NCBI GenBank assembly: GCA_004172865.1
Contig: SEBV01000019.1
Coordinates: 1 to 64,000 of the forward strand
Length of the DNA: 64,000 bases
DNA from: Gammaproteobacteria bacterium
GTDB taxonomy: Bacteria > Pseudomonadota > Gammaproteobacteria > Pseudomonadales > Cellvibrionaceae
Reading direction: 5' to 3'
Shown: positions 1 to 64,000 of the stretch, in pieces
Position numbering within the stretch: position 1 is the first letter of the stretch
Layout of the letters: each line of letters opens with the position of its first letter
The notes under the pieces: generated by a model
What the model was told of the DNA's origin: nothing
The model's database searches: none
The model's input: only the letters and a program-made list of their open reading frames with translations
Made by a program: the position numbers and the translations under genes

Positions 1-142
1 AGACATAGTGACCTCTCTCTTCTTATTTATAGTGACCAGCCCAAATTGAGCCGGTTCATCCTCATATTGAGTCTAGTTGTAACATTCAATTATTGCTGAG
101 CTGTGCATCAGATTTATTCACGTCGCACTAGGTATTGCGCGA

Positions 143-1156
143 TTAAGTTGCACCTAAAATAGTGTTTAGCAGGATGCTCTCGTTCGCGTCTGCATCTATG
201 GTTTTATCGTCGATAACTTCAATGCGGCTATCCAGAATATCCTCGCGAGATTGCACCGGAATTTCATTCACACTCAGCACACCATTTTCGGCATTGAACA
301 TATAAAGGCCTTCATTGGTATGCATAACGGCCTTTACCCGCAAAAACGGCGCGCCGGACAGCCAGCCAAATAATTGATTAAAATCGAATTGAAGCTGCGG
401 TTGAAACAACCAGCCACAACTGTAAAAGCCATTCGCCGAATTTTCGCGACGAATAAAACGTTCATTTTCCGGCAAACTAACATTCGCGTTATAAAGTTCG
501 CGCTGCGGGCCTAAGCGATTTTTTTGGTGATGCTTGGGGTTCTTTACCTCATGTTCGGTACGCGGAAAATCCAGCCAGCTCGCCTCAAGCTGACCCTGTT
601 CAATCCAGAAACTCGCTTGTTTTGGAATTTCAAAACTACTCACTAACTCATCGAATGCGCGCCGCTCCTCTGGCCCGCATTCATCGGTTTTATTGGCGAC
701 CAACACATCCGCCACAGCGATCTGATCCTGAAAATTCGCATTTTCGGTATAACGGCTATCGCTCAATTTACGCGGATCAACCAACGTCAGAGTCGCCCGC
801 AAATCCAGCACAGTGTTGTAGTACTCACCCAACAAAGTATTAATAATTTCCTCGGGATGCCCCAACCCCGTTGGCTCAATAAGAATACGATCAGGCTTGG
901 TTTTGGCAATCATCATATTGAGCGCAATCTTCATCGGCAGCCCCGCCACACAACAAATACAGCCACCCGGCACCTCACGCACATGGGCGTTGACACTTTT
1001 GAGCATGGCACCATCGATGCCGATTTCCCCAAACTCGTTGACCAAGACCGACCAGATTTCATCTTGGGGTTTATGTTTCAACAAATGGGTAATAGCTGTG
1101 GTTTTACCGACGCCAAGAAAGCCAGTGATGATATTGGTAGGGATGAGGGATTTCAT
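143..1156 (-). CDS. COG0523 (CobW/YjiA) GTP-binding metal chaperone
   Basis: G3E-family P-loop GTPase of about 337 residues, a family thought to deliver metals (often Zn) to client enzymes. Near the N-terminus it has the Walker A motif GFLGVGKTT, followed by the hallmark GGCICC (CxCC) metal-binding motif. Further on are the switch/Walker B region (RILIEPTGLG) and NKTD, the guanine-specificity motif. The C-terminal half matches the CobW C-terminal domain (SCGWLFQPQLQFDF). I chose the internal start (MKSLIPTNIITG), because the longer frame adds a hydrophobic stretch before the conserved domain start. The gene stands alone, with the receptor gene facing away. COG0523 genes are often Zur-controlled, but I found no GTTATA-ATAAC palindrome upstream. 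The metal is therefore unassigned. Confidence 0.9.
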   Translation of the reverse strand: MKSLIPTNIITGFLGVGKTTAITHLLKHKPQDEIWSVLVNEFGEIGIDGAMLKSVNAHVREVPGGCICCVAGLPMKIALNMMIAKTKPDRILIEPTGLGHPEEIINTLLGEYYNTVLDLRATLTLVDPRKLSDSRYTENANFQDQIAVADVLVANKTDECGPEERRAFDELVSSFEIPKQASFWIEQGQLEASWLDFPRTEHEVKNPKHHQKNRLGPQRELYNANVSLPENERFIRRENSANGFYSCGWLFQPQLQFDFNQLFGWLSGAPFLRVKAVMHTNEGLYMFNAENGVLSVNEIPVQSREDILDSRIEVIDDKTIDADANESILLNTILGAT

Positions 1157-1703
1157 AAAAAGACCGAAGATTAAAGAAAGCAGCACTAATAGAGTTTACT
1201 GAAAATTGCAGAAGGGTACTGCCCCAAATTTTTAATAGATTAGGAAATTTTTAATCCCATGGGGGCTTGGTCGCGACGCGGCTGTCTTCGAGTGTCGCTA
1301 AAACCGTTAATTTTTGTAACCGACGTCACACTTTTTCATTAATACGTAGATTATTTCTTAATCATTAAATATTTTAGAATGGCGTGTAAAAAAATAGGCG
1401 TGTTTTTAAAATACCTATTAAAATCAATAATATAAAATCAATGTCGGCGTTTAAATTATAAAAGCCATCAGTGTGATTAGAGTAAATTCCTATTTTTCCT
1501 AAATATTTAAAAACTTATACGTCATTTTTCGGGTTGAAAATGTAATCGGTTTCATTTAAGTTAGCCTCCGCCCGCTCGTAGGTAATGCCGGAATCATAGT
1601 TATAAACCTGCTTTCAATCGACGAGACGCGCATGTTTCACCGCATTTTAGACTCGTAATCCGAGCCAAAAAACTCATAAGAAACAAAAAATCAGGAGCGC
1701 AAC
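1157..1703. other. divergent intergenic region upstream of the TonB receptor
   Basis: About 550 bases without a credible gene. It is AT-rich between roughly 1320 and 1520 and carries a LacI-type operator (listed separately) about 150 nt before the receptor start. A Shine-Dalgarno AGGAG lies just before the ATG at 1704. The long leader suggests that the receptor promoter is regulated here. No riboswitch-like fold was recognised. Confidence 0.6.
1541..1554. promoter_or_regulatory. LacI-family operator candidate
   Basis: The 14-mer TGTAATCGGTTTCA fits the LacI-family pattern TGNAANCGNTTNCA around a central CG; five of the seven base pairs are symmetric. It lies about 150 bp upstream of the receptor gene. 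LacI-type repressors commonly control carbohydrate-uptake receptors in this group. No LacI gene is in the window, so the regulator would be encoded elsewhere. Confidence 0.5.
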
Positions 1704-4513
1704 ATGATTCCAAAGAACTGTTTTCAGAAAAAATTACTATCGTCCTGCGTGGCAGCTATAGCACTTGCTACCCTTAACGGCGCCTATGCGCAAAGTGAGC
1801 CGGAAGAAATTGTGGTTACCGGTATACGTGCATCTTTGACGCGTGCCATTGATATCAAGCGTGATGCGTCATCCGTAGTCGATTCAATCAGCGCAGAAGA
1901 TATTGGCAAATTACCAGACACGACCATTGCCGACTCTTTGCAACGCGTTAGCGGCATCCAGATTCGCCGCTCTGCCGGTGAAGGCTCCACAGTAAACGTG
2001 CGTGGTTTGCCGCAAGTTTCTACCCAACTGAACGGCGAATCTTTTCTCAGCCCGGGTTCAATCACTAGCCAACAGCCAAACTTTTCGGATATTCCCGCCG
2101 AATTGTTATCCGGTGTGGACGTATTAAAATCCTCAGAAGCTAAAACGCTTTCCGGCGGTGTAGCAGGTACAATTAATTTAAAAACCCGTCGTCCACTCGA
2201 CTTGAAAGACGGCTGGACTTTTGCTGGCTCTGTCGAGGGTACTGACGGCTCATTCACCGACAAAACTGGCTCAAAATTGGCTGGCTTCGCCGGCTTTAAC
2301 GATGGCGACTTCGGTGCGATTTTCACTGTATCCCAATCAAAAGCTACGCTTGCCAACTACCGTTATGGCATGTTTAGCGATTGGTGGTTCCGCGGTTTGC
2401 ATGAAGATGGCTCTACCAACTGGCCAGGTTTTACGCCCGCTAAAGATTTAAATGGCGATGGCGACACCAAGGATGCCGTATTCAGTACAGTTGACTACGG
2501 CGTGACCAACAAGACCAGCGAGCGCGAGCGCACTGGTGCATCGGCCAGCTTCCAATTCAAGCCAAATGACAAACTTGAGCTTATCGCCGACGTGTTTTAC
2601 ACCAAACTTGATCAGTACGACCGCACCAACGGCGTAGTTGCTGACAACGCCTGGAGCGAATGGGATTGGATCAGCCCAGTTCAACAAACCAACCGTGGTG
2701 TAGCAGTTGGCGGTACCGCCAATATGGACTTCATCACCAGCAGCAATGTAGATCTTTATGCTCCGCGCGTAACCGCTAAAGCAGAAAGCCAGGTTGAGAA
2801 AGAAGATTCAACTCAGTCACCAATGGCGTACAAAGCTGGGTTAACCCAGGTGGCGAATATGACCCGGCAAATCCGAAAGGTCGTATTTTGGTACATGCGG
2901 ATATGTCTGGAGACCATCCAAGCTTCGCTTACCCAACGGGTTTCGGGGATAACATCAGCAAATACTCGCTGGTATCAACTTTCTCTGAACACAACTTCGA
3001 TAACGATGCATCTCTCGATGTATTCCGCGCTGATGGTGTGCTGACCCTTGAAGACAATAATTCGTTGGAATTTGGTTACCGTTACGGTACTCGTGACATT
3101 TCCACCAGAGACTATGACCTAGCCGCACCCTTTACTCGCAATGATAAAGATGGAAATCCTGTTACTGCCTACGCGAAATGGAAAGACACTAGCGGTTTAA
3201 TCAGTGGCCAGGCAGGTGATGACACTATTGGAAGACAATTGTCTTTCACTGAACTGCAAAAAATGGGCTACATCCATTCAGTAAGTGATTTCGGTCCTGC
3301 AAGCGACGGCAATTCCTATTTCTTCATTGATCCAGAAGTTATGGATGATCCAATGAAGTTCCAAAACTCGCTTTATCCCGGCAACATCAAGGTCACTAAC
3401 TGGAATCGCTCTTATAAGCTGAAAGAGGAAACTCACACCGCTTATATTCAGGCAAATCTCTCCGGCGAATTCGGCGTTCCTTACAAAGCTAACTTTGGTA
3501 TTCAAGCGATCCAAACCTTGTTGGACATTACCAACTACGGTGGAGCACCAACATCCACAGTTGAGGTCGATGGCAAAGTCGTTAGCGGAATTATGGGAAC
3601 CCCTGGTCCGAAAATCAGCACCATCGAAACCCGTCGCGATGACCTGGATTTCTTGCCGCGCTTCAACATATCTTTCGATATTGCTGAAGATCAAAAGCTG
3701 CGTTTCTCCTACACCAAAACGCTCACTCAATTGGACGGTAATGACCTTGGTTTAGGCACGAGTTACACGACCAACTACAACCCATCGCTCAATACGTTTG
3801 TGGTGGTTAGCGCAACGTCAGACGGCAATCCGAATATGAAGCCCTGGCGCTCCGACAACTACGATCTTAGTTATGAATGGTATTTCAATGATGTTGGTTT
3901 GCTGAGTTTTGGTATTTATCGTCTGGACATTAAATCGTTCATAGGCACAGCTACTACCAAACTTTTCGGTGTGCCTGACCTCGACGGCGTAGTGCGCAAC
4001 ACTAACGGTATCGACTTCACGCAAAAAGCTAACGTTGATGGTGGTGTCTTGCAAGGTTTCGAAATCGGCTACCAACAAGCTTACGATTTCTTACCAGGCT
4101 TCCTGAGCGGTTTAGGTTCGTCCATCAACTACACCTACTCGGATAGCCAAGGTGGCGATAAAGACTTCTACGGCGAAACCATGCCGATGGGCGATAACTC
4201 CAAAAACTCGCTAAACGCGATTTTGTGGTATCAAAAAGATGGCTGGCAGGCGCGTATTGCCTACAACTATCGCAGTGAACGTTATATCGGTCGCTCATGG
4301 AATGATGGTTCACCTGCAGCATGGTGGGCATCACCAACGTCTTATGTGGATGCGTCAATTAGCTACGACATAAACGATAACTTTACTGTTTATTTACAAG
4401 GCACAAACATTACCGAAGAGTACGAAAATACGTACATGCAATGGAAAGACGTCATGGTCAACCAAAACGTGTATGAAGCTCGTTACACACTCGGTCTGCG
4501 CGCCAAATTTTAA
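1704..4513 (+). pseudogene. TonB-dependent receptor (TIGR01782 type), frame broken
   Basis: Outer-membrane TonB-dependent receptor of the class that imports plant-polysaccharide fragments. The first part has a signal peptide (to about residue 29), a TonB-box-like EEIVVTGIRASL, and a plug domain with ADSLQRVSGIQIRR and VNVRGLPQ. After about residue 364 the reading frame is lost. The rest of the barrel, ending in the classical RYTLGLRAKF, continues in the +2 frame from about 2795 (RFNSVTNGVQSWVNPGG...) to 4513. The two parts together give about 936 residues, near family length. The break lies around 2790-2806. It is a real frameshift, an out-of-frame deletion between strands, or a sequencing error. 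Both halves look otherwise intact and under normal codon use, so decay would be recent. A terminator follows directly. Confidence 0.85.
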
Positions 4514-4569
4514 CAAACAGTACGGGTTCAGCACTAATGCTGAACCCAACAATTGTCTATCTCCTTATT

Positions 4570-4591
4570 ACCCCGCTTTGCGGGGTTTTTT
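4570..4591 (+). terminator. rho-independent terminator after the TonB receptor
   Basis: ACCCCGC-tt-GCGGGGT stem followed by TTTTTT, 57 nt after the receptor stop codon. Confidence 0.85.
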
Positions 4592-4596
4592 ATGGT

Positions 4597-4624
4597 AAAA
4601 AAAGCGCAGTGAATACTGCGCTTC
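4597..4624 (-). terminator. terminator of the halogenase-like gene
   Basis: On the minus strand GCGCAGT and ACTGCGC arms are followed by TTTTTTT, 26 nt past the stop of the halogenase-like gene. The two convergent genes therefore have separate terminators, back to back. Confidence 0.85.
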
Positions 4625-4649
4625 CAAATAAAAATCGATCAACAACTAG

Positions 4650-6155
4650 CTATTTGAAATTTTGCTCCAAATAATTTTTATGGTCATCAAAATTTAAAGA
4701 ACAACGTTTTAAAAAATCATCCAGATTATCAAACGAAAAAATTGATTCACCTGGACTGGCAGCTCGCAAGCGTTTCTCGCTGGGGAAAATTCCCATACCC
4801 GCAAAAATACATATCCAGGATGGCGCCGTGTAATAGTTTTCAATTCGCAGGCGTTTAACTTCAGCTTGAATATCAAGACCATTCATCCACGCTGAATACA
4901 AAATTTTCATGGTCTCGGAAACATCGGCTTGATCTTTAGTATTAGCTCGCCAGTATTCCGTATCCGAACGCGAGCTGGTTTTATAATGAGTAACAATATA
5001 ATCGCGCACACCTTCGAAATGGTCATAGATTCGTTTGTTAAACTTATCGCGATATTCCGCAGTAAATTTTCCCGCCTCAAACATTTCAACAAAAATAGCT
5101 GCCGTCTGTTGCACTAAAAACAACGCTGTAGCTTCCAAAGGTTCAATAAAACCTTGCGACAAACCCACTGCAAGACAATTGTGATTCCAATGTTTTTCAA
5201 CCTGCCCTATTTTCATTTTTAAATGACACACCGGAACATCAGCATCCAGCAAACCTAATCGCTCGCGCAACTCAAACTCGGCATCATCTGCACTGCAAAA
5301 ATCCGAGCTATAAACATAACCGTTACCAACGCGATTCGTTAACGGAATTTTCCACGCCCAACCATGTTTTAATGCCGTAGAAACTGTTTGCGATGGAATA
5401 AGATCACCAATAGCAGTAGGCATAGCGACAGCGGCATTATTAAATAGATTATTACTAAAACTCTTGAAAGGAGTTTTTAAGGCTTGCTGCGACAAGAGAC
5501 TTCTAAAGCCAGTGCAGTCAACAAAAAAATCTGCGCCTATGGAATCGCCATCATCAAGTTTTATGGATTCAATATCACCTGACTCGTTCAAAATAACATC
5601 TTGAAGATGCCCAACACGATACTCAATCCCCATCGCAATTGCTTTTTTCTTTAGGAATTGCCCTAACAACACCGCATCAAAATGGTATCCATATAAAACA
5701 TCGAACGGAAAATTATAGTGCGCTATTGGCGAGAGATTTTTTTCGGCGATTTGTGCGGATAAAAAAAAGCGATTGGGGTGAGCATATACATTTACCCCAC
5801 TAACACGCATACGCGCATTGTGGATAAAAAATTTAAGTGTATGCATATCCATCGTTGAGGCGAATGGATGGAAGTAACTTTCACAACCAGGTTTAGTAGA
5901 CCAATTATCAAAACTAATACCGCATTTATAAGTGGCATTGCATTCGGGCATCCACTCTTCTTCTTTAATATCCAGCTTATCAAAAAATTGTTTTAACGCT
6001 GGCGTAGAACCTTCGCCAACGCCGATAATTCCTACATCAGGCGATTCCAGCAAACTAATCTCAAATCCTAATTTGATCCAGCTGCGGGCCATAATTAATG
6101 CGGTCATCCAACCAGCAGTGCCTCCGCCTACAATCAATACCTGTTTAGCATTCAT
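4650..6155 (-). CDS. tryptophan-halogenase-like flavoprotein
   Basis: Flavin-dependent halogenase family, about 501 residues. The N-terminal FAD fingerprint is VGGGTAGW. The halogenase motif WxWxIP is present as HGWAWKIPL, and the conserved lysine region reads ATYKCGISF. The start was set at MNAKQVLIVGGG, because the longer frame only adds residues before the Rossmann strand. Homologues are repeatedly found beside TonB receptors in carbohydrate-uptake loci of Cellvibrio, Xanthomonas and Caulobacter relatives. There their substrate is unknown, and tryptophan halogenation is not demonstrated. Here it lies convergent to such a receptor and downstream of a GH9 gene, which favours a role in the same locus. 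I am sure of the family, not of the reaction. Confidence 0.85.
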   Translation of the reverse strand: MNAKQVLIVGGGTAGWMTALIMARSWIKLGFEISLLESPDVGIIGVGEGSTPALKQFFDKLDIKEEEWMPECNATYKCGISFDNWSTKPGCESYFHPFASTMDMHTLKFFIHNARMRVSGVNVYAHPNRFFLSAQIAEKNLSPIAHYNFPFDVLYGYHFDAVLLGQFLKKKAIAMGIEYRVGHLQDVILNESGDIESIKLDDGDSIGADFFVDCTGFRSLLSQQALKTPFKSFSNNLFNNAAVAMPTAIGDLIPSQTVSTALKHGWAWKIPLTNRVGNGYVYSSDFCSADDAEFELRERLGLLDADVPVCHLKMKIGQVEKHWNHNCLAVGLSQGFIEPLEATALFLVQQTAAIFVEMFEAGKFTAEYRDKFNKRIYDHFEGVRDYIVTHYKTSSRSDTEYWRANTKDQADVSETMKILYSAWMNGLDIQAEVKRLRIENYYTAPSWICIFAGMGIFPSEKRLRAASPGESIFSFDNLDDFLKRCSLNFDDHKNYLEQNFK

Positions 6156-6277
6156 TAGTTTTTTATCCTGAAGTTTATTATAGCTATTCCTAATTTTCTC
6201 ACTTAGCAGATAAAACAACAATTTATATTTCGGAAACCACGTAAAAAGTTACAACACAAATTAATAAATACGCGGAA

Positions 6278-6308
6278 CAAAAAAAGGAGCCAAGTGGCTC
6301 CTTTTTTT
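6278..6308 (-). terminator. bidirectional terminator between GH9 and halogenase-like genes
   Basis: AGGAGCCA-ag-TGGCTCCT stem with an A-run before and a T-run after it, so it can work on either strand. It lies 24 nt past the GH9 stop codon and implies that the halogenase-like gene has its own promoter. Confidence 0.85.
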
Positions 6309-6331
6309 ACATACTTTATTGGCAATACAAT

Positions 6332-8839
6332 CTAATGCTTTTTGTTTTCAGCATTCACCGCTAACACCAAAAACATATAATTGGTTTCGCCCCCGCCCAT
6401 TACATATTCTGTTTGCTGCCAAAAAAATGGCCAGATTTTTAGCTCGGGTAAATCGGGGCGAATCAGCGCTGTTCCTGAAATAACACCGCCGGGAATATAA
6501 GACCAATCCGCGCGATTATTCCCGTAAGCGACGGTTGCCGAATTCGCGCCTACACCCGATGCAAATGATTGCGTGTTAGAGCCGGGGTGGACACCCAATA
6601 CAAAATTCAATGCGCTGAAATAAGCATCGGTCGTGGTGTATTGTGGCCAGCTTTTGTGGAAGAAATATTGTTTAACACCGAACTCCTGAATATCCCAACC
6701 CGCGCCCCAAATATTGGGTTTGTAGGGTACACCGTAAGGAGATTCTTTTGCAGCGCGTTCACGAACTAATAACTGGTGTTTCTCAACAGCAGTGTTAATC
6801 GCATCCACAAAAACTTTATCATCAATACTGGCAATAACACGCCCTAATGGCCAACCTGCTTCGCCAATTTTTTCAATGATTTGATCTTTTAATGGTAATA
6901 AATCGGCAAGATATTTTTTATCTTGCGTTGATAAAAATAATTCGGCGGCAGCAAAAGTTTTGTCATCAATCTTGGTCGCGCGCGCAAAAGATTTTTGATA
7001 AATATCTTTCGCTGCCGCCAAGGCGTCTTGCGACATTTGCGGGTTATAGGTTTTTAAGGCTCGCGCTGCTGATGCCAAACCTGCAACCACATAAATTTCA
7101 CGGTTGGGATTATCTTCGGTGAACACCCAACGGTCATCGTTGTTGCCAGACTTGTCATTCTTCATCTCACCTTTTGCCAATTTAGCATTGTAGGGAAGAT
7201 TGTCAGTCTGCAATGAACCATCGCCGAGCATTACGTATTGGCGCAAATCCGTATCAATAATTCCGCGATACAAACGCCCCATAGCTTTGTAGCCACCAAG
7301 CACACTTAACAGGCCGTGTTCAATTTGTTGCAGCGCGTCATTTTTGCCATCGGGTTGATGAATTTCTACGACTTTAGTTTTTTGATCAATGCTGGTTGCG
7401 TCATAATTTAAACCAAACTCCTCCACCATTTCTGACAACAGCCATACTGTTCCCATTTGCGATTCAACCCGTAAATCGTAATCGCCTGCGTCGTGCCAAC
7501 CGCCAGCATTTAATCCGGGAACACGATCACCGGATTTATATTTTGTGAGCGTGGACGGGCCAGAAATATAGCCGTCGTAATGGTTGTAATTAATCGGCGC
7601 CATAAGTGCATCGTCGAGGTGATCTATCCCGTGCCACACGCGGTATTTTTCATTCACGCGCATATGACACATTTGCATTGGCAAAAAATATTCGAGCGTT
7701 GGTTGCCATACGTGACGATCAAAAACATCGTCATTAATTTTAAAAGATGATGTAACTTTATCGCGATAACTGATCACGTAACTACCGGGAGTTTGCACAT
7801 CCGAAAAATCATAGGTGAGATAGTGGTAGCGTAAAAAATTTCCCCACTCTTGCGGCCTGGCTTTACGGATTAATTGTTTACCTGTTTCAGTTAATTTAAA
7901 AAGACTAACGTCATCTATTTTTAAATCCTGTGCATCTTGTTCAATCACCAATTTTTTCGGTTGTTTGGTTGCGTAACCCATCTGTGAAACTTGCAACACA
8001 GGTTCGTACTTCCAACCTTTAATAACATTGGGAGTCACAATCCATTCAATTGCATTTTTGGTGGCGTTGGCAGGAATACTCGAGCGCACTATGTACCAGC
8101 CATTATTGTGATTGGCGCGGCCATCCCACAATTCTAATTTGCTTGCATCACTGCCCTTGGTGATATTTTCAATCACAATGCGCTGTTTATCTTCATCGGG
8201 CGCAACCACTAATTTATTGCCGACCGCGAGCGGACTCGCTATAAATTCACCGTCAATTTTTTCAATTGGGCCATTTGCTTGCTGTGTAAAAATGCCAGAC
8301 TGTTGATCCATTAAAAATGCTTTACCAAATAATTCACCGGGAAATAATTCCAAATTAAAACCAATTTTTCCAATCCACTCGGCGGGCAATGGCTGCTCTA
8401 AATCTACGCTGATTTTAAATTGATTCGTTTGTAATGCAGTTACGCTTACGTGGTAAGAAAATTTTAAATCCGGATAATTAATAGGATTAAAACCTTTCTT
8501 ATCTTTACTCGGATCTGGATAAGACAAGGTTTGCGTAATTCGCTTATGTTCTTTATCAACAGCTTGCGAACCACCTACAGGCACCGGCGACCATTGCCCC
8601 GGTGAAATCTCCAAACGCAAATCACCGTTAGCTGCTACACGGCTGCCTTGCTGGATAATGGTTACACCGGTTTGATGCCCATCGGGATAAATATCGCTGA
8701 ATACAGTGACGTTTAAACCTTGCATAGAGAAATAATTTTTATCGTTAATAACGAGTGATTCATCGATCGCTGGCGTTGTATTTTTTGCTTGCGCGCAAGC
8801 GGCTGCCATAACAACGAGCGTTAATATTATTTTTTTCAT
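6332..8839 (-). CDS. secreted glycoside hydrolase family 9 enzyme
   Basis: About 835 residues, starting at MKKIILTLVVMAAACAQA, a clear signal peptide; the longer frame would bury this. A long N-terminal beta-rich part (about residues 20-270) has no domain I recognise. An Ig-like cellulase N-terminal domain follows (about 277-365, YEPVLQVSQMGY). The GH9 (alpha/alpha)6 domain then runs to the end. The catalytic-base motif GGWHDAGDYD is at 446-455. The C-terminal end has HPGSNTQSF and VMGGGETNYMF, where the Glu near 818 is the likely acid. The GGGE version differs from the NEVAIDWNA-like end of classical endoglucanases, so a cellodextrinase, glucosaminidase or other beta-glycan specificity is possible. 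It forms a locus with the receptor and halogenase-like protein. Confidence 0.88.
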   Translation of the reverse strand: MKKIILTLVVMAAACAQAKNTTPAIDESLVINDKNYFSMQGLNVTVFSDIYPDGHQTGVTIIQQGSRVAANGDLRLEISPGQWSPVPVGGSQAVDKEHKRITQTLSYPDPSKDKKGFNPINYPDLKFSYHVSVTALQTNQFKISVDLEQPLPAEWIGKIGFNLELFPGELFGKAFLMDQQSGIFTQQANGPIEKIDGEFIASPLAVGNKLVVAPDEDKQRIVIENITKGSDASKLELWDGRANHNNGWYIVRSSIPANATKNAIEWIVTPNVIKGWKYEPVLQVSQMGYATKQPKKLVIEQDAQDLKIDDVSLFKLTETGKQLIRKARPQEWGNFLRYHYLTYDFSDVQTPGSYVISYRDKVTSSFKINDDVFDRHVWQPTLEYFLPMQMCHMRVNEKYRVWHGIDHLDDALMAPINYNHYDGYISGPSTLTKYKSGDRVPGLNAGGWHDAGDYDLRVESQMGTVWLLSEMVEEFGLNYDATSIDQKTKVVEIHQPDGKNDALQQIEHGLLSVLGGYKAMGRLYRGIIDTDLRQYVMLGDGSLQTDNLPYNAKLAKGEMKNDKSGNNDDRWVFTEDNPNREIYVVAGLASAARALKTYNPQMSQDALAAAKDIYQKSFARATKIDDKTFAAAELFLSTQDKKYLADLLPLKDQIIEKIGEAGWPLGRVIASIDDKVFVDAINTAVEKHQLLVRERAAKESPYGVPYKPNIWGAGWDIQEFGVKQYFFHKSWPQYTTTDAYFSALNFVLGVHPGSNTQSFASGVGANSATVAYGNNRADWSYIPGGVISGTALIRPDLPELKIWPFFWQQTEYVMGGGETNYMFLVLAVNAENKKH

Positions 8840-8902
8840 AGTGGATTCGCTGGTTTTCTTGAGAAAAAATGAAGTGTTTATTATTGAGATAACGCGGATA
8901 GC

Positions 8903-8932
8903 ATAATCGCCGGGTGTTTTGCCCGGCAATTA
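8903..8932 (-). terminator. hairpin between dgcP and GH9 genes
   Basis: GCCGGG (8909-8914) and CCCGGC (8922-8927) form a 6-bp stem with a 7-nt loop, 55 nt past the stop of the diguanylate cyclase gene. The minus-strand side lacks a T-run, so termination is uncertain. Confidence 0.35.
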
Positions 8933-8981
8933 GTTTTGTTGATATTAGTTAATTAGTGTTAACTAAAACATGCTCAGGCTA

Positions 8982-10784
8982 TTAAGCTGATTTTATGCAG
9001 TTGCGCCCGCCAGATTTTGCAGCGTAGAGCGCTTCGTCTGCTCGTGCGAAAGCGGTTTCCAAATCGTCGTTAGTATTAAAACAGGTAACACCAACGGATA
9101 AGGTAATAGAGATGGGTTGCTCTTTGTAATTGAAGGAGGCATTGGCAATTGCGGCGCGAATAGCGTCAAGCACTGGCATTGCGTCTCCAAGACTGGTTTC
9201 CGGCATCAGCGCCACAAATTCTTCGCCGCCGAAACGACAGAAAAAATCTACCTCACGCAAACGTTTTGCTACTGAACGACCAATCACTTTTAAAACGCGA
9301 TCACCGGCTTGATGCCCGTGAGTGTCGTTGATTTTTTTGAAATGATCTATATCAAAAACCGCGAGTGTTAGGGGACGATGATAACGTTGCCAACGCTGAT
9401 ATTCGTAACTCGCGCGCTCGTTATAATATTCACGATTGGGTAATTCGGTGAGTGGATCATGCAATGCTTTATAACGTTGTTTTTCCAATACAGATCGATT
9501 TTTTTCTGCTTCGTCTTCCATCACTTTTATTTTTGTTGCGAGAGCTTCCAACTGACCTGCCAGTTGATTTTGTTCTTGCTCCGATTGTTGGAAGTGATCG
9601 AGCGCCTGGCGAATATTACCAATTTGCGATTGCACCAAATTTTTTAATTGTGCTAAATCAGTTGCGGATTCGGCGTTGGATTCTAATGTCTCCATACCTT
9701 TGCGCATGGAATCTTGCAGGCTGTTACTCGCATTGCGACGGTTGGATTCAGATTCAACTGCACCCCCAACCACACTGTAAATATCAGCGAGTTCCTGATT
9801 CACATTTTTTAAATAAGTTGCGAAAGCCTGATTCGCACTGAGGTATGCTTCTGTTACTAAATCGCGCAGGGATTCCAAAGTTTTTATAAAAGCATCCGCA
9901 GAACGTGCTGCATTTAGCCGTTCACGAATAACCTGAACCTTTTTAACCATGGGCGCTTCTTTTTCAAGCCCGATTAAAAACTGGTTAATAACTTGCGTGA
10001 TTTGATCAATAAATTTTTGCGGTAGATGATCTGCAGACTTATTTATATTGTCTTCAGTAATCGCTGTAACTAATGCAACTGACTCCGTATTTTTTTTGCT
10101 CGCGTCTGCATTTGCACCGTTTTGAAGTTCACTATTTAATTGCGCGTAATTTACCGGAGGTTTTTCTTTATCCAAAAAGCTGGGCGCAGTTATATCTAAA
10201 TTAGTTTCTGGAGTGCTTAAAGAAATATCTGCCAGTGTAGGTTTTTCATTTTCTTTTTCAGGGTTTTTGGTGCCCAATATTTTTTGCAAAAAGCCGGTTT
10301 TGGGTTGTTCAATTTCTTTTAGCGCCTGCTGTTGGATATTGGCAAGCTGCTGTAAGAGCGCAGGATAAAGACGAACTTTTCTACTGCGCTCCGGTAATTG
10401 GGAGAGATATTGGCTGATTTCTTTTTTAACACCGCGCGATAAATCCAGCTCCTGCAGCGGCTTGATTGTTTCGGTTAATGACTGACGCACATCCTGGGAG
10501 TTTTGTTCGCGATGCTGCTCAAAATTGAGTGCAACTTCATCCAACCGCGCCAATAGATTGCTAATGTCACCGGTGATGCTGCCGCGCATGCGCTCACGCA
10601 ACTGACTTAGAACGCCGTCGAGAGCATCGTCTTGACCATCGGCCGCAACGCTGACTCGCACCAAAGCTCGCCTTAGGAGTTCTTGTTGGGCTCCCAGTGA
10701 TTTCTCAATTTGGTCCTGCTGGTCAAGTGCGTCTAAATATTTTTCCCGCCAGTTCGCACTTTTATCGTCAGATCGTTCAGCCAT
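8982..10784 (-). CDS. dgcP: diguanylate cyclase with long coiled-coil N-terminus (DgcP-like)
   Basis: Makes cyclic di-GMP from two GTP. About 600 residues from the start MAERSDDKSANWREKYLDAL, where upstream residues look unlike coding sequence. The N-terminal ~430 residues are mostly predicted helix/coiled coil with no transmembrane segment. The C-terminal GGDEF domain has DPLTELPNR, FDIDHFKKIND and the active site GGEEF. An inhibitory I-site (REVD) lies five residues before it, so product inhibition is expected. In P. aeruginosa the gene next to dsbA/cc4/engB/polA is dgcP, a polar diguanylate cyclase linked to FimV, with a similar WREKYL-type N-terminus. The symbol rests on this synteny and architecture. 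Confidence 0.85.
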   Translation of the reverse strand: MAERSDDKSANWREKYLDALDQQDQIEKSLGAQQELLRRALVRVSVAADGQDDALDGVLSQLRERMRGSITGDISNLLARLDEVALNFEQHREQNSQDVRQSLTETIKPLQELDLSRGVKKEISQYLSQLPERSRKVRLYPALLQQLANIQQQALKEIEQPKTGFLQKILGTKNPEKENEKPTLADISLSTPETNLDITAPSFLDKEKPPVNYAQLNSELQNGANADASKKNTESVALVTAITEDNINKSADHLPQKFIDQITQVINQFLIGLEKEAPMVKKVQVIRERLNAARSADAFIKTLESLRDLVTEAYLSANQAFATYLKNVNQELADIYSVVGGAVESESNRRNASNSLQDSMRKGMETLESNAESATDLAQLKNLVQSQIGNIRQALDHFQQSEQEQNQLAGQLEALATKIKVMEDEAEKNRSVLEKQRYKALHDPLTELPNREYYNERASYEYQRWQRYHRPLTLAVFDIDHFKKINDTHGHQAGDRVLKVIGRSVAKRLREVDFFCRFGGEEFVALMPETSLGDAMPVLDAIRAAIANASFNYKEQPISITLSVGVTCFNTNDDLETAFARADEALYAAKSGGRNCIKSA

Positions 10785-10909
10785 GTTTATCTCTATTGTT
10801 GGATTTAACGTCAATGAGTATAGACAGACTTCGTAGCGCCAACCGGAAGAAACAAAGATCAAAATCAACTAAAAATTAAAAAAATAGATCCAGACAAACA
10901 AAACGCTAA

Positions 10910-11545
10910 TCAGTGTTTGATAGCAGCACGTTCAGCACGCACCTTATCCACCAAAAATTGAGCGACTTTCAGGATTTCTTCATGGTTAGACGCGGCAACA
11001 CGGAAGCGGCCATCGACAACAACAGTGGGAGTTGCAGCGACTTTGAAATCACGTACGCGGTTATCAGCCTGTTTAATTTGGCTGTTCACACCAAATGAAT
11101 TGTAGGTGCTGATAGCTTTTTGTTTATCCACACCATAGAGCGACAAGAAATCGGCCCAGGCTTCGGCGGTTAAAAGTTCTTTTTTAGCGACGTAAATACT
11201 ATTGAAAACACCTTCCTGCGCTTTGTCTTTCACGCCCAATGACAACATGGTGTAGTAGCCGCGCTGATAATTCGGCCAGTTGTGATTAAAAGATGCGTGC
11301 GTTTGAACGAGTACGACATCGGCAGGTTGCTTCTTGCTCCAGCCTTGAATGAGTGGCTCGAAGTCATGGCAGTGTGGGCACAGGAATGAGAAAACTTCGG
11401 CAACTTCAATTCGGGTTGCATCTGCAGGGCGAACCGGCTCTGCCAGAACAACATAATCCTTGCCTTCAACATAGCTGGTAGCAGCCTGTGAGAAGGCAGC
11501 TGAAAAGCTCAAGACTAGCCCAAGCAGGGCAGCAAACATACGCAT
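10910..11545 (-). CDS. dsbA: thiol:disulfide interchange protein DsbA, second copy
   Basis: Periplasmic oxidase that introduces disulfide bonds. 211 residues from MRMFAALLGL, with GGAG eight bases upstream of the ATG; signal peptide to about residue 22. The thioredoxin-fold active site CPHC is at 56-59 and the cis-proline loop is ATPTVVV. It is a tandem paralogue of the gene at 11712-12371, which has the same start (MRMF), CPHC and ER-A..KH ending. The two proteins differ clearly in the helical domain. A terminator separates them, so they are probably transcribed independently. The P. aeruginosa locus that I recall has one dsbA here. DsbB, which would reoxidise both, is at 53936-54439. Confidence 0.93.
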   Translation of the reverse strand: MRMFAALLGLVLSFSAAFSQAATSYVEGKDYVVLAEPVRPADATRIEVAEVFSFLCPHCHDFEPLIQGWSKKQPADVVLVQTHASFNHNWPNYQRGYYTMLSLGVKDKAQEGVFNSIYVAKKELLTAEAWADFLSLYGVDKQKAISTYNSFGVNSQIKQADNRVRDFKVAATPTVVVDGRFRVAASNHEEILKVAQFLVDKVRAERAAIKH

Positions 11546-11663
11546 AACCAAAACTCCAATTTTATAACTCGATGATTTATTTACTTATCGACACGATTGT
11601 TAAGCATTAACAACGTTGATAAGAACCCTGCAATGGCCCTTAGTTCCAGTGCAGTACCCGCAA

Positions 11664-11693
11664 TAAAAAAGCCCGTATCATCTGACACGGGCT
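11664..11693 (-). terminator. terminator between the two dsbA copies
   Basis: Minus strand: AGCCCGTGTCA / TGATACGGGCT stem followed by TTTTTT, about 20 nt after the stop of the upstream dsbA. Confidence 0.88.
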
Positions 11694-11711
11694 GATTATA
11701 AATCCTGAACC

Positions 11712-12371
11712 TTAGTGTTTTGCTGAACGCTCAATGCGAATTAACGCAACCAGATAGTCGGCGATGTCCAACATTTTCTTATGGGCATCACCTTCACTCA
11801 TACCATTCGGAGTTGGAATCACGTACTTACCATTCACGACTACCTGCGGTGTACTGGTGATGCGGTAAGCTTTAATGCGCGCATCTGCTTTTGCCATCAT
11901 GTCGGAAATAATAAATGAGCTGTAAGTAGAAATAACAGCCTGCTTGCTCACACCATAAGCCGACAACAAATCAGCCCAAGCTTCCGGCGTTTCCAAAGGT
12001 TTTTCATCTTTGTGGATGGTGTTGAAAATCGCCATTTGTGCTTTGCTTTGCACTTTCAAATTCACGGCGGTGTAAAAACCACGTTGATAGGATTTCATGC
12101 TGTCGCTCCACTGCATGTGGATTTGTACCAAGGCGACGTCAGGTTTTTGCTTTTTTTGCCATTCTTCTATCACGGGCTCAAAACGGTAGCAGTGCGGGCA
12201 GGTAAATGAAAAAGCTTCAACAACTTCAATTTTGGAGGGATCAGCTGTTGGAACCGGTGTTTCCAGCAAAGTGTAATCTCTACCTTCAAGATATTTCGCT
12301 GCTATCAGGGAGTCAGCGGCAAATACCGAGAACGAAAAACAGATGCCAATCAAGGCGATAAACATACGCAT
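11712..12371 (-). CDS. dsbA: thiol:disulfide interchange protein DsbA
   Basis: Periplasmic dithiol oxidase, 219 residues. The signal peptide ends near VFAADS, the CPHC active site is at 58-61, and the cis-Pro loop reads STPQVVV. GGAG lies ahead of the ATG. It sits directly after cytochrome c4, as dsbA does in Pseudomonas, so I take this copy as the ancestral-position one. The second copy downstream (10910-11545) is the extra. Compared with that copy, it has a longer loop after the cis-Pro strand (VIPTPNGMSEGD). Confidence 0.94.
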   Translation of the reverse strand: MRMFIALIGICFSFSVFAADSLIAAKYLEGRDYTLLETPVPTADPSKIEVVEAFSFTCPHCYRFEPVIEEWQKKQKPDVALVQIHMQWSDSMKSYQRGFYTAVNLKVQSKAQMAIFNTIHKDEKPLETPEAWADLLSAYGVSKQAVISTYSSFIISDMMAKADARIKAYRITSTPQVVVNGKYVIPTPNGMSEGDAHKKMLDIADYLVALIRIERSAKH

Positions 12372-12428
12372 GAAGCTACTCCGGATTTATCAAAAAAGAT
12401 GATGGCTTATTATCAAATTATCAGCCAA

Positions 12429-12458
12429 TAAAAAAGGCGACCTAGGCCGCCTTTTTTA
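12429..12458 (-). terminator. terminator after the cytochrome c4 gene
   Basis: GGCGACCT/AGGCCGCC near-palindrome flanked by A-run and T-run, so able to act in both directions; it starts 15 nt past the cytochrome stop. Confidence 0.85.
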
Positions 12459-12472
12459 CGCACTTACAAGAA

Positions 12473-13174
12473 TTAATTCAAGCCTGCAATGAAGTTTGCT
12501 ATAGCTTTAATTTCGGCATCGCTCAATTTATCAGCAATTGTGCGCATCGGTGAGGTATCGCCATCATTAACACGGTTGCCAGCGCGGAAATTGGTCAATT
12601 GTTTTTCAATATAGTCTGGATGCTGGCCGCTCAAACGTGGGAAGCCAGCCGCCGCATTGCCTGTACCATCTGGCGCATGGCAACCAGTACATGCTGGAAC
12701 ACCATTGGCGAGGTTACCAGCGCGATAAGTTTTGGCACCAAGTTCCAAGGCATCAACTTTCAAACCTGAGTTAACTTGTACTTCCAGCTTTTGCGAACCC
12801 GCTAACTGCGTGTTTTGGCTGGAGAAGTAAGCAGCAATGTCAGCAATATCCTGATCATTAACAGCTGTCAATAAGCCGGTCATTTCCACTACTACACGGC
12901 CGGCAGAAGCTTTTTTCGCAGGATTGGTTTCTGCATCCCATGCTTTAATATCGTGAATTTGCTTGATCAGGTAACGCTCGCCCTGACCTGCCAATTTTGG
13001 AAAATTTGGCGCTGCACTATTACCATCTATACCGTGACAAGCACCGCAAACCGCCGCTTTTGCCTGACCCGCTTTTGCATCGCCCACAACTTTAGTGTCA
13101 CCAGCAGCTTGGACACCTTGTGCAATAGCGATTAATCCCAGCGAAAAAAGTGCATTTCTTACGATATATTTCAT
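12473..13174 (-). CDS. diheme cytochrome c4
   Basis: Periplasmic electron carrier that passes electrons to terminal oxidases. 233 residues from MKYIVRN, with a signal peptide ending near GVQA. There are two cytochrome c domains: CGACH near residue 44 and CTGCH near residue 162, each followed by a Met-containing C-terminal half (VVVEMTGLL; DTSPMRTIADKLSD) that would supply the axial ligand. The order DsbA-cyt c4-EngB-PolA is the Pseudomonas order (cc4). The intergenic gap to engB is divergent, with no overlap. Confidence 0.93.
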   Translation of the reverse strand: MKYIVRNALFSLGLIAIAQGVQAAGDTKVVGDAKAGQAKAAVCGACHGIDGNSAAPNFPKLAGQGERYLIKQIHDIKAWDAETNPAKKASAGRVVVEMTGLLTAVNDQDIADIAAYFSSQNTQLAGSQKLEVQVNSGLKVDALELGAKTYRAGNLANGVPACTGCHAPDGTGNAAAGFPRLSGQHPDYIEKQLTNFRAGNRVNDGDTSPMRTIADKLSDAEIKAIANFIAGLN

Positions 13175-13410
13175 TGGCAAACCTGTCATTCAATTATGGT
13201 AAAGCAACTGTTTTAGTTGCCCGGGATCAATTCATTCGCGCGGGGATAGGCATCAGGCTACAATGCTGGCCATCAACCTTTGCCGTTCAGTTTAGCGGCG
13301 AAGATCAGCTCAGGATTCCCAAGCTTTTGTTCCAGCACGCATTAATCCTCCAAGAGGCGTGCTGCATTATATACCATCGAGCTAATAACACACCAATTTG
13401 AAGGGTTTTT

Positions 13411-14073
13411 ATGACCACCGCAATCAATTTCCACAAGGCAAAATTTATCCACAGTGCGCCCAGTATTCGCGAGTGCCCGCCTGAAGACGGTATTGAGGTT
13501 GCTTTTGCCGGTCGCTCTAACGCAGGGAAGTCCAGTGCTATCAATACCCTCACTAACAATCACAAGTTAGCGCGAGTAAGTAAAACGCCGGGCCGCACCC
13601 AACTGATCAACTTTTTTGAGCTGAGTAGCACTCAGCGCTTGGTCGATTTACCCGGTTATGGTTACGCCAAAGTATCGCGCGAACAAAAAGAGTTATGGCA
13701 GCGCTACCTCTCCGAATACTTGCGTGAGCGTCGCTGTTTGCATGGCCTCATTTTGTTAATGGATATTCGCCATCCTTTGCAAGAATTCGATACCACCATG
13801 CTCGATTGGGCGACTGGCTCCAATATGCCAGTACATATTCTCTTAACTAAAGCAGATAAATTGAGTCGCGGCCAGGCAGGCAGCGCCCTTTTGGATGTTA
13901 AAAAACAAATTAAGAATGCACGATTAAATGAATTGGTAAGCGTTCAGACTTTCTCATCACTCAAAAACACCGGCCTGGATGATTTGAAAACCAAACTACA
14001 AAGTTGGCTTGCGCCTGTCGATGAAAGCGCAGAAACCATTCCAGAAGAAAGCGAAAAGCCTCAACAGAATTAG
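13411..14073 (+). CDS. engB: ribosome biogenesis GTPase EngB (YihA/YsxC)
   Basis: Essential TrmE-Era-EngA-like GTPase needed for assembly of the large ribosomal subunit. 220 residues. The G1 motif is [10 protein letters not shown]2 is a Thr in TPGRTQ, G3 is DLPGYG, G4 is TKAD and G5 is SSLK. The last ~20 residues ([17 protein letters not shown]) are an acidic tail. The final 16 bases of the gene form the first, weakest copy of a ~40-bp tandem repeat that continues past the stop codon. It is convergent with polA, and a probable small RNA lies between them. Confidence 0.95.
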
Positions 14074-14178
14074 TAATTGGCTCACTTACAGACAAAACCT
14101 CAACGAGAGTTAGCGATTTCATAATCCGCAGGCAAGAGCCTCGACCAGAGTTAGCGATTTTATAATCTAAGGCCAAAG
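14058..14178 (+). repeat. three imperfect ~40-bp tandem repeats at the engB 3' end
   Basis: Units start at about 14058, 14098 and 14139 with the shared core CCTC-AC-AGAGTTAGCGATTT-ATAATC. Units two and three are close copies (AGAGTTAGCGATTT is identical in both). The first unit is degenerate and includes the engB stop codon. A partial fourth unit may run into the sRNA terminator (CCCCAACCAGAGGTCGG). Nothing here resembles a mobile-element end. Confidence 0.6.
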
Positions 14179-14200
14179 CTAGCAGTTGCATAACTTACAC

Positions 14201-14303
14201 AAAAAAAACCCCAACCAGAGGTCGGGGTAGCTTTGCATATATCTCACGCTTAGCTGGCAAATTGCCATTAGGGGAGGAGTTAGCTCATGAAAGTAAAACA
14301 CAC
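14201..14303 (-). ncRNA. probable sRNA at the ErsA / Spot 42 locus
   Basis: Predicted ~100-nt transcript on the minus strand between polA and engB. It would start about 6 nt after the -10 element of a sigma-E-type promoter (14309-14335). It ends in a strong terminator: CCCCGACC/GGTTGGGG stem plus eight T at 14201-14228. The body has a C-rich single-stranded tract, CTCCTCCCCTA (about 14270-14280), complementary to Shine-Dalgarno sequences, followed by the hairpin TGGCAATTTGCCA. P. aeruginosa ErsA (AlgU-dependent) and E. coli Spot 42 (spf) lie at the same place, between the engB and polA genes. Promoter, terminator, C-rich seed and synteny agree; sequence homology was not tested. The terminator could also serve polA. 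Confidence 0.65.
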
Positions 14304-14308
14304 ATAAC

Positions 14309-14335
14309 TGAGACTTAGCTCCACCCAATAAGTTC
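14309..14335 (-). promoter_or_regulatory. sigma-E/AlgU-type promoter of the sRNA
   Basis: On the minus strand GAACTT (14335-14330), 16 bases of spacer, then TCTCA (14313-14309). This matches the extracytoplasmic stress-sigma consensus GAACTT-N16/17-TCTNA. It would place the transcription start near 14303, about 75 nt upstream of the terminator stem. Confidence 0.65.
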
Positions 14336-14452
14336 ACGATATTTGTAAATAAATTTGCGATATTTTTGCACAATTACAAAAACACTTTTAAATCAATGAC
14401 TTATACGAAAAACTATTTTATAAAAAAATGAATATTAAGCTTCAGTTCAGGA

Positions 14453-17275
14453 TCAATGAGCCTCGTCCCAATTTTTGCCCGTTCCAGCTTCCACCAATAA
14501 AGGCACTTTAAGTTGCGCCGCCGCGGACATTCTTGCGATCACTCCAACGCGCACTTGTTCAACTTCGCTTTCTGCGACCTCTAGTACCAACTCGTCGTGC
14601 ACTTGCATAATCAGCTTGGCATCGAGATTGGACCCGAGTAGCCAATTATCTACGCCAATCATCGCAAGCTTAATAATATCTGCCGCGGTACCTTGCATAG
14701 GCGCGTTAATGGCGGTGCGTTCTGCACCCATCTGCAGATTTTTGTTTTTTGCATTGATGTCTGGCAGATATAGACGACGACCAAAAATGGTCTCGACGAA
14801 GCCTTGTCCATGTGCAAGGGCGCGAGTTTCGTTCATATAGCGCTGCACACCGGGATAACGCTCGAAGTAACGGTCTATATATTGTTGTGCTTCGTTGCGA
14901 CCAATACGCAGTTGTTTTGCCAACCCAAAGGCAGACATTCCATAAATTAAACCGAAGTTAATCGCTTTGGCGCTACGGCGCATCTCGGAGGTTACCGAAT
15001 CCAGATTTACACCAAATACTTCAGCAGCGGTTGCGCGGTGAACGTCCAAACCCAACTCAAAGGCCGTCAATAAACTCGGGTCATCTGACAAGTGCGCCAT
15101 GATGCGCAATTCAATTTGCGAATAGTCCGCCGCGATTAATATGTAACCTGGCGGCGCAATAAAAGCCTGGCGAATGCGGCGGCCTTCTTCTGACTTAATT
15201 GGGATATTTTGTAAGTTGGGATCTTGCGATGACAAGCGTCCCGTTGCAGCCACTGCCTGATGATAACTGGTGTGAATACGGCCAGTGCGCTTATTAATTT
15301 CCAGCGGCAGTTTGTCGGTGTAAGTGGATTTTAATTTTGCGAGACCGCGATATTCCATCAACACTTTTGGCAATGGATAATCCAATGCTAATTCTTGCAA
15401 AACTTCTTCGGCAGTTGACGGTGTTCCGGTCGGTGTTTTTTTAATAATCGGCAACTTCTGTTGCTCAAATAAAATAACGCCCAATTGTTTAGGTGAACTT
15501 AAATTAAATTCTTGCCCGGCAATTTCATAAGCTTTGCGTTCTAATTGCGTTAAGCGATCGCCTAATTCGATGCTGTGTTTGCCTAATAAATTTGCATCTA
15601 CTAATGCGCCATTTCTTTCAATGTGTGACAACACAGGAACTAAAGGCATCTCGATGGTTTCTAGCACTTTTTTTAGCGATGGAATATTTTCAAGTTGCGG
15701 CCAGAAAAATTCGTGCAGACGTAAAGTGATATCAGCATCTTCCGCCGCGTAATGTCCGGCATCTTCAATTTTTAATTGATTAAACGCTAATTGCTTTACA
15801 CCTTTGCCTGCAAGCTCTTCAAAGGTAACGGTTTTGTAATCCAGATAATTTTGCGCAAGCGCGTCCATATTGTGACGACTGCCGATTGAATTCCATACAT
15901 AGGATTCGAGCATAGTGTCAAATTTTATTCCACGTAATTCAATGCCGTAATTTAATAAAACACTGCGGTCATATTTTAAATTTTGGCCAATTTTTATTTT
16001 GTCTGCATCTTCCAAAATTGACTTTAATTCTTGTAATACCCATTCAATCGGTAATTGCTCGGGCGCACCCATATAATCGTGGCCGCTGGGAATATAAGCT
16101 GCTTTTCCTGCTTCAACAGCAAAACTTACGCCCACAATTTTTGCGTCCATGATATTGAGGCTAGTAGTTTCAGTGTCGAATGAAAATTGTTGTGCGGCTT
16201 GTAAGCGCGAAAGCCACACTGCGAATACATTTTTATCGGTGATAATGTCGTACTGAATTTCAGTAGGAGCCGATGCAGGAATAAATTCGGCAATGGATTG
16301 AAAAATATTGTCTTCACTTACAGTTGTTTCAGAATTTACTGGCAATGGGGAAGAAACTTTTGCGGCTGGAGCATCAACAAGACCGGATAAATCTTTAACC
16401 CAATTTTTAAATTCAAGCTCTTCAAATAAATCGCGCAGCCTTGCATTATCGGGCGCAGTAATTTGAATTGATTGCGGATCAACTGCTAAAGCAACATCAG
16501 TTTTAATTGTCGCAAGACGATAAGAAAGATATGCCATCTCGCGATGCTCAATTAATTTCTCGGGCATATTTTTTGCGCCGCGAAATGAAAGCGTGCGAAT
16601 TTTTTCCAAATCCGCATAAATTGCATCAAGTCCACCAATACCTTGAATTAATCCTTGCGCGGTTTTTTCGCCAACACCGGGAACGCCGGGAATGTTGTCA
16701 ACTTTATCGCCCATGAGTGCAAGGTAATCAATCATCAACTCGGGACCAAAACCATATTTTTCGGTTACGCCGGGAATGTCCAAAACGGTTTCAGTCATGG
16801 TGTTAACTAGCGTGACATGTTCGTTAACAAGTTGCGCCATATCTTTATCGCCAGTGGAAATTACCACATCACATTTTTGCTCTGTGGCCTGACGTGCGAG
16901 CGTGCCGATTACATCATCTGCTTCTACGCCTTCAACAACCAAAAGCGGCAAACCCATGGCCTGAACAATATCCAAAATAGGTTGAACTTGCGGGCGCAAA
17001 TCATCCGGCATTGGCGGGCGATTCGCTTTATATTCTGCAAACATATCATCGCGAAAAGTTTTGCCTTTCGCATCGAAAATCACAGCAATTTGGCTGTGCG
17101 GATAATCTTTTATCAAGCGCCGCATCATGTTGATAACGCCTTTAACAGCCCCGGTGGGCTGGCCTTTGGAATTGGTAAGCGGCGGCAAGGCGTGATAGGC
17201 GCGATAAAGGTAGGAAGAACCATCCACCAATACCAGCGGGCCTGAGCAGATAGATAAAGAAGCTTGAGAATCCAT
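14453..17275 (-). CDS. polA: DNA polymerase I
   Basis: Repair and Okazaki-fragment processing polymerase, 940 residues from MDSQASLSICSGPLVLVDGSS; the longer frame is rejected because it adds 50 unrelated residues. The 5' nuclease domain has DGSSYLYRAYHAL, EADDVIGTLA and STGDKDMAQLV. The 3'-5' exonuclease is intact (FDTETTSLN), which means it proofreads. The polymerase domain has motif A (ADYSQIELRIMAHLS), motif B (RRSAKAINFGLIYGMS) and motif C (QVHDELVLEV). Convergent with engB. Its promoter must lie in the GTAAC-rich region 17276-17600. Confidence 0.97.
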   Translation of the reverse strand: MDSQASLSICSGPLVLVDGSSYLYRAYHALPPLTNSKGQPTGAVKGVINMMRRLIKDYPHSQIAVIFDAKGKTFRDDMFAEYKANRPPMPDDLRPQVQPILDIVQAMGLPLLVVEGVEADDVIGTLARQATEQKCDVVISTGDKDMAQLVNEHVTLVNTMTETVLDIPGVTEKYGFGPELMIDYLALMGDKVDNIPGVPGVGEKTAQGLIQGIGGLDAIYADLEKIRTLSFRGAKNMPEKLIEHREMAYLSYRLATIKTDVALAVDPQSIQITAPDNARLRDLFEELEFKNWVKDLSGLVDAPAAKVSSPLPVNSETTVSEDNIFQSIAEFIPASAPTEIQYDIITDKNVFAVWLSRLQAAQQFSFDTETTSLNIMDAKIVGVSFAVEAGKAAYIPSGHDYMGAPEQLPIEWVLQELKSILEDADKIKIGQNLKYDRSVLLNYGIELRGIKFDTMLESYVWNSIGSRHNMDALAQNYLDYKTVTFEELAGKGVKQLAFNQLKIEDAGHYAAEDADITLRLHEFFWPQLENIPSLKKVLETIEMPLVPVLSHIERNGALVDANLLGKHSIELGDRLTQLERKAYEIAGQEFNLSSPKQLGVILFEQQKLPIIKKTPTGTPSTAEEVLQELALDYPLPKVLMEYRGLAKLKSTYTDKLPLEINKRTGRIHTSYHQAVAATGRLSSQDPNLQNIPIKSEEGRRIRQAFIAPPGYILIAADYSQIELRIMAHLSDDPSLLTAFELGLDVHRATAAEVFGVNLDSVTSEMRRSAKAINFGLIYGMSAFGLAKQLRIGRNEAQQYIDRYFERYPGVQRYMNETRALAHGQGFVETIFGRRLYLPDINAKNKNLQMGAERTAINAPMQGTAADIIKLAMIGVDNWLLGSNLDAKLIMQVHDELVLEVAESEVEQVRVGVIARMSAAAQLKVPLLVEAGTGKNWDEAH

Positions 17276-17351
17276 GATGTGAAGTCTTATAAGTTGGCGA
17301 AGGATAGATTTTAGGCCGCAGAATACACCAAAAATCTCGCCAAACCTCACT

Positions 17352-17581
17352 GTAACCCTACCAAAACAGTAACAAGTTCCACCCGTAACATATATACAAC
17401 ACAACCATATGTTACTTTTGTGCACAAATTACACAATGAGAATTAATTGATAATACGTCGCAATATATTGATATTTATTGATTATTTACGTGACACACGA
17501 AAAACTCATCAAAAAAGACTAGCCAAACAAAGATAATGTGTTACTATGTGTAACAAGAGGTAACACAATTGCCTCGGTAAC
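17352..17581. promoter_or_regulatory. cluster of eight GTAAC/GTTAC motifs upstream of polA
   Basis: GTAAC occurs at 17352, 17369, 17385, 17550, 17560 and 17577, and GTTAC at 17411 and 17540. Chance would give less than one in this span. Several are spaced by 10 or 16-17 bp, close to helical periodicity. TGTGTTAC (17537-17544) and GTAACACA (17560-17567) form an inverted repeat around the copy at 17550. The region 17276-17610 holds no other gene and must contain the polA promoter and that of the rightward transcript. Confidence 0.45.
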
Positions 17582-17610
17582 GAAAGTAAACCCTCAAAAA
17601 GGAAATAGAT

Positions 17611-17706
17611 ATGAAAAAGTCATCTTCAGCATTATTCGCATTACTCTTAGCTGCTCCAGTATTCGCACCTTGGATTCTGTTGACACTCGCACAACAACCA
17701 TTCTGA
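17611..17706 (+). CDS. 31-residue exported or membrane peptide (hypothetical)
   Basis: Short ORF with AAGGAAA seven bases before its ATG. It starts like a signal peptide (MKKSSSALFALLLAAPVFA) and continues for 12 residues (PWILLTLAQQPF). Its size, its start signals and the downstream terminator suggest a real small protein, but I recognise no family. It could also be the 5' remnant of a longer gene. The GTAAC-rich control region lies directly upstream. Confidence 0.4.
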   Translation: MKKSSSALFALLLAAPVFAPWILLTLAQQPF

Positions 17707-17770
17707 GTGTTGTTGCAGCCGATAAGTTAGCTGTTTGTTTAGAAAGAAGAAGTTGTTGTAAGCATTTTAA

Positions 17771-17890
17771 TCCCCCACAGGTTGTGGAGGGTTTCTGGAA
17801 GCCGATACGAACTAACGGTTCTGCCAACTGCAGATACTGAGTGATAAGAAAACTGTATCACTCCTGTTAATAGCCATCTCTTCCAGAACC
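17771..17890 (+). ncRNA. candidate structured RNA downstream of the 31-codon ORF
   Basis: Several nested perfect stems in a stretch with no credible coding frame. Hairpin a is CCCCCACA/TGTGGaGGG (17772-17791). P1 pairs GGtTTCTGGAAG (17790-17801) with CTTCCAGAACC (17880-17890), 11 bp with one bulge. Inside P1 lie CTGC/GCAG (17821-17833) and the 8-bp stem GAGTGATA (17839-17846) / TATCACTC (17856-17863). This gives a multi-branched fold, more than expected by chance. GCGC-TGGT-GCGC follows at 17892-17903, then the terminator at 18015. I do not recognise it as 6S, tmRNA, SRP or RNase P RNA. Together with the terminator it fills the gene-free stretch 17707-18222. Confidence 0.4.
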
Positions 17891-18014
17891 TGCGCTGGTG
17901 CGCAAACTAATTTACGCCGGTCTGTTCGTTTATTTTTATGGACCGAGAAACTGTTTTACGTTGTTGTTTGTTTTACTGTTATTGGTTTTCTCTCCTCGTG
18001 TTTGACCCTGCATA

Positions 18015-18066
18015 GACCCTGCCTTGTTATAGCGTTTTGCTATTGCGACGCGGGGTCCTTTTTTTA
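18015..18066 (+). terminator. terminator of the small-ORF/structured-RNA transcript
   Basis: GACCC(TGC) at 18015-18022 pairs with (GCG)GGGTC at 18049-18057; an inner TAGC/GCTA hairpin sits between them. A CTTTTTTT run follows. It ends a transcript from about 17590, roughly 450 nt long, before the gene at 18223. Confidence 0.7.
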
Positions 18067-18222
18067 CCAAGATCACAAATTTCACAAGTGTTTAAATATT
18101 GGCACCTGATGGAACACGCATGTTTATTATTTAACCTAGACTGTGGCTTCTGTAAGGAAATATTACAGCCTGTTAGTTAACCCACCCCTTAAGCATGATG
18201 TTTAACGTCAAAGGAGCTTCTT

Positions 18223-18507
18223 ATGGATACGTTAATTTTTTCGCAAACTGCTATTTTTCGATTGCAGCAATTGGGCAGTCAGTATTATCACCACACCGGC
18301 GAACGCCATAGGCTCGCCAATGAACACGGCATTCTCGATTTATTACAAGGCAGCGCATTGATCACCGACCGCAAAGTTCGCGGCGCTTACGATGCTTTTG
18401 TGATGGAATTGAATAAACGTCAGATCGATGCTTTGGCAGAGCGCGGTATTAAATTGCGCTTTCCCGTCCATACATCATTAGTTACGCCGATTCGCCAGGC
18501 AGGCTGA
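18223..18507 (+). CDS. conserved-looking hypothetical protein, 94 aa
   Basis: Soluble small protein with AAGGAGC eight bases before its ATG, so translation is likely. It has no signal peptide, membrane segment or cysteine. A basic, helix-rich C-terminal part reads ELNKRQIDALAERGIKLRF. I do not recognise the family. Its last 30 bases overlap the 3' end of znuA on the opposite strand; both frames remain open there. It is in the zinc-uptake block but carries no obvious metal site apart from the HH in YYHHTGERH. Confidence 0.6.
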   Translation: MDTLIFSQTAIFRLQQLGSQYYHHTGERHRLANEHGILDLLQGSALITDRKVRGAYDAFVMELNKRQIDALAERGIKLRFPVHTSLVTPIRQAG

Positions 18508-19368
18508 GAAAGCATTAGCCATTTGCTCTAGCAATTGCTCATAGGTAGGGTCGCCGCGAACACCCAAGGCGTCCAACTCACCTATCCGCAAATGGAGTTC
18601 TAGAGCTAAATCGCGCGCAGATTGAGTATCGTTGTAGGGTTCGAGAAATAAACATTTCCCCTCCTTCATCAACGTCTCTCTTAACTGGAGCAAATGACGT
18701 GCACCCGGCTTTTGTTCGGGCGTAAATGTCACATAATCCAGTTGATGTAAGCCGTAATGACTTACAAAGTGACTAAATCCTTCGTGATAAACCGCAAAAC
18801 CAATTCCCATCACCGGTCTCAAAGATAACTTCAGCTTTTCATCCAACTCTTTCATTTTTGTAGTAAATAGCTGCAAATTCTGCTGATATTGAGCTTTATT
18901 CACTGAATCAACTAGGATCAATTTTTCTGCCACCGCTTGCGCCACCAATATCGCATTACGTGGATCCAGCCATAAATGCGGATCTTGTTCATGATGGTGA
19001 TCGCTCTGCTCGGCAACCTCATGGTTTTCAACCGGCCAGTTAATACCTTTCAAATTATAGGCAGTAATAATTTTTGCAGGCGCCAAATTGGCGAGCGTTT
19101 TTTGCAAAAAACTTTCCAGTTCTGGCCCAATCCATAACACAAGATCTGCATTTTTCAGACGGCCATAATCCGACGTTTTTAAGGGATAGTCATGGTGCGA
19201 GGCGGTTGCAGGCAAGAGCGTATCTACATCTGCGTATTTTCCCGTAATTTCCTTTGCAATAAGTGTTAAGGGCTTGAGACTGGATAACACCACTGGTTTG
19301 GCATGACTGGCTATAGCTACAAACAATAGCGCCAAACCCATTACCGATGATAAAAAAGCGTGTTTCAT
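18478..19368 (-). CDS. znuA: zinc ABC transporter periplasmic binding protein ZnuA
   Basis: Binds Zn2+ in the periplasm and delivers it to ZnuB. 296 residues, with a signal peptide ending near SHAKP. Cluster A-I binding protein signatures are visible. The first ligand His lies in TASHHDYPLK. The loop EQSDHHHEQDPHLWLDPRN is short but His-rich and contains the second ligand. YHEGFSHF carries the third. Divergent from zur with a Zur box in the gap. The 3' end overlaps the small gene at 18223-18507 by 30 bp, tail to tail. Confidence 0.94.
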   Translation of the reverse strand: MKHAFLSSVMGLALLFVAIASHAKPVVLSSLKPLTLIAKEITGKYADVDTLLPATASHHDYPLKTSDYGRLKNADLVLWIGPELESFLQKTLANLAPAKIITAYNLKGINWPVENHEVAEQSDHHHEQDPHLWLDPRNAILVAQAVAEKLILVDSVNKAQYQQNLQLFTTKMKELDEKLKLSLRPVMGIGFAVYHEGFSHFVSHYGLHQLDYVTFTPEQKPGARHLLQLRETLMKEGKCLFLEPYNDTQSARDLALELHLRIGELDALGVRGDPTYEQLLEQMANAFSACLANRRN

Positions 19369-19420
19369 AACCCTGTACTCGTCGACTTTAGCCGTGCGTT
19401 TGTCAGCAATAGCTGTGAGA

Positions 19421-19445
19421 ATTAAGGTTATAGTGTAACATAATG
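19421..19445. promoter_or_regulatory. Zur box between znuA and zur
   Basis: GTTATAGTGTAAC (19427-19439) matches the gammaproteobacterial Zur core GTTATANTATAAC with one mismatch. It would repress both divergent transcripts when zinc is sufficient. Its right arm reaches the ATG at 19443, which argues that zur starts at the next ATG, 19470. Confidence 0.8.
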
Positions 19446-19469
19446 TCTCCTACATTCTGCGGATTTCCC

Positions 19470-19970
19470 ATGTACACACTTGCCAAAGCGTGCAGCCATC
19501 ACAACCACGGCCACTGTATTAGCGATGCCATAAATTCCGCGCGCCAGCTGTGCGATGAACGCGGTGTGCGCCTCACGAGTTTGCGCGAGCAGGTACTTGA
19601 GTTGGTGTGGCAGAGCCATAAGCCGCTTGGCGCTTACACATTAATGGATATGCTTGCTGAAGCCTCGACGCGCCGAGTTGCACCGCCGACGGTTTACCGC
19701 GCGCTGGATTTCTTATTGGAAGAAGGGTTGATTCACCGCATCAATAGCCTCAACGCCTTTATCGGCTGTCCATCGCCAACGCAAAAACACCAAAGCCATT
19801 TTCTGATCTGCCAGAACTGCAGCGTAGCGGTTGAGCTGGAAAGCCAGGCGCTGAACCAAAGCATTATCGATGCCGCAGCGGATTCCGGCTTCAGCGTGAC
19901 GAGTCATTCGATAGAAATCAACGGCCTCTGCCCCAGCTGCCAAGCCAGTGCGAATAAGGAATCGAAATGA
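19470..19970 (+). CDS. zur: zinc uptake regulator Zur (Fur family)
   Basis: Zn-sensing repressor, 166 residues from MYTLAKACSHHNHGHC. The alternative ATG at 19443 overlaps the Zur box and has a poorer fit to Pseudomonas Zur. The winged helix runs through REQVLELVWQSHKPLGAYTLMD and APPTVYRALDFLLEEGLIHRI. Structural zinc ligands are CQNC and CPSC. The sensing site likely uses the His-rich N-terminal part and HQSHF. The stop overlaps the znuC start by four bases (ATGA), so zur-znuC-znuB form one translationally coupled operon. Confidence 0.94.
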   Translation: MYTLAKACSHHNHGHCISDAINSARQLCDERGVRLTSLREQVLELVWQSHKPLGAYTLMDMLAEASTRRVAPPTVYRALDFLLEEGLIHRINSLNAFIGCPSPTQKHQSHFLICQNCSVAVELESQALNQSIIDAAADSGFSVTSHSIEINGLCPSCQASANKESK

Positions 19971-20758
19971 CCCAAGCACTAATTCGCGCACGCGGCGTTG
20001 GCGTTATCCGCAGCGGCCGACACCTCATCCAAAATGCAGATCTCATTCTTGAGGCAGGCAAAATTGTTACTTTGATTGGCCCTAATGGCGCAGGTAAAAC
20101 TACGCTGGTTCGCAGTGTGCTCGGCCTTATCAGTATCGATGAAGGAAAAATTGAGCGCGCGCCCGAACTGCGTATCGGCTATATGCCGCAAAAATTACAC
20201 TTGGATGCCAGCTTGCCACTTAATGTTGAGCGCTTCCTACTATTAGGCGGTACACCACGGGCTGACCTTGCCGAAATCCAGCAACTTACCGGCATCCAAA
20301 AACTCGGCAAAACTCCAATGCAGCTTTTATCCGGCGGTGAAACACAGCGCGTGTTACTTGCGCGTGCGCTGCTGCGCGACCCGCAACTATTGGTGTTAGA
20401 TGAGCCGGTGCAAGGTGTGGATGTGAGCGGTCAATCGGCGCTTTATGCGCTTATCAACGATATTCGCAAAGCGCGCAATTGCGGTGTTTTGCTGGTTTCC
20501 CATGATTTGCATTTGGTGATGGCGACTACGGATACCGTAATTTGCCTCAACCAACATGTTTGCTGCCAAGGCCATCCCGATAAGGTGACCACTGATCCTG
20601 CCTATCTCGCGCTTTTTGGAGGCGGGCTCAGCGATAGTGCAAAACCGCAAGTCGCGCTTTATCACCATCACCACGATCACCAACACGACGCGCACGGCAA
20701 CGTGATTAAAGGCGGAGTAGGTTGTTCAGATTCATGCGAGCACGACCACCATGCCTGA
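19967..20758 (+). CDS. znuC: zinc ABC transporter ATP-binding protein ZnuC
   Basis: ATPase that drives zinc import through ZnuB. 263 residues with Walker A GPNGAGKTT, signature LSGGETQRV, Walker B LLVLDEPVQG and the switch His in VSHDLH. The C-terminus is a His/Asp/Cys-rich tail (YHHHHDHQHD... CEHDHHA), common in ZnuC and probably a zinc sensor or buffer. Its end overlaps znuB by eight bases. Confidence 0.95.
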   Translation: MTQALIRARGVGVIRSGRHLIQNADLILEAGKIVTLIGPNGAGKTTLVRSVLGLISIDEGKIERAPELRIGYMPQKLHLDASLPLNVERFLLLGGTPRADLAEIQQLTGIQKLGKTPMQLLSGGETQRVLLARALLRDPQLLVLDEPVQGVDVSGQSALYALINDIRKARNCGVLLVSHDLHLVMATTDTVICLNQHVCCQGHPDKVTTDPAYLALFGGGLSDSAKPQVALYHHHHDHQHDAHGNVIKGGVGCSDSCEHDHHA

Positions 20759-21536
20759 TTTTTTACTCTACGCCCTACTCGCCGGTATTGCGGTCGCCCT
20801 GGTTGCAGGCCCATTGGGCTCGTTTGCAGTATGGCGGCGCATGGCTTATTTCGGCGATACACTCGCCCACTCGGCGCTACTCGGCATCACCTTTGGATTA
20901 TTGCTCGGCATAAATCTCAACCTAGCCGTTGCCGTTGGATGTTTATTGCTAGCGCTAATTTTGGTCGCCATGCAAAACAATCGTTTTCTGGCTACGGATA
21001 CCTTATTGGGAATTTTATCCCACTCGACACTTGCGCTCGGACTGGTCTGCGTCAGCCTGTTTAGCAACACGCGAATCGATCTACTGGCCTATTTGTTTGG
21101 CGATATTCTGTCGGTAAATAAATTGGACCTGATCACTATGTGGTTGATTTCCTTGGTCGTTATAGGCGCACTTGTATGGCTTTGGCGTCCGCTGCTTGCG
21201 ATCACCGTGCATGAAGAGCTGGCGCAGGTTGAAGGCATTCCCGTCAATAAAGTCCGCACCGCGCTTATGTTGTTGATGGCACTGGTAATTGCGATTGCGA
21301 TGAAAGTTGTCGGCGTTCTGTTGATTACGGCATTGCTAATCATCCCCGCCGCCGCCAGCCGCCGCCTGACTCATACACCGGAAGCCATGGCGGTAGTCGC
21401 GAGCATTTTGGGAGCAACTGCAGTAAGCTTGGGGCTCGGCGCATCCTACTTATGGGATAGCCCCGCAGGCCCATCCATCGTGCTGGCCGCGACCATTTTA
21501 TTTATACTGACCTTAACTAAGAAACAGCCTTTGTAA
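20751..21536 (+). CDS. znuB: zinc ABC transporter permease ZnuB
   Basis: Inner-membrane ABC-3 family permease, 261 residues with about eight hydrophobic segments spread along the chain. Family features include the N-terminal AVWRRMAYFGDTLAHSALLG and the coupling region VEGIPVNKVRTALM, followed by IPAAASRRL. Last gene of the zur-znuCB operon. I see no clear terminator in the 95 bases after it. Confidence 0.95.
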   Translation: MPDFLLYALLAGIAVALVAGPLGSFAVWRRMAYFGDTLAHSALLGITFGLLLGINLNLAVAVGCLLLALILVAMQNNRFLATDTLLGILSHSTLALGLVCVSLFSNTRIDLLAYLFGDILSVNKLDLITMWLISLVVIGALVWLWRPLLAITVHEELAQVEGIPVNKVRTALMLLMALVIAIAMKVVGVLLITALLIIPAAASRRLTHTPEAMAVVASILGATAVSLGLGASYLWDSPAGPSIVLAATILFILTLTKKQPL

Positions 21537-21631
21537 GCCAAAGCTCACAAGAACTAGCGCTGATGTCGACTATGGAACTACAGCCAAAGCGCGGATAATA
21601 AATATACAAAAGGAAAATCCGGGAGAGAAAA

Positions 21632-21862
21632 ATGACCAAACTCAATATTGGTAACGAAGTGCATAACAGCGAAGACGTGGCCCTCAAGGTAGAGAGCGAC
21701 ATTGCTTTTTTGACTGAGCGCCTGCAATTGCTCGAACAACAAAATAAACCCAACACCATTATTTTGCAGACCTATAAAGACATGCTCGAAAGTCGTCATG
21801 CGGTTTTGCAATGGTTACGTCGCGATCCAACACAAATAGAACAGCGCTCCGCCAGTCAGTAA
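21632..21862 (+). CDS. small coiled-coil hypothetical protein, 76 aa
   Basis: A plausible Shine-Dalgarno (GGGAGAG) precedes the ATG. The protein is hydrophilic and helical with heptad-like leucines (IAFLTERLQLLEQQNK ... MLESRHAVLQWL) and no signal or membrane segment. I do not recognise the family. It lies between the zinc operon and an LpxH-like gene with gaps on both sides, so it is probably a single-gene unit. Confidence 0.6.
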   Translation: MTKLNIGNEVHNSEDVALKVESDIAFLTERLQLLEQQNKPNTIILQTYKDMLESRHAVLQWLRRDPTQIEQRSASQ

Positions 21863-22044
21863 TTTCTCGCAAGATCTTCAAGCTCGATTTATCTTTTCAA
21901 ATAGCGGCTTTTGTTCCCAATAAATTTGACTCGTTTGCAGCCGCTACCAGCAAAAATTACCGTCATTAAATATTCATAGAAATGTTGCGTTTCCGTCATA
22001 TGGCTTTGCAAAAATAGGTGCAAACAACCACATGGAAACGCTTT

Positions 22045-22902
22045 ATGAATGCATCCACCTCTGTGTTGTCATCCGCGCTCTTGAGCGAACTTGAACAAAC
22101 TATTTCATCGCGCTCCGCTACGCCACTTGTCAATGCTCGCACAATTTGGATTTCTGACATCCATTTAGGTTATCGCGATTGCAAAGTTGATTATCTTCTG
22201 GATTTTTTAAATCACATTCACTGCGACACGCTTTATCTCGTTGGCGATATCGTCGATCTTTGGTCGATGAAACGTCGCTTCTGCTGGCCGCAAAAACATT
22301 ATCAAATCATTCTGAAATTTTACGAACTCGCCGCTCGTGGTGTGCGCGTAATTTATGTGCCCGGCAATCACGACGAACCACTGCGCCATTTTTGCGGGCA
22401 ACATTTTGGCCCCATTGAAATTCAACACGAACATGAATACACAACCGCCGACGGCAAACATTTTTTAATTATGCACGGCGATGCCATGGACGCTTACATC
22501 AATCACAGCTGGCTCACACGCTTCTGCGGCGACATGGGTTACGATTTATTATTATTTATTAATCGCTGGACCAATCGTTTTCGCAAATGGATGGGACGCC
22601 CATATTTTTCATTATCAGGATTAATTAAAAGCAATATCAAAGGCGCAAAAGCCGCGATCAATACTTACCAACAGGAATGTTTATCTGAAGCAAAACGTCG
22701 CGGTTACGACGGCGTTATTTGCGGCCACATTCACTATCCCGCTTTGTTCGAGCAAGATGGATTGCGTTATTGCAACACCGGCGACTGGATCGAAAACTGC
22801 AGCGCGCTCGTAGAAGACTATCAAGGCAAAATGCAAATTCTTCATTACACCGACAAACTAAAATGGCAAGGCGAAATTAATACCGCTAGCGCTCATGCAT
22901 AA
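22045..22902 (+). CDS. UDP-2,3-diacylglucosamine pyrophosphatase-like metallophosphoesterase
   Basis: COG2908 calcineurin-like phosphoesterase, about 285 residues; homologues act in lipid A synthesis (LpxH) or on other substrates. Metal-binding motifs in order are SDIHLGY, VGDIVDLW, PGNHDEP, MHGDAMD and CGHIHYP. It is longer than typical LpxH (~240 aa), with an inserted helical segment (WTNRFRKWMGRPYFSLSGLIKS). Start chosen at ATG 22045; a GTG at 22018 would add nine residues. A hairpin with CTCGCTCT/AGAGCGAG arms follows the gene. Because of the length and insertion I do not assign lpxH itself. Confidence 0.85.
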   Translation: MNASTSVLSSALLSELEQTISSRSATPLVNARTIWISDIHLGYRDCKVDYLLDFLNHIHCDTLYLVGDIVDLWSMKRRFCWPQKHYQIILKFYELAARGVRVIYVPGNHDEPLRHFCGQHFGPIEIQHEHEYTTADGKHFLIMHGDAMDAYINHSWLTRFCGDMGYDLLLFINRWTNRFRKWMGRPYFSLSGLIKSNIKGAKAAINTYQQECLSEAKRRGYDGVICGHIHYPALFEQDGLRYCNTGDWIENCSALVEDYQGKMQILHYTDKLKWQGEINTASAHA

Positions 22903-22921
22903 ATAAGAATAATCCCCGCTT

Positions 22922-22943
22922 CTCGCTCTGACATTAGAGCGAG
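22922..22943. repeat. 8-bp inverted repeat after the phosphoesterase gene
   Basis: CTCGCTCT (22922-22929) and AGAGCGAG (22936-22943) form a perfect stem with a 6-nt loop. No T-run follows, so it may be a weak terminator or an mRNA 3'-end stabiliser. Confidence 0.4.
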
Positions 22944-23044
22944 GCACACCACATTTCCACAGCAAAACAATCGCGTTGCTAAGGCGCAATTAAAGGATTA
23001 TATTTTGGCCTGATCATTAACCAGCCAATATAAAAGGATGCAGC

Positions 23045-23809
23045 ATGGTAGCCATTAGCAAATCAGTCGGAAGGGGCGGTGTAAATCTGCTCGACGATGT
23101 TGAAACAATCCAAAAGCTATTAAATAAAATAATCACAGCCAACCAATTAATACCGCTAGAAGTTGATGGCGATGCTGGCGATAAAACAATTGGTCGCATC
23201 GAATACTTTCAACAGAAAAAACTACTCCTGGAAAAACCAGATGGGCTCATAGAACCAATTGGCGAGACATTTAATAAACTGATTCAGGAAGTGGAGTCGC
23301 TCGAAAATAAAAGTAAATTGCGCCTAAGTGATAAAGGTTTGGATTTACTTAAATCGATAGAAGAATTAGCGACCATACCTTACGACGATCAAACTGGTAA
23401 AGATATAACCGCCTGGGTAAAAGGTGCCACCATAGGTTACGGACATTTGATTGCGCAGAGCGAATGGGCAAAATATAAAAACGAAATTGCAGAAGCGGAA
23501 GCAGTTGAAATATTTAAGAATGACCTTGCCCCATTTGAAAATATAGTTAATGAATCACTCAAAGTTATGGTTCCGCAAAACCAATTCGATGCACTGGTGA
23601 TATTAGCGTTTAATATCGGAATTAACGCAATTCCGAACTCTTCCGTGTTAAAACTTGTCAATAACCCAGCGACTATGACCCCCTACCCAAATTTGGAAAG
23701 CGCGTGGAAGTCGTGGAATAAATCCCAAGGCGTTGTAAATGCCGGCCTTATTAATAGACGACAAGCTGAGTGGAATATCTACTCAAGAAGTGTCTACAAA
23801 AAATGGTGA
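23045..23809 (+). CDS. peptidoglycan-binding GH24 lysozyme (possible secreted effector)
   Basis: 254 residues. The N-terminal ~90 residues look like a peptidoglycan-binding-1-type domain (DVETIQKLLN ... EVDGDAGDKTIGRIEYFQ). Residues ~95-254 are a T4-type lysozyme (GH24): SIEELATIPYDDQTG with the catalytic Glu region, ATIGYGH, ALVILAFNIG, and the closing WNKSQGVVNAGLINRRQAEWNIY. There is no signal peptide, so export would need holins or a specialised secretion system. Two bases after its stop comes an LprI-like gene, so the two are co-transcribed. Base composition is more AT-rich than neighbours. No other phage genes are present, which argues against a prophage endolysin. Confidence 0.85.
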   Translation: MVAISKSVGRGGVNLLDDVETIQKLLNKIITANQLIPLEVDGDAGDKTIGRIEYFQQKKLLLEKPDGLIEPIGETFNKLIQEVESLENKSKLRLSDKGLDLLKSIEELATIPYDDQTGKDITAWVKGATIGYGHLIAQSEWAKYKNEIAEAEAVEIFKNDLAPFENIVNESLKVMVPQNQFDALVILAFNIGINAIPNSSVLKLVNNPATMTPYPNLESAWKSWNKSQGVVNAGLINRRQAEWNIYSRSVYKKW

Positions 23810-23811
23810 CT

Positions 23812-24267
23812 ATGAAAATTAAACTCTGGATTAAAGAATGGCGGCTAATAGCTCTATTAAGTTTTTTAATAAGCGCACACTCCTGCGCCATTGATAACCC
23901 TGACGCAAAAGATGGGATCAAACAATTTGAAGAGCGCAGCCAGCAATATAAACAAGCGATAGACAACCCCAAAAATACTAGCCGCGCGTATTTGATTGCT
24001 TACGATAACTATCAAAAGTTTTTAGATGACGAACTCAATAAAGTTTATTCGGAATTAAGATCTCATCTTCCAGCACCAAGAAAAGCCGAACTTCAAACCG
24101 CGCAGAAAAATTGGCTAGCATTCCGAGACGCCGAATTTCTGCTGATCAACAACAATTGGACAAACGAGAATTTCGGTAGCTCATCAAATATTTCACGCGG
24201 AGCTTATAGATGTTCTTTGATTGAACATCGTGTGCGGGAGCTTTTGAGTTACGCGGCAAATTATTAA
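23812..24267 (+). CDS. LprI-type (DUF1311) periplasmic protein, putative lysozyme immunity
   Basis: 151 residues from MKIKLWIKEWRLIALL with an N-terminal hydrophobic export segment; a Cys in SAHSC could be lipidated, although the lipobox is poor. The C-terminal ~90 residues fit the lysozyme-inhibitor LprI N-terminal domain: the pattern LDDELNKVYSELRSHL...LQTAQKNWLAFRDAE is characteristic. It starts two bases after the lysozyme stop codon. LprI from mycobacteria inhibits lysozyme, so protection of the producer is a natural reading. It overlaps hemW tail to tail by four bases. Confidence 0.8.
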   Translation: MKIKLWIKEWRLIALLSFLISAHSCAIDNPDAKDGIKQFEERSQQYKQAIDNPKNTSRAYLIAYDNYQKFLDDELNKVYSELRSHLPAPRKAELQTAQKNWLAFRDAEFLLINNNWTNENFGSSSNISRGAYRCSLIEHRVRELLSYAANY

Positions 24268-25451
24268 TCGCCTGCATAGGCTTCCAATACCCGATTTAAA
24301 AACCTTCGCCCAAATTCCGTTGGGCGAAAATTTCCATAAACAATTTCAACCAAACCTTTTTGTTCGAGTTCGGTCCATTGCGGTTCGAGTGCAGTTAATT
24401 GCAAGCCGGTGCGCTCATTTAAGTAATTCGCTGCTGCGCCGTCATTTAAACGCAACACATTCATTAAAAATTCAAGCGGCAAAGATTCTGGCGAAAGAAT
24501 ATCGCTGCCACCACCGAAAACATTTTGGTGACCGCCGAGGTTGGTGGAAATTTTATTGCTTGTGGCTGCCTCTAAATAATGTTTCGGTAACCGGGTTTTC
24601 CATAGGCGGATAATGCGAGCTTGTTCCAGTTGGGTAATTTTTCCATGTGCGCCTGCGCCGATTCCCAGATAATCGCCAAACTCCCAATAATTAATATTGT
24701 GCCGGGCGCGTTTTTTATTTTTTGCGTAAGCAGAGATTTCATATTGTTCGTAGCCCGCTTCTGCGAGCATGGTCTGGCCTTCATCTTGAATATCCGCGAG
24801 CGTATCTTCTATGGGCAATATTGGCGGCGCCGAATAAAATTCGGTATTTTTTTCGATGGTGAGTTGGTACCAGGAAATATGTTCAGTGTTTAATTCAATC
24901 GCTTGCGCTAAATCTACTTTGGCGTCTTCAACGGATTGTTCGGGTAAGCCGTGCATTAAATCCAAATTGATATTATTGAAACCAGCGTTGCGAGCAACAT
25001 TGACTGCACGAAGCGCTTCGTCGCGACCATGCACGCGGCCGAGTAATTTTAATTGAGTGTCATTAAAACTTTGGATGCCAATCGATAATCGATTAACCCC
25101 GGCTGCGCGAAAGCCAGAGAATTTTTCTTGTTCGAAAGTGCCTGGGTTTGCTTCTAACGTAATTTCTATATCCGGCTCAAAACCAATTATTGTTTCTGCA
25201 TCTCTTAGGATTTGTGCGATTGCATTTGCCGACAACATACTTGGTGTTCCGCCACCGAAAAAAATACTGGTAAGTTTTCTACCTTGCGCGAGAACGGCGT
25301 CTTGCTGTAAATCCGAACGCAGCGCTGCTACATATTCAGCTTCTGGAATATCGTTGTTGGCTTGATGGGAATTAAAATCGCAGTAGGGGCATTTGCGAAT
25401 GCACCAGGGAATATGAATGTAGAGTGATAGTGGTGGCAAGATGAGCGACAT
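24264..25451 (-). CDS. hemW: radical SAM heme chaperone HemW
   Basis: 395 residues. The radical-SAM cluster motif CIRKCPYC (CxxxCxxC) is near the N-terminus, and the protein has the HemW/HemN-like FFGGGTPS, RLSIGIQSFN and GLPEQS motifs. HemW inserts heme into target proteins and is not a true coproporphyrinogen oxidase, though it was long annotated so. A C-terminal winged-helix part (GLVEIVYGNFRPTEFGRRFLN) is present. Neighbouring rdgB is a common partner in gammaproteobacteria. Confidence 0.93.
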   Translation of the reverse strand: MSLILPPLSLYIHIPWCIRKCPYCDFNSHQANNDIPEAEYVAALRSDLQQDAVLAQGRKLTSIFFGGGTPSMLSANAIAQILRDAETIIGFEPDIEITLEANPGTFEQEKFSGFRAAGVNRLSIGIQSFNDTQLKLLGRVHGRDEALRAVNVARNAGFNNINLDLMHGLPEQSVEDAKVDLAQAIELNTEHISWYQLTIEKNTEFYSAPPILPIEDTLADIQDEGQTMLAEAGYEQYEISAYAKNKKRARHNINYWEFGDYLGIGAGAHGKITQLEQARIIRLWKTRLPKHYLEAATSNKISTNLGGHQNVFGGGSDILSPESLPLEFLMNVLRLNDGAAANYLNERTGLQLTALEPQWTELEQKGLVEIVYGNFRPTEFGRRFLNRVLEAYAGD

Positions 25452-25569
25452 AAAAATGATTCAATAAGCTTTAGGGCTGGATCGTGGAATACAGGCACGA
25501 TGAATTAATAAATTTATTGCGTAAATGCTTTATGAAACTGGTAATCAATTCGCAAGTTAAGGTGATATT

Positions 25570-25645
25570 TGCGAGACCGTCGGAGGCAGGACGCCGACGT
25601 CGAGCTTACAGGGAAGTACTTGCAGCGAGTCTTGCAAGTATCATC
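25570..25645. repeat. structured repeat-like element between hemW and DUF3465 genes
   Basis: Two inverted repeats in 76 bp: GTCGG/CCGAC (25579-25598) and perfect TACTTGCA/TGCAAGTA (25617-25640). The sequence GACCGTCGGAGGCAGGACGC resembles small interspersed repeats with ACGGCGAGTC-type motifs seen in many gammaproteobacteria. A 72-codon open frame over it lacks a Shine-Dalgarno and looks accidental. Confidence 0.5.
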
Positions 25646-25706
25646 TTAGTTTGCAGCACACCCATCAAAAAAATTACTAATAAATTATTGACAGGTGACT
25701 GATAGA

Positions 25707-26249
25707 CTACTGATAGATAGCCCCATTGTATCTCAACCAACCCGACTCATGACGACCACGCGGATCGCGATGTGTCCAATGCACTAAACCACCTTTTTCA
25801 TTCCACACATATTCACCGGAAAAATAAATTGTATCGCCAATCGTTAAATTATTAATTCGCTGCGCGATATCAATATTATGTGCGATTAACACAGTTACAT
25901 CTTCCGGTGTTTTTAAAATAAAACGCTGATGTTTACTGCCATCATTATCATCTGACAACACTTTTACCAAGCGACCTTCACCTTCAACGTGTACATCCTG
26001 CAAGTGTTGAATGTAGGCACTCGCCACTACCAAGGCTTCTGTTTTTTGCGCGGGTTTCGAACCGTCTGGAATTACCAGCTTATATTTTTTCTGCTCATCG
26101 CTCGCGACGGCTTTAGAAACAAGAGTTTCGGTTTGCGATATTTTTTGCAGCTGCGCGTTAACTTGTTGTTGAAGTTCCACAGGTAAAAAGCGATATGTTA
26201 CTGTGGCTAATCCGGCAATAACGATTAATAACATCAATGTATTTTTCAT
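25707..26249 (-). CDS. DUF3465 protein with N-terminal membrane anchor
   Basis: 180 residues. It has an N-terminal hydrophobic segment (NTLMLLIVIAGLATVTYRF), a linker, then the DUF3465 domain with its signature motifs HQRFILKTPEDVTVLIAHNID, YFSGEYVWNEKGG and VHWTHRDPRGRHESGW. Function unknown; the fold is probably an OB-like periplasmic domain. Its start is 16 bases after the rdgB stop, so it is likely the third gene of an lgt-rdgB-DUF3465 unit. Confidence 0.85.
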   Translation of the reverse strand: MKNTLMLLIVIAGLATVTYRFLPVELQQQVNAQLQKISQTETLVSKAVASDEQKKYKLVIPDGSKPAQKTEALVVASAYIQHLQDVHVEGEGRLVKVLSDDNDGSKHQRFILKTPEDVTVLIAHNIDIAQRINNLTIGDTIYFSGEYVWNEKGGLVHWTHRDPRGRHESGWLRYNGAIYQ

Positions 26250-26264
26250 AGCTATCCCTAAAAA

Positions 26265-26861
26265 TTAAACCTTTGATATTTTTTGCAACAATTCCTGCAT
26301 GGATTTGCCGCGATGACTGATGCGATTTTTTTCCGCTTTATCTAACTCTGCCGAAGCACAGTTGTGCGTCGGTACGAAAAATAATGGATCGTAACCAAAC
26401 CCACCTTGCCCGCGCGGCTCCGTTAAAATAATTCCTTCCCAAGTGCCGTGACACAAAATCGGCGTCGGGTCATCCGCATGGCGCATATAAGCAAGTACGG
26501 CGTGATAACGAGCAGTGCGTTGTTCTGCGGGAATATCTTTTAATTCTGCCAATAATTTTTGATTATTTTTTTCATCATTTGCATGTTCGCCGGCGTAACG
26601 CGCGGAGTAAACACCGGGGCGACCGTTAAGTGCATCCACTTCAATGCCTGAGTCATCCGCAATTGCAGGTAAGCCAGTTTGCTGGCAGGCGTGGCGCGCT
26701 TTAATGATGGCGTTTTCAACAAATGTGGTGCCGGTTTCTTCGGCTTCACTTATTTTAAAATCTGATTGCGGAATTACTTCAAATCCGCGACCAGATAACA
26801 ATTCCTGAATCTCGCGAAGCTTTCCTGCATTGCCACTGGCAAGAACAATCTTTTGACTCAT
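26265..26861 (-). CDS. rdgB: XTP/dITP diphosphatase (RdgB/HAM1)
   Basis: Cleans the nucleotide pool of ITP, dITP and XTP by hydrolysis to monophosphates. 198 residues from [19 protein letters not shown]; the much longer frame is rejected because it lies inside lgt. Family motifs are [34 protein letters not shown] and [10 protein letters not shown]. Its ATG overlaps the lgt stop by four bases (ATGA), so the two are translationally coupled. Confidence 0.95.
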
Positions 26862-27724
26862 TTGTTTTTTCTCGCCGTTTTTGTATTTGGTTTTTTCGTA
26901 TTGGCGTCGACAGCGAATGGTTCCGCGATTGCTGGCTGTTGATATTTGTAGGCCCAAATCAATACCGCTGCGCCCACTATAATCATCGGCAAACTTAATA
27001 TCTGGCCCGAGGAAATATCCAGCCCCGCGAAATTGATTTCCCAATCTGGAATTCGAAAATATTCCGTGAAGAAACGCGCGCAGCCGTAGAGCATGCAATA
27101 GAGCGCACCGGTTGCCCAGCGCGGCTTTTGCGTGCGCGAGAACCACCACATGATAACGAATAATAAAAGTCCATCCACCAAGGTTTGATAAAGCGGCGAC
27201 GGATGTACGAGATGATCAACACCCGGCCATTGCATAGCCCAGGGTAAATCAATGCTCGCAGCGCGGCCCGGTAATTCGTGATTGATAAAATTTCCAAAGC
27301 GCCCAGCGGCGTAACCGAGCGGAACCAGCGGCGCAATAAAATCAAAAATATCGCCAATATTTTTTTTGTTTTTGCGCGCCCACAACCACATGGCAACGAC
27401 CACACCGAGGAAACCGCCATGGAAGGACATACCGCCCATCCAGGTCATGGGAATTTCCATAGGATGCGCCCAAAAATAAGCTGGCCGATAAAATAAAACT
27501 TCGCCCAAGCGCCCGCCGATAACCACGCCCAACATGCCGTAAAAAATAATGTCGCTAACGTGCTCTTTGGTCCAACCTTGGGCTGCAATATGCGGCTGCT
27601 TGATGCGCTGGTTGCCGAGCAGAATAAATTGCAAAAACGCCACGCCATACATAATCCCATACCAATACACGGGCCAGGAGCCAATGGAAAATGCAACGGG
27701 ATCAGGGTTGGGATGAACAAGCAT
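26858..27724 (-). CDS. lgt: prolipoprotein diacylglyceryl transferase
   Basis: Inner-membrane enzyme that attaches diacylglycerol to the lipobox Cys of prolipoproteins, the first step of lipoprotein maturation. 288 residues with seven hydrophobic segments. The catalytic HGGFLG and the Lgt signature [14 protein letters not shown] are present, as is the second-half YRIPDW-like sequence ([12 protein letters not shown]). The C-terminus has a basic tail ([14 protein letters not shown]). First gene of the lgt-rdgB-DUF3465 unit, divergent from dxs. Confidence 0.95.
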
Positions 27725-27924
27725 GGTGAGTCCTTAGAGTGGAAAATTCGCGCCGTAAGGCGAACACTGGAAAACGCGGCTATTCTGCCACAGGTTAGGG
27801 AATCGCATGGATTGGAATTACCGGATTTACGCCGCGCGTTAAACCAGTTAGTTTTTCAACAGCTCCCTAGGAAATAGTTCGGCCAACCCCTACAATGCAC
27901 GTTTTAATAAGACGACTGCCCTGA

Positions 27925-29838
27925 ATGTTCAACGAAATTCCCACCAGCCGCCCCGCCACACCACTTTTGGATAGCGTAGATTCACCCGCTGACCTCCGTG
28001 CGCTGGACGAAAAACTATTACCACAGCTGGCGGAAGAGTTGCGCGCGTTCCTATTGTTCAGCGTTGGCCAAACCGGTGGGCACTTCGGCGCAGGTTTGGG
28101 CGTGGTCGAGCTGACAATTGCCCTGCATTACGTTTACGAAACCCCGTCTGATCGCCTGGTGTGGGATGTTGGCCACCAAACTTACCCTCACAAAATCCTC
28201 ACGTCGCGTCGCGAACGCATGAAATCCATTCGTCAGGAAGGCGGTTTGTCAGGCTTTCCCAAGCGCGACGAAAGTGAGTTCGATACCTTTGGCGTAGGCC
28301 ATTCAAGCACCTCTATTTCCGCTGCTTTAGGGATGGCGATTGGCAACGAAATGGATGCTAACGGCCGCAAAGCGGTAGCGATCATCGGCGATGGTGCAAT
28401 GACTGCAGGTATGGCGTTTGAAGCGCTCAACCACGCAGCGCACACCGAAACCGATATGTTAGTGGTGCTTAACGACAACAATATGTCCATTTCACCAAAC
28501 GTGGGTGGCCTGGCAACTTATCTTTCCAAAATTTGGGCCAGCAAGTTTTATAACGGCTTGCGCGAAGGTAGTAAAAAAGTCCTCACCAAAATCCCATCCG
28601 CGTGGGAGTTCGCTCGTAAAACCGAAGAACACTTTAAAGGGTTTATGTCGCCCGGCACGCTGTTTGAGGAAATGGGTTTTAACTATGTTGGCCCGATCAA
28701 CGGCCACGACCTCAGCGATTTGGTGAGTTATCTGCGCAATTTGCGCGATATCAAAGGCCCGAAGCTGCTGCATATCATCACCCAAAAAGGTAAAGGTTTT
28801 GAGCCTGCGGAACTGGACCCGGTGGGTTATCACGCGCTCAACAAAATCGAACCCAAAAAATCGGTCGTCATTAACACGCCTCCAATTGCCCATAAAAAGT
28901 TTCAGGAAGTATTTGGTGATTGGCTGTGCGACACCGCCGCGCAAGATAAACGCCTCATCGGCATCACCCCCGCAATGTGCGAAGGCTCGGGCATGGTGGA
29001 ATTTGCCGAGCGTTTTCCCGAGCGTTTCTTTGATGTCGCTATCGCCGAGCAACATGCGGTAACGCTCGCCGCCGGTATGGCATGCGAAGGCCAAAAGCCT
29101 GTGGTTGCGATTTATTCAACTTTTTTACAGCGCGCTTATGATCAGCTGGTTCACGATGTTGCCTTGCAAAATCTCGACGTGACTTTCGCCATCGACCGCG
29201 CCGGTTTAGTTGGTGAAGACGGCCCAACTCACGCGGGCAGTTTTGATTTAAGTTTCCTGCGTTGCATTCCCAATATGTTGATTGCGGCACCCAGCGATGA
29301 AAACGAATGCCGCCAATTGCTGTACACCGCTTATCAATTCCCCGGCCCCGCCGCCGTTCGTTACCCGCGCGGCACCGGCACGGGCGTGCAAATTGAAAAA
29401 ACTTTAACTGCACTACCAATCGGCAAAGGCGTGTTAAAACGCGAAGGCAAACAAGTTGCCATTTTGTGCTTTGGGACTTTGCTCGCCAACGCGCATCAAG
29501 TCGCCGAGCAACTTAACACCAGCTTGTGCGATATGCGTTTTGTAAAGCCGCTGGATGAAGAATTGATCCAACGCATGGCAAACAGCCACAGTTTGATAGT
29601 CACCATCGAAGAAAATGCAATTGCAGGTGGTGCCGGCTCTGCCGTGAGCGAATATCTCTCCAGCCAGGGCTACGTGATTTCAGTTTTGCATTTAGGCTTG
29701 AACGACACTTTTGTCGATCACGCCAATCATGCACAGCAATTAATTGAACAAGGGCTGGACGCTGCTGGCATTGAAGCTGCTATTAGCAAACGCTTAAAAG
29801 CTATTGAAAGCATCACCGCGAAACCTATGGTGATTTGA
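27925..29838 (+). CDS. dxs: 1-deoxy-D-xylulose-5-phosphate synthase
   Basis: Entry enzyme of the MEP isoprenoid pathway: pyruvate plus glyceraldehyde-3-phosphate gives DXP, with thiamine diphosphate. 637 residues. The ThDP-binding [17 protein letters not shown] and [13 protein letters not shown] are in domain [18 protein letters not shown] with the catalytic Glu is in domain II, and the transketolase C-terminal domain follows. It is monocistronic, with a strong terminator 30 bases after the stop. Confidence 0.96.
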
Positions 29839-29863
29839 TCATAAACATTGTTTGAGAAGTTTT

Positions 29864-29888
29864 GTAAGGGCGCTTGCGCCCTTTTTTG
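29864..29888 (+). terminator. terminator of dxs
   Basis: AAGGGCGC-tt-GCGCCCTT stem running into TTTTTT. Confidence 0.88.
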
Positions 29889-29998
29889 TTTTTCACATAT
29901 CCTGCTTTTTTGAAACTCCTCGTTCAATCAGTTTCTTCGTAACATCAACGACATTTCTGTAGCAAATACATAACAGCATTAGGTGAAAAGGAACGACT

Positions 29999-30328
29999 AT
30001 GAGCGGCACTATTTCTACACTCGCGCACCACGTTTATTTCTGGTTAAAAAATCCTGAATCAAAAGATGACGTCGCCAAACTTATTAGCGGCGTTAAAACC
30101 TTAACCAGCATTGAAACCATCAAAGGTTTTCATATTTCAACGCCGGCTGCCACTGAAGATCGCAATGTAATAGACACGAGTTACAGTGTTTCATGGTTGG
30201 CATTTTTCGATAGCGAAGCCGACGAGCAGATTTATCAGGTTCACGAAACTCATTTAAAATTTATCGCGGATCACGAACATTTATGGAGCAAGGTTGTGGT
30301 TTATGATTCCGTAGATGCTACCAAGTAA
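29999..30328 (+). CDS. Dabb-domain (stress-responsive A/B barrel) protein
   Basis: 109 residues. It matches the dimeric alpha/beta-barrel Dabb family: an N-terminal HHVYFWLKNP strand, a middle helix, VSWLAFFDSEADEQIYQVHETH, and a C-terminal KVVVYDSV strand. AAGGAACG precedes the ATG. Members bind or transform small aromatic or polyketide-like molecules, or have no known role. No conserved partner is next to it. Confidence 0.8.
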   Translation: MSGTISTLAHHVYFWLKNPESKDDVAKLISGVKTLTSIETIKGFHISTPAATEDRNVIDTSYSVSWLAFFDSEADEQIYQVHETHLKFIADHEHLWSKVVVYDSVDATK

Positions 30329-30341
30329 TTTTCTGCAAACA

Positions 30342-30375
30342 TAAAAAAAGTGGAGCACATGGCTCCACTTTTTTT
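30342..30375. terminator. bidirectional terminator between Dabb and DUF1161 genes
   Basis: AGTGGAGC-acat-GGCTCCACT stem with A-run on one side and T-run on the other, between two convergent genes. Confidence 0.88.
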
Positions 30376-30395
30376 GAATATTAACTCTGTTTTGA

Positions 30396-30617
30396 TTAAT
30401 CCTTCTTGTAAACAATCTTCTTGGTTCCCGCTTCGCAACTGCCAATCACTTTTTGGTCTTTCACTTCTTCGGTTGGAACTATTTCCAAGGTGTAACCTGT
30501 AACGCCTTTTGCTTCGAGCTTTGCAGCAATTTCCGACTTCAATTCTTCACAGTTTTTGCTGGCAAACGCTGGTGATACGATCATGGTCAACGCAACTAAC
30601 GCAATCAATTTTTTCAT
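30396..30617 (-). CDS. DUF1161 small periplasmic protein
   Basis: 73 residues from MKKLIALVAL, with a signal peptide ending PAFA-SKN. The mature domain shows the DUF1161 pattern CEELKSEIAAKLEAKGVTGYTLE ... VIGSCEAGTKKIVY, with two Cys that probably form one disulfide. Function is unknown. The start was moved eight codons in from the longest frame to the Met preceding the lysines of the signal peptide. Confidence 0.85.
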   Translation of the reverse strand: MKKLIALVALTMIVSPAFASKNCEELKSEIAAKLEAKGVTGYTLEIVPTEEVKDQKVIGSCEAGTKKIVYKKD

Positions 30618-30718
30618 TTTAAGTTCCCTTAAGAAATACATATTAAATACACGATTGTTTACAGATTAACTAACGCGAGCGAATACTACCTAAAAATTTC
30701 TTAACCAAATATGAACAC

Positions 30719-31381
30719 TTACCAAAGCAAGGTTTCACCATTAGAATGCCAGAATCCGCCGGTATTTTGTAAATTTAATTCTGCGATGCGTTTGCTCAAA
30801 CGCTGGGCAGATTCGCTGGCAGAAATATCGCCACCAAAATTTACCATCGCCGTTTGTACATAACCGGGATGTAAAATTGCCACCGTAATTCCGCGTGCTT
30901 TTAAATCCAGACTTAAAGATTTTGCGCCTGCATTAAGTGCAGCCTTGGACATACGATAGCCGTAGTAACCACCCGAGGTATTATCTGCAATTGAACCCAT
31001 GCGGCTGGTGATAAACGCAATCTTGGCACCGTCATTCAAATTACCCAGTAATGCCTCAGTCACTTGCAATGGCGCTTGCGCATTGACCAAAAATTGCTGG
31101 GTTACAGTTTTGTAATCAATATCGCCCAGCTGCTCATGCAGAAAAATTCCTGCGTTGTTGATCAGCAAATCGATTTTTGTTTCTGCTAATTGTTGCGCCA
31201 GTTGTGCGATTGCCGCTTCATCGGCTACGTCAACGCCTGCGATAACCTGCGCTTTAGTGCTATCAAGTTCGGGGGATGTAGTACGGCAAACCGCAATGAC
31301 GTGCCAGCCTTGGGCGAGATAATTCTGGGTGAGCGCGAAGCCAATTCCGCGATTAGCACCGGTAATAAGAGCTGTTTTCAT
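30719..31381 (-). CDS. short-chain dehydrogenase/reductase
   Basis: Classical NAD(P)-dependent SDR, about 220 residues from MKTALITGANRGIGFAL. Cofactor motif TGANRGIG, NNAG (INNAGIFLHE), catalytic Ser in FITSRMGSI, and the YxxxK motif in GYRMSKAAL are all present, so it should be active. The substrate cannot be told from sequence; csgA/carbonyl-reductase-like members are closest in pattern. No operon partner is evident. Confidence 0.88.
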   Translation of the reverse strand: MKTALITGANRGIGFALTQNYLAQGWHVIAVCRTTSPELDSTKAQVIAGVDVADEAAIAQLAQQLAETKIDLLINNAGIFLHEQLGDIDYKTVTQQFLVNAQAPLQVTEALLGNLNDGAKIAFITSRMGSIADNTSGGYYGYRMSKAALNAGAKSLSLDLKARGITVAILHPGYVQTAMVNFGGDISASESAQRLSKRIAELNLQNTGGFWHSNGETLLW

Positions 31382-31678
31382 AAGTGGATTCCTTGGACTG
31401 AACTGCATAAGCGATAAATCGAAACGGCATGCTAACCCATGCCGGTCGCGGTTTCATCTTCTCTCTCACCGTAAAAACATGCGCATAGGTTCACTATCCC
31501 TCAAGAAAATAACATCTGCGCCCTAAACATAATTGCGCCGCGTCGCAGAACAAGGCAAGATTCGCCCGCAGGGGAAAGCAGGGTTTGAGAGCGCTCTCTT
31601 CGCAACGCCAAAAATTCCAATAAACAACGGCTAAAACCCTTTAAACAGTCAATTTTTACAACACAAAGTGCTGATGCT

Positions 31679-33193
31679 ATGTCAAACAAATTACTAAAAC
31701 CGGGGCATCCTTTTCACAACCTCGTGCTAAAAAATATTTACCCGCTCATATTATTGATCTGCTCATTCGGCGTTTATTTCACTCATTACGGCACACCTAA
31801 CGCCATGTTTTGGGATGAAAACTACCACATCGCCTCTGCAGAAAAACACGTGCAAGGCGTCATGTATATGGAGCCGCATCCACCGCTCGGCAAAATGCTA
31901 ATGGGTTTAGCGGAAGTGGTGCTTGGCGCGAACGATAAAGTGGATAAACACAAATTCACCGAGACCGATCATATAGAAGGCGCGGACACGCCACCGGAAA
32001 CCAAATTCACCGGTTATCGCTGGCCCTCAGTCGTCTTGATGGCACTTTCTGTTTTGTTCTTTTACGGAATTTTGCGCCGCACCACACAAAATAATCTCAT
32101 CGCATTTTTATTCAGCAGCTTTATTATTTTTGATAATGCCATGGTCATTCAAGCGCGCGCCGCAATGCTGGAAGGCATTCAAATATTTTTTATTCTCGCA
32201 GCGATTTACTATTTTGTTCGTAGAGCGACCAGCGGAATAAATATCAGCCTGAAAGACTATGCGGTACTTGGCTTATTAATTGGCTTGGTGATTAGCGTAA
32301 AAGTAAACGGTTTTATTTTATTTCTCCTGTTCGTCATGCTGTTTGGCATCGATCAATGGCGCAACATTTTAGCCTTGAAATATCCCGAATTAATTAAACG
32401 TTTATTAGTCACCGTGCCCGTTGGTGTAGGTGCAGTGGCGCTGGTATTTCTCAGTGTATTTTACGTTCACATTGGTATGGGCACTAAAGTTATTGCCGAT
32501 CATACCTACAAAGCATCGCCAGAATTTTTGCAGGCAATTCGTCGTGGCGATACCTGGAGCTTGTCAACTTTCACGATTGGCTTGCGCGATAATTTGAAAT
32601 ACATGAGTGAGTATGCCGATGGTGTGCCCAAACTTGATGAGTGCAAGCCCGACGAAAATGGCAGCTACGCAATGGATTGGCTGCTTGGCAAAAAAACGAT
32701 CAGCTATCGTTGGGATAAAGATACAGTCAACGGCAAAGTGCAAGTGAAGTACATGAGCATTGTCGCCAACCCGGTGATTTGGTTTAGCGTTGTAGCTGGT
32801 ATTGTATTGAGCCTTGGCTTAATCATGAGTAAATTTATTTACGGCCAACAAGAAAAAAACACCGCACTGTTTTATTGGATTTGCGCGTTTACTACTTTGT
32901 ACATTTCCTACATGTTGGCGATTTTGCAAATCGAACGGGTAATGTATCTCTACCATTATTTGGTTCCACTGGTATTCGGCTCAATAAATCTCGCATTGAT
33001 GTTTAGTTATATTTATCGCGAAGATATTCTCGCCAACAATAAACACATGTGGATTAACTTGAGTGTATACATAGCATTGGTTGTTGCAGTATTCGCGTTC
33101 TTTGCACCCTTCACCTATGGCATTGCGATGACGGAAGATCAATTTGAAATGCGCAATTGGTTTAGCTTCTGGAAATTACAGGTGGTGCAATAA
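31679..33193 (+). CDS. PMT-family (protein O-mannosyltransferase-like) membrane glycosyltransferase
   Basis: 504 residues, GT39/PMT family: polyprenyl-phosphate-sugar-dependent transfer to protein in the periplasm. The first periplasmic loop has the catalytic acidic pair (MFWDENYHIASAEKH) and HPPLGK, typical of PMTs. About ten transmembrane segments follow. A large loop (VIADHTYKASPEFL ... YRWDKDTVNG) lies where PMTs have their MIR/periplasmic region. The stop codon shares bases with the start of the next gene (TAATG), so the two are translationally coupled. The Shine-Dalgarno is weak. Confidence 0.85.
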   Translation: MSNKLLKPGHPFHNLVLKNIYPLILLICSFGVYFTHYGTPNAMFWDENYHIASAEKHVQGVMYMEPHPPLGKMLMGLAEVVLGANDKVDKHKFTETDHIEGADTPPETKFTGYRWPSVVLMALSVLFFYGILRRTTQNNLIAFLFSSFIIFDNAMVIQARAAMLEGIQIFFILAAIYYFVRRATSGINISLKDYAVLGLLIGLVISVKVNGFILFLLFVMLFGIDQWRNILALKYPELIKRLLVTVPVGVGAVALVFLSVFYVHIGMGTKVIADHTYKASPEFLQAIRRGDTWSLSTFTIGLRDNLKYMSEYADGVPKLDECKPDENGSYAMDWLLGKKTISYRWDKDTVNGKVQVKYMSIVANPVIWFSVVAGIVLSLGLIMSKFIYGQQEKNTALFYWICAFTTLYISYMLAILQIERVMYLYHYLVPLVFGSINLALMFSYIYREDILANNKHMWINLSVYIALVVAVFAFFAPFTYGIAMTEDQFEMRNWFSFWKLQVVQ

Positions 33194-33753
33194 TGAAAGC
33201 CATTCCTTTTAATAAAAATATTGTTTTTTCAATTCTACTTGCATTGATTGTGTTTGCGATTGTGAATCGTATTGTTCCGCCTCATGTAAGTCAGGTGTTT
33301 GATGTTGTCATCAGTAAAAACCGTGTGGGCATTACCGATATTCATCAAGCACGCGATATTGAAATGACCAAAACCGTTAAAATTGATCGTATTAATCTTG
33401 CAGATAAAAGCCGTTTTCGTCACCCAAAACTTGGTGACATTGGTTATAGCGGTGATTTTTTTGTGGATATAGATGCGCCTTTTACCGTTAAAAAACCAGG
33501 CGATTATATTTTCTTTCTCGGTAGTGATGACGGCTTTGCATTTAGCGTGGACGGCAAACAACTCTGCGAATGGACTCACGACCGTCCACTCACTGTTGAT
33601 CCATGTCGTGTAAATTTAACGGAAGGCAAACACACGTTTAAGCTGGTTTATTTCCAGGGCTATGGCAACGCAGGTCTAACAATGGCCTACGCATTTGCTA
33701 CCGATGGAAAACAATATCTCGCTGGTGATGATTCAAAATATATTTCGTTCTGA
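33193..33753 (+). CDS. membrane-anchored PA14-like protein coupled to PMT
   Basis: 186 residues. An N-terminal signal-anchor helix (IVFSILLALIVFAIVNRIV) is followed by a periplasmic beta-rich domain. GDYIFFLGSDDGFAFSVDGKQLCEW...TEGKHTFKLVYFQGYGNAGL resembles the PA14 carbohydrate-binding domain (DDG-F-V-G core). The overlapping start with the PMT gene suggests a dedicated partner that could bind substrate or glycan. The pairing is seen; the role is inferred. Confidence 0.75.
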   Translation: MKAIPFNKNIVFSILLALIVFAIVNRIVPPHVSQVFDVVISKNRVGITDIHQARDIEMTKTVKIDRINLADKSRFRHPKLGDIGYSGDFFVDIDAPFTVKKPGDYIFFLGSDDGFAFSVDGKQLCEWTHDRPLTVDPCRVNLTEGKHTFKLVYFQGYGNAGLTMAYAFATDGKQYLAGDDSKYISF

Positions 33754-33775
33754 TTTATTTTAAACCCCAGAATGA

Positions 33776-33812
33776 CAAATCCGGATGCTGCAAAACAGCT
33801 CCGGATTTTTTA
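33776..33812 (+). terminator. terminator of the PMT/PA14 pair
   Basis: AATCCGGA (33778-33785) and TCCGGATT (33800-33807) with inner GCTG/CAGC, followed by TTTTTT. Confidence 0.85.
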
Positions 33813-34697
33813 TTTTATCGCCAACATTCCACGGCAATTAGGATAGGTCGAACAAATCCAAAATAGCTGACCTGCATTGGCACCATTTTTTGCTTTACGC
33901 TTCAACATAACCGCAGAACAATTTGGGCATAGTTTTAAATCTATTCCGCTACCAACTCTAATCGCTTCTTTTTCGCTAGATACTTCCACACTGGAAGACG
34001 TTGGTGTCGGTGTGGAGATTTCTTGCTCAACAGATTTTTCTTCCGCAGTAGATTCGACATCTACAATATTCAAAGCGGATTCATTGGCAGAATAATTTAC
34101 AATTCTAGCTTCAGGATTATCACTCACACCCAACGCCTGAAAAATACTTGCACGAATAATGTCAGAATCATAACTCTCTTGAACTCTAAAACGTGCAATA
34201 GGCAAGTGCGCACTTTCACAAGCGTTAATTAATATGGGTTCAATTACTTCGCCCAATGTAATTACACATACGGCTTTTAATGATTCGTTTTCACATACGA
34301 CGAAATCAAATTGCTTGGTTGCGATATTTTTTGCCGCAACTTGCAATACCAATGCATTATTGTTGGTGACGACTGCAAGTACATCCGCCGCATTGATATT
34401 AGTTAGCAACGTATATTCACCATTTAAAGCAGTGCGAATAGCTTTAAAAATTTCGGAATTATCGTGTGAAAGTGAACGTGACTTTTTTTCGTAGCTAATT
34501 TTTTCATGGCTAACTACGGGCGCAGTAACCTGCTGCTTGATTTCGACAGGAGAGTCTATTGACTCTGGAAAACTGGCCGAGCCGGGCAAATCCCAATCAT
34601 TGGGATTAAATTTATCTTCAAACTTTGCTTTTATTTTTTTGTCGGCGATGTAAACCACGACACCGATAACAACGACAATTAATAATAACCAGAGCAT
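33810..34697 (-). CDS. DUF2726 protein with topoisomerase-type zinc finger
   Basis: 295 residues. An N-terminal membrane helix (WLLLIVVVIGVVVYIAD) is followed by a charged linker and a DUF2726 nuclease-like domain at about 85-200 (IFKAIRTAL ... FDFVVCENESLKAVCVITLG ... ACESAHLPIARFRV). After a Ser/Glu-rich linker comes a C-terminal C4 zinc ribbon (CPNC ... CSTYPNC) as in topoisomerase I. The DUF2726 domain is related to restriction-endonuclease-like folds. The usual D-ExK catalytic motif is not clear, so activity is doubtful. Function unknown. Confidence 0.82.
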   Translation of the reverse strand: MLWLLLIVVVIGVVVYIADKKIKAKFEDKFNPNDWDLPGSASFPESIDSPVEIKQQVTAPVVSHEKISYEKKSRSLSHDNSEIFKAIRTALNGEYTLLTNINAADVLAVVTNNNALVLQVAAKNIATKQFDFVVCENESLKAVCVITLGEVIEPILINACESAHLPIARFRVQESYDSDIIRASIFQALGVSDNPEARIVNYSANESALNIVDVESTAEEKSVEQEISTPTPTSSSVEVSSEKEAIRVGSGIDLKLCPNCSAVMLKRKAKNGANAGQLFWICSTYPNCRGMLAIK

Positions 34698-34744
34698 CTA
34701 GCTTCCTCATTTATTACCAAGACATTATCAGAAACTATTTAAAT

Positions 34745-35356
34745 CTATTTTAGAATTGGACGCGACATTTCAAAACGGTCGCGAGTTGTTGTGTATAGAT
34801 CGCCGCCTAGCTTGCCAATCGCATCTAGCAATTCTGGCGCTATCTGGCCCTGTGAAAGAATCGACTCATTCACATAAATATTAACAACATCCAGCAACAT
34901 CATAGTGCCGCCCATTGGTAAAGTTGAAACCTCAATAATTTCGCGTAACACACATTCAAATCTTACATTGGCCGCCTTCACCCCAGCTACCTTAACCGCA
35001 TGACCTGGCTCGCTCTCAATGCCCAGAGCATCAAACTCGCTAACATCTGCAGGGTAATCTGCGCAGCTTGCATTCATCTCTGCCGCGAGATTTTCGCTCA
35101 CAATATTAACCACGCATTCTTTGGTTGTGCGAAGATTGGTTAGAGTGTCTTTTGCGGCGCGATCACGAGGATTCACCTGAGTCACCGCAAGTACCGGCGG
35201 GTTGCAACTGGCCACGGTGAAAAATGAGTAGGGCGCGAGATTGAGAACATTTTTGCTGCTCAGCGTGCTTATCCAGGCGATAGGTCGCGGAATTATACTA
35301 CCGACCATGAGCCGGTAAGATTGCGTGGGTCCTATGCTTAGCGGGTCAAAATTCAT
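34745..35356 (-). CDS. flavin reductase-like FMN-binding split-barrel protein
   Basis: 203 residues. Flavin-reductase-like domain with the typical start LMVGSIIPRPIAWISTLS..NLAPYSFFTVASCNPP and TLTNLRTTKECVVNIVSE. Members use NAD(P)H to reduce FMN or FAD for partner oxygenases, or act alone with unknown substrates. No partner oxygenase is adjacent. The C-terminus (GGDLYTTTRDRFEMSRP) is the conserved family end. Confidence 0.85.
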   Translation of the reverse strand: MNFDPLSIGPTQSYRLMVGSIIPRPIAWISTLSSKNVLNLAPYSFFTVASCNPPVLAVTQVNPRDRAAKDTLTNLRTTKECVVNIVSENLAAEMNASCADYPADVSEFDALGIESEPGHAVKVAGVKAANVRFECVLREIIEVSTLPMGGTMMLLDVVNIYVNESILSQGQIAPELLDAIGKLGGDLYTTTRDRFEMSRPILK

Positions 35357-35423
35357 AATGTCATATTCAGCGATAATAATGGCGCAGACCTTAACTTACC
35401 CATGAATCCGAAGCCAACTTTTT

Positions 35424-35450
35424 CGCAAGCGTTATATCATAACGCTTGCG
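35424..35450. promoter_or_regulatory. perfect Zur-box palindrome
   Basis: CGCAAGCGTTAT-ATC-ATAACGCTTGCG: 12-bp arms without a mismatch around three bases, containing GTTATATCATAAC, the Zur core. It lies 31 bp upstream of a small membrane protein gene and about 410 bp ahead of a ZnuD-type receptor. Zinc repression of both is expected. Confidence 0.82.
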
Positions 35451-35481
35451 TGCATCAGTAAACTTCATTAGATTGCTACTC

Positions 35482-35790
35482 ATGTTTACGTTTATCCGCT
35501 ATTCACCTAAAAAACTGCGCCTGTGGCTAATCGCCGCGGCAGCCGTTTTGATGCTTACTTCCGTACTGGAGGCAGGGCACGTTCATGGTGTTTTTACCCA
35601 GGTTGATGATAACTGTACGCTCTGCCAACATTCGGTTGCGCTGGATAAGATCCTTAACAGCACCACCGCGATTGTTATTCCACTGTTGCTCGCCGTGTTT
35701 GTGGTTAGCCGCGTTGAAGCTTTCATTTCCCACCGCAATAGTCGTTTTACCCTTATTCGCGCCCCGCCCGCCCAACTCCACACTCGTTAA
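35482..35790 (+). CDS. small membrane protein with CxxC, Zur-controlled
   Basis: About 102 residues from MFTFIRYSPKKLRLWLI. Two hydrophobic segments flank a periplasmic loop with EAGHVHGVFTQVDDNCTLCQHSVALDK. The His residues and CTLC motif look like a metal or disulfide site, as in DUF2946-like proteins found near copper or zinc receptors. A Zur palindrome precedes it and the ZnuD-type receptor follows 69 bases after its stop. A role in zinc acquisition is inferred from this context only. No strong Shine-Dalgarno was seen at this start. Confidence 0.65.
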   Translation: MFTFIRYSPKKLRLWLIAAAAVLMLTSVLEAGHVHGVFTQVDDNCTLCQHSVALDKILNSTTAIVIPLLLAVFVVSRVEAFISHRNSRFTLIRAPPAQLHTR

Positions 35791-35859
35791 AATCTGAATT
35801 TTTATTTGCAGTTGCGCTCACTTGCTGTCGCGCCTGCGTCTTTCTGTTGTGGAGTTTTT

Positions 35860-37824
35860 ATGAAGTCTTTTTCAAAACACTATCTTGCGGTAGTGATTGC
35901 TGCTGCCTGCCCCCTCGTTTTTGCCGATGCCAATGATCTCGAAGAAGTAGTTATTACCGCTTCGCCTTTTGCTAAAAGTGTTGAAGCAGTTAATAAACCC
36001 GTGAATTTATTAAGCGGTGCGGATTTGCAAAATGCATCCGCTGCAACTCTCGGCGAGACCTTGAACGGTCAACTTGGCGTTAGCTCCGCAAGCTTCGGTC
36101 CCGGCGTTGGCTTGCCGATTATTCGCGGCCAAAGCGATAACCGCGTAAAAGTAATGCAAGACAGCGTTGGCTCTATGGATGCCTCAGCTGCAAGCCCGGA
36201 TCACGCCGTCACCCTCGAACCACTACTCGCCAATAAAATTGAAGTGCTGCGCGGCCCTGCAGCTTTGCGTTACGGTAGCGGCGCGATTGGCGGCGTGGTG
36301 AACGTATTGGATAATCGCATTCCCAGCAAATTGCCCGATGGCGTCACTGGCGGTGCTGAATTGCGCAACTCTAGCGTCAACGATGAAACCGTTGGCGTCG
36401 CCAATCTCAATGCCGCTGCAGGAAATTTTGCGTTTCATATCGACGGCGTAAAACGCGATAGTAACGATCTAGACATTCCCGGTTACGCACAGAAAAACCC
36501 GGAAGATCCAGCCACCGCTAGCAAAGGTTTTATTCCAAACACCGACGCAAAATCTAAAAGCGGAACCTTCGGCGTTTCCTATATTGATGGCGATAATTTT
36601 ATCGGCATCAGCGTCAATAAACTCGACAACAACTACGGCGTTCCGCCCGATGGCGACGAGCTGGTGCGCATTGATATGCATCAAACGCGTTACGACTTAA
36701 AAGGCGAATTGAATAATCCTTTCGATGGATTTCAAAAACTTAGCGCACATATTGGTCATGCCGACTACGACCATACTGAAATGGAAAATGGCGAACCCGG
36801 CACAAAATTTACTAACGATGCTTATGAAGGCCGCGTTGAATTAATTCAGAACCCGTTAAATTTATTTAATCTGGATTGGAATGGCGCAATTGGCGTGCAA
36901 GCTGCGCAAAGTACATTTGCTGCTGTGGGTGAAGAAGCTTTTATTCCCAAGTCTGACATTACCAGCGCGGGAATTTTTATTGTGGAAGAAACCAAACACA
37001 ATAATTTCACTTACGAATTAGGCGCGCGCGTAGACAACCAAAAAATTGCACCCGATGAAGGGCAATCTATTACTCATGACACCGTTAACTTATCCGCGAC
37101 CACGACGTGGCACTTTACTGAAGACCAACAATTCAGTTTAGGAATTGCACAATCACAACGCGCACCTAGCGTAGAAGAATTATTGGCAGACGGTCCGCAT
37201 CCCGCAACCGGAAGTTATTTAATTGGCGATGCAAATCTCAACGAAGAAAGTAGCACCAATATCGAATTAGGTTATCACTGGCATCACGATAATTTTCAAT
37301 TCTCTACCAACGTTTTCTACAATCACATCAAAGATTTTATTTACTCCAAAAACTTAAATGAAATTATTGATGACCTCACCGGCTACCAATACACCCAAGC
37401 CGATGCAACTTTTAAAGGATTCGAAACCGAAATAAAAATTCCTTTTTATCAACATTGGAATTTACGTGTATTCAGCGACCTCGTGCGTGCTACTTTGGAT
37501 AACGGTGGCGATTTACCGCGCATTACACCTATGCGAGTCGGTACATCGCTAGATTTTGATTTCAACAAATGGAGCGCAAACCTCAGCGCAAACCACTCCG
37601 CAAAACAAGATCGTCCCGGCGACTATGAAGACGAAACCAACTCCTACAACCGCATAGACGCACGCATCGATTACACCTTCCAAAACGCAGGAACGGATTA
37701 CACGTTATTTTTAAAAGCCACCAATTTAACCAACGAAGAAATTCGTAATGCATCATCCTATTTAAGAGACATAGCACCAGAAGCAGGAAGAAGCGTGCAA
37801 GTTGGTGTAAGAGTTAAATTCTAA
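35860..37824 (+). CDS. znuD: ZnuD-type zinc TonB-dependent receptor
   Basis: Outer-membrane receptor for zinc (or zinc-binding ligand) uptake, 654 residues from MKSFSKHYLAVVI, with GGAG before the ATG. The signal peptide ends VFADAND and the TonB box is EEVVITASPF. The plug domain has the ZnuD-family stretch FGPGVGLPIIRGQSDNRVKV and SMDASAASPDHAVTLEPLLA. The barrel ends in RSVQVGVRVKF. The Zur palindrome upstream, together with ZnuABC in the same window, supports zinc as the substrate. It lacks the long His-rich loops seen in some ZnuD proteins. Confidence 0.88.
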   Translation: MKSFSKHYLAVVIAAACPLVFADANDLEEVVITASPFAKSVEAVNKPVNLLSGADLQNASAATLGETLNGQLGVSSASFGPGVGLPIIRGQSDNRVKVMQDSVGSMDASAASPDHAVTLEPLLANKIEVLRGPAALRYGSGAIGGVVNVLDNRIPSKLPDGVTGGAELRNSSVNDETVGVANLNAAAGNFAFHIDGVKRDSNDLDIPGYAQKNPEDPATASKGFIPNTDAKSKSGTFGVSYIDGDNFIGISVNKLDNNYGVPPDGDELVRIDMHQTRYDLKGELNNPFDGFQKLSAHIGHADYDHTEMENGEPGTKFTNDAYEGRVELIQNPLNLFNLDWNGAIGVQAAQSTFAAVGEEAFIPKSDITSAGIFIVEETKHNNFTYELGARVDNQKIAPDEGQSITHDTVNLSATTTWHFTEDQQFSLGIAQSQRAPSVEELLADGPHPATGSYLIGDANLNEESSTNIELGYHWHHDNFQFSTNVFYNHIKDFIYSKNLNEIIDDLTGYQYTQADATFKGFETEIKIPFYQHWNLRVFSDLVRATLDNGGDLPRITPMRVGTSLDFDFNKWSANLSANHSAKQDRPGDYEDETNSYNRIDARIDYTFQNAGTDYTLFLKATNLTNEEIRNASSYLRDIAPEAGRSVQVGVRVKF

Positions 37825-37847
37825 ATCCGCGACTTTCCTTTTACTTG

Positions 37848-37863
37848 CCCCGCTTAAGCGGGG
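37848..37863. repeat. 16-bp perfect palindrome after znuD
   Basis: CCCCGCTTAAGCGGGG, 24 bp past the receptor stop. No T-run follows, so as a terminator it would be weak. Confidence 0.5.
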
Positions 37864-37913
37864 AGTAACAAAGCCTCGTATTTATTATTCCAACTAATCC
37901 TATTGCTCCCCCC

Positions 37914-37941
37914 TCATTCCCAAGCTCTAGCTTGGGAATGC
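37914..37941. repeat. small palindromic repeat (CATTCCCAAGC type)
   Basis: ATTCCCAAGC (37916-37925) and GCTTGGGAAT (37930-37939) with TCTA loop. Short repeats of the form TTCCCAAGC-n-GCTTGGGAA occur in many bacterial genomes as interspersed palindromes. A decayed relative may be CATTCGTAAGCCTTTGC near 38527. Confidence 0.6.
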
Positions 37942-38034
37942 ATATCTATCTAATAGCCGAATCTCGATCTTAGTGCAATTACATGAATGGAGTTATATAG
38001 TTGGGGCTTACTAATAACTATTAATGGAGTCATT

Positions 38035-38502
38035 ATGAGACGGAGTATATTTATAGGTACGGCTATTATATTTTTTAGCTTCGGTTGTGCCACCCAAACA
38101 AACTACAATCTTCATGGCTTTTATAAAAGTAAAAACAATAGCTTTAATTTGGTTTCAAAATTAGCCATATATAAAAGTGGTAGTTACATAATCTGCACAT
38201 CTACATATGATCATGAAAAAGAAAACCCAAACGATGGAAATTACCGTTGTGTTGAGGGTGTTTGGAAGCAACAAAAAAATAAAGTTACGCTGATAGCAAA
38301 TACCTATGAAGGCGAACTATTATTTTTACCGTTTGAGAATGAAAGTATTCCTATCTTGAAGCGCGGTGAGAATTTGGCTAATCCAACAATACTCTCGATA
38401 CTTCAACCATCTGGTGCGACAATGTCTGATATTTCAGCTACAGATGTTAAAGGCCGAAAAATAAATAGCTGGGGAAACTACCAACATTCTGAAAATTTTT
38501 AG
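38035..38502 (+). CDS. hypothetical lipoprotein, 155 aa
   Basis: Starts MRRSIFIGTAIIFFSFGC with GGAG before the ATG; the lipobox FSFGC predicts lipidation and a membrane-bound periplasmic protein. The mature part is beta-rich (HGFYKSKNNSFNLVSKLAIYKSGSYIICTS...) with no family I recognise. It is AT-rich compared with the receptor gene before it and is the first of three exported proteins of unknown function in a row. Confidence 0.7.
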   Translation: MRRSIFIGTAIIFFSFGCATQTNYNLHGFYKSKNNSFNLVSKLAIYKSGSYIICTSTYDHEKENPNDGNYRCVEGVWKQQKNKVTLIANTYEGELLFLPFENESIPILKRGENLANPTILSILQPSGATMSDISATDVKGRKINSWGNYQHSENF

Positions 38503-38636
38503 TCGTAAGTTACTCAAACATCAGACATTCGTAAGCCTTTGCTTGGAATGCTTGTTATATCTTGATCACCTATATTTTTCTAAACAACTCTGTAAAAAAA
38601 GATCACCGACCATTAGTAATCCATGAATCCAACATT

Positions 38637-39260
38637 ATGAAAACATTAATTATGTCTATTCTAGGCTTTTTATCTTTTTCGGCAAACGCAACTCCAGAAG
38701 AAAATTTCTGGAAATGGTTTAAAAAAAATGAAGCCATTATTTTTGAGTTTGAAAAAGATCAGGAACGCGTTTTTGATCTGCTTTCAAATGAAATGCATAA
38801 GGTAAATCCTAACTTAACTTTCGAGTTTGGACCAAAGATTAATAATCAGCGTGAATTTATTATCAGTAGTGACGGTATTAAGGAAGCTTTTCCTAAAGTA
38901 GAAAGTTTATATTCGGCTGCACCCTCAAGCTTATCTAAATGGATAATCATAAAATTTCGTCCTCGCCGAGAGCCTTTTGATATTGAATATAATGGAATTT
39001 CAGTAGAGGCTGCGTCAGTGTTAGTTAATCTTTACCCAGATGGGAATAAAATTGGCGTTACCTTAATTATCCCAAGTTACACCGAAGCAGATAGTAAAAT
39101 ATTCACAGGTATCGCATACTTAATATTAGATCAAGCACTTGGCGAATATGACGTTGAGACAAAGGTTGGATTTATTCAAGTGAAATCTTCTGCACCAAGT
39201 ACAACTAAAACTTATTCATTGACCGAACTTCCAAAAGAATTTGATAAAGCTCTACAATAA
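38637..39260 (+). CDS. hypothetical exported protein, 207 aa
   Basis: Signal peptide MKTLIMSILGFLSFSANA; I set the start here rather than 25 codons upstream. The mature domain reads ENFWKWFKKNEAIIFEFEKDQERVFDLLSNEMHKVNPNLTFEFGP and later KWIIIKFRPRREPFDIEYNGISV ... LILDQALGEYDVETKVGFIQV. This resembles uncharacterised suppressor-type proteins that start with FWxWF, found next to other small exported genes. I cannot assign a role. AT-rich. Confidence 0.7.
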   Translation: MKTLIMSILGFLSFSANATPEENFWKWFKKNEAIIFEFEKDQERVFDLLSNEMHKVNPNLTFEFGPKINNQREFIISSDGIKEAFPKVESLYSAAPSSLSKWIIIKFRPRREPFDIEYNGISVEAASVLVNLYPDGNKIGVTLIIPSYTEADSKIFTGIAYLILDQALGEYDVETKVGFIQVKSSAPSTTKTYSLTELPKEFDKALQ

Positions 39261-39319
39261 ATCTCATGAAGCAGCCCATGAAATTTTTAACTACCCAGAA
39301 AAAAATCTACAGGTGTCAC

Positions 39320-39754
39320 ATGAAATTTAAAAGGTTAACATTAATCGCTGCCTTAATTCTCTCAACAACTGTAGTCGCAGCGGAAGGCAAAAAAATCACC
39401 AAAGCCGACGCGGGCGATTACGTTGACTGCGCTGCATTCTATGCGTCCGTCATCACATCGCTAACAACCCAAGGTACCTTAGACGAAGCGCGCCAAATCA
39501 GTCTTAGTGAGCGAGGTAATTTTTATTTGGAGACGGCTAAAATTTATGATGGCGTTACTGAATTAAGTCTGGATATGAAAAGTAGATTTTCGACGTCGAA
39601 TAAGGAATATGTTGCTTCTGCTTATTCGATGCTGAAAGATCCTGATAAAGATGTGTATTCAAATTATGTAGATGCACGCATCAGCGAATGCAAAGCCATG
39701 TTAGATATTAATTCGAAAGTTTTATTGCAGAAGCAAGCTTTGAAAAATAAATAG
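39320..39754 (+). CDS. hypothetical exported protein, 144 aa
   Basis: Signal peptide MKFKRLTLIAALILSTTVVAA from a start with AGGTG eight bases upstream. The mature part is helical, with two Cys (DYVDCAAFYAS; ARISECKAML) that may form a disulfide. This layout is seen in many small periplasmic proteins of unknown function. A terminator follows 29 bases after the stop, closing this group of three genes. Confidence 0.7.
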   Translation: MKFKRLTLIAALILSTTVVAAEGKKITKADAGDYVDCAAFYASVITSLTTQGTLDEARQISLSERGNFYLETAKIYDGVTELSLDMKSRFSTSNKEYVASAYSMLKDPDKDVYSNYVDARISECKAMLDINSKVLLQKQALKNK

Positions 39755-39782
39755 AAAATCGGATTCATTAAACTCCGTCAAT

Positions 39783-39820
39783 AAAAAACGCCGCTGAAAA
39801 ATTTCATCGGCGTTTTTGTT
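39783..39820. terminator. bidirectional terminator before the M48 protease gene
   Basis: AAAACGCCG and CGGCGTTTTT arms (39785-39817) separated by a 16-nt loop, between convergent genes. Confidence 0.82.
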
Positions 39821-39838
39821 TATCACTACATTTTAAAT

Positions 39839-41113
39839 TTATTGCAACTTTAGAAGCTTCGCTTTTGCACGCTCCGCAGCTTCACCACCGCCGGAGACAA
39901 CTTGTTGGTAGTAAGCAGCAGCTGTGGTTCGGTCACCTTTGTTAAGCGCTATATCGCCCAACTGTTCGCTTGCTTCTTGCGTTGGCAACAAACGCTGGCT
40001 CGCCACCAAATCGCGTTCGGCGAAACTGTTATTACCCAATTCTTTGTAGGCCATGCCGCGATAAATATAAGGACGGAAAAAATTAGGATTGGCTGAGATT
40101 GCTTTATCCAACGCCGGAATCGCTTCCTTGTTTTTATCTTGCTGCAGCAGAAGCTGGCCTTTTAATTCCCAGAATAAATTTTCTTTTGGTTGTTGCTCAA
40201 TAGAATTATTTACTAGCGATAAGGCTTTGTCATATTGCTTGGCTTTTGCTGAGGTCATCGCTTCCTGATAATTTTTATAGGCGTCTTTATCTTGCTTCAA
40301 TTGTGAAAGTGCGCGCTGGAAAGCCTCTTTGTTGCGTACTCCACCTTTTGGATATTTAGTTAACTCGGCAGTGTTGGCCGCAACGCGTTCGCGTGATGGT
40401 GGATGGCTCGCAAACATACCTTCGATCCAACTTGGCTCTTGTTTATCCATCATGCGCACAAATAATTCCTGCAATTCGACGGCGGCTTTAGGATCGTAAC
40501 CCGCTTTCACCATATATTTAATGCCGTAAATATCTGCTTCAGATTCGTGATCGCGTGAATATTTGGAATTCCACGCATTGGCACCAACGGCCAATGCGCC
40601 TACCGCCAGCACACCGTACTCAGGTTTTTTGGCAGAAATGGCGACGCCCGCTAACAATGCTCCAGCACCAACGACCATTTGCTGGGATTTAGCGCTGGCT
40701 CCGTGACGCGCGGCAGCATGGACGATTTCGTGACCTAGTACCGCTGCAAGTTGAGCTTCATCATCTAACTGTACGAGCAAGCCGCGGTTGATCGCCAACT
40801 TGCCGCCCGGCATTGCCCAAGCATTGGGAACATCATTATTGAGAACCACGAATTCGTAAGGCAGATCGGGAGAATCACTCACTGCTGCTAATTTTTTACC
40901 GACTTTATTCACGTAAGCAGTTAGGCCGGGGTCAACCACATATTGGCCGCCTTGGGATTGCTGGCTGGGAACATAATTTTGCTTTCCCGTTTCAATATCC
41001 TGTGCGACCGAATCAAAAATCATCTCCTTTTTGCCCGTCACCGGGTTTACAGCGCAGCCAACGAGACTTATTGCCAGCAGTAGACCGGCAGATAATCGAA
41101 TAATGTGGTTCAT
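39839..41113 (-). CDS. M48 family metalloprotease lipoprotein with TPR repeats
   Basis: 424 residues from MNHIIRLSAGLLLAISLVGC with GGAGG before the ATG; lipobox LVGC, so anchored in the periplasm. The zinc protease motif HEIVHAAARHG (HExxH) and the downstream Glu in HESEADIYG complete the active site. The C-terminal ~170 residues form TPR-like helices (NLFWELKGQLLLQQDKNKEAIPALDKAI). This layout resembles BepA/LoiP-type outer-membrane quality-control proteases, but the N-terminal lipid anchor favours a YfgC/LoiP hybrid type; I leave it unnamed. Confidence 0.88.
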   Translation of the reverse strand: MNHIIRLSAGLLLAISLVGCAVNPVTGKKEMIFDSVAQDIETGKQNYVPSQQSQGGQYVVDPGLTAYVNKVGKKLAAVSDSPDLPYEFVVLNNDVPNAWAMPGGKLAINRGLLVQLDDEAQLAAVLGHEIVHAAARHGASAKSQQMVVGAGALLAGVAISAKKPEYGVLAVGALAVGANAWNSKYSRDHESEADIYGIKYMVKAGYDPKAAVELQELFVRMMDKQEPSWIEGMFASHPPSRERVAANTAELTKYPKGGVRNKEAFQRALSQLKQDKDAYKNYQEAMTSAKAKQYDKALSLVNNSIEQQPKENLFWELKGQLLLQQDKNKEAIPALDKAISANPNFFRPYIYRGMAYKELGNNSFAERDLVASQRLLPTQEASEQLGDIALNKGDRTTAAAYYQQVVSGGGEAAERAKAKLLKLQ

Positions 41114-41207
41114 GGTTCCTCCAATATCGGGTTCGTAACTCGGATATAATGCCACACAACCATCGGTAAACTAAGTTACCTGAATGACCCTACGCACGAG
41201 ACCCCGA

Positions 41208-41690
41208 ATGAAAGCCTTACAAGTTATTGAACTCTTTGCCGGATTAGGTGCAAACGGCAAACCAATTGTCGAAAAAATGCATGTGCGTGAATTGGAATCC
41301 GGCCAACTGCAATTAGTAAAATCCCCCGCATTTGTTAAAGGTTTGGCGAGCGGCGATGTGATTCGCTGTGATGTTCCCAATCAGGAATTTGAAATCGTCC
41401 AACGCAGCGGCAACTTAAGCGTGCGTGTGTTTAGCCGTGAGGATATTTCCGTACTTGCCGATGCGCTCACGCCCGAAATTGAAAAACTCGGCGGCGACCT
41501 TGATGTAGAAACCCCACGCATGCTGGTCTACTCCATCCACGTGAGCTGCGGCTTCAGTGTTATCGAGGATTTGTTAAATCAGGTTGTTGGAAACGATGGC
41601 AAAAGCGCATGGATGTACGGCAACGTCTACGACCCGGTCGACGGCCAAACACCACTCAATTGGTGGCAAGATATTTTGAAGCCGGAATAA
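41208..41690 (+). CDS. DUF4265-like protein
   Basis: About 160 residues. The pattern [47 protein letters not shown] resembles DUF4265, a small cytoplasmic family of unknown function. The ATG at 41208 has only a weak Shine-Dalgarno; ATG 41184 would add eight residues. The start is therefore uncertain. It precedes yaaA by 22 bases and may be co-transcribed with it. Confidence 0.7.
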
Positions 41691-41712
41691 TCGGAAACCA
41701 GAAGAAGAATTT

Positions 41713-42486
41713 ATGCTTTTATTGATCTCCCCTGCTAAAACGCTCGACTTTGAAACACCAGCGCCCACAGCTGAATTTACCCAAGCGGATTTTCTTAAAC
41801 AATCCAAACAATTAATCAGCGAATTGCGGGCGCTTGCACCTCATGAAATTTCTACGCTCATGAGTATTAGCGACAAACTTGGTGTGCTGAATTTTGATCG
41901 CTTCGCAAGTTGGAAAACACCATTTAAACCAAGCAATGCCAAACAAGCGCTCTTTGCTTTTCAAGGCGATGTTTATACCGGTATGCAGGCTGAAACATTT
42001 TCTGCAGATGACATTCAATTCGCTCAGCAACATTTGCGAATTTTGTCAGGGCTTTACGGCGTGTTGCGCCCGCTGGATTTGATTCAGGCGTACCGCTTGG
42101 AAATGGGCACTCGCTTTGCCAATTCAATCGGCAAAAATCTTTATGAATTTTGGGGCGATACGATTACCAAGACGCTGAACAAACAACTTAAGCAGTTGCA
42201 TAGCTCTGTTGTTATCAATCTCGCGTCGAACGAATATTTCAGTGCAGTTCAACCCAAGCTGCTCAAGAGCACCATCATTACGCCGGTATTTAAAGATAAG
42301 AAAAATGGCCAATACAAAATCATCAGCTTTTTCGCAAAAAAAGCGCGTGGCATGATGAGTGCGTACATTATTCAAAATCGAATTCTTAAACCCGAAGCCA
42401 TTAAAAAGTTTGATGTTGCCGGGTATAGTTTTAATGCTGAGATGTCTAATGATCATGAGTGGGTATTTACACGCGAAGAGCAATAA
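41713..42486 (+). CDS. yaaA: peroxide stress protein YaaA
   Basis: 257 residues of the YaaA/DUF328 family, which limits free iron during peroxide stress and binds DNA. Family features are the N-terminal [49 protein letters not shown], and [20 protein letters not shown] lies before the ATG. OxyR is encoded in the same window (61763-62671), but no OxyR site was recognised here. Confidence 0.95.
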
Positions 42487-42670
42487 TGCTTGTCCAATAT
42501 TTCAAATATCTTACAAATTCCGGCTTTATATTCCACAAACATCAACTAAGCTTTGCTTATTAAAAAAATAAGTCTTAGAAGTCTGTTGCATTAATGCAGA
42601 CAGAGACATAAAGTTTTACACGTCAGTTATTTTGACGCTAGGGTACATAAATCCCAAACTTAGGACCAGT

Positions 42671-43057
42671 ATGACGGTAAGCAATCATTTTTTGCTGCAC
42701 GCTGTGGAGAGCATGAGCCACGTAGCGCCCGTATCCTATCGCCGTATTTTTAATGGTTACGGCATTTATCATCGCGGCGTACAGTTCGCGATTGTGATTA
42801 ACGACCGCCTTTACTTTCGTGCCGACGACCAATCACGCAGCATTTATATTGCCAAGCATATGACCGCTTTTCTGCCCGCCGCTCTGGGGCCGGGCGAATC
42901 CAACTTTTTCCAACTGCCTGATGAAGTCCTCGCTCATCCCGATGAATTAATTTTTTGGATGCGCATCGCCGTTGAAGCCGCGCAAGGTAGCTACTCGCTT
43001 GAAGATGACGAGCCGGGCACCGTCACTTTGCCTGCGCGCCACCTCAAACTCCGCTAG
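42671..43057 (+). CDS. TfoX N-terminal domain protein
   Basis: 128 residues. TfoX_N domain only: SYRRIFNGYGIYHRGVQFAIVINDRLYFRADDQ and the aromatic pocket region. The C-terminal TfoX part of true competence regulators is missing. Such single-domain proteins are common and mostly uncharacterised. Start at 42671 with AGGA nine bases upstream; the longer frame adds 13 residues. Confidence 0.8.
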   Translation: MTVSNHFLLHAVESMSHVAPVSYRRIFNGYGIYHRGVQFAIVINDRLYFRADDQSRSIYIAKHMTAFLPAALGPGESNFFQLPDEVLAHPDELIFWMRIAVEAAQGSYSLEDDEPGTVTLPARHLKLR

Positions 43058-43121
43058 TCTCACCGCAAGCAAATCCTCTGATTTGAGCTAGGCTGAAAGC
43101 ATTACAACAGGGACTTAGCTT

Positions 43122-44003
43122 ATGGCCTTAAAAATTCTGGTTGCGGACGACGCAACATTTATCCGCGATATGATAAAAAAACAATTGCGCGACCGAATTC
43201 CCGGCGTTGAAATTTTTGATGCTGCCGACGGCGCTCGCGCGCTCGCCTTGTTCAAACAAAATGACATAGACCTAATCTTGTCTGACTGGGAAATGCCGTT
43301 GATGACTGGCGAGGAATTCCTGCGCAATGTGCGTGCAGCGCAAAACGGTGCAAATGTGCCTTTCGTAATGATCAGCAGTCGTGGCGACCGCGATCATATT
43401 GTTAAAGCAATACAGTCCGGCGTTTCGGATTATTTGAGCAAGCCTTTCAGCGCAGAAGAGTTACTTAAAAAAGTCTATAAGCAGCTAAAAGTTCTTGGCA
43501 AACTTCCTGTCGCAGCCGCGCCACGCGCCGCAGCCCAAGGTATAGCATCTGCATCTATTGATGTTCTCACTGGCGGCGGCAGAATCGAAACAGCCACCAA
43601 GCCAGCATCAAATTCAAATGCCTCACTATTAACCGGCTCATCTGCATTGCTCACGGGTGCTAAACCCGCACCTGTCGCTGCCGTGAAATCTCCAGCAAGA
43701 ACTCAGGCGCAATTACGCTTTTCCAATAATCGAATTTTTTCCTGCATCATTCGTGAAATGTCGCTGCAGTTAATGAGCTGCGCCTTGCAACGTACAGAGA
43801 ATCTACCAACGCTATTTGAACAAGCGGTAGTAGATATTGATATGGGCAGTGGTAATGGACTCGCACGCGTTAACGGTTATGTTCACAGCATGATTGCCGG
43901 AGAAAATCGCGCTGACTCTAATACCGTAAAAATAGTCATTCGCTTTGTTGATAACGATGCGGAAAAATTTGAAGTCTTATCAAAATTTATTGCGCAAATG
44001 TAA
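43122..44003 (+). CDS. response regulator with unusual C-terminal domain
   Basis: 293 residues. The N-terminal CheY-like receiver (1-125) has the acid pair D9/D10, phospho-acceptor D55 in LSDWEMP and the Lys in LSKPFSAEEL. After an Ala/Ser/Pro-rich linker (about 125-195), a C-terminal ~95-residue domain reads LRFSNNRIFSCIIREMSLQLMSCAL ... NGYVHSMIAGENRA. I do not recognise it; it may be PilZ-like or a divergent adaptor. No kinase gene is adjacent, so the partner is unknown. Confidence 0.85.
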   Translation: MALKILVADDATFIRDMIKKQLRDRIPGVEIFDAADGARALALFKQNDIDLILSDWEMPLMTGEEFLRNVRAAQNGANVPFVMISSRGDRDHIVKAIQSGVSDYLSKPFSAEELLKKVYKQLKVLGKLPVAAAPRAAAQGIASASIDVLTGGGRIETATKPASNSNASLLTGSSALLTGAKPAPVAAVKSPARTQAQLRFSNNRIFSCIIREMSLQLMSCALQRTENLPTLFEQAVVDIDMGSGNGLARVNGYVHSMIAGENRADSNTVKIVIRFVDNDAEKFEVLSKFIAQM

Positions 44004-44459
44004 ATCCAATTCAGCGAGCTAAATTACCTACTGCGCTGCAAAAAATCACATCTTATTTTCGCTCGTATCTCGCTTTCTTCACGTAGTAAAAGTCAAAAAA
44101 TAGAAATTCCGCATTACCCGACACCCTAGTTACAACTCGCTCGATTCTCGTAAAACTCGCAGCAAAAAAATTGCATATTCCTGAAATACATTTTATTGGT
44201 GTATTTATCCATTTTATTTGCTAAATAAAGTTATCCATTTCTTGGTTACAAGCAATTTAAAAATTGCAGTTCCCGTGTAACAAAACAGAAAAATAATTAT
44301 TTTTATGAATTCGAAGACTTATGCGCCACAACTTTCTTAGCTAGCTTTCTATTCGCATAAAGTCTATGGCGGCCTGTTCAGCATTTGAATAATCTAGGTT
44401 GGCAAATAGGCGCATCTATTTGCATACACGATCATTTTATTTTTCTTGAGGAATTCATT
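44004..44459. other. gene-free AT-rich region upstream of the thioesterase
   Basis: 456 bases without a credible gene. A nested inverted repeat lies at 44245-44281: outer GTTACA/TGTAAC and inner GCAATTT-AA-AAATTGC (44252-44267). It is a plausible operator for the gene starting at 44460, about 180 bp downstream. No terminator is obvious after the response-regulator gene. Confidence 0.45.
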
Positions 44460-44951
44460 ATGCAACAGTCACGTGTACAACTTGCCTACAATGCCAACGC
44501 GAAAATCAACAATATTACCGCTAATCTAGCTCAACCAAGGACCTATCAACAAAAATTTGAAACAACATTAAAGCATTCCAATGCAACGCAAAATGTTTAC
44601 TTTTCAAATTTTTTTGAATGGCAAGGTTCTACCAGAGAGCGTTGGTTTTTCGAATGTATTTCTAACGATATGCTGCAGGACAAAGGGGTATTCATTACCA
44701 AACAAGCTCATAACAATTTTATCCGCGAAGCATTTCCATTCCAAACGGTTCATTGCGAACTTAATTCATTTGATATTCAAAAGTGTTCGTTTTACTTGTT
44801 ATTCCGCTTTTATATCAATGGAGAGTTGGCATCGTCGGGTTATCAGCAAATTGTTTTTGCTAATAAAGAAAAACGAATTGCAAAACTACCCGACCACGTT
44901 CTTGAAAAAATCCGAGCCTTTGAATGTGAATACGACCGATTAACCGAGTAA
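44460..44951 (+). CDS. hot-dog fold acyl-CoA/acyl-ACP thioesterase
   Basis: 163 residues from MQQSRVQLAYN with GAGG nine bases before the ATG. 4HBT-type hot-dog fold: FETTLKHSNATQNVYFSNFFEWQGSTRERWF carries the N-V-Y pattern typical of the enediyne-polyketide thioesterase (CalE7/DynE7) and YbgC-like group. The middle strand is VHCELNSFDIQKCSFYLLFRFYI. It releases fatty or polyketide chains from carriers. Its genomic partners are a response regulator and a sensor kinase, so it may serve production of a signal molecule, but that is inference. Confidence 0.75.
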   Translation: MQQSRVQLAYNANAKINNITANLAQPRTYQQKFETTLKHSNATQNVYFSNFFEWQGSTRERWFFECISNDMLQDKGVFITKQAHNNFIREAFPFQTVHCELNSFDIQKCSFYLLFRFYINGELASSGYQQIVFANKEKRIAKLPDHVLEKIRAFECEYDRLTE

Positions 44952-45019
44952 AGTTTGGTGGTTAAAGACTCTTATAAAGTCCTGAGCTTACCATCAACTT
45001 TACATTAGCCTTAAGCTTG

Positions 45020-45057
45020 GCCCCCTCTAAAATATTGTTTATTTTTAGGGGGTTTTA
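45020..45057 (+). terminator. terminator of the thioesterase gene
   Basis: CCCCCTCTAAAATA / TATTTTTAGGGGG stem followed by TTTT, 69 bases past the stop codon. Confidence 0.75.
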
Positions 45058-45167
45058 AGCTTATTATTATGCTTTCAATAAAAGCTGGATGCTACACTTA
45101 AGCAAGTATTTGCTTCGCCAAAACTATAAATTAATAATCGATTAACAACGTCTTATGGGATGTTAAG

Positions 45168-46142
45168 TTGAAATCTAAAATTCCACTGTGTTTTTACCCT
45201 ACCCAAATTGTATTTGTCGACGACAATACAGAGTTTTTGGCGACACTATCTATAGCTTTTTCAAAACAATTCAATGTGAAGTTATTTGACGATACTGATT
45301 TAGCACTTAAATATATAAATGAACATCAGCGCAAAAATCATCTTGTAGAAAATACTGAAAAGCCAAAACCAGAAGGCGACTCAGAAGTTTGGGTAAAACA
45401 AGTTCTTACGCGCCAAAACTTGAAACGTTTTGATGAGCTGCGAATTAGAGAGGTATCAGTTGTTGTTGTCGATTATTCAATGCCATCCATGAATGGAATT
45501 GAATTCTGTGAAAACATAAAAAATTCTTCTATCAAGAAAATTCTTCTTACGGGCTATGCGACATCTACTGATGCGGTGAAAGCATTTAATAACAATACAA
45601 TTAATTATTATCTGAAAAAAAATGATGAGAACATGCTACAAGAGCTTGAAGCAACTATTCATCAATTACAACACGCCTATTTCAACGAATTATCCAGCAG
45701 CATAAAAGCGGAAGCTATAGATAGCGGAACACCTTTCTTTGCGGACCCACAGCTTGCTCGTTACTTTCGCACCAATTGCGAATCGCTCGGTGTCACTGAA
45801 TATTTTTACCTGACCAATCCATCGCGCTTCGCATTACGCACACACAATCAAGATAAATTTTTATGTATTATTTACACTGAAGAAGATATTAACGAGCATT
45901 TGCAAGTTTTAATCGAAGAGAGCGCGCCAACCAATCTTTATTCGGCGATAGAGTCACGCCAATTTATTCCTTACTTCCAAACTGCAGATGGTTTTTATGA
46001 CCCAGGCATGAGCAACCCTATATCTCATCTTCACCCAGCTATTCATATAAAAGGCCAGGTAAATTATTACTGCGCAATTATCCCGGACAAATCAGAAAAA
46101 ACCACCCCTGCAGTAGCATTGCGCACAGGTTCATTTCATTAA
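45168..46142 (+). CDS. LqsR-like response regulator
   Basis: 324 residues from a TTG start (no better start in frame). Receiver domain with acid pair DD at 18-19 and phospho-acceptor D102 in VVVDYSMPSMNG, then LLTGYA and YYLKKND. Between beta-2 and the acceptor strand there is an insertion of about 40 residues (NTEKPKPEGDSEVWVKQV). The C-terminal ~150 residues (FFADPQLARYFRTN ... TEYFYLTNPSRFALRT) are not a standard DNA-binding output and resemble the unknown domain of LqsR-type regulators. It faces a 7TM kinase gene, ending 17 bp from its end (convergent). Confidence 0.8.
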   Translation: MKSKIPLCFYPTQIVFVDDNTEFLATLSIAFSKQFNVKLFDDTDLALKYINEHQRKNHLVENTEKPKPEGDSEVWVKQVLTRQNLKRFDELRIREVSVVVVDYSMPSMNGIEFCENIKNSSIKKILLTGYATSTDAVKAFNNNTINYYLKKNDENMLQELEATIHQLQHAYFNELSSSIKAEAIDSGTPFFADPQLARYFRTNCESLGVTEYFYLTNPSRFALRTHNQDKFLCIIYTEEDINEHLQVLIEESAPTNLYSAIESRQFIPYFQTADGFYDPGMSNPISHLHPAIHIKGQVNYYCAIIPDKSEKTTPAVALRTGSFH

Positions 46143-46159
46143 TTATTTAATGGCGATTT

Positions 46160-47551
46160 TTAACGGCGAGTTATTTGCTTTGATTTAAAACTTAAAGTAA
46201 ATAAGGTGTACTTGCCTTGTTTCGATTCACACGTAATATTGCCGCCAAATGATTCCATAACATTTCGGCAAAATGCCAGGCCCACACCCGAATTTATTCC
46301 ACGATTTTTGGTGGTAAAAAAGCGATCAAAAATGTGAGGCAATATATCGCTGTTGATGCCCTCTCCATCATCCAAAATTTCAATACGATTTCCATTACGA
46401 TCTGCAACGATTGTGATATTGATAGAGCCTTTTTCAACATACCTTAAGGCATCGAGTGAATTATTAATTAAATTAATAAATACAAATATCAAAAACTCTT
46501 TGGATGCTAAAACAATAAAATCAGATTTAACATCTACATAAATATTCTTTTTGGTATCGCTTTTATAGGGAACCCGACTGATCGCCAACTCAACACATTC
46601 CTTCATTGAAAAGTGTTGGAAATCTTTCTCATTCAAATAATCTGACGTGGTTAACGCCATTAACATATCAATTGCATGATTTGCATTATCAACTTCCTTT
46701 TCAAGAATTCTCGATGAATCGCTCAAATAATTTAGTGTTTCATCATCAATTCCCAACAATACTAACCTTGCATCTTTTGCATTCTTATAGCCTGCAATAA
46801 GCTCCGGTAAATGATCGCCTAAAATTTTTGCTTGAATTTTTAAGGTCGCTAACGGAGTTCGCATTTCATGCGCTAGGCTTGCAGCCATCATACGCGAGTC
46901 ATCCATAGCGTGATATTTAACGGTCGCCAAGGCAATTAAGCCTAATGCAATAGCAATGAACACCACACCAGGAGGATAAAAATCAAATCCGTAATTACAC
47001 AAATAATCAACTGCAGAAAATGAAAACAACAAGAGCGCCACATTGCAGTATTGTAATTTTGTTTTTTCACCCGCTTGAACAATTTTTTGTTTTTGATATG
47101 AAATGTAGAGACCGTAAATAACTACCGTTGTGGTCTGCAATACATGAAGAAAATGAAAGATGCCCGCCTTCGGATAATATCCCCAAGAATAATGGTAATG
47201 ACCATTGATAACGAGATTGGTGGTGACATGCACTGCGGCAAGGAAAATTGAAAACAAATAAGAGACGTAAACGTAACGTTTTACATCTTGCCTTCCCGTA
47301 ATTTCCGCTAAAAAGTGAAATAAACTTGTTGGTAAAAACAGAATCAACAACCATCCCAAAGAGATGAGCATTTGCGCCAGTTTTTCATCTGTGATTTGAA
47401 ATAAGACGGCCCACAAAAACTGCCAGAAAAAAGTGGTGATACAAAGAATTAAAAAAGCAGTGGTAACGCGATTGAGACCTTTGGAGTTCGCAACATATAC
47501 ACCAAATACTAAAAATAATATTGCCACAAAAGCGGGAAGTACCGAATACAT
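46160..47551 (-). CDS. 7TM sensor histidine kinase (LqsS/CqsS-like)
   Basis: 463 residues. The N-terminal ~215 residues form seven hydrophobic segments of the HisKA_7TM kind (WGYYPKAGIFHFLHVLQTTTVVIYGLYISYQKQ). The H-box is SLAHEMRTPLATL with H228. ILGDHLPELIAGYKNAK after it is reminiscent of the CqsS/LqsS autoinducer-sensor kinases. The catalytic domain has the N-box NLINNSLDAL, DDGEGI and FFTTKNRGINSGVGLAF, so it should be active. No receiver domain is fused. The convergent response regulator 45168-46142 is its likely partner. Confidence 0.88.
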   Translation of the reverse strand: MYSVLPAFVAILFLVFGVYVANSKGLNRVTTAFLILCITTFFWQFLWAVLFQITDEKLAQMLISLGWLLILFLPTSLFHFLAEITGRQDVKRYVYVSYLFSIFLAAVHVTTNLVINGHYHYSWGYYPKAGIFHFLHVLQTTTVVIYGLYISYQKQKIVQAGEKTKLQYCNVALLLFSFSAVDYLCNYGFDFYPPGVVFIAIALGLIALATVKYHAMDDSRMMAASLAHEMRTPLATLKIQAKILGDHLPELIAGYKNAKDARLVLLGIDDETLNYLSDSSRILEKEVDNANHAIDMLMALTTSDYLNEKDFQHFSMKECVELAISRVPYKSDTKKNIYVDVKSDFIVLASKEFLIFVFINLINNSLDALRYVEKGSINITIVADRNGNRIEILDDGEGINSDILPHIFDRFFTTKNRGINSGVGLAFCRNVMESFGGNITCESKQGKYTLFTLSFKSKQITRR

Positions 47552-47777
47552 AATGGGAATTTCCGGCGAAATAAGTGGCTATGAAATACCAGATTGATGA
47601 TGAATGTGAATGCGCAGCGGCGGATGAAAAGTAATTCCTTATAATTGAAAATCAAATATCTATATTAATACTTTCGAATTAACTGAACAAAGATTTGAAA
47701 TAACTTTATTCAGTTAATTTGAAAGCTCGCTTTTTACTTCAAAGCGAATCACTTTGACGTTAGCATTTTAACAAATA

Positions 47778-48218
47778 TTACGCGTAGTCTCTGAATAGCT
47801 TTCTGAAAGTGCTTGGCGATAATCCAGTCCAACGTTTAAATGCGTTGGTGAAGCTGGTACGGTCAGAAAAATAGAGTGCTTTGGATACTAGATCAACGCT
47901 CATAGCATCGTCTATTAAATACTTAATAGAATAGTGAAATCTTACATCATCGCGCAATTGTGCAAAATTTGTATCTTGTTCTTGTAAACGTCGTTGCAAG
48001 GTGCGCTTGGTCAAGCCGATATCCGCTGCAATTTGTTCGACCGTTAAATCAGCATGGCCTATTCGTAGATGGAGCGCGTTAACGACACGGCGAGAAACAC
48101 CCTCACAATGAGGAATTCTTGCTAAAGATAGATACTCTTCATAAGAAAGAATGTTCGGCCGAGAGGCCTCGCCTTCCTGTAGGAAATTACTATTATAATT
48201 GCGTTGCAGCTGAATCAT
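47778..48218 (-). CDS. stand-alone AraC-type DNA-binding domain
   Basis: 146 residues from MIQLQRNYN with AAGGAGAG six bases before the ATG. Only the double helix-turn-helix of AraC regulators is present: LTVEQIAADIGLTKRTLQRRL and VDLVSKALYFSDRTSFTNAFKRWTGLSPSTFRK. The sensory N-terminal domain of OruR/ArgR-type family members (~330 aa) is absent, and no frame upstream encodes it. It could be a truncated gene or a true small regulator; the good ribosome-binding site favours the latter. Confidence 0.82.
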   Translation of the reverse strand: MIQLQRNYNSNFLQEGEASRPNILSYEEYLSLARIPHCEGVSRRVVNALHLRIGHADLTVEQIAADIGLTKRTLQRRLQEQDTNFAQLRDDVRFHYSIKYLIDDAMSVDLVSKALYFSDRTSFTNAFKRWTGLSPSTFRKLFRDYA

Positions 48219-48691
48219 CTGAACTCTCCTTACGCCATCAGGCATTACGTGTTGAAATAATTAGACAAGCCTTTCTAAACATATCTTCCCTAATGACATC
48301 AAAAGAATCTTTGCCCTAATCAAAACTATAACATAAGCCTATCGGCTGAAATGTTGTGCTTTAGCAAAGAGATTGTAAAAATTGGCGCATCAAATGACAT
48401 TTATTGGAGTATCTTTTGTTAATTAATTGATTCAGAGATATTTGGCTATAAAAGCTACTTAAATTTAATTTTTAATGAATAAGAATTTTATTCTGAAGGC
48501 AATATATGTCTATTAACTCATTCAAGATATTCATGATGAATAAATTTTTATAATAGAGACCAGCTATAAATGATCCATAAATATAAACTGCTTCAAAATA
48601 GATGTTAATTAGATGAAAGTTGAATTTGTTATTAGCTTTAACTCAAAAAAGCAGTATGGCGCATTTTGTAACTATTCTGGCACATCGATAA
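48219..48691. other. gene-free AT-rich stretch
   Basis: About 470 very AT-rich bases between the AraC-like gene and the ABC-F gene end. Both strands are closed by many stop codons. I see no hairpin with a T-run and no repeat, apart from the promoter that must serve the AraC-like gene close to 48250-48330. Confidence 0.5.
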
Positions 48692-50581
48692 CTAATTGCT
48701 CGCCGCTTCAATTTCTTCGCTGATTTGCAACCAATTCTCTTCAGTTTCATCTAGCTGCTGTTGAGACTTCGCCTGATCTAAAAGCAACTTCTGCAAATTG
48801 GCTTTATTTTTATCATCATAAATGCTGCTGTCACCTAACTGGATTTCAATCTCCGCCAATTTGGCTTGCAGCTTTTCCATTTGGGTTTCAAGATTTTTTA
48901 ATTTATTCGTCAAAGGTTTTAATTGCTGACGCTGTGCAGCTGATTGTTGTCGCTGAGCTTTTTTATCGACCTTGGTGTCACTATCAGGTAAATATTTTTC
49001 TTCTACCGCTGCTTGAGCCTGGCGTTGTTGTAACAGCCATTTGTAATAGTCGTCAAGATCGCCATCAAACTCGCTAACTTTCCCATCGGCAACCAACAAA
49101 AATTCATCGACTGTGTTACGCAGCAAATGACGATCATGCGAAACAATAATTACTGCACCTTCAAAATCTTGCAATGCCATGGTCAACGCTTGTCGCATTT
49201 CCAAATCGAGATGGTTAGTGGGTTCGTCGAGCAATAATACGTTCGGTTTTTCCCATGCAATAATTGCCAATGCAAGTCGCGCTTTTTCGCCGCCGGAAAA
49301 ATGTGTGATGGGTTCAAAAGCGCGCACACCGTGAAAATCAAAACTGCCGAGAAAATCACGAATTTCTTGTTCGCGCGCTGTCGGTGTAATTCGTTGAATG
49401 TGCAATGCTGCGGAAGCATTGATATCTAGCGCTTCTAATTGATGTTGCGCAAAATAACCTAATTTGAAATGCTCACCATTGGTACGCTCGCCCGACATGA
49501 GCGGTAATAAACCGGCGAGCGTTTTTACCAAACTGGATTTACCGGCACCATTAGGGCCGAGCAAACCAATGCGTGTTTCCGCGCGAATCGCCAACTCAAC
49601 TTTTTCTAAAACACGTTTATCGCCGTAGCCAATATCTGCAGTAGCAATATGCACTAAAGGCACAGACATTTTTTCTGAACATTTAAATGTAAATGTAAAA
49701 GGCGAATCCACATGCGCAGCGGAAATTTTTTCCATGCGCTCTAATTCTTTTATACGACTCTGCGCTTGACGCGCTTTAGTAGCGGATGCACGGAAGCGAC
49801 GAATGTAGCTTTCAACATGCGCAATACGCTCTTGTTGTTTTTCAAACGTGGCTTGTTGCTGCGCTAACTTTTCAGCACGTTGACGCTCAAAGGATGAATA
49901 GTTACCACTATAATTATCAAGTTTTTGTTTTTCGATATTTACAATTCGGTCAACAATATTGTCGAGAAAATCGCGGTCATGCGAAATAATAATCAAAGTG
50001 CCCGCGTAACGCTTGAGCCATTCTTCAAGCCACAAAGTTGCATCCAAATCCAAATGGTTTGTGGGTTCGTCAAGCAGTAATAAATCTGAGGGACACATCA
50101 AGGCTTGCGCCAGATTCAAACGGATTCGCCAACCACCGGAAAAATCTGTCACTGGACGCGAATCATCGCCGGCTAAAAAGCCTAAACCATTTAATAATTG
50201 TTGCGCGCGTGCAGGTGCAGAATAGGCGTGAATGTTTTCCATTTCGCCATAAAGCTTCGCGAGCTTTTCGCCATCGTGTTCATTAACAATTTCGCGTTCA
50301 AGGCGACGCAATTCGCTGTCGCCATCCAATACATAATCAAGCGCACTGCGGATAGTGTGGCCAACCTCTTGCGCCATGTGCGCGACGCGCCATTGTTTGG
50401 GAATATCCAGTGTGCCGGTATCGCTGGCGAGTTTACCAAGCAACATTTGGAATAGCGTAGATTTACCGCTGCCATTGGCGCCAATCAAGCCAATTTTTTG
50501 GCCTGGATAAATAGTAAGGTCGGCAGATTCCAATAAGAATTTGGGGCCGCGCTGCAGTGAGATATTTTGTAATTGAATCAT
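48692..50581 (-). CDS. yheS: ABC-F family ATPase (YheS-like)
   Basis: 629 residues from MIQLQNISLQRGPKFLLESA; no transmembrane segments. It has two ABC cassettes: Walker A GANGSGKST and GPNGAGKSS, signatures FSGGWRIRL and FSGGEKARL, Walker B LLLLDEPTNHL and VLLLDEPTNHL. Between them is a charged P-site linker (about 240-290). The C-terminal coiled coil (QQLKPLTNKLKNLETQMEKLQAKL) is typical of YheS. ABC-F proteins act on the ribosome. In Pseudomonas the same gene lies next to TIGR02444, algP and the FKBP gene. Confidence 0.93.
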   Translation of the reverse strand: MIQLQNISLQRGPKFLLESADLTIYPGQKIGLIGANGSGKSTLFQMLLGKLASDTGTLDIPKQWRVAHMAQEVGHTIRSALDYVLDGDSELRRLEREIVNEHDGEKLAKLYGEMENIHAYSAPARAQQLLNGLGFLAGDDSRPVTDFSGGWRIRLNLAQALMCPSDLLLLDEPTNHLDLDATLWLEEWLKRYAGTLIIISHDRDFLDNIVDRIVNIEKQKLDNYSGNYSSFERQRAEKLAQQQATFEKQQERIAHVESYIRRFRASATKARQAQSRIKELERMEKISAAHVDSPFTFTFKCSEKMSVPLVHIATADIGYGDKRVLEKVELAIRAETRIGLLGPNGAGKSSLVKTLAGLLPLMSGERTNGEHFKLGYFAQHQLEALDINASAALHIQRITPTAREQEIRDFLGSFDFHGVRAFEPITHFSGGEKARLALAIIAWEKPNVLLLDEPTNHLDLEMRQALTMALQDFEGAVIIVSHDRHLLRNTVDEFLLVADGKVSEFDGDLDDYYKWLLQQRQAQAAVEEKYLPDSDTKVDKKAQRQQSAAQRQQLKPLTNKLKNLETQMEKLQAKLAEIEIQLGDSSIYDDKNKANLQKLLLDQAKSQQQLDETEENWLQISEEIEAASN

Positions 50582-50681
50582 GGCGCGCATTCTAGCAGAC
50601 TGTGGACTTACGAATAGTCCTAAATGACCCGCGTTCACGTCCCATATCTTGCAGTTCAACGTACCTAGTATTAATGAATTT

Positions 50682-51155
50682 ATGACCTTACCTGAATCAT
50701 CACAATCGCTCTGGGATTTTGCTTTAGCTTTTTATCGCCAGGCAGAAGTAGCAAAAGCCTGTTTGTATTTGCAAGATGAATATCAGGCTAATGTCTGTCT
50801 ATTGATAGGTTTGAATTGGATGGATACTCGCGGTCAACACCTAACTGAAACAGACTTTGCGAATTTGCAGCTGTATATTCAAGCGTGGACGCAAGATGTT
50901 GTAGCACCATTGCGTAACCTGCGAAGAAAACTGAAATTGCCGTTTGAACATTATGTTCAGGATGAAACCCAAGAACGCGTGCGGGAATTTATTAAACAAG
51001 CGGAATTATTGGCAGAGAAAAAACTGTTGGATGAGATTGAAAGCTGGTCAAAGAAAATTGCGGTAGAAGAAAATAATGCGGCCTATTCAAATTTGGAAAA
51101 CTATTTGTTGAGTTTAAATGCAGACCAACATTGGTTGGAGCTATTGCGAAAATAG
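50682..51155 (+). CDS. TIGR02444 family protein
   Basis: 157 residues from MTLPESSQSLWDFALAFYRQAEVAKACLYLQDEYQANVCLLIGLNWMD. This stretch is typical of TIGR02444, a cytoplasmic family of unknown function found with algP/FKBP in Pseudomonas-related genomes. Helix-rich. It starts divergently 100 bases from the ABC-F gene. Start chosen at the Met before the conserved Leu-Pro. Confidence 0.85.
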   Translation: MTLPESSQSLWDFALAFYRQAEVAKACLYLQDEYQANVCLLIGLNWMDTRGQHLTETDFANLQLYIQAWTQDVVAPLRNLRRKLKLPFEHYVQDETQERVREFIKQAELLAEKKLLDEIESWSKKIAVEENNAAYSNLENYLLSLNADQHWLELLRK

Positions 51156-51204
51156 CGCGAGTAAGGCGCCTGGTTGAGCAGCCAAGCGCAATGCGAATTA
51201 CTAT

Positions 51205-52062
51205 TTATGCGTTGCTATTTTGATCCGGGCTTTCAACGCCTGAATTTCTCGGCTCAGAAATAACATCTGCACTGGGAACAGTTTCAACCGGAGCTTCTAC
51301 TGATTCTACTGATGACAATGGTGCTTCTACAGATTGAGTTACTTCGATCTCTTCATTAATTACGGGCGGAATTTCTACTGGTTTTTCTTCGGGTGAAACT
51401 GCTGTAGATTCATTAGCTTTCGGAGCTGCTTTTTTCACTGGAGTTCTTTTAACAGCTGCTTTCTCTACAGGTTCTTTTTTAACTGCAGGTTTTTTCACGG
51501 GTAGTTTTTTAGCAGGAGCAGTAGCGACAGCCTTTGTTTCTGGTGTAGATGCTACAACTTCAGCCTGCTGTGTTTCATTTTCTATTTTCTTCTGCGCGTC
51601 CTTTTGATTTTTCTTCTCGGCTTTTTTCTCGGCTTTCGCAAGTTTTTTAGCCGTTTTTTTATCTTCTTTTATCACCGCTTTTTCAGCAGTAGTAAATTTT
51701 ATTTTCTTAATTTTTTTGCCTGCCAATACACGCCCTACTTTTTTTGAAAATTTTTCGGCAGTTTTTTGTTGAAATTTCAGCGCGTCCAAAACCTCTAGTG
51801 CTTCAGCCAATTTAAGGTTTTGTTCTTCTGCCGTAGCGGTCGCGGTGCGCAAACGATTTTGGGCGGCAATGCTGGTGGTCGGTTTTGCTGCTAAATCCTG
51901 CACCTTACTTTGCGCAAGCTCTGCTGCTTTTTGTGCAGCCAAATAAGATTTTTCGGCATTAGCTAATTGTTGTGCTCGCGCTTCATCAAGCTGTGCAGTA
52001 ACTGTGGCAATTTGCTGTTCAATATCGCTAATAGAAGTTGTTGAATTACTGCTTGCGGTCAT
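51205..52062 (-). CDS. algP: AlgP-like Lys/Ala-rich histone-like protein
   Basis: 285 residues from the second of two close ATGs; the ATG at 52062 has AGGAA six bases upstream, whereas that sequence abuts the ATG at 52068. The N-terminal ~110 residues form a coiled coil (SDIEQQIATVTAQLDEARAQQL). Then come Lys/Ala/Pro-rich blocks (KKTAKKLAKAEKKAEKK; KKPAVKKEPVEKAAVKR) and an acidic tail. This matches the plan of Pseudomonas AlgP (AlgR3), a histone-H1-like transcriptional regulator of alginate genes. Synteny with FKBP, Rsd/AlgQ and DsbB supports orthology. The repeats are shorter than in P. aeruginosa. Confidence 0.78.
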   Translation of the reverse strand: MTASSNSTTSISDIEQQIATVTAQLDEARAQQLANAEKSYLAAQKAAELAQSKVQDLAAKPTTSIAAQNRLRTATATAEEQNLKLAEALEVLDALKFQQKTAEKFSKKVGRVLAGKKIKKIKFTTAEKAVIKEDKKTAKKLAKAEKKAEKKNQKDAQKKIENETQQAEVVASTPETKAVATAPAKKLPVKKPAVKKEPVEKAAVKRTPVKKAAPKANESTAVSPEEKPVEIPPVINEEIEVTQSVEAPLSSVESVEAPVETVPSADVISEPRNSGVESPDQNSNA

Positions 52063-52489
52063 GATCATTTCCTATAAAACGTTAAGAAGTGGTGTGAAAA
52101 CACTGAGGGCTAGTGTAGTGCCGAGCGCTAGTAATGTGTATTACAGTCCCGTGACAATTGCAAAAATCATATGATTACTTCGTAGCATTAAACATTATTG
52201 CAACGACTAATAATTACTATGGCTGAATAGAGAGTTTTTCAAGAACTAAAACAGGAGCTAAGAGTCAGAATGCTTCCGGTTCATTGATAGCACTGGCGTT
52301 TTTCAGCGCTGGCCACTAAAAAATGGGCAAAATACCGCACAATTTTAAAGTTTTGGTATACCATTGGCGCCCGTTAGGGCTGTTACACCAGTGGTATTGC
52401 TGCAGGTTGCCCATCACACGCTTGGCTTAGCTTGTTCGGGCAAATATGAGCCAATAATCTTTTATATATGTAATCCACTAAGGTGCAAA
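52063..52489. other. divergent intergenic region with FKBP leader hairpin
   Basis: 427 bases without a gene between algP and the FKBP gene. It carries a long hairpin at 52358-52397: ATACCATTGG pairs with CCAGTGGTAT (10 bp, one G-U), with an inner GCCC-GTTA-GGGC. If transcription of the FKBP gene starts upstream, this is part of its leader and could be a control or stability element. Promoters for both genes must lie here. Confidence 0.5.
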
Positions 52490-53254
52490 ATGATTAATAA
52501 GAAATTAGCAATGATTGGTTTAATGGCTTCTGCAGCCTTGGTTGTAGGCTGTAAAGAAGATGCCAAAAAACAAGATGACGGCGCAAAGCTTCAGACTTTG
52601 GAACAAAAGGCTAGTTACATCATCGGTCAAGGCATGGGCAAACAATTCAAACAAAGCGATTTTAATTTGGAAACTGACTCGTTTGTTTTGGCCATCAACG
52701 ATTTGAAAGCCGGCACTCCAGCGCGTATTTCTGAAGAAGAAAGCCAGAAAATTATGCAAGAGTTGACCGAAGGTTTGAAGAAGAAGCAAGAAGAGAAAGC
52801 TAAGCAACTGAGCGAAACTAACAAAACTGCAGGCGAGAAATTCCTTGCTGAAAACAAAACTAAAGAAGGCGTGCAAACCACTGCTAGCGGTCTTCAATAT
52901 AAAGTGATTACTGCTGGTAACGGCGTAAAACCAAAAGCAACTGATACTGTTAAAGTTCACTACGAAGGTAAGTTGTTGGACGGCACTGTATTTGATAGCT
53001 CAATCAAGCGCGGCGAGCCAGTTGAATTCCCAGTTAACGGTGTAATTCCTGGTTGGGTTGAAGCTTTGCAATTGATGCCACAAGGCTCCAAGTGGGAAGT
53101 TTACATTCCATCTGATTTGGCTTACGGCCCAACTGGTCAAGGTCCAACCATTCCACCAGCGTCTACTTTGATCTTCACTGTTGAATTGTTGGAAGTTAAA
53201 GCACCAGCAGCTGAGCCAGCACCAACTGCTCCAGCAAAACCAGCTAAAAAATAA
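52490..53254 (+). CDS. FKBP-type peptidyl-prolyl isomerase lipoprotein
   Basis: 254 residues from MINKKLAMIGLMASAALVVGC; lipobox VVGC predicts a lipid anchor. The N-terminal dimerisation helices (ASYIIGQGMGKQFKQS ... EESQKIMQELTEGLKKKQEEK) are of the FkpA/Mip kind. The FKBP domain (about 130-235) has VKVHYEGKLLDGTVFDSS, VIPGWVEALQLM and the final TLIFTVELLEV. The C-terminus is Ala/Pro/Lys-rich. Folding helper for periplasmic or outer-membrane proteins. Start has AAGGTG upstream. Followed by a strong terminator. Confidence 0.93.
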   Translation: MINKKLAMIGLMASAALVVGCKEDAKKQDDGAKLQTLEQKASYIIGQGMGKQFKQSDFNLETDSFVLAINDLKAGTPARISEEESQKIMQELTEGLKKKQEEKAKQLSETNKTAGEKFLAENKTKEGVQTTASGLQYKVITAGNGVKPKATDTVKVHYEGKLLDGTVFDSSIKRGEPVEFPVNGVIPGWVEALQLMPQGSKWEVYIPSDLAYGPTGQGPTIPPASTLIFTVELLEVKAPAAEPAPTAPAKPAKK

Positions 53255-53271
53255 GTCGAATTTATTCTGCT

Positions 53272-53303
53272 CATAAAAAAACCCGCTTCGGCGGGTTTTT
53301 TTA
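53272..53303. terminator. bidirectional terminator between FKBP and rsd genes
   Basis: AAAACCCGC-ttcg-GCGGGTTTTTTT: 9-bp stem with UUCG-type tetraloop and T-run, between two convergent genes. Confidence 0.9.
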
Positions 53304-53328
53304 TGGCGGTAATTTAGTGTTTTAACAC

Positions 53329-53793
53329 TTAACCATTTACCAAATCTCTGTGCGATGTATGCAAAACCGAAATCATACGGTCTTCTGCACTAAAACGAAT
53401 TTCTAAAGTTTCACCTAAATGGGAAAGGTCGCTATCGAGACTGCTAAGATCATCGGTTTCAAGATATTTATCATTGAAGTCGAGCAGCTTTTCCGTGGTG
53501 TTATCAACAATCGTAAATAAACGCCCTGCTTCGTGGAGTGCCTCTTCATCATCAAATTCGCGACCTTCTTTAATTAGTTGGTCGTAAATTTCAAAGTGTC
53601 CGGCGGAAACATAATCAACGAGGATTTGGCAGAGATGGCGCAGCTTGTCGCCACGTGCTTCGGAATTGGTTTGGTCGGCACCACCGATTGCGCAATATTG
53701 GACCAGCATGTCTTGGCGTTCTTGTAACCAGCGGTCGATGATGATGCTAACACCACCCCAGCGTTCTTTAGCGTTTTGACAATTTTCTAACAT
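53329..53793 (-). CDS. rsd: Rsd/AlgQ anti-sigma-70 regulator
   Basis: 154 residues of the Rsd/AlgQ family, which binds the housekeeping sigma factor and shifts RNA polymerase to alternative sigma factors. Recognised by the N-terminal CQNAKERWGGVSIIIDRWLQERQDMLVQYC and later FCQ-like helix LRHLCQILVDYVSAGHFEIYDQL. The P. aeruginosa name is algQ. Position beside FKBP, algP and dsbB is as in Pseudomonas. AlgQ works together with AlgP in alginate control there. Confidence 0.93.
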   Translation of the reverse strand: MLENCQNAKERWGGVSIIIDRWLQERQDMLVQYCAIGGADQTNSEARGDKLRHLCQILVDYVSAGHFEIYDQLIKEGREFDDEEALHEAGRLFTIVDNTTEKLLDFNDKYLETDDLSSLDSDLSHLGETLEIRFSAEDRMISVLHTSHRDLVNG

Positions 53794-53935
53794 GCTCGGT
53801 TTCCTGAATACTGCTTAATGATCGGATTAAGTTTTAATGCCGCACGGCGTTTAGTGCATCACATACATAAAAATTAGACGACAACGCCACACGGCTCAAG
53901 TCTTGTCGACACAATAGGTCATCTTGCCAAGGGCT

Positions 53936-54439
53936 TCAACTGGCTTTTTGAATTTTTAGGCCACGCACCAATTGCCAAATATTGATTAGCGCAAAACCAA
54001 CGAAGGCAATCAGCGACCATTTTGGCAAACTTAATCCCAGCAGTTTATCCACATGGGCGCAGGTTCCATCGCCTTGCAGCAACAGCTTCATAGCTTCAAG
54101 AAAGGGGAATACCTCAAACATATAAGCGAGACCGGGACCACAGGCAGGTACTTGATCCGCAGGCAAACTTTGCAACCACACTTGATGCTGCGCGAAGTAA
54201 CCGCCGCCCAAAGCAGCAATTAAACCCAGAATGGCATAAATGATGAGGCCTTTACCGCGCGGATTATGGATCGCGGCGATCAATCCCAGAATCCCCACCA
54301 AGTCGAAAAAAGCGCGCTGTGTAATGCACAAAGGGCATGGTTCCAACTTCATGACATGCTCCATGTACACACCGCAAAGAATGGTGAATACACCGCCCGC
54401 GAAAAGTAAAAGATTAGTTTGGCGAATCGATGGGATCAT
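53936..54439 (-). CDS. dsbB: disulfide bond formation protein DsbB
   Basis: Inner-membrane quinone reductase that reoxidises DsbA. 167 residues with four transmembrane helices. The first redox pair is EPCPLCITQR; the second pair is in the periplasmic loop (VPACGPGLAY ... GDGTCAHV). In Pseudomonas this syntenic copy is dsbH. It should serve both DsbA proteins at 10910-12371. Confidence 0.93.
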   Translation of the reverse strand: MIPSIRQTNLLLFAGGVFTILCGVYMEHVMKLEPCPLCITQRAFFDLVGILGLIAAIHNPRGKGLIIYAILGLIAALGGGYFAQHQVWLQSLPADQVPACGPGLAYMFEVFPFLEAMKLLLQGDGTCAHVDKLLGLSLPKWSLIAFVGFALINIWQLVRGLKIQKAS

Positions 54440-54589
54440 GGTGGCCTCTTATTATCGGTAAGGGCCGCTATAGTAAGCAAAAAGACAAGACAAGAGCCAG
54501 ATGTTTGCGACAAATCGTCTATGCTGTAGATAAACGTCGCTCTGGTAGCGGTGAAATCTGAACCACATATGCAATAGGTTGGAATTTTC

Positions 54590-55138
54590 ATGAAGTTAGT
54601 GCGTAAATTTGGCGTGGGCATCATCGGCATAACGGCGGGCTTGATGGCGTCGCTCACCCATGCCAGTGAGGGCGGCGAATCCTTTAAAGAAGGCGTAAAT
54701 TACATTTCGATTAAGCCGCCACTGGTGGTGAATTACGGCGGCCCAGGTCGCGTTAAATATATTAAAGCGGAGCTGTCTTTACGCACAGAAGATGCACATA
54801 ACGCTGAAGAAGTTTCCCATCACATGCCATTAATTCGCGACACCTTAATTATGCTGATCAGCAGTGTCACCGACGAACAAATGGCGAGCGGCGAAGGCAA
54901 AGAAAAAATGCGCCTTGAAGCTTTGGCAAAAATTAATGAGGCTTTGGAAAAAATTACTCATCCCGCCAGCGCTGAACACGAACACGCTGCACCTGCCGAC
55001 GAACATGCCAAGGAAAAACCTAAAGCTGAAAAAACTAAAAAAGACGAAAAATCAAAAGAAGGTGATGGGAAAAAAGAAGAACACAAAGGCCCACCAGTAA
55101 GCGATTTATTATTTGACAATCTGGTCGTACAGAAATAA
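54590..55138 (+). CDS. FliL-like exported protein
   Basis: 182 residues. A signal-peptide-like start (VGIIGITAGLMASLTHAS) is followed by a FliL-type domain: YISIKPPLVVNYGGPGRVKYIKAELSLRTED and HMPLIRDTLIMLISSVTDEQM. FliL normally has an N-terminal membrane anchor at the flagellar motor; here it looks cleaved. A Lys/Glu/His-rich insertion (about residues 125-165) separates the domain from the conserved end SDLLFDNLVVQK. No flagellar genes are nearby, so a non-flagellar role is likely. Confidence 0.8.
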   Translation: MKLVRKFGVGIIGITAGLMASLTHASEGGESFKEGVNYISIKPPLVVNYGGPGRVKYIKAELSLRTEDAHNAEEVSHHMPLIRDTLIMLISSVTDEQMASGEGKEKMRLEALAKINEALEKITHPASAEHEHAAPADEHAKEKPKAEKTKKDEKSKEGDGKKEEHKGPPVSDLLFDNLVVQK

Positions 55139-55149
55139 TTCATACTAAC

Positions 55150-55178
55150 GAAAAAAGGGCCAAGAGGCCCTTTTTTAT
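55150..55178. terminator. bidirectional terminator after the FliL-like gene
   Basis: AAAAAAGGGCC-aaga-GGCCCTTTTTT between convergent genes. Confidence 0.9.
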
Positions 55179-55199
55179 TTCACGATGCTGCGACTTTAT

Positions 55200-55892
55200 T
55201 TAACGCGGCAAATGCTTCGGCAAAATTCTATTCAACACTTCTGCGATATAACCCAAAAATAAAGTGCCCATGCTGGAGCGATAATAATGCGGGTCGCGAT
55301 TGCCTACGGCGAGTAAACCAAATGCATTACCGTGTACTAGCGGAACCGTAGCGACTGAACCAATTTCATCGGCGTATTTACCGAAAATAAATTGCATTTC
55401 TTTTTTGCCGAGTGTGCCGCAAATTGCGCGATTACTTTTCAGAATGGTGCCGATATTATCGCGCGCCGATGCAAGTGAAACTACGTGCGCCTGGCTACTG
55501 GGAATTTTATCGATATTGCCGAAGAAAAATAAACTGGTGTATTGAATGCTGAACTCTTTATCGAAACAATAGTAAAGCGCGTCGACAATATCGCCCAAAT
55601 CCTGCCCTTCTAATAAGGTGAGCACAAGGCGTTTGGTTTTATCAAATAATTTATCGTTCTCACGCGCGTTATCGAGCAATTTGCTCAGGCGATGGCGCAT
55701 ATCCATATTGCGTTCACGCAATACCGAAATTTGTCGTTCGATAAGCGACACCGCACTGCCGCTTTCGTGGGGCAGTGACAGCTCGGCAAGTAAGTCGGGG
55801 TAGGCTTCAAAAAAGTGCGTGTTTTCTTGTAAAAAAGCAGCCACTTGTTCTGGCTCTAATGGATCAGCAAGTGTTTTTTTATTATCGTTCAT
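55200..55892 (-). CDS. DUF484 family protein
   Basis: 230 residues. DUF484 (GAF-like) proteins lie between dapF and xerC in many gammaproteobacteria. Characteristic parts are EQVAAFLQENTHFFEAYPDLLAELSLPH with SAVSLIERQISVLRERN, then a GAF-like domain (VATVPLVHGNAFGLLAVGNRDPHYY). Function unknown. The start is 15 bases from the dapF stop, so they are co-transcribed. The usual xerC neighbour is missing here. Confidence 0.9.
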   Translation of the reverse strand: MNDNKKTLADPLEPEQVAAFLQENTHFFEAYPDLLAELSLPHESGSAVSLIERQISVLRERNMDMRHRLSKLLDNARENDKLFDKTKRLVLTLLEGQDLGDIVDALYYCFDKEFSIQYTSLFFFGNIDKIPSSQAHVVSLASARDNIGTILKSNRAICGTLGKKEMQFIFGKYADEIGSVATVPLVHGNAFGLLAVGNRDPHYYRSSMGTLFLGYIAEVLNRILPKHLPR

Positions 55893-55907
55893 GCCTGTTC
55901 ACCTTTT

Positions 55908-56738
55908 TTAAATATTAACTTGTCCGTGAAAAACTGTGGTTGCAGGCCCAGTCATAATGACCGGAAAGCCTTCGCCTGCCCAAGTGATATGCAAACTACC
56001 ACCGGGTAAATTAACTTTTACATTTTCATTTAATAAATTGCGCAGACGCCCGGAAACCACAGCAGCGCACGCACCAGTTCCGCATGCAAGCGTTTCACCG
56101 GCGCTGCGCTCGAAGACGCGCAAATCAATTTCAGAATCTGAAATTTTTTGCATGAATCCGACATTCACGCGCTGTGGAAAACGTTTGTGATGTTCGATGA
56201 GCGGACCAAGAATTTCGACCGGCGCTTTGCTGACATTATTGACCAACAAAACCGCATGTGGATTACCCATGGACACTGATGAAATTTCAAAACTTTGTCC
56301 ATCAACATCTAATACATAAGTTGCGGCAGCTGCATCGGCAACGAACGGGATTTCCTGCGGAATTAAACGCGGAATGCCCATATCAACCATAACTTCACCT
56401 TTATCGGTGATATGCAATTCCATTAAACCGCCCGCGGTTTCTACTTTGATTTTGCGTTTGCCGGTTAATCTGCGCTCACGCACAAACACCGCAAAGCAAC
56501 GCGCGCCGTTACCGCAATTTTCCACTTCAGAACCGTCGCCATTAAAAATGCGATAGCGAAAATCCACGTCAGGATTTTCAGGATGCTCAACCAATAACAC
56601 CTGATCGCAACCTATTCCAAAGTTGCGATCCGATAATTGGCGAATTTTTTCGGGCGTTAAACGCACGCTCTGACTTATTCCATCGATTACGATGAAGTCA
56701 TTGCCAAGACCGTGCATTTTGCTAAAACGTAAGCGCAT
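55908..56738 (-). CDS. dapF: diaminopimelate epimerase
   Basis: Converts LL- to meso-diaminopimelate for lysine and peptidoglycan, PLP-independent. 276 residues with both catalytic cysteines: ENCGNGARC near residue 73 and ACGTGAC near 220. The N-terminal [13 protein letters not shown] and the later SMGNPHAV are typical. Member of the lptM-lysA-dapF-DUF484 unit, whose gaps are short. Confidence 0.96.
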
Positions 56739-56828
56739 TTCTCATTTCTCGTTTGATTCATTCAAGCGAACTACTAGGTAAACATTTCACTCATAGTGAG
56801 CGCGAAGCTCCAGAATGAACGATAGATG

Positions 56829-58076
56829 TTACTCAGGAATTACTGCTTCACCGCGCAACATATCATCAATAGTTTCGCGTGCGCGAACCAAATGTATTTG
56901 GTCGCCATCAACAATCACTTCAGCCGCACGACCGCGAGTGTTGTAATTGGAACTCATGCTAAAACCGTAAGCGCCTGTAGACATCATGGAGAGCAAATCG
57001 CCGGCTTCAATAGTCAATTCGCGATCTTTACCGAGAAAATCACCGGTTTCGCAAATTGGGCCAACAAGATCCCATTTTTTGGCTGGCTCGCTGCGCGGTT
57101 TTACGGCGCGAATATCTTGCCAGGCTTGATACAGCGACGGGCGAATATTGTCATTCATGGCAGCGTCGATAATCGCAAAATTTTTGTGCTCGGTCGGCTT
57201 TAAATATAAAACCTTGGTGAGCAACACACCAGCATTGGCGCTGATAGAACGGCCGGGTTCGAACATTAAACTCAGTGGACGATCATCCAATTTTGCTTTA
57301 ATCGCCGCCATATAGTCTGCAACTTCTGGCGGTGTTTCATTGCGATAAGTAACGCCGAGGCCGCCACCCAAATCGAGGTGATGGATTTTTATTCCGGCAG
57401 TCGCCAACTCATCGATCAATGCGAGTACGCGATCAAGTGCATCCAAAAATGGCGTGAGCTGCGTGAGTTGCGAACCGATGTGGCAATCCACACCTTGAAT
57501 CGACAAGCTCGGCACCTGTGCCGCGCGCGCGTAAACCGCTGGCGCGCGTTTGATGTCGATACCGAACTTGTTTTCTTTTAAACCGGTGGAAATGTAGGGA
57601 TGAGTGTTGGCATCTACATCGGGATTTACCCGCAGTGAAATATTCGCGACCTTGCCTTTTTCGGCAGCCACTTGCGCGAGGATTTCCAGCTCGGCTTCGG
57701 ATTCCACGTTAAAGCAGAAAATACCAACGTCCAGCGCGCGCGCCATTTCTTCGGGGGTTTTACCCACGCCGGAGAACACAATTTTGGACGGCGTTCCACC
57801 AGCGCGCAATACACGCTCAAGCTCGCCGAGCGACACAATATCGAAACCCGCGCCGAGCTTGGCGAGCAGATTCAAAATGCCGAGGTTAGAGTTGGCTTTA
57901 ATTGCATAGCAAATCAGACCGGGATGCGAACCTAGCGCCTGGGAATAAGACAGATAATGTTGCGTAAAGGCAGCACGGCTATAAACATAAGTGGGCGTGC
58001 CAAAACGAGCGGCAACGGCAGCGAGCGGGGTATCTTCTACGTACAGTTCGCCGTTGCGATCAGTAAAATGTTGCAT
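56829..58076 (-). CDS. lysA: diaminopimelate decarboxylase
   Basis: Last step of lysine synthesis: decarboxylates meso-DAP, PLP-dependent (fold type III). 415 residues. The PLP lysine is in CYAIKANSNLGIL. Other features are CHIGSQLTQ, LDLGGGLGV, FEPGRSISANAG, the CETGDFLG active-site Cys/Glu, and MSTGAYGFSMSSNYN. It lies between lptM (31-base gap) and dapF (90-base gap), as in Pseudomonas. Confidence 0.96.
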   Translation of the reverse strand: MQHFTDRNGELYVEDTPLAAVAARFGTPTYVYSRAAFTQHYLSYSQALGSHPGLICYAIKANSNLGILNLLAKLGAGFDIVSLGELERVLRAGGTPSKIVFSGVGKTPEEMARALDVGIFCFNVESEAELEILAQVAAEKGKVANISLRVNPDVDANTHPYISTGLKENKFGIDIKRAPAVYARAAQVPSLSIQGVDCHIGSQLTQLTPFLDALDRVLALIDELATAGIKIHHLDLGGGLGVTYRNETPPEVADYMAAIKAKLDDRPLSLMFEPGRSISANAGVLLTKVLYLKPTEHKNFAIIDAAMNDNIRPSLYQAWQDIRAVKPRSEPAKKWDLVGPICETGDFLGKDRELTIEAGDLLSMMSTGAYGFSMSSNYNTRGRAAEVIVDGDQIHLVRARETIDDMLRGEAVIPE

Positions 58077-58107
58077 AAAAACTCTGTTTACTCAAAAAGG
58101 TATGGAT

Positions 58108-58284
58108 TTATTTGCTGGTGGATTCTGGTTTGGTTTCGGGTGCGGCCGCAGGTGCTGGCGTAGCTGCAGGCTTGGGCGCTTCCGCTTTAGGCTTTGCAGG
58201 TTGGGGTAAATAGAGTGGGCCTTTTTGACCGCAGCCAGCTAGCACCAGCACAAAAGCTGCGCAAAATAGCGACAATTTTTTCAT
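58108..58284 (-). CDS. lptM: LptM (YifL/LppL) small lipoprotein
   Basis: 58 residues from MKKLSLFCAAFVLVLAGCGQKGPLYLP; the GTG three codons upstream is rejected because AAGG lies nine bases before this ATG. The lipobox LAGC and the CGQKGPLYLP motif match YifL/LptM, which helps assembly of the LptDE lipopolysaccharide translocon. The C-terminal part is a Pro/Ala/Lys-rich tail. Position upstream of lysA is conserved. Confidence 0.92.
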   Translation of the reverse strand: MKKLSLFCAAFVLVLAGCGQKGPLYLPQPAKPKAEAPKPAATPAPAAAPETKPESTSK

Positions 58285-58409
58285 GAAAATCACCTTTCCA
58301 ATCCTGCCAATGCAGGAACTTAAACGACCGGCAGTATAACCTCAATCGCGAAAGGCGGCTATGAAGTGCGCAGGTAAAAGCCTGCGCGCTCTGGCAATTT
58401 AATAGCGGA

Positions 58410-59609
58410 TTATTGGACGAGTTCCGGTGCCTGGCGCACCTGACGATATTCGGAAGGTGTTTGTCCGACGATTTTTTTGAAGAAGGTATTGAAAACAGAT
58501 TTGCTGTTAAAACCAACCTCCAAATAAATATCGGTAATGGTTTTATCTTTATTGGCAGGATCGATAAGAATTTTTTTCGCTTCCTCAATACGATAATTAT
58601 TGATGAATTCGTAAAAATTATTATTGAAATGGCGATTGATAATCATAGATAAATCGCGCGCTGGAATTGTTAATTTTTCGGCAAGCACGTCGAGCGTAAT
58701 GTCTGCCATCAAATAAGGTTTATCGCGGCGCATAAGGCTATCAATTCTCTCCGCGAATTCTGGATTGAGTAATTTTTCCTGCGCGGGTTTTTTAGCTTGC
58801 TCGGGCTCTTTTTTCTGACGCACGGCTTCGAAATTTGCAAAGTAGCGCATACTGGTAAATACGAGCATGCACACCAACACAAAGGTCACGTAGTAACCGC
58901 TTAAACCAACAAACTCAAAGAATCGTAAATTGTAATGTTGGAAATCAAAATGCACGGCTACGCCGACAAATTTCGCAAAGCTTAAAAATGCTTCCATGAT
59001 AGTGACTGCTAAAAAGCCATCTACCAAGAGTTTTAACCAAAAGACATCGACTTTTTCGATATTGGAATGCGTAGCTTTAAGCAAATCTTTATATTTTAAA
59101 ATTAATCTAAAACACGCAACGCAATAAACCACGCGCAGAATTTTACATAGGAAATCTGACGTTATGTAATGCGCGCTGTAGACAAATATTTCCTGATTAA
59201 TCCATATCAAGCGTTGCGCCAACGGAAACCTGAAAAAAGTCAGCGTCATAAAAATCGCGAACAAAGTGATAGGAATTAAATGGTAGTAGTCTTTGCGGCG
59301 AAGATGGAAGTCGCGAAAAATTAATGACTTCACGTAAAAATAAAGTAAGGCGGCGTCGATGTAATAAGCGAAGCTGCCAACGAAATAAATTTGCGGAAAA
59401 TTATCGCGCACTGTGTGTTTAAATTCCGCGCCCCACATCATTAACTCGTGCAGCGGAATTAAGGCGTGCGTAAGCAAAAATGCGGCTAAAAAATAATTGC
59501 TGATATTTTTGGGCGGATTGGTTACGACCAGCAATATGGAAAACAATACGCACAGCATGGACGTCATTAATAAAATAACATCGTGGAAATTGAATACGAC
59601 CTGGTTCAT
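58410..59609 (-). CDS. membrane-bound AraC regulator (7TM + HTH)
   Basis: 399 residues. The N-terminal ~270 residues have about seven hydrophobic segments (LLMTSMLCVLFSILLVV ... YYVTFVLVCMLVFTSM), and the C-terminal ~110 residues form an AraC DNA-binding domain (ITLDVLAEKLTIPARDLSMIINRHF; ITDIYLEVGFNSKSVFNTFFKKIVGQTPSEYR). This architecture is common in Cellvibrio-like bacteria beside carbohydrate genes. It is divergent from the CE12 esterase gene, which is its likely target. Confidence 0.85.
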   Translation of the reverse strand: MNQVVFNFHDVILLMTSMLCVLFSILLVVTNPPKNISNYFLAAFLLTHALIPLHELMMWGAEFKHTVRDNFPQIYFVGSFAYYIDAALLYFYVKSLIFRDFHLRRKDYYHLIPITLFAIFMTLTFFRFPLAQRLIWINQEIFVYSAHYITSDFLCKILRVVYCVACFRLILKYKDLLKATHSNIEKVDVFWLKLLVDGFLAVTIMEAFLSFAKFVGVAVHFDFQHYNLRFFEFVGLSGYYVTFVLVCMLVFTSMRYFANFEAVRQKKEPEQAKKPAQEKLLNPEFAERIDSLMRRDKPYLMADITLDVLAEKLTIPARDLSMIINRHFNNNFYEFINNYRIEEAKKILIDPANKDKTITDIYLEVGFNSKSVFNTFFKKIVGQTPSEYRQVRQAPELVQ

Positions 59610-59913
59610 TGCGCTCTCACCTGTTTCAGGTTCAGAAGTTCTACCCTTTGATTGGTTTTTTTAGGGGGCGGGCGAATTCTGATTTTATAGTTATGCGTAT
59701 CTAGTAGTCATCCTGACCTTTAAATCGCTTATTTTGTTGGCACATTATGGCAAAAAATCTGATCATCATGCAGAAAATTACACTATTAACAAATAAGGTT
59801 TGCTATGGTGCTCGACATTAACAATCCGCCAGGCTCCAACACTAAAAAAGGCGGATGTTAACCGGTCAATACGCTTGCATTTTTATCCTTTAATCAGTCT
59901 TTAAGGTAAGCTT
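59610..59913. promoter_or_regulatory. divergent control region of the AraC regulator and CE12 gene
   Basis: 304 bases without a gene. ATCCGCC (59824-59830) and GGCGGAT (59850-59856) form an inverted repeat with a 19-bp spacer, 57 bp before the CE12 start codon. It is a plausible regulator site or leader hairpin. An AAGG Shine-Dalgarno precedes the ATG at 59914. Confidence 0.45.
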
Positions 59914-60717
59914 ATGACTTTCAATTTCGTTCGCCATTTTTTTGTGTGCGCTTTTAGTTTGTTCGCACTCGCTGGCTGTAGCCAGCTTCCGCAAAACCAT
60001 ACTACCCATCTTTATATTGCCTCAGATTCCACTGCAACCGATTACGCACAGGAAGAGGATTATCAAACCAAACGTTATCCACAAACGGGTTGGGGTCAGG
60101 TGTTTCAACCTTTATTTACGCCGGAATCGTTAAAGCGTTTGTCAGCATTACACGTCGGCAACAAAGTGATTGTGGATGACAAAGCCAAAGGCGGGCGCAG
60201 TACTCGTAGCTTTTTTGAGGAAGGTCGCTGGCGTGAAATTTACGAAGCCTTGCAACCGGGCGATTTGGTATTGATTCAATTCGGCCACAACGATCAATCC
60301 AAAGACAAAGTTGACCGCTACACCCCCATCGACGGTTACAAACAATATTTGCGTTTATACATTGAACAAGTTCGTGCGAAAAAAGCGCGGCCAATTTTGA
60401 TCACATCCGTTAACCGCAATTACCCTTGGCTGGATGGCAAGCTGCAAAACAGCCACGGCGATTACCCGCAGGCGGTGAAAGATATTGGCAAAGAATTCAA
60501 CGTAGATGTAATCGACCTGACGCAGTTGTCCATCGATCATTTCACTGCAAAAGGTGAAGCCTACGTGACTGAAAAATATTTTATGAATTTGCCGGAAGGA
60601 AAATTTGAAGGCTATCCAAAAGGCCAAAAAGACAATACCCATTTCCAACCGGAAGGTGCGCAGGCGGTGGCGAAGCTGGTGTTTGAGGCGCTGACGAAAC
60701 TGCCCGCTAAACCTTAA
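59914..60717 (+). CDS. CE12 rhamnogalacturonan acetylesterase lipoprotein
   Basis: 267 residues; lipobox LAGC at the end of the signal sequence. SGNH/GDSL hydrolase with block I IASDSTATD, block II KGGRSTRSF, block III GHNDQSKD and the catalytic Asp-His in KDNTHFQPEGA. This pattern is that of CE12 esterases, which remove acetyl groups from rhamnogalacturonan/pectin so that lyases and hydrolases can act. The 3' end overlaps the following epimerase gene by 11 bases, tail to tail. Confidence 0.88.
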   Translation: MTFNFVRHFFVCAFSLFALAGCSQLPQNHTTHLYIASDSTATDYAQEEDYQTKRYPQTGWGQVFQPLFTPESLKRLSALHVGNKVIVDDKAKGGRSTRSFFEEGRWREIYEALQPGDLVLIQFGHNDQSKDKVDRYTPIDGYKQYLRLYIEQVRAKKARPILITSVNRNYPWLDGKLQNSHGDYPQAVKDIGKEFNVDVIDLTQLSIDHFTAKGEAYVTEKYFMNLPEGKFEGYPKGQKDNTHFQPEGAQAVAKLVFEALTKLPAKP

Positions 60718-61582
60718 GCTCGGCCGACACCGCCGCGTAACCTTCGCGGTAGGTCGGATAGGTAAATTCAAAACCGGAATCCAACAGGCGCTGATTACTG
60801 CAGCGCTTGTTGCCCCGCTCATTAACGGCATCACTCGATAAAAACTCTTTCACTCCCATCTGTTCTGCAATCCAGGTAACGACTTCCAGCATGGGTGTGG
60901 GCGCGCTATCGGTCGCCAGATAAACCGGAGCCAGTGATTGGCCTTTACGGTCTGCTTCGATGAGATGCGCAAGGCTGCGCGCGCAGTCATCAGCGTGGAT
61001 ACGATTGGTGATGTGAGGACTTGCCGACGCTTTAGATTGACGAACTTGCTCAATCAATCGGTTGCGATTTGGGCCATAAATTCCGCTAAAACGGACTATC
61101 GTGTTGTTAAAACCACTTTTTTGAATGATCGCCTCTGCTTCCAACAATCGTTTTCCGCTAAAGCCTTCTGGATCAGTTGCAGAATTTTCGTCTACCCAAC
61201 TTCCATCCACTTGACCGTAAACTGCAGAGCTTGAGATGAAAATGATTAATCTTGGTTTAAGCTCTTGTGCACCTAAGCTATCTATCAAAAGTTGCGACGT
61301 TTGAACGTAAGCTTTCTGGTAACCCGCATCGCTACGTTCACTTGGCGTCATGCTGATGACAATTACCGCAAAACTCTGCTTTAGAATTTGATCAAGCTGA
61401 TTTGCATCTGTGACATCGCAAGTTTGATAGCGAAGAAATTCAGCATCGGCAGGCGGATTACGGCGCAAACCTGTGACGTTGTAAAATTCGTAAGGCAGAG
61501 ATTTGGCCAAACGCTGACCTATATCACCGCATCCAACTATTAAAACTTGTTCTTTTGATAGAGACTGACTATTCATTGCCAT
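60707..61582 (-). CDS. NAD-dependent epimerase/dehydratase-like SDR (YeeZ-like)
   Basis: 291 residues, extended SDR. N-terminal Rossmann motif VLIVGCGDIGQRLA. The active-site strand is FISSSAVYGQVDG. The family motif FSGIYGPNRNRLIEQVR is followed by NRIHADDCARSLAHLI. This is the YeeZ/WcaG-like group of unknown substrate; the tyrosine of the YxxxK motif is not in the usual place (FSGKRLLEAE), as in many atypical members. Alternative ATG at 61576 would remove two residues. Confidence 0.83.
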   Translation of the reverse strand: MAMNSQSLSKEQVLIVGCGDIGQRLAKSLPYEFYNVTGLRRNPPADAEFLRYQTCDVTDANQLDQILKQSFAVIVISMTPSERSDAGYQKAYVQTSQLLIDSLGAQELKPRLIIFISSSAVYGQVDGSWVDENSATDPEGFSGKRLLEAEAIIQKSGFNNTIVRFSGIYGPNRNRLIEQVRQSKASASPHITNRIHADDCARSLAHLIEADRKGQSLAPVYLATDSAPTPMLEVVTWIAEQMGVKEFLSSDAVNERGNKRCSNQRLLDSGFEFTYPTYREGYAAVSAELKV

Positions 61583-61634
61583 CTAAATGGTTTACCTTTT
61601 GGTCATCTGATTTTCAAATTTAACAGGGAATCGG

Positions 61635-61698
61635 CATCCCCGCAGGGGATCCAGTGACTTTGCTTTTGATTGTAAGGCCGCTGGATCCCTGCGGGATG
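61635..61698. repeat. imperfect inverted repeat (CATCCC-GCAGGGATCCAG type)
   Basis: CATCCCCGCAGGGGATCCAG (61635-61654) and CTGGATCCCTGCGGGATG (61681-61698), inverted and about 18-20 bp each with a 26-bp spacer. Nearly identical CATCCCGCAGGGATCCAG-type palindromes are scattered in several gammaproteobacterial genomes. It lies between the SDR gene start and oxyR. Confidence 0.65.
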
Positions 61699-61762
61699 AC
61701 GACCCCCTTAAAGATTAGGGTTGTAGATAGCTGCAACTTTATGCCAATTACGGGAGCACAAA

Positions 61763-62671
61763 ATGACCCTTACCGAACTCCGTTACATAGTCACTCTCGC
61801 ACAAGAGCAACATTTCGGCCGCGCGGCGGATCGCTGCTACGTAAGCCAGCCGACGCTCAGTATCGCCGTAAAAAAACTGGAAGATGAACTCGGCGTAGCG
61901 CTCTTCGAACGCACCAAATCCCGCGTTCACCCCACACCGCTGGGTGAGCAAATCGTCAAGCAAGCGAATCTGGTTCTGGAGCAAACCGCCACCATCAAAG
62001 ACATGGCGGACGCCGGTAAAGACCAACTCAGCAGCCCGCTCTCTGTGGGTGCGATTTTTACTATCGGGCCTTATTTGCTGCCGCAGTTTATCCCTCATTT
62101 ACAAAAACTGGCGAACAAAATGCCGCTTTATGTTGAGGATGGCTACACCCACACCCTGCGGAAAAAACTGCGCAATGGTGAATTGGATGTGATTATTGTC
62201 GCCCTTCCATTTAACGAGCCAGACGTGGTGACGCAAGCGCTTTACGATGAACCTTTCGTTGTTTTGATGCCATACAACCATCCGCTTGCCGATAAAGCTG
62301 AAATTGATCCCAATGAAATCAGTAGCCAGCAATTATTGTTGCTAGGCGAAGGTCACTGCTTCCGCGATCAGGTGTTAACAACTTGTCCAAACATCCACCA
62401 AACCGAAGAAACCAACTCCAATGTCCGCACCGCCGCTGAAGGCAGCAGCTTGGAAACCTTGCGTCATATGGTCGCTTCAGGCTTGGGAATCACCATACTT
62501 CCTCAATCCGCAGCGAGCAGCAGTATTTACAGTTCAGACTTACTAGTGACTCGTCCCTTCAAAGAGCCCATCCCCACCCGAACAGTTGCCTTAGCATGGC
62601 GCGCCAGTTTTCCTCGTCATAAAGCGATAGATGCGTTAAGAAAATCCATTCAAATGGCTCGTGCTACGTAA
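61763..62671 (+). CDS. oxyR: hydrogen peroxide sensor OxyR
   Basis: LysR-type activator of peroxide defence, 302 residues. The HTH is EQHFGRAADRCYVSQPTLSIAVKKLE. The redox cysteines are at the canonical numbers: C199 and C208 in GEGHCFRDQVLTTC, exactly the E. coli spacing and positions. It is therefore expected to be peroxide-responsive. Single gene; no katG or ahpC is nearby. Confidence 0.95.
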   Translation: MTLTELRYIVTLAQEQHFGRAADRCYVSQPTLSIAVKKLEDELGVALFERTKSRVHPTPLGEQIVKQANLVLEQTATIKDMADAGKDQLSSPLSVGAIFTIGPYLLPQFIPHLQKLANKMPLYVEDGYTHTLRKKLRNGELDVIIVALPFNEPDVVTQALYDEPFVVLMPYNHPLADKAEIDPNEISSQQLLLLGEGHCFRDQVLTTCPNIHQTEETNSNVRTAAEGSSLETLRHMVASGLGITILPQSAASSSIYSSDLLVTRPFKEPIPTRTVALAWRASFPRHKAIDALRKSIQMARAT

Positions 62672-62827
62672 CAATTATTTAACAGAATCAGGTGATAATT
62701 TCATTATCGCCTTATAACTTTTTTCCGGCTATATCGTAAAAAATTTATTGGCATTTCTCTTGCAAACAAGATTTCATGCGCGCGAAATTAAATATGCCAT
62801 TTTTATGATGTCGCAAGGAGAAGTAAG

Positions 62828-63934
62828 ATGAAAAGATTAGAATTGTTGGATTACGGGAGATTTTTGGCTGCACTGTTTGTGATTGCATACCACTATTTAT
62901 TTAACGGTATCGCTAACGGAAAAGTCTCATCCGTTACACATTTTTCGGGTGTGGTTGATGTTGCGAAATATGGATACCTTGGCGTAGAATTTTTCTTCAT
63001 GATTAGCGGCTATGTAATTTTTTTCACCGCTAATAATAAATCTGCAGGGCAATTTCTCACCTCACGCGCCATTCGATTATTTCCCGCATTTTGGGCCGCC
63101 GTAATCTTCACCTCATGTGTTGCGTATTTTTGGGGTGGCGATAAAATGTCAGTCAGCTTATTGCAAAGCATTGCAAATCTCAGCATGTTTCCAGGGATAT
63201 TTGGCTATTCATTTGTGGATGGTGTTTACTGGACGCTAGCTTATGAATGGAAATTTTATTTACTTGTGTTTGTAATACTTGTATTAGGGTTTCAATCAAA
63301 ATTACGCTTGTTTTTTACGCTGTGGCCATTCGGCATTTTATTAGCAGGCTTAATAACTGATTATAAATTACCTTATCTAAGCAATTACTACAGTTACTTT
63401 GCGGCAGGTGCTTTGTTTGCAATGCGCAAGGATAATAAAACTATAGCGTCGCTTATCTCTTTATCTATTTGCCTTTATTTGTGCATAAAATTTTCGCTTG
63501 GACAAATCGTGCTGCATTCAACGCCTGATGTTGAATATTCAAAAATCGTTGTTGCAAGTTTAATTATCCTGCTGTTTTTATTTTTTATTTTCCTAAACTC
63601 CAACGCGGGATCTTCATTAAAATTGTCTGGCTCCAAACTTGCTGGCGGCCTCACCTATCCGATCTATCTTGTTCATGCGCATTTTGGTTACATGGTTCTG
63701 TCGAAATTTGCTAACGATGAAAATAAAATACAAATTTATTGCATAACATTAATAACCGTACTCGTTGTTGCTTACTTTATACACACACTGATTGAGCAAG
63801 GTCTGGCTAAAGTATGGAAACCGTTATTCAGCCAATCGATTGGCAGATTTGGGGATTTTTTCCAGCAAAAAGTATCGTCAATTTATACTTTACTGATTGC
63901 AGCACGCTCAAAAAATCGCACTGAACCCTATTGA
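62828..63934 (+). CDS. acyltransferase family 3 membrane protein
   Basis: 368 residues with about ten hydrophobic segments. OafA/YrhL-type acyltransferase: the N-terminal DYGRFLAALFVIAYHY contains the R/H pair typical of the family, then GYLGVEFFFMISGYVIFFT and RLFPAFW. The basic C-terminal end follows a last helix and the SGNH domain found in some members is absent. Such enzymes acylate O-antigen, peptidoglycan or exopolysaccharide sugars. GGAG lies before the ATG. No polysaccharide cluster is visible in the window. Confidence 0.88.
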   Translation: MKRLELLDYGRFLAALFVIAYHYLFNGIANGKVSSVTHFSGVVDVAKYGYLGVEFFFMISGYVIFFTANNKSAGQFLTSRAIRLFPAFWAAVIFTSCVAYFWGGDKMSVSLLQSIANLSMFPGIFGYSFVDGVYWTLAYEWKFYLLVFVILVLGFQSKLRLFFTLWPFGILLAGLITDYKLPYLSNYYSYFAAGALFAMRKDNKTIASLISLSICLYLCIKFSLGQIVLHSTPDVEYSKIVVASLIILLFLFFIFLNSNAGSSLKLSGSKLAGGLTYPIYLVHAHFGYMVLSKFANDENKIQIYCITLITVLVVAYFIHTLIEQGLAKVWKPLFSQSIGRFGDFFQQKVSSIYTLLIAARSKNRTEPY

Positions 63935-64000
63935 TCTTCATACCAAAAAATCTCCCTTCTATACATACACACACCTTATCGCTACGCAAAGTTTAGACAA

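Follow-up and report, generated by a model that had tools for sequence, protein, structure and literature searches.

Which RNA, if any, is encoded between polA and engB in this genome? We analysed a stretch of 64,000 nucleotides (the window) from a draft Cellvibrio-type genome (229 contigs, 3.56% contamination), in which polA (minus strand, match to the NCBIfam DNA polymerase I model) and engB (plus strand, TIGR03598 match) converge on a gap. In Pseudomonas, ErsA (Pseudomon-1, RF01719) is likewise a polA-engB intergenic gene on the polA strand with a sigma-22/E-type promoter motif. Excerpts of two reports describe it as sigma-22-dependent and as repressing algC by pairing at the ribosome-binding site with Hfq (PMC6321483, PMC8575079), and Pseudomon-1 is listed for Pseudomonadales in a third (PMC2864571). 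Spot 42 (RF00021) belongs to the same polA-yihA/engB space; an excerpt of PMC3295665 reports that it is repressed by cAMP and activated by glucose, and that in Vibrionaceae two sRNAs, Spot 42 and its neighbour VSsrna24, can share this space. The first-pass annotation of the window had proposed a stress-sigma-dependent sRNA at the ErsA/Spot 42 locus. We found a conserved sRNA gene there, here called sRNA1. From sequence comparison, and with a probability of roughly 0.7, we read it as a sigma-E-transcribed, Hfq-assisted repressor that would pair with translation starts and that is distinct from an ErsA orthologue. The gene and its surroundings comprise the following features (pair counts are from the alignment discussed below).

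14346-14374, minus strand: upstream element AATTGTGCAAAAATATCGCAAATTTATTT, A/T-rich; by eye, a similar sequence stands in most polA-engB copies aligned within the genus.
14330-14335, minus strand: -35 element GAACTT; GAACT[TA] in 23 of 23 genus copies.
14309-14314, minus strand: -10 element GTCTCA (TCTCA at 14313-14309); GTC in 23 of 23 copies, the last three letters varying.
14201-14308, minus strand: sRNA gene, delimited by conservation, covariance model R1 and covariation; predicted transcript about 100-108 nt, start expected at 14304-14302.
14268-14308, minus strand: 5' domain GTTATGTGTGTTTTACTTTCATGAGCTAACTCCTCCCCTAA, nearly invariant in the genus; its antisense reads SD-spacer-ATG-AAA.
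14269-14279, minus strand: C-rich anti-Shine-Dalgarno tract CTCCTCCCCTA, read from the sequence and predicted to be mostly unpaired.
14255-14267, minus strand: stem-loop 1, TGGC-AATTT-GCCA; 98% of cells paired, three of four pairs with two-sided changes.
14230-14254, minus strand: stem-loop 2, GCTaAGC...GCaAAGC; helices 2 and 3, with 93% and 80% of cells paired.
14201-14228, minus strand: intrinsic terminator CCCCGACC/GGTTGGGG with eight T; 99% of cells paired, four of seven pairs with two-sided changes.
14074-14200, no strand: remaining gap to engB, 127 bases; the place of a second unit in most relatives, with none detected here.

The elements read earlier on the minus strand (GAACTT-N16-TCTCA, the C-rich tract, the TGGC/GCCA hairpin and the eight-T terminator) were all found in place. 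The terminator stem occupies 14228-14208 and the eight T 14208-14201, with nine pairs, six of them G-C; in stem-loop 2, one particular pair does not form in 14 of the 28 sequences compared. The upstream element, which may be a UP-like or factor site, was not seen by eye in the aligned sequences of the two extra copies of the gene in the same genome, nor in L011, L022 and L023. A AATTGTGCAAAAA-like sequence often precedes both tandem promoters, at 14346-14374 in the window and before the second unit in relatives; it may represent a UP element or regulator site common to both. Two 29-nt direct repeats of 90% identity (14098-14126 and 14139-14167) occupy the place that the second sRNA takes in relatives.

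Considered by itself, the window offers limited evidence. GAACTT-N15..18-TCTCA occurs once in 64 kb compared with a mean of 0.10 in shuffled sequences (10 of 100 have one), which is only mildly unusual, and the single-sequence fold is modest (z -2.4, with 6 of 200 shuffles as good). Since the motif is mildly rare and the fold only moderately better than shuffles, the case for an sRNA rests on comparison. Using a 161-base query that included the promoter, blastn against 57 genomes detected sRNA1 in 20 of the 21 Cellvibrio genomes, the window genome among them, and in none of the 36 genomes of other genera; the single miss within the genus, G007, is 79% complete. Ten stretches were returned by an exact-pattern scan of a collection of 84,980 species, labelled Cellvibrio (6), Cellvibrionaceae (1) and Gammaproteobacteria (3), and every one of them carries polA or engB. 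All 23 aligned copies (25 alignment rows minus two read twice) keep GAACT[TA], a spacer of 15 or 16 nt and GTC followed by three free letters, with 5-6 nt between the -10 element and a conserved GTGT of the 5' domain. The first-pass annotation had staked its sRNA on conservation of the promoter and the C-rich tract in relatives, and both are conserved there.

The 5' domain is nearly invariant; the stem-loops and the terminator vary yet covary. In an alignment of 28 sequences fitted to the covariance model, whose pair counts hence lean towards that structure and in which L105 is visibly misaligned, 94% of cells were paired and 10 of the 17 pairs showed two-sided changes. Covariation reached 0.368; shuffles gave 0.138, none of 500 attaining the real value, and the slid controls collapsed. 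This model-based alignment was used instead of a MAFFT alignment (A1, 21 of the 23 copies), on which RNAalifold gave a misaligned terminator whose GGGG was paired with the C tract.

R1, a covariance model of ten genus sequences, matched 31 of 144 family genomes at E <= 0.01, comprising 20 of the 21 in the genus (ten of these 20 had a sequence in the model) and 11 outside it. Ten loci outside the genus were checked (L138-L147, setting aside G156 and a further place in G014), and seven of them, in seven genomes of genera g4 and g97, lie at polA-engB; the matches away from this place (L139, L141 and L146) were taken as chance. Several weaker R1 matches fell antisense over the terminator and were gone with a tighter cut-off, fewer sources and L019 left out. 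Six aligned rows from outside the genus kept the layout of UUUCAUGnGC followed by CUCC. Weaker look-alikes of sRNA1 were noticed by eye at the same place in g5, g14, g101 and g102. These comparisons suggest that sRNA1 is most likely a free-standing gene of a distinct, so far undescribed Cellvibrionaceae RNA family. Among the matches listed from the open literature, neither titles nor the beginnings of abstracts described a Cellvibrio sRNA or sRNA1.

Two other roles for the transcript were considered and rejected. A small coding gene did not fit, the longest closed frames ranging from 0 to 29 aa over 28 homologues and differing between copies (7 aa in the window copy), and neither did a CsrA/RsmA sponge, as the window transcript reads without GGA.

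The promoter class recurs at this place across the order. Among 78 EngB loci, 37 had a convergent polA and 41 had no polA within reach. Leaving out two gaps longer than 700 bases, three shorter than 100 and one duplicate gave 31 unique gaps of 100-700 bases, and GAACT[AT]-N14..17-GTC was found on the polA strand in 26 of these and on the other strand in one (50 shuffles: mean 0.26, maximum 1). Of the first-pass annotation, the sigma-E/AlgU-type promoter, a conserved sRNA gene in this space and a C-rich tract predicted to be mostly unpaired are supported. The single motif on the other strand is that of L105, where the second unit is inverted. In all five genus genomes checked (the window genome and four relatives) one RpoE was found over the cut-off, and GAACTTTT-N-GTC stands 83-180 bases before the chosen rpoE start. 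sRNA1 and the rpoE of its own genome share a promoter motif, as expected of the sigma-E-dependent sRNA class, and the strict motif has 16 occurrences in 1.5 Mb of this genome, including three sRNA copies and rpoE. One hfq gene was found there over the cut-off; in its predicted fold, sRNA1 has the conserved accessible seed, structured 3' part and U-tailed terminator of the sigma-E/Hfq class.

We then asked whether the RNA belongs to a known family. No Rfam family reached its cut-off in the window, and RF01719 and RF00021 were absent from the six matches at E <= 10. The identification with Spot 42 was not supported: RF00021 had no match in the window, either in the cut-off scan or at E up to 10. 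The ErsA reading survived in position and promoter class and found no support in identity, RF01719 (cut-off 50 bits) having no match to the window RNA at gathering or at E up to 10. Architecture differs as well. The 3' domain of ErsA has two hairpins with C-rich loops (RF01719 consensus), whereas the loops in the window are AATTT and TCT, and sRNA1 has its C-rich tract outside hairpin loops, in a 5' domain that is mostly single-stranded. Anti-hemB of Burkholderia (RF02837) resembles sRNA1 in a CUCCUCCC tract and a C-rich terminator, but its match is weak (17.7 bits, E 0.097) and far below the cut-off of 49.5; the same model gave 22.0 bits (E 0.005) with the second unit of L013.

This second unit sets sRNA1 further apart from ErsA. 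In most relatives, a second sigma-E-type unit lies downstream of sRNA1 towards engB, with GAACTT-N-GTCNNA followed by two hairpins, the first with a ACCCCAAG loop; CCCCAAG loops occur as well. R2, a covariance model of 14 second-unit 3' domains (eight rows from the genus), found it beside sRNA1 in 18 of the 21 genus genomes at no less than 36 bits. G020 has a weak R2 match at the locus (L007, 15.8 bits), G007 has none, and in the window genome the second unit was not found, the only R2 match being at chance level elsewhere (20.0 bits, E 0.085). R2 is unspecific near 18-33 bits, with 38 matches in 75 sources at E <= 1. Its matches in L040 (32.6 bits) and L057 (29.8 bits) fall on the unexpected engB strand and perhaps represent other C-loop RNAs or terminators. 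In the 445-base gap of L105 (G153), the second unit sits in inverted orientation between sRNA1 and engB, with a sigma-E-type motif of its own that is read on the engB strand.

Among 15 loci scanned with RF01719, three from f20 genomes (L083, L084 and L086) matched with 127-134 bits, and each of their gaps has one promoter motif. R1 did not match these three ErsA loci at E up to 1, R2 did not match them either, and RF01719 did not match the second unit of L013. A bridge is provided by L042, from another family and with CCCCCAAG loops, where RF01719 gave 40.7 bits (E 7e-7, below the cut-off of 50) and R2, at that very place, 18.2 bits (E 0.019). From this one bridge, the architecture and the position, we infer that ErsA and the second unit form one lineage. 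Because the window RNA is unmatched by the ErsA model and its family co-occurs in relatives with a separate ErsA-like unit that has the C-rich loops, sRNA1 most likely stands beside the ErsA lineage and not within it.

The window genome contains three copies of sRNA1. The two extra copies, on contigs C87 and C34, show 77% identity and keep promoter and body in other surroundings, with the similarity starting at the -35 element by eye; their C tracts differ (CTCCCTCC and CTCCCC). Compared with the window, tetranucleotide profiles of six stretches of these contigs gave correlations of 0.84-0.96 and those of other genera 0.69-0.78; the C34 stretch with the sRNA was the lowest of the six, and C30, another contig of this genome, gave 0.85. 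EngB, RpoE and Hfq were each found once over the cut-off. Composition and these single genes argue, not conclusively, against foreign contigs. One neighbouring protein of each extra copy was sought in seven relatives and was absent, except for a 50% match in one of them. G005 (L008/L023) has two tandem copies of sRNA1, both preceded by a promoter of their own.

How do other explanations fare in the light of these data? sRNA1 could be an ErsA orthologue that has diverged beyond recognition. It shares the gap, the polA strand, the promoter class and the presence of C-rich segments with ErsA. R2 misses the three ErsA loci and RF01719 the second unit of L013, so that the ErsA claim of the second unit itself depends on one bridge and on architecture. 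We nevertheless regard orthology as unlikely. RF01719 scores 127-134 bits in the three f20 genomes and finds nothing in the window, R1 finds none of the three ErsA loci, and most genus genomes carry sRNA1 together with the second unit, whose C-loop hairpins are the ErsA-like ones; L042 likewise connects RF01719 with R2, at an R2 level (18.2 bits) that is reached or exceeded on the unexpected strand too.

A trans-acting sRNA read by an ECF sigma factor other than sigma-E appears improbable. The window genome does have further ECF-like genes that match the RpoE model below its cut-off, but the same motif precedes rpoE in five of five genomes and the GTC core is present in 23 of 23 copies. It is very improbable that the conserved segment represents no more than the terminator region of polA or a piece of its 3' UTR: polA does lie directly upstream on that strand, yet 23 of 23 copies have their own promoter, and two copies in the window genome keep promoter and body away from polA. 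Our preferred reading remains an independent, sigma-E-type RNA gene outside the ErsA lineage.

To see what such an RNA might pair with, we turned to the 5' domain. The mean unpaired probability of the C-rich tract was 0.80 over 28 homologues (0.48-0.93) and 0.80 in the window copy, and the antisense of the tract, AGGGGAGGAGUUAGCUCAUGAAAG, corresponds to a ribosome-binding site and start codon. Pairing was compared with that of 60 dinucleotide shuffles of the seed. Among 819 ORFs (1.5 Mb), whose starts were picked partly by Shine-Dalgarno strength and thus favour any CU-rich RNA, the 5' domain paired with starts 1.42 kcal/mol better than with interiors (shuffled seeds 0.18; 0 of 60 as strong). 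With 792 ORFs begun at the leftmost ATG, the difference between starts and interiors was -0.37 kcal/mol, compared with a mean of +1.11 for shuffles (0 of 60 as low). These tests support start-region pairing in general, not particular targets, and they say little on specificity because any C-rich RNA pairs with Shine-Dalgarno sites. Export-like genes were not clearly better paired (p 0.09 for 160 ORFs, 0.70 for 819 ORFs and 0.056 for 792 ORFs).

A search of 21 genomes for the antisense 15-mer GGAGTTAGCTCATGA with up to two mismatches returned 166 places, sRNA copies included, versus 69 for a reversed control that is not start-like and hence too easy. No conserved target emerged among 40 places chosen by hand from the matches listed: no start region was common to more than two genomes, and the only one found in two was that of L238 and L239. 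One antisense match that recurs in six genomes is inside an open frame, and another recurring match is a repeat. A dUTPase-like start (named by eye) was represented by three copies from one genome. On the minus strand of L258 (G000:C91:60001-80000), the start regions of two ORFs, which by eye look urea-transporter ATPase-like and formamidase-like, are strongly complementary to the 5' domain (-23.2 and -22.8 kcal/mol, within the best 25 of 819), a lead from a single genome only.

These data are best explained by the following model. Under envelope stress, RpoE (sigma-E/AlgU type) would transcribe sRNA1 from GAACTT-N15-GTCTCA. The product would be an RNA of about 105 nt whose CU-rich 5' domain is largely single-stranded, followed by two small stem-loops and a terminator with a U tail. 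Assisted by Hfq, this 5' domain would pair with Shine-Dalgarno and start-codon regions of target mRNAs and so block their translation. The ErsA-like RNA of these bacteria would be the second, engB-proximal unit, in place of which the window genome has three copies of sRNA1. Small RNAs of this kind are familiar from enterobacteria, where RybB and MicA are sigma-E sRNAs. The sigma-E promoter, the Hfq-type architecture and the repression proposed for sRNA1 would be points of likeness. MicL is a further enterobacterial sigma-E sRNA, going by an entry in the reference list of PMC12153292.

If this model holds, sRNA1 would add a sigma-E-type small RNA to Cellvibrio, a genus without one among the literature matches listed. 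The locus indicates that sRNAs encoded in the polA-engB space are not always ErsA or Spot 42, and that the gap has room for two different sigma-E-type units. A single genome that has apparently lost one RNA and multiplied the other offers a natural experiment on the replacement of stress RNAs. A more speculative extension, which we consider doubtful, is that the polA-engB gap houses sigma-E sRNAs throughout the order, with new ones arising and replacing one another. Here the ancestral ErsA-like RNA might have been displaced by a multiplied, generic start antisense (SD, spacer, AUG-AAA) acting on many mRNAs at once and not on a few cognate targets. A different short unit was observed downstream of engB in L043 and L066 (family f29), with GAACTA-N-GTCTAT and CCATGGTCTAG in both.
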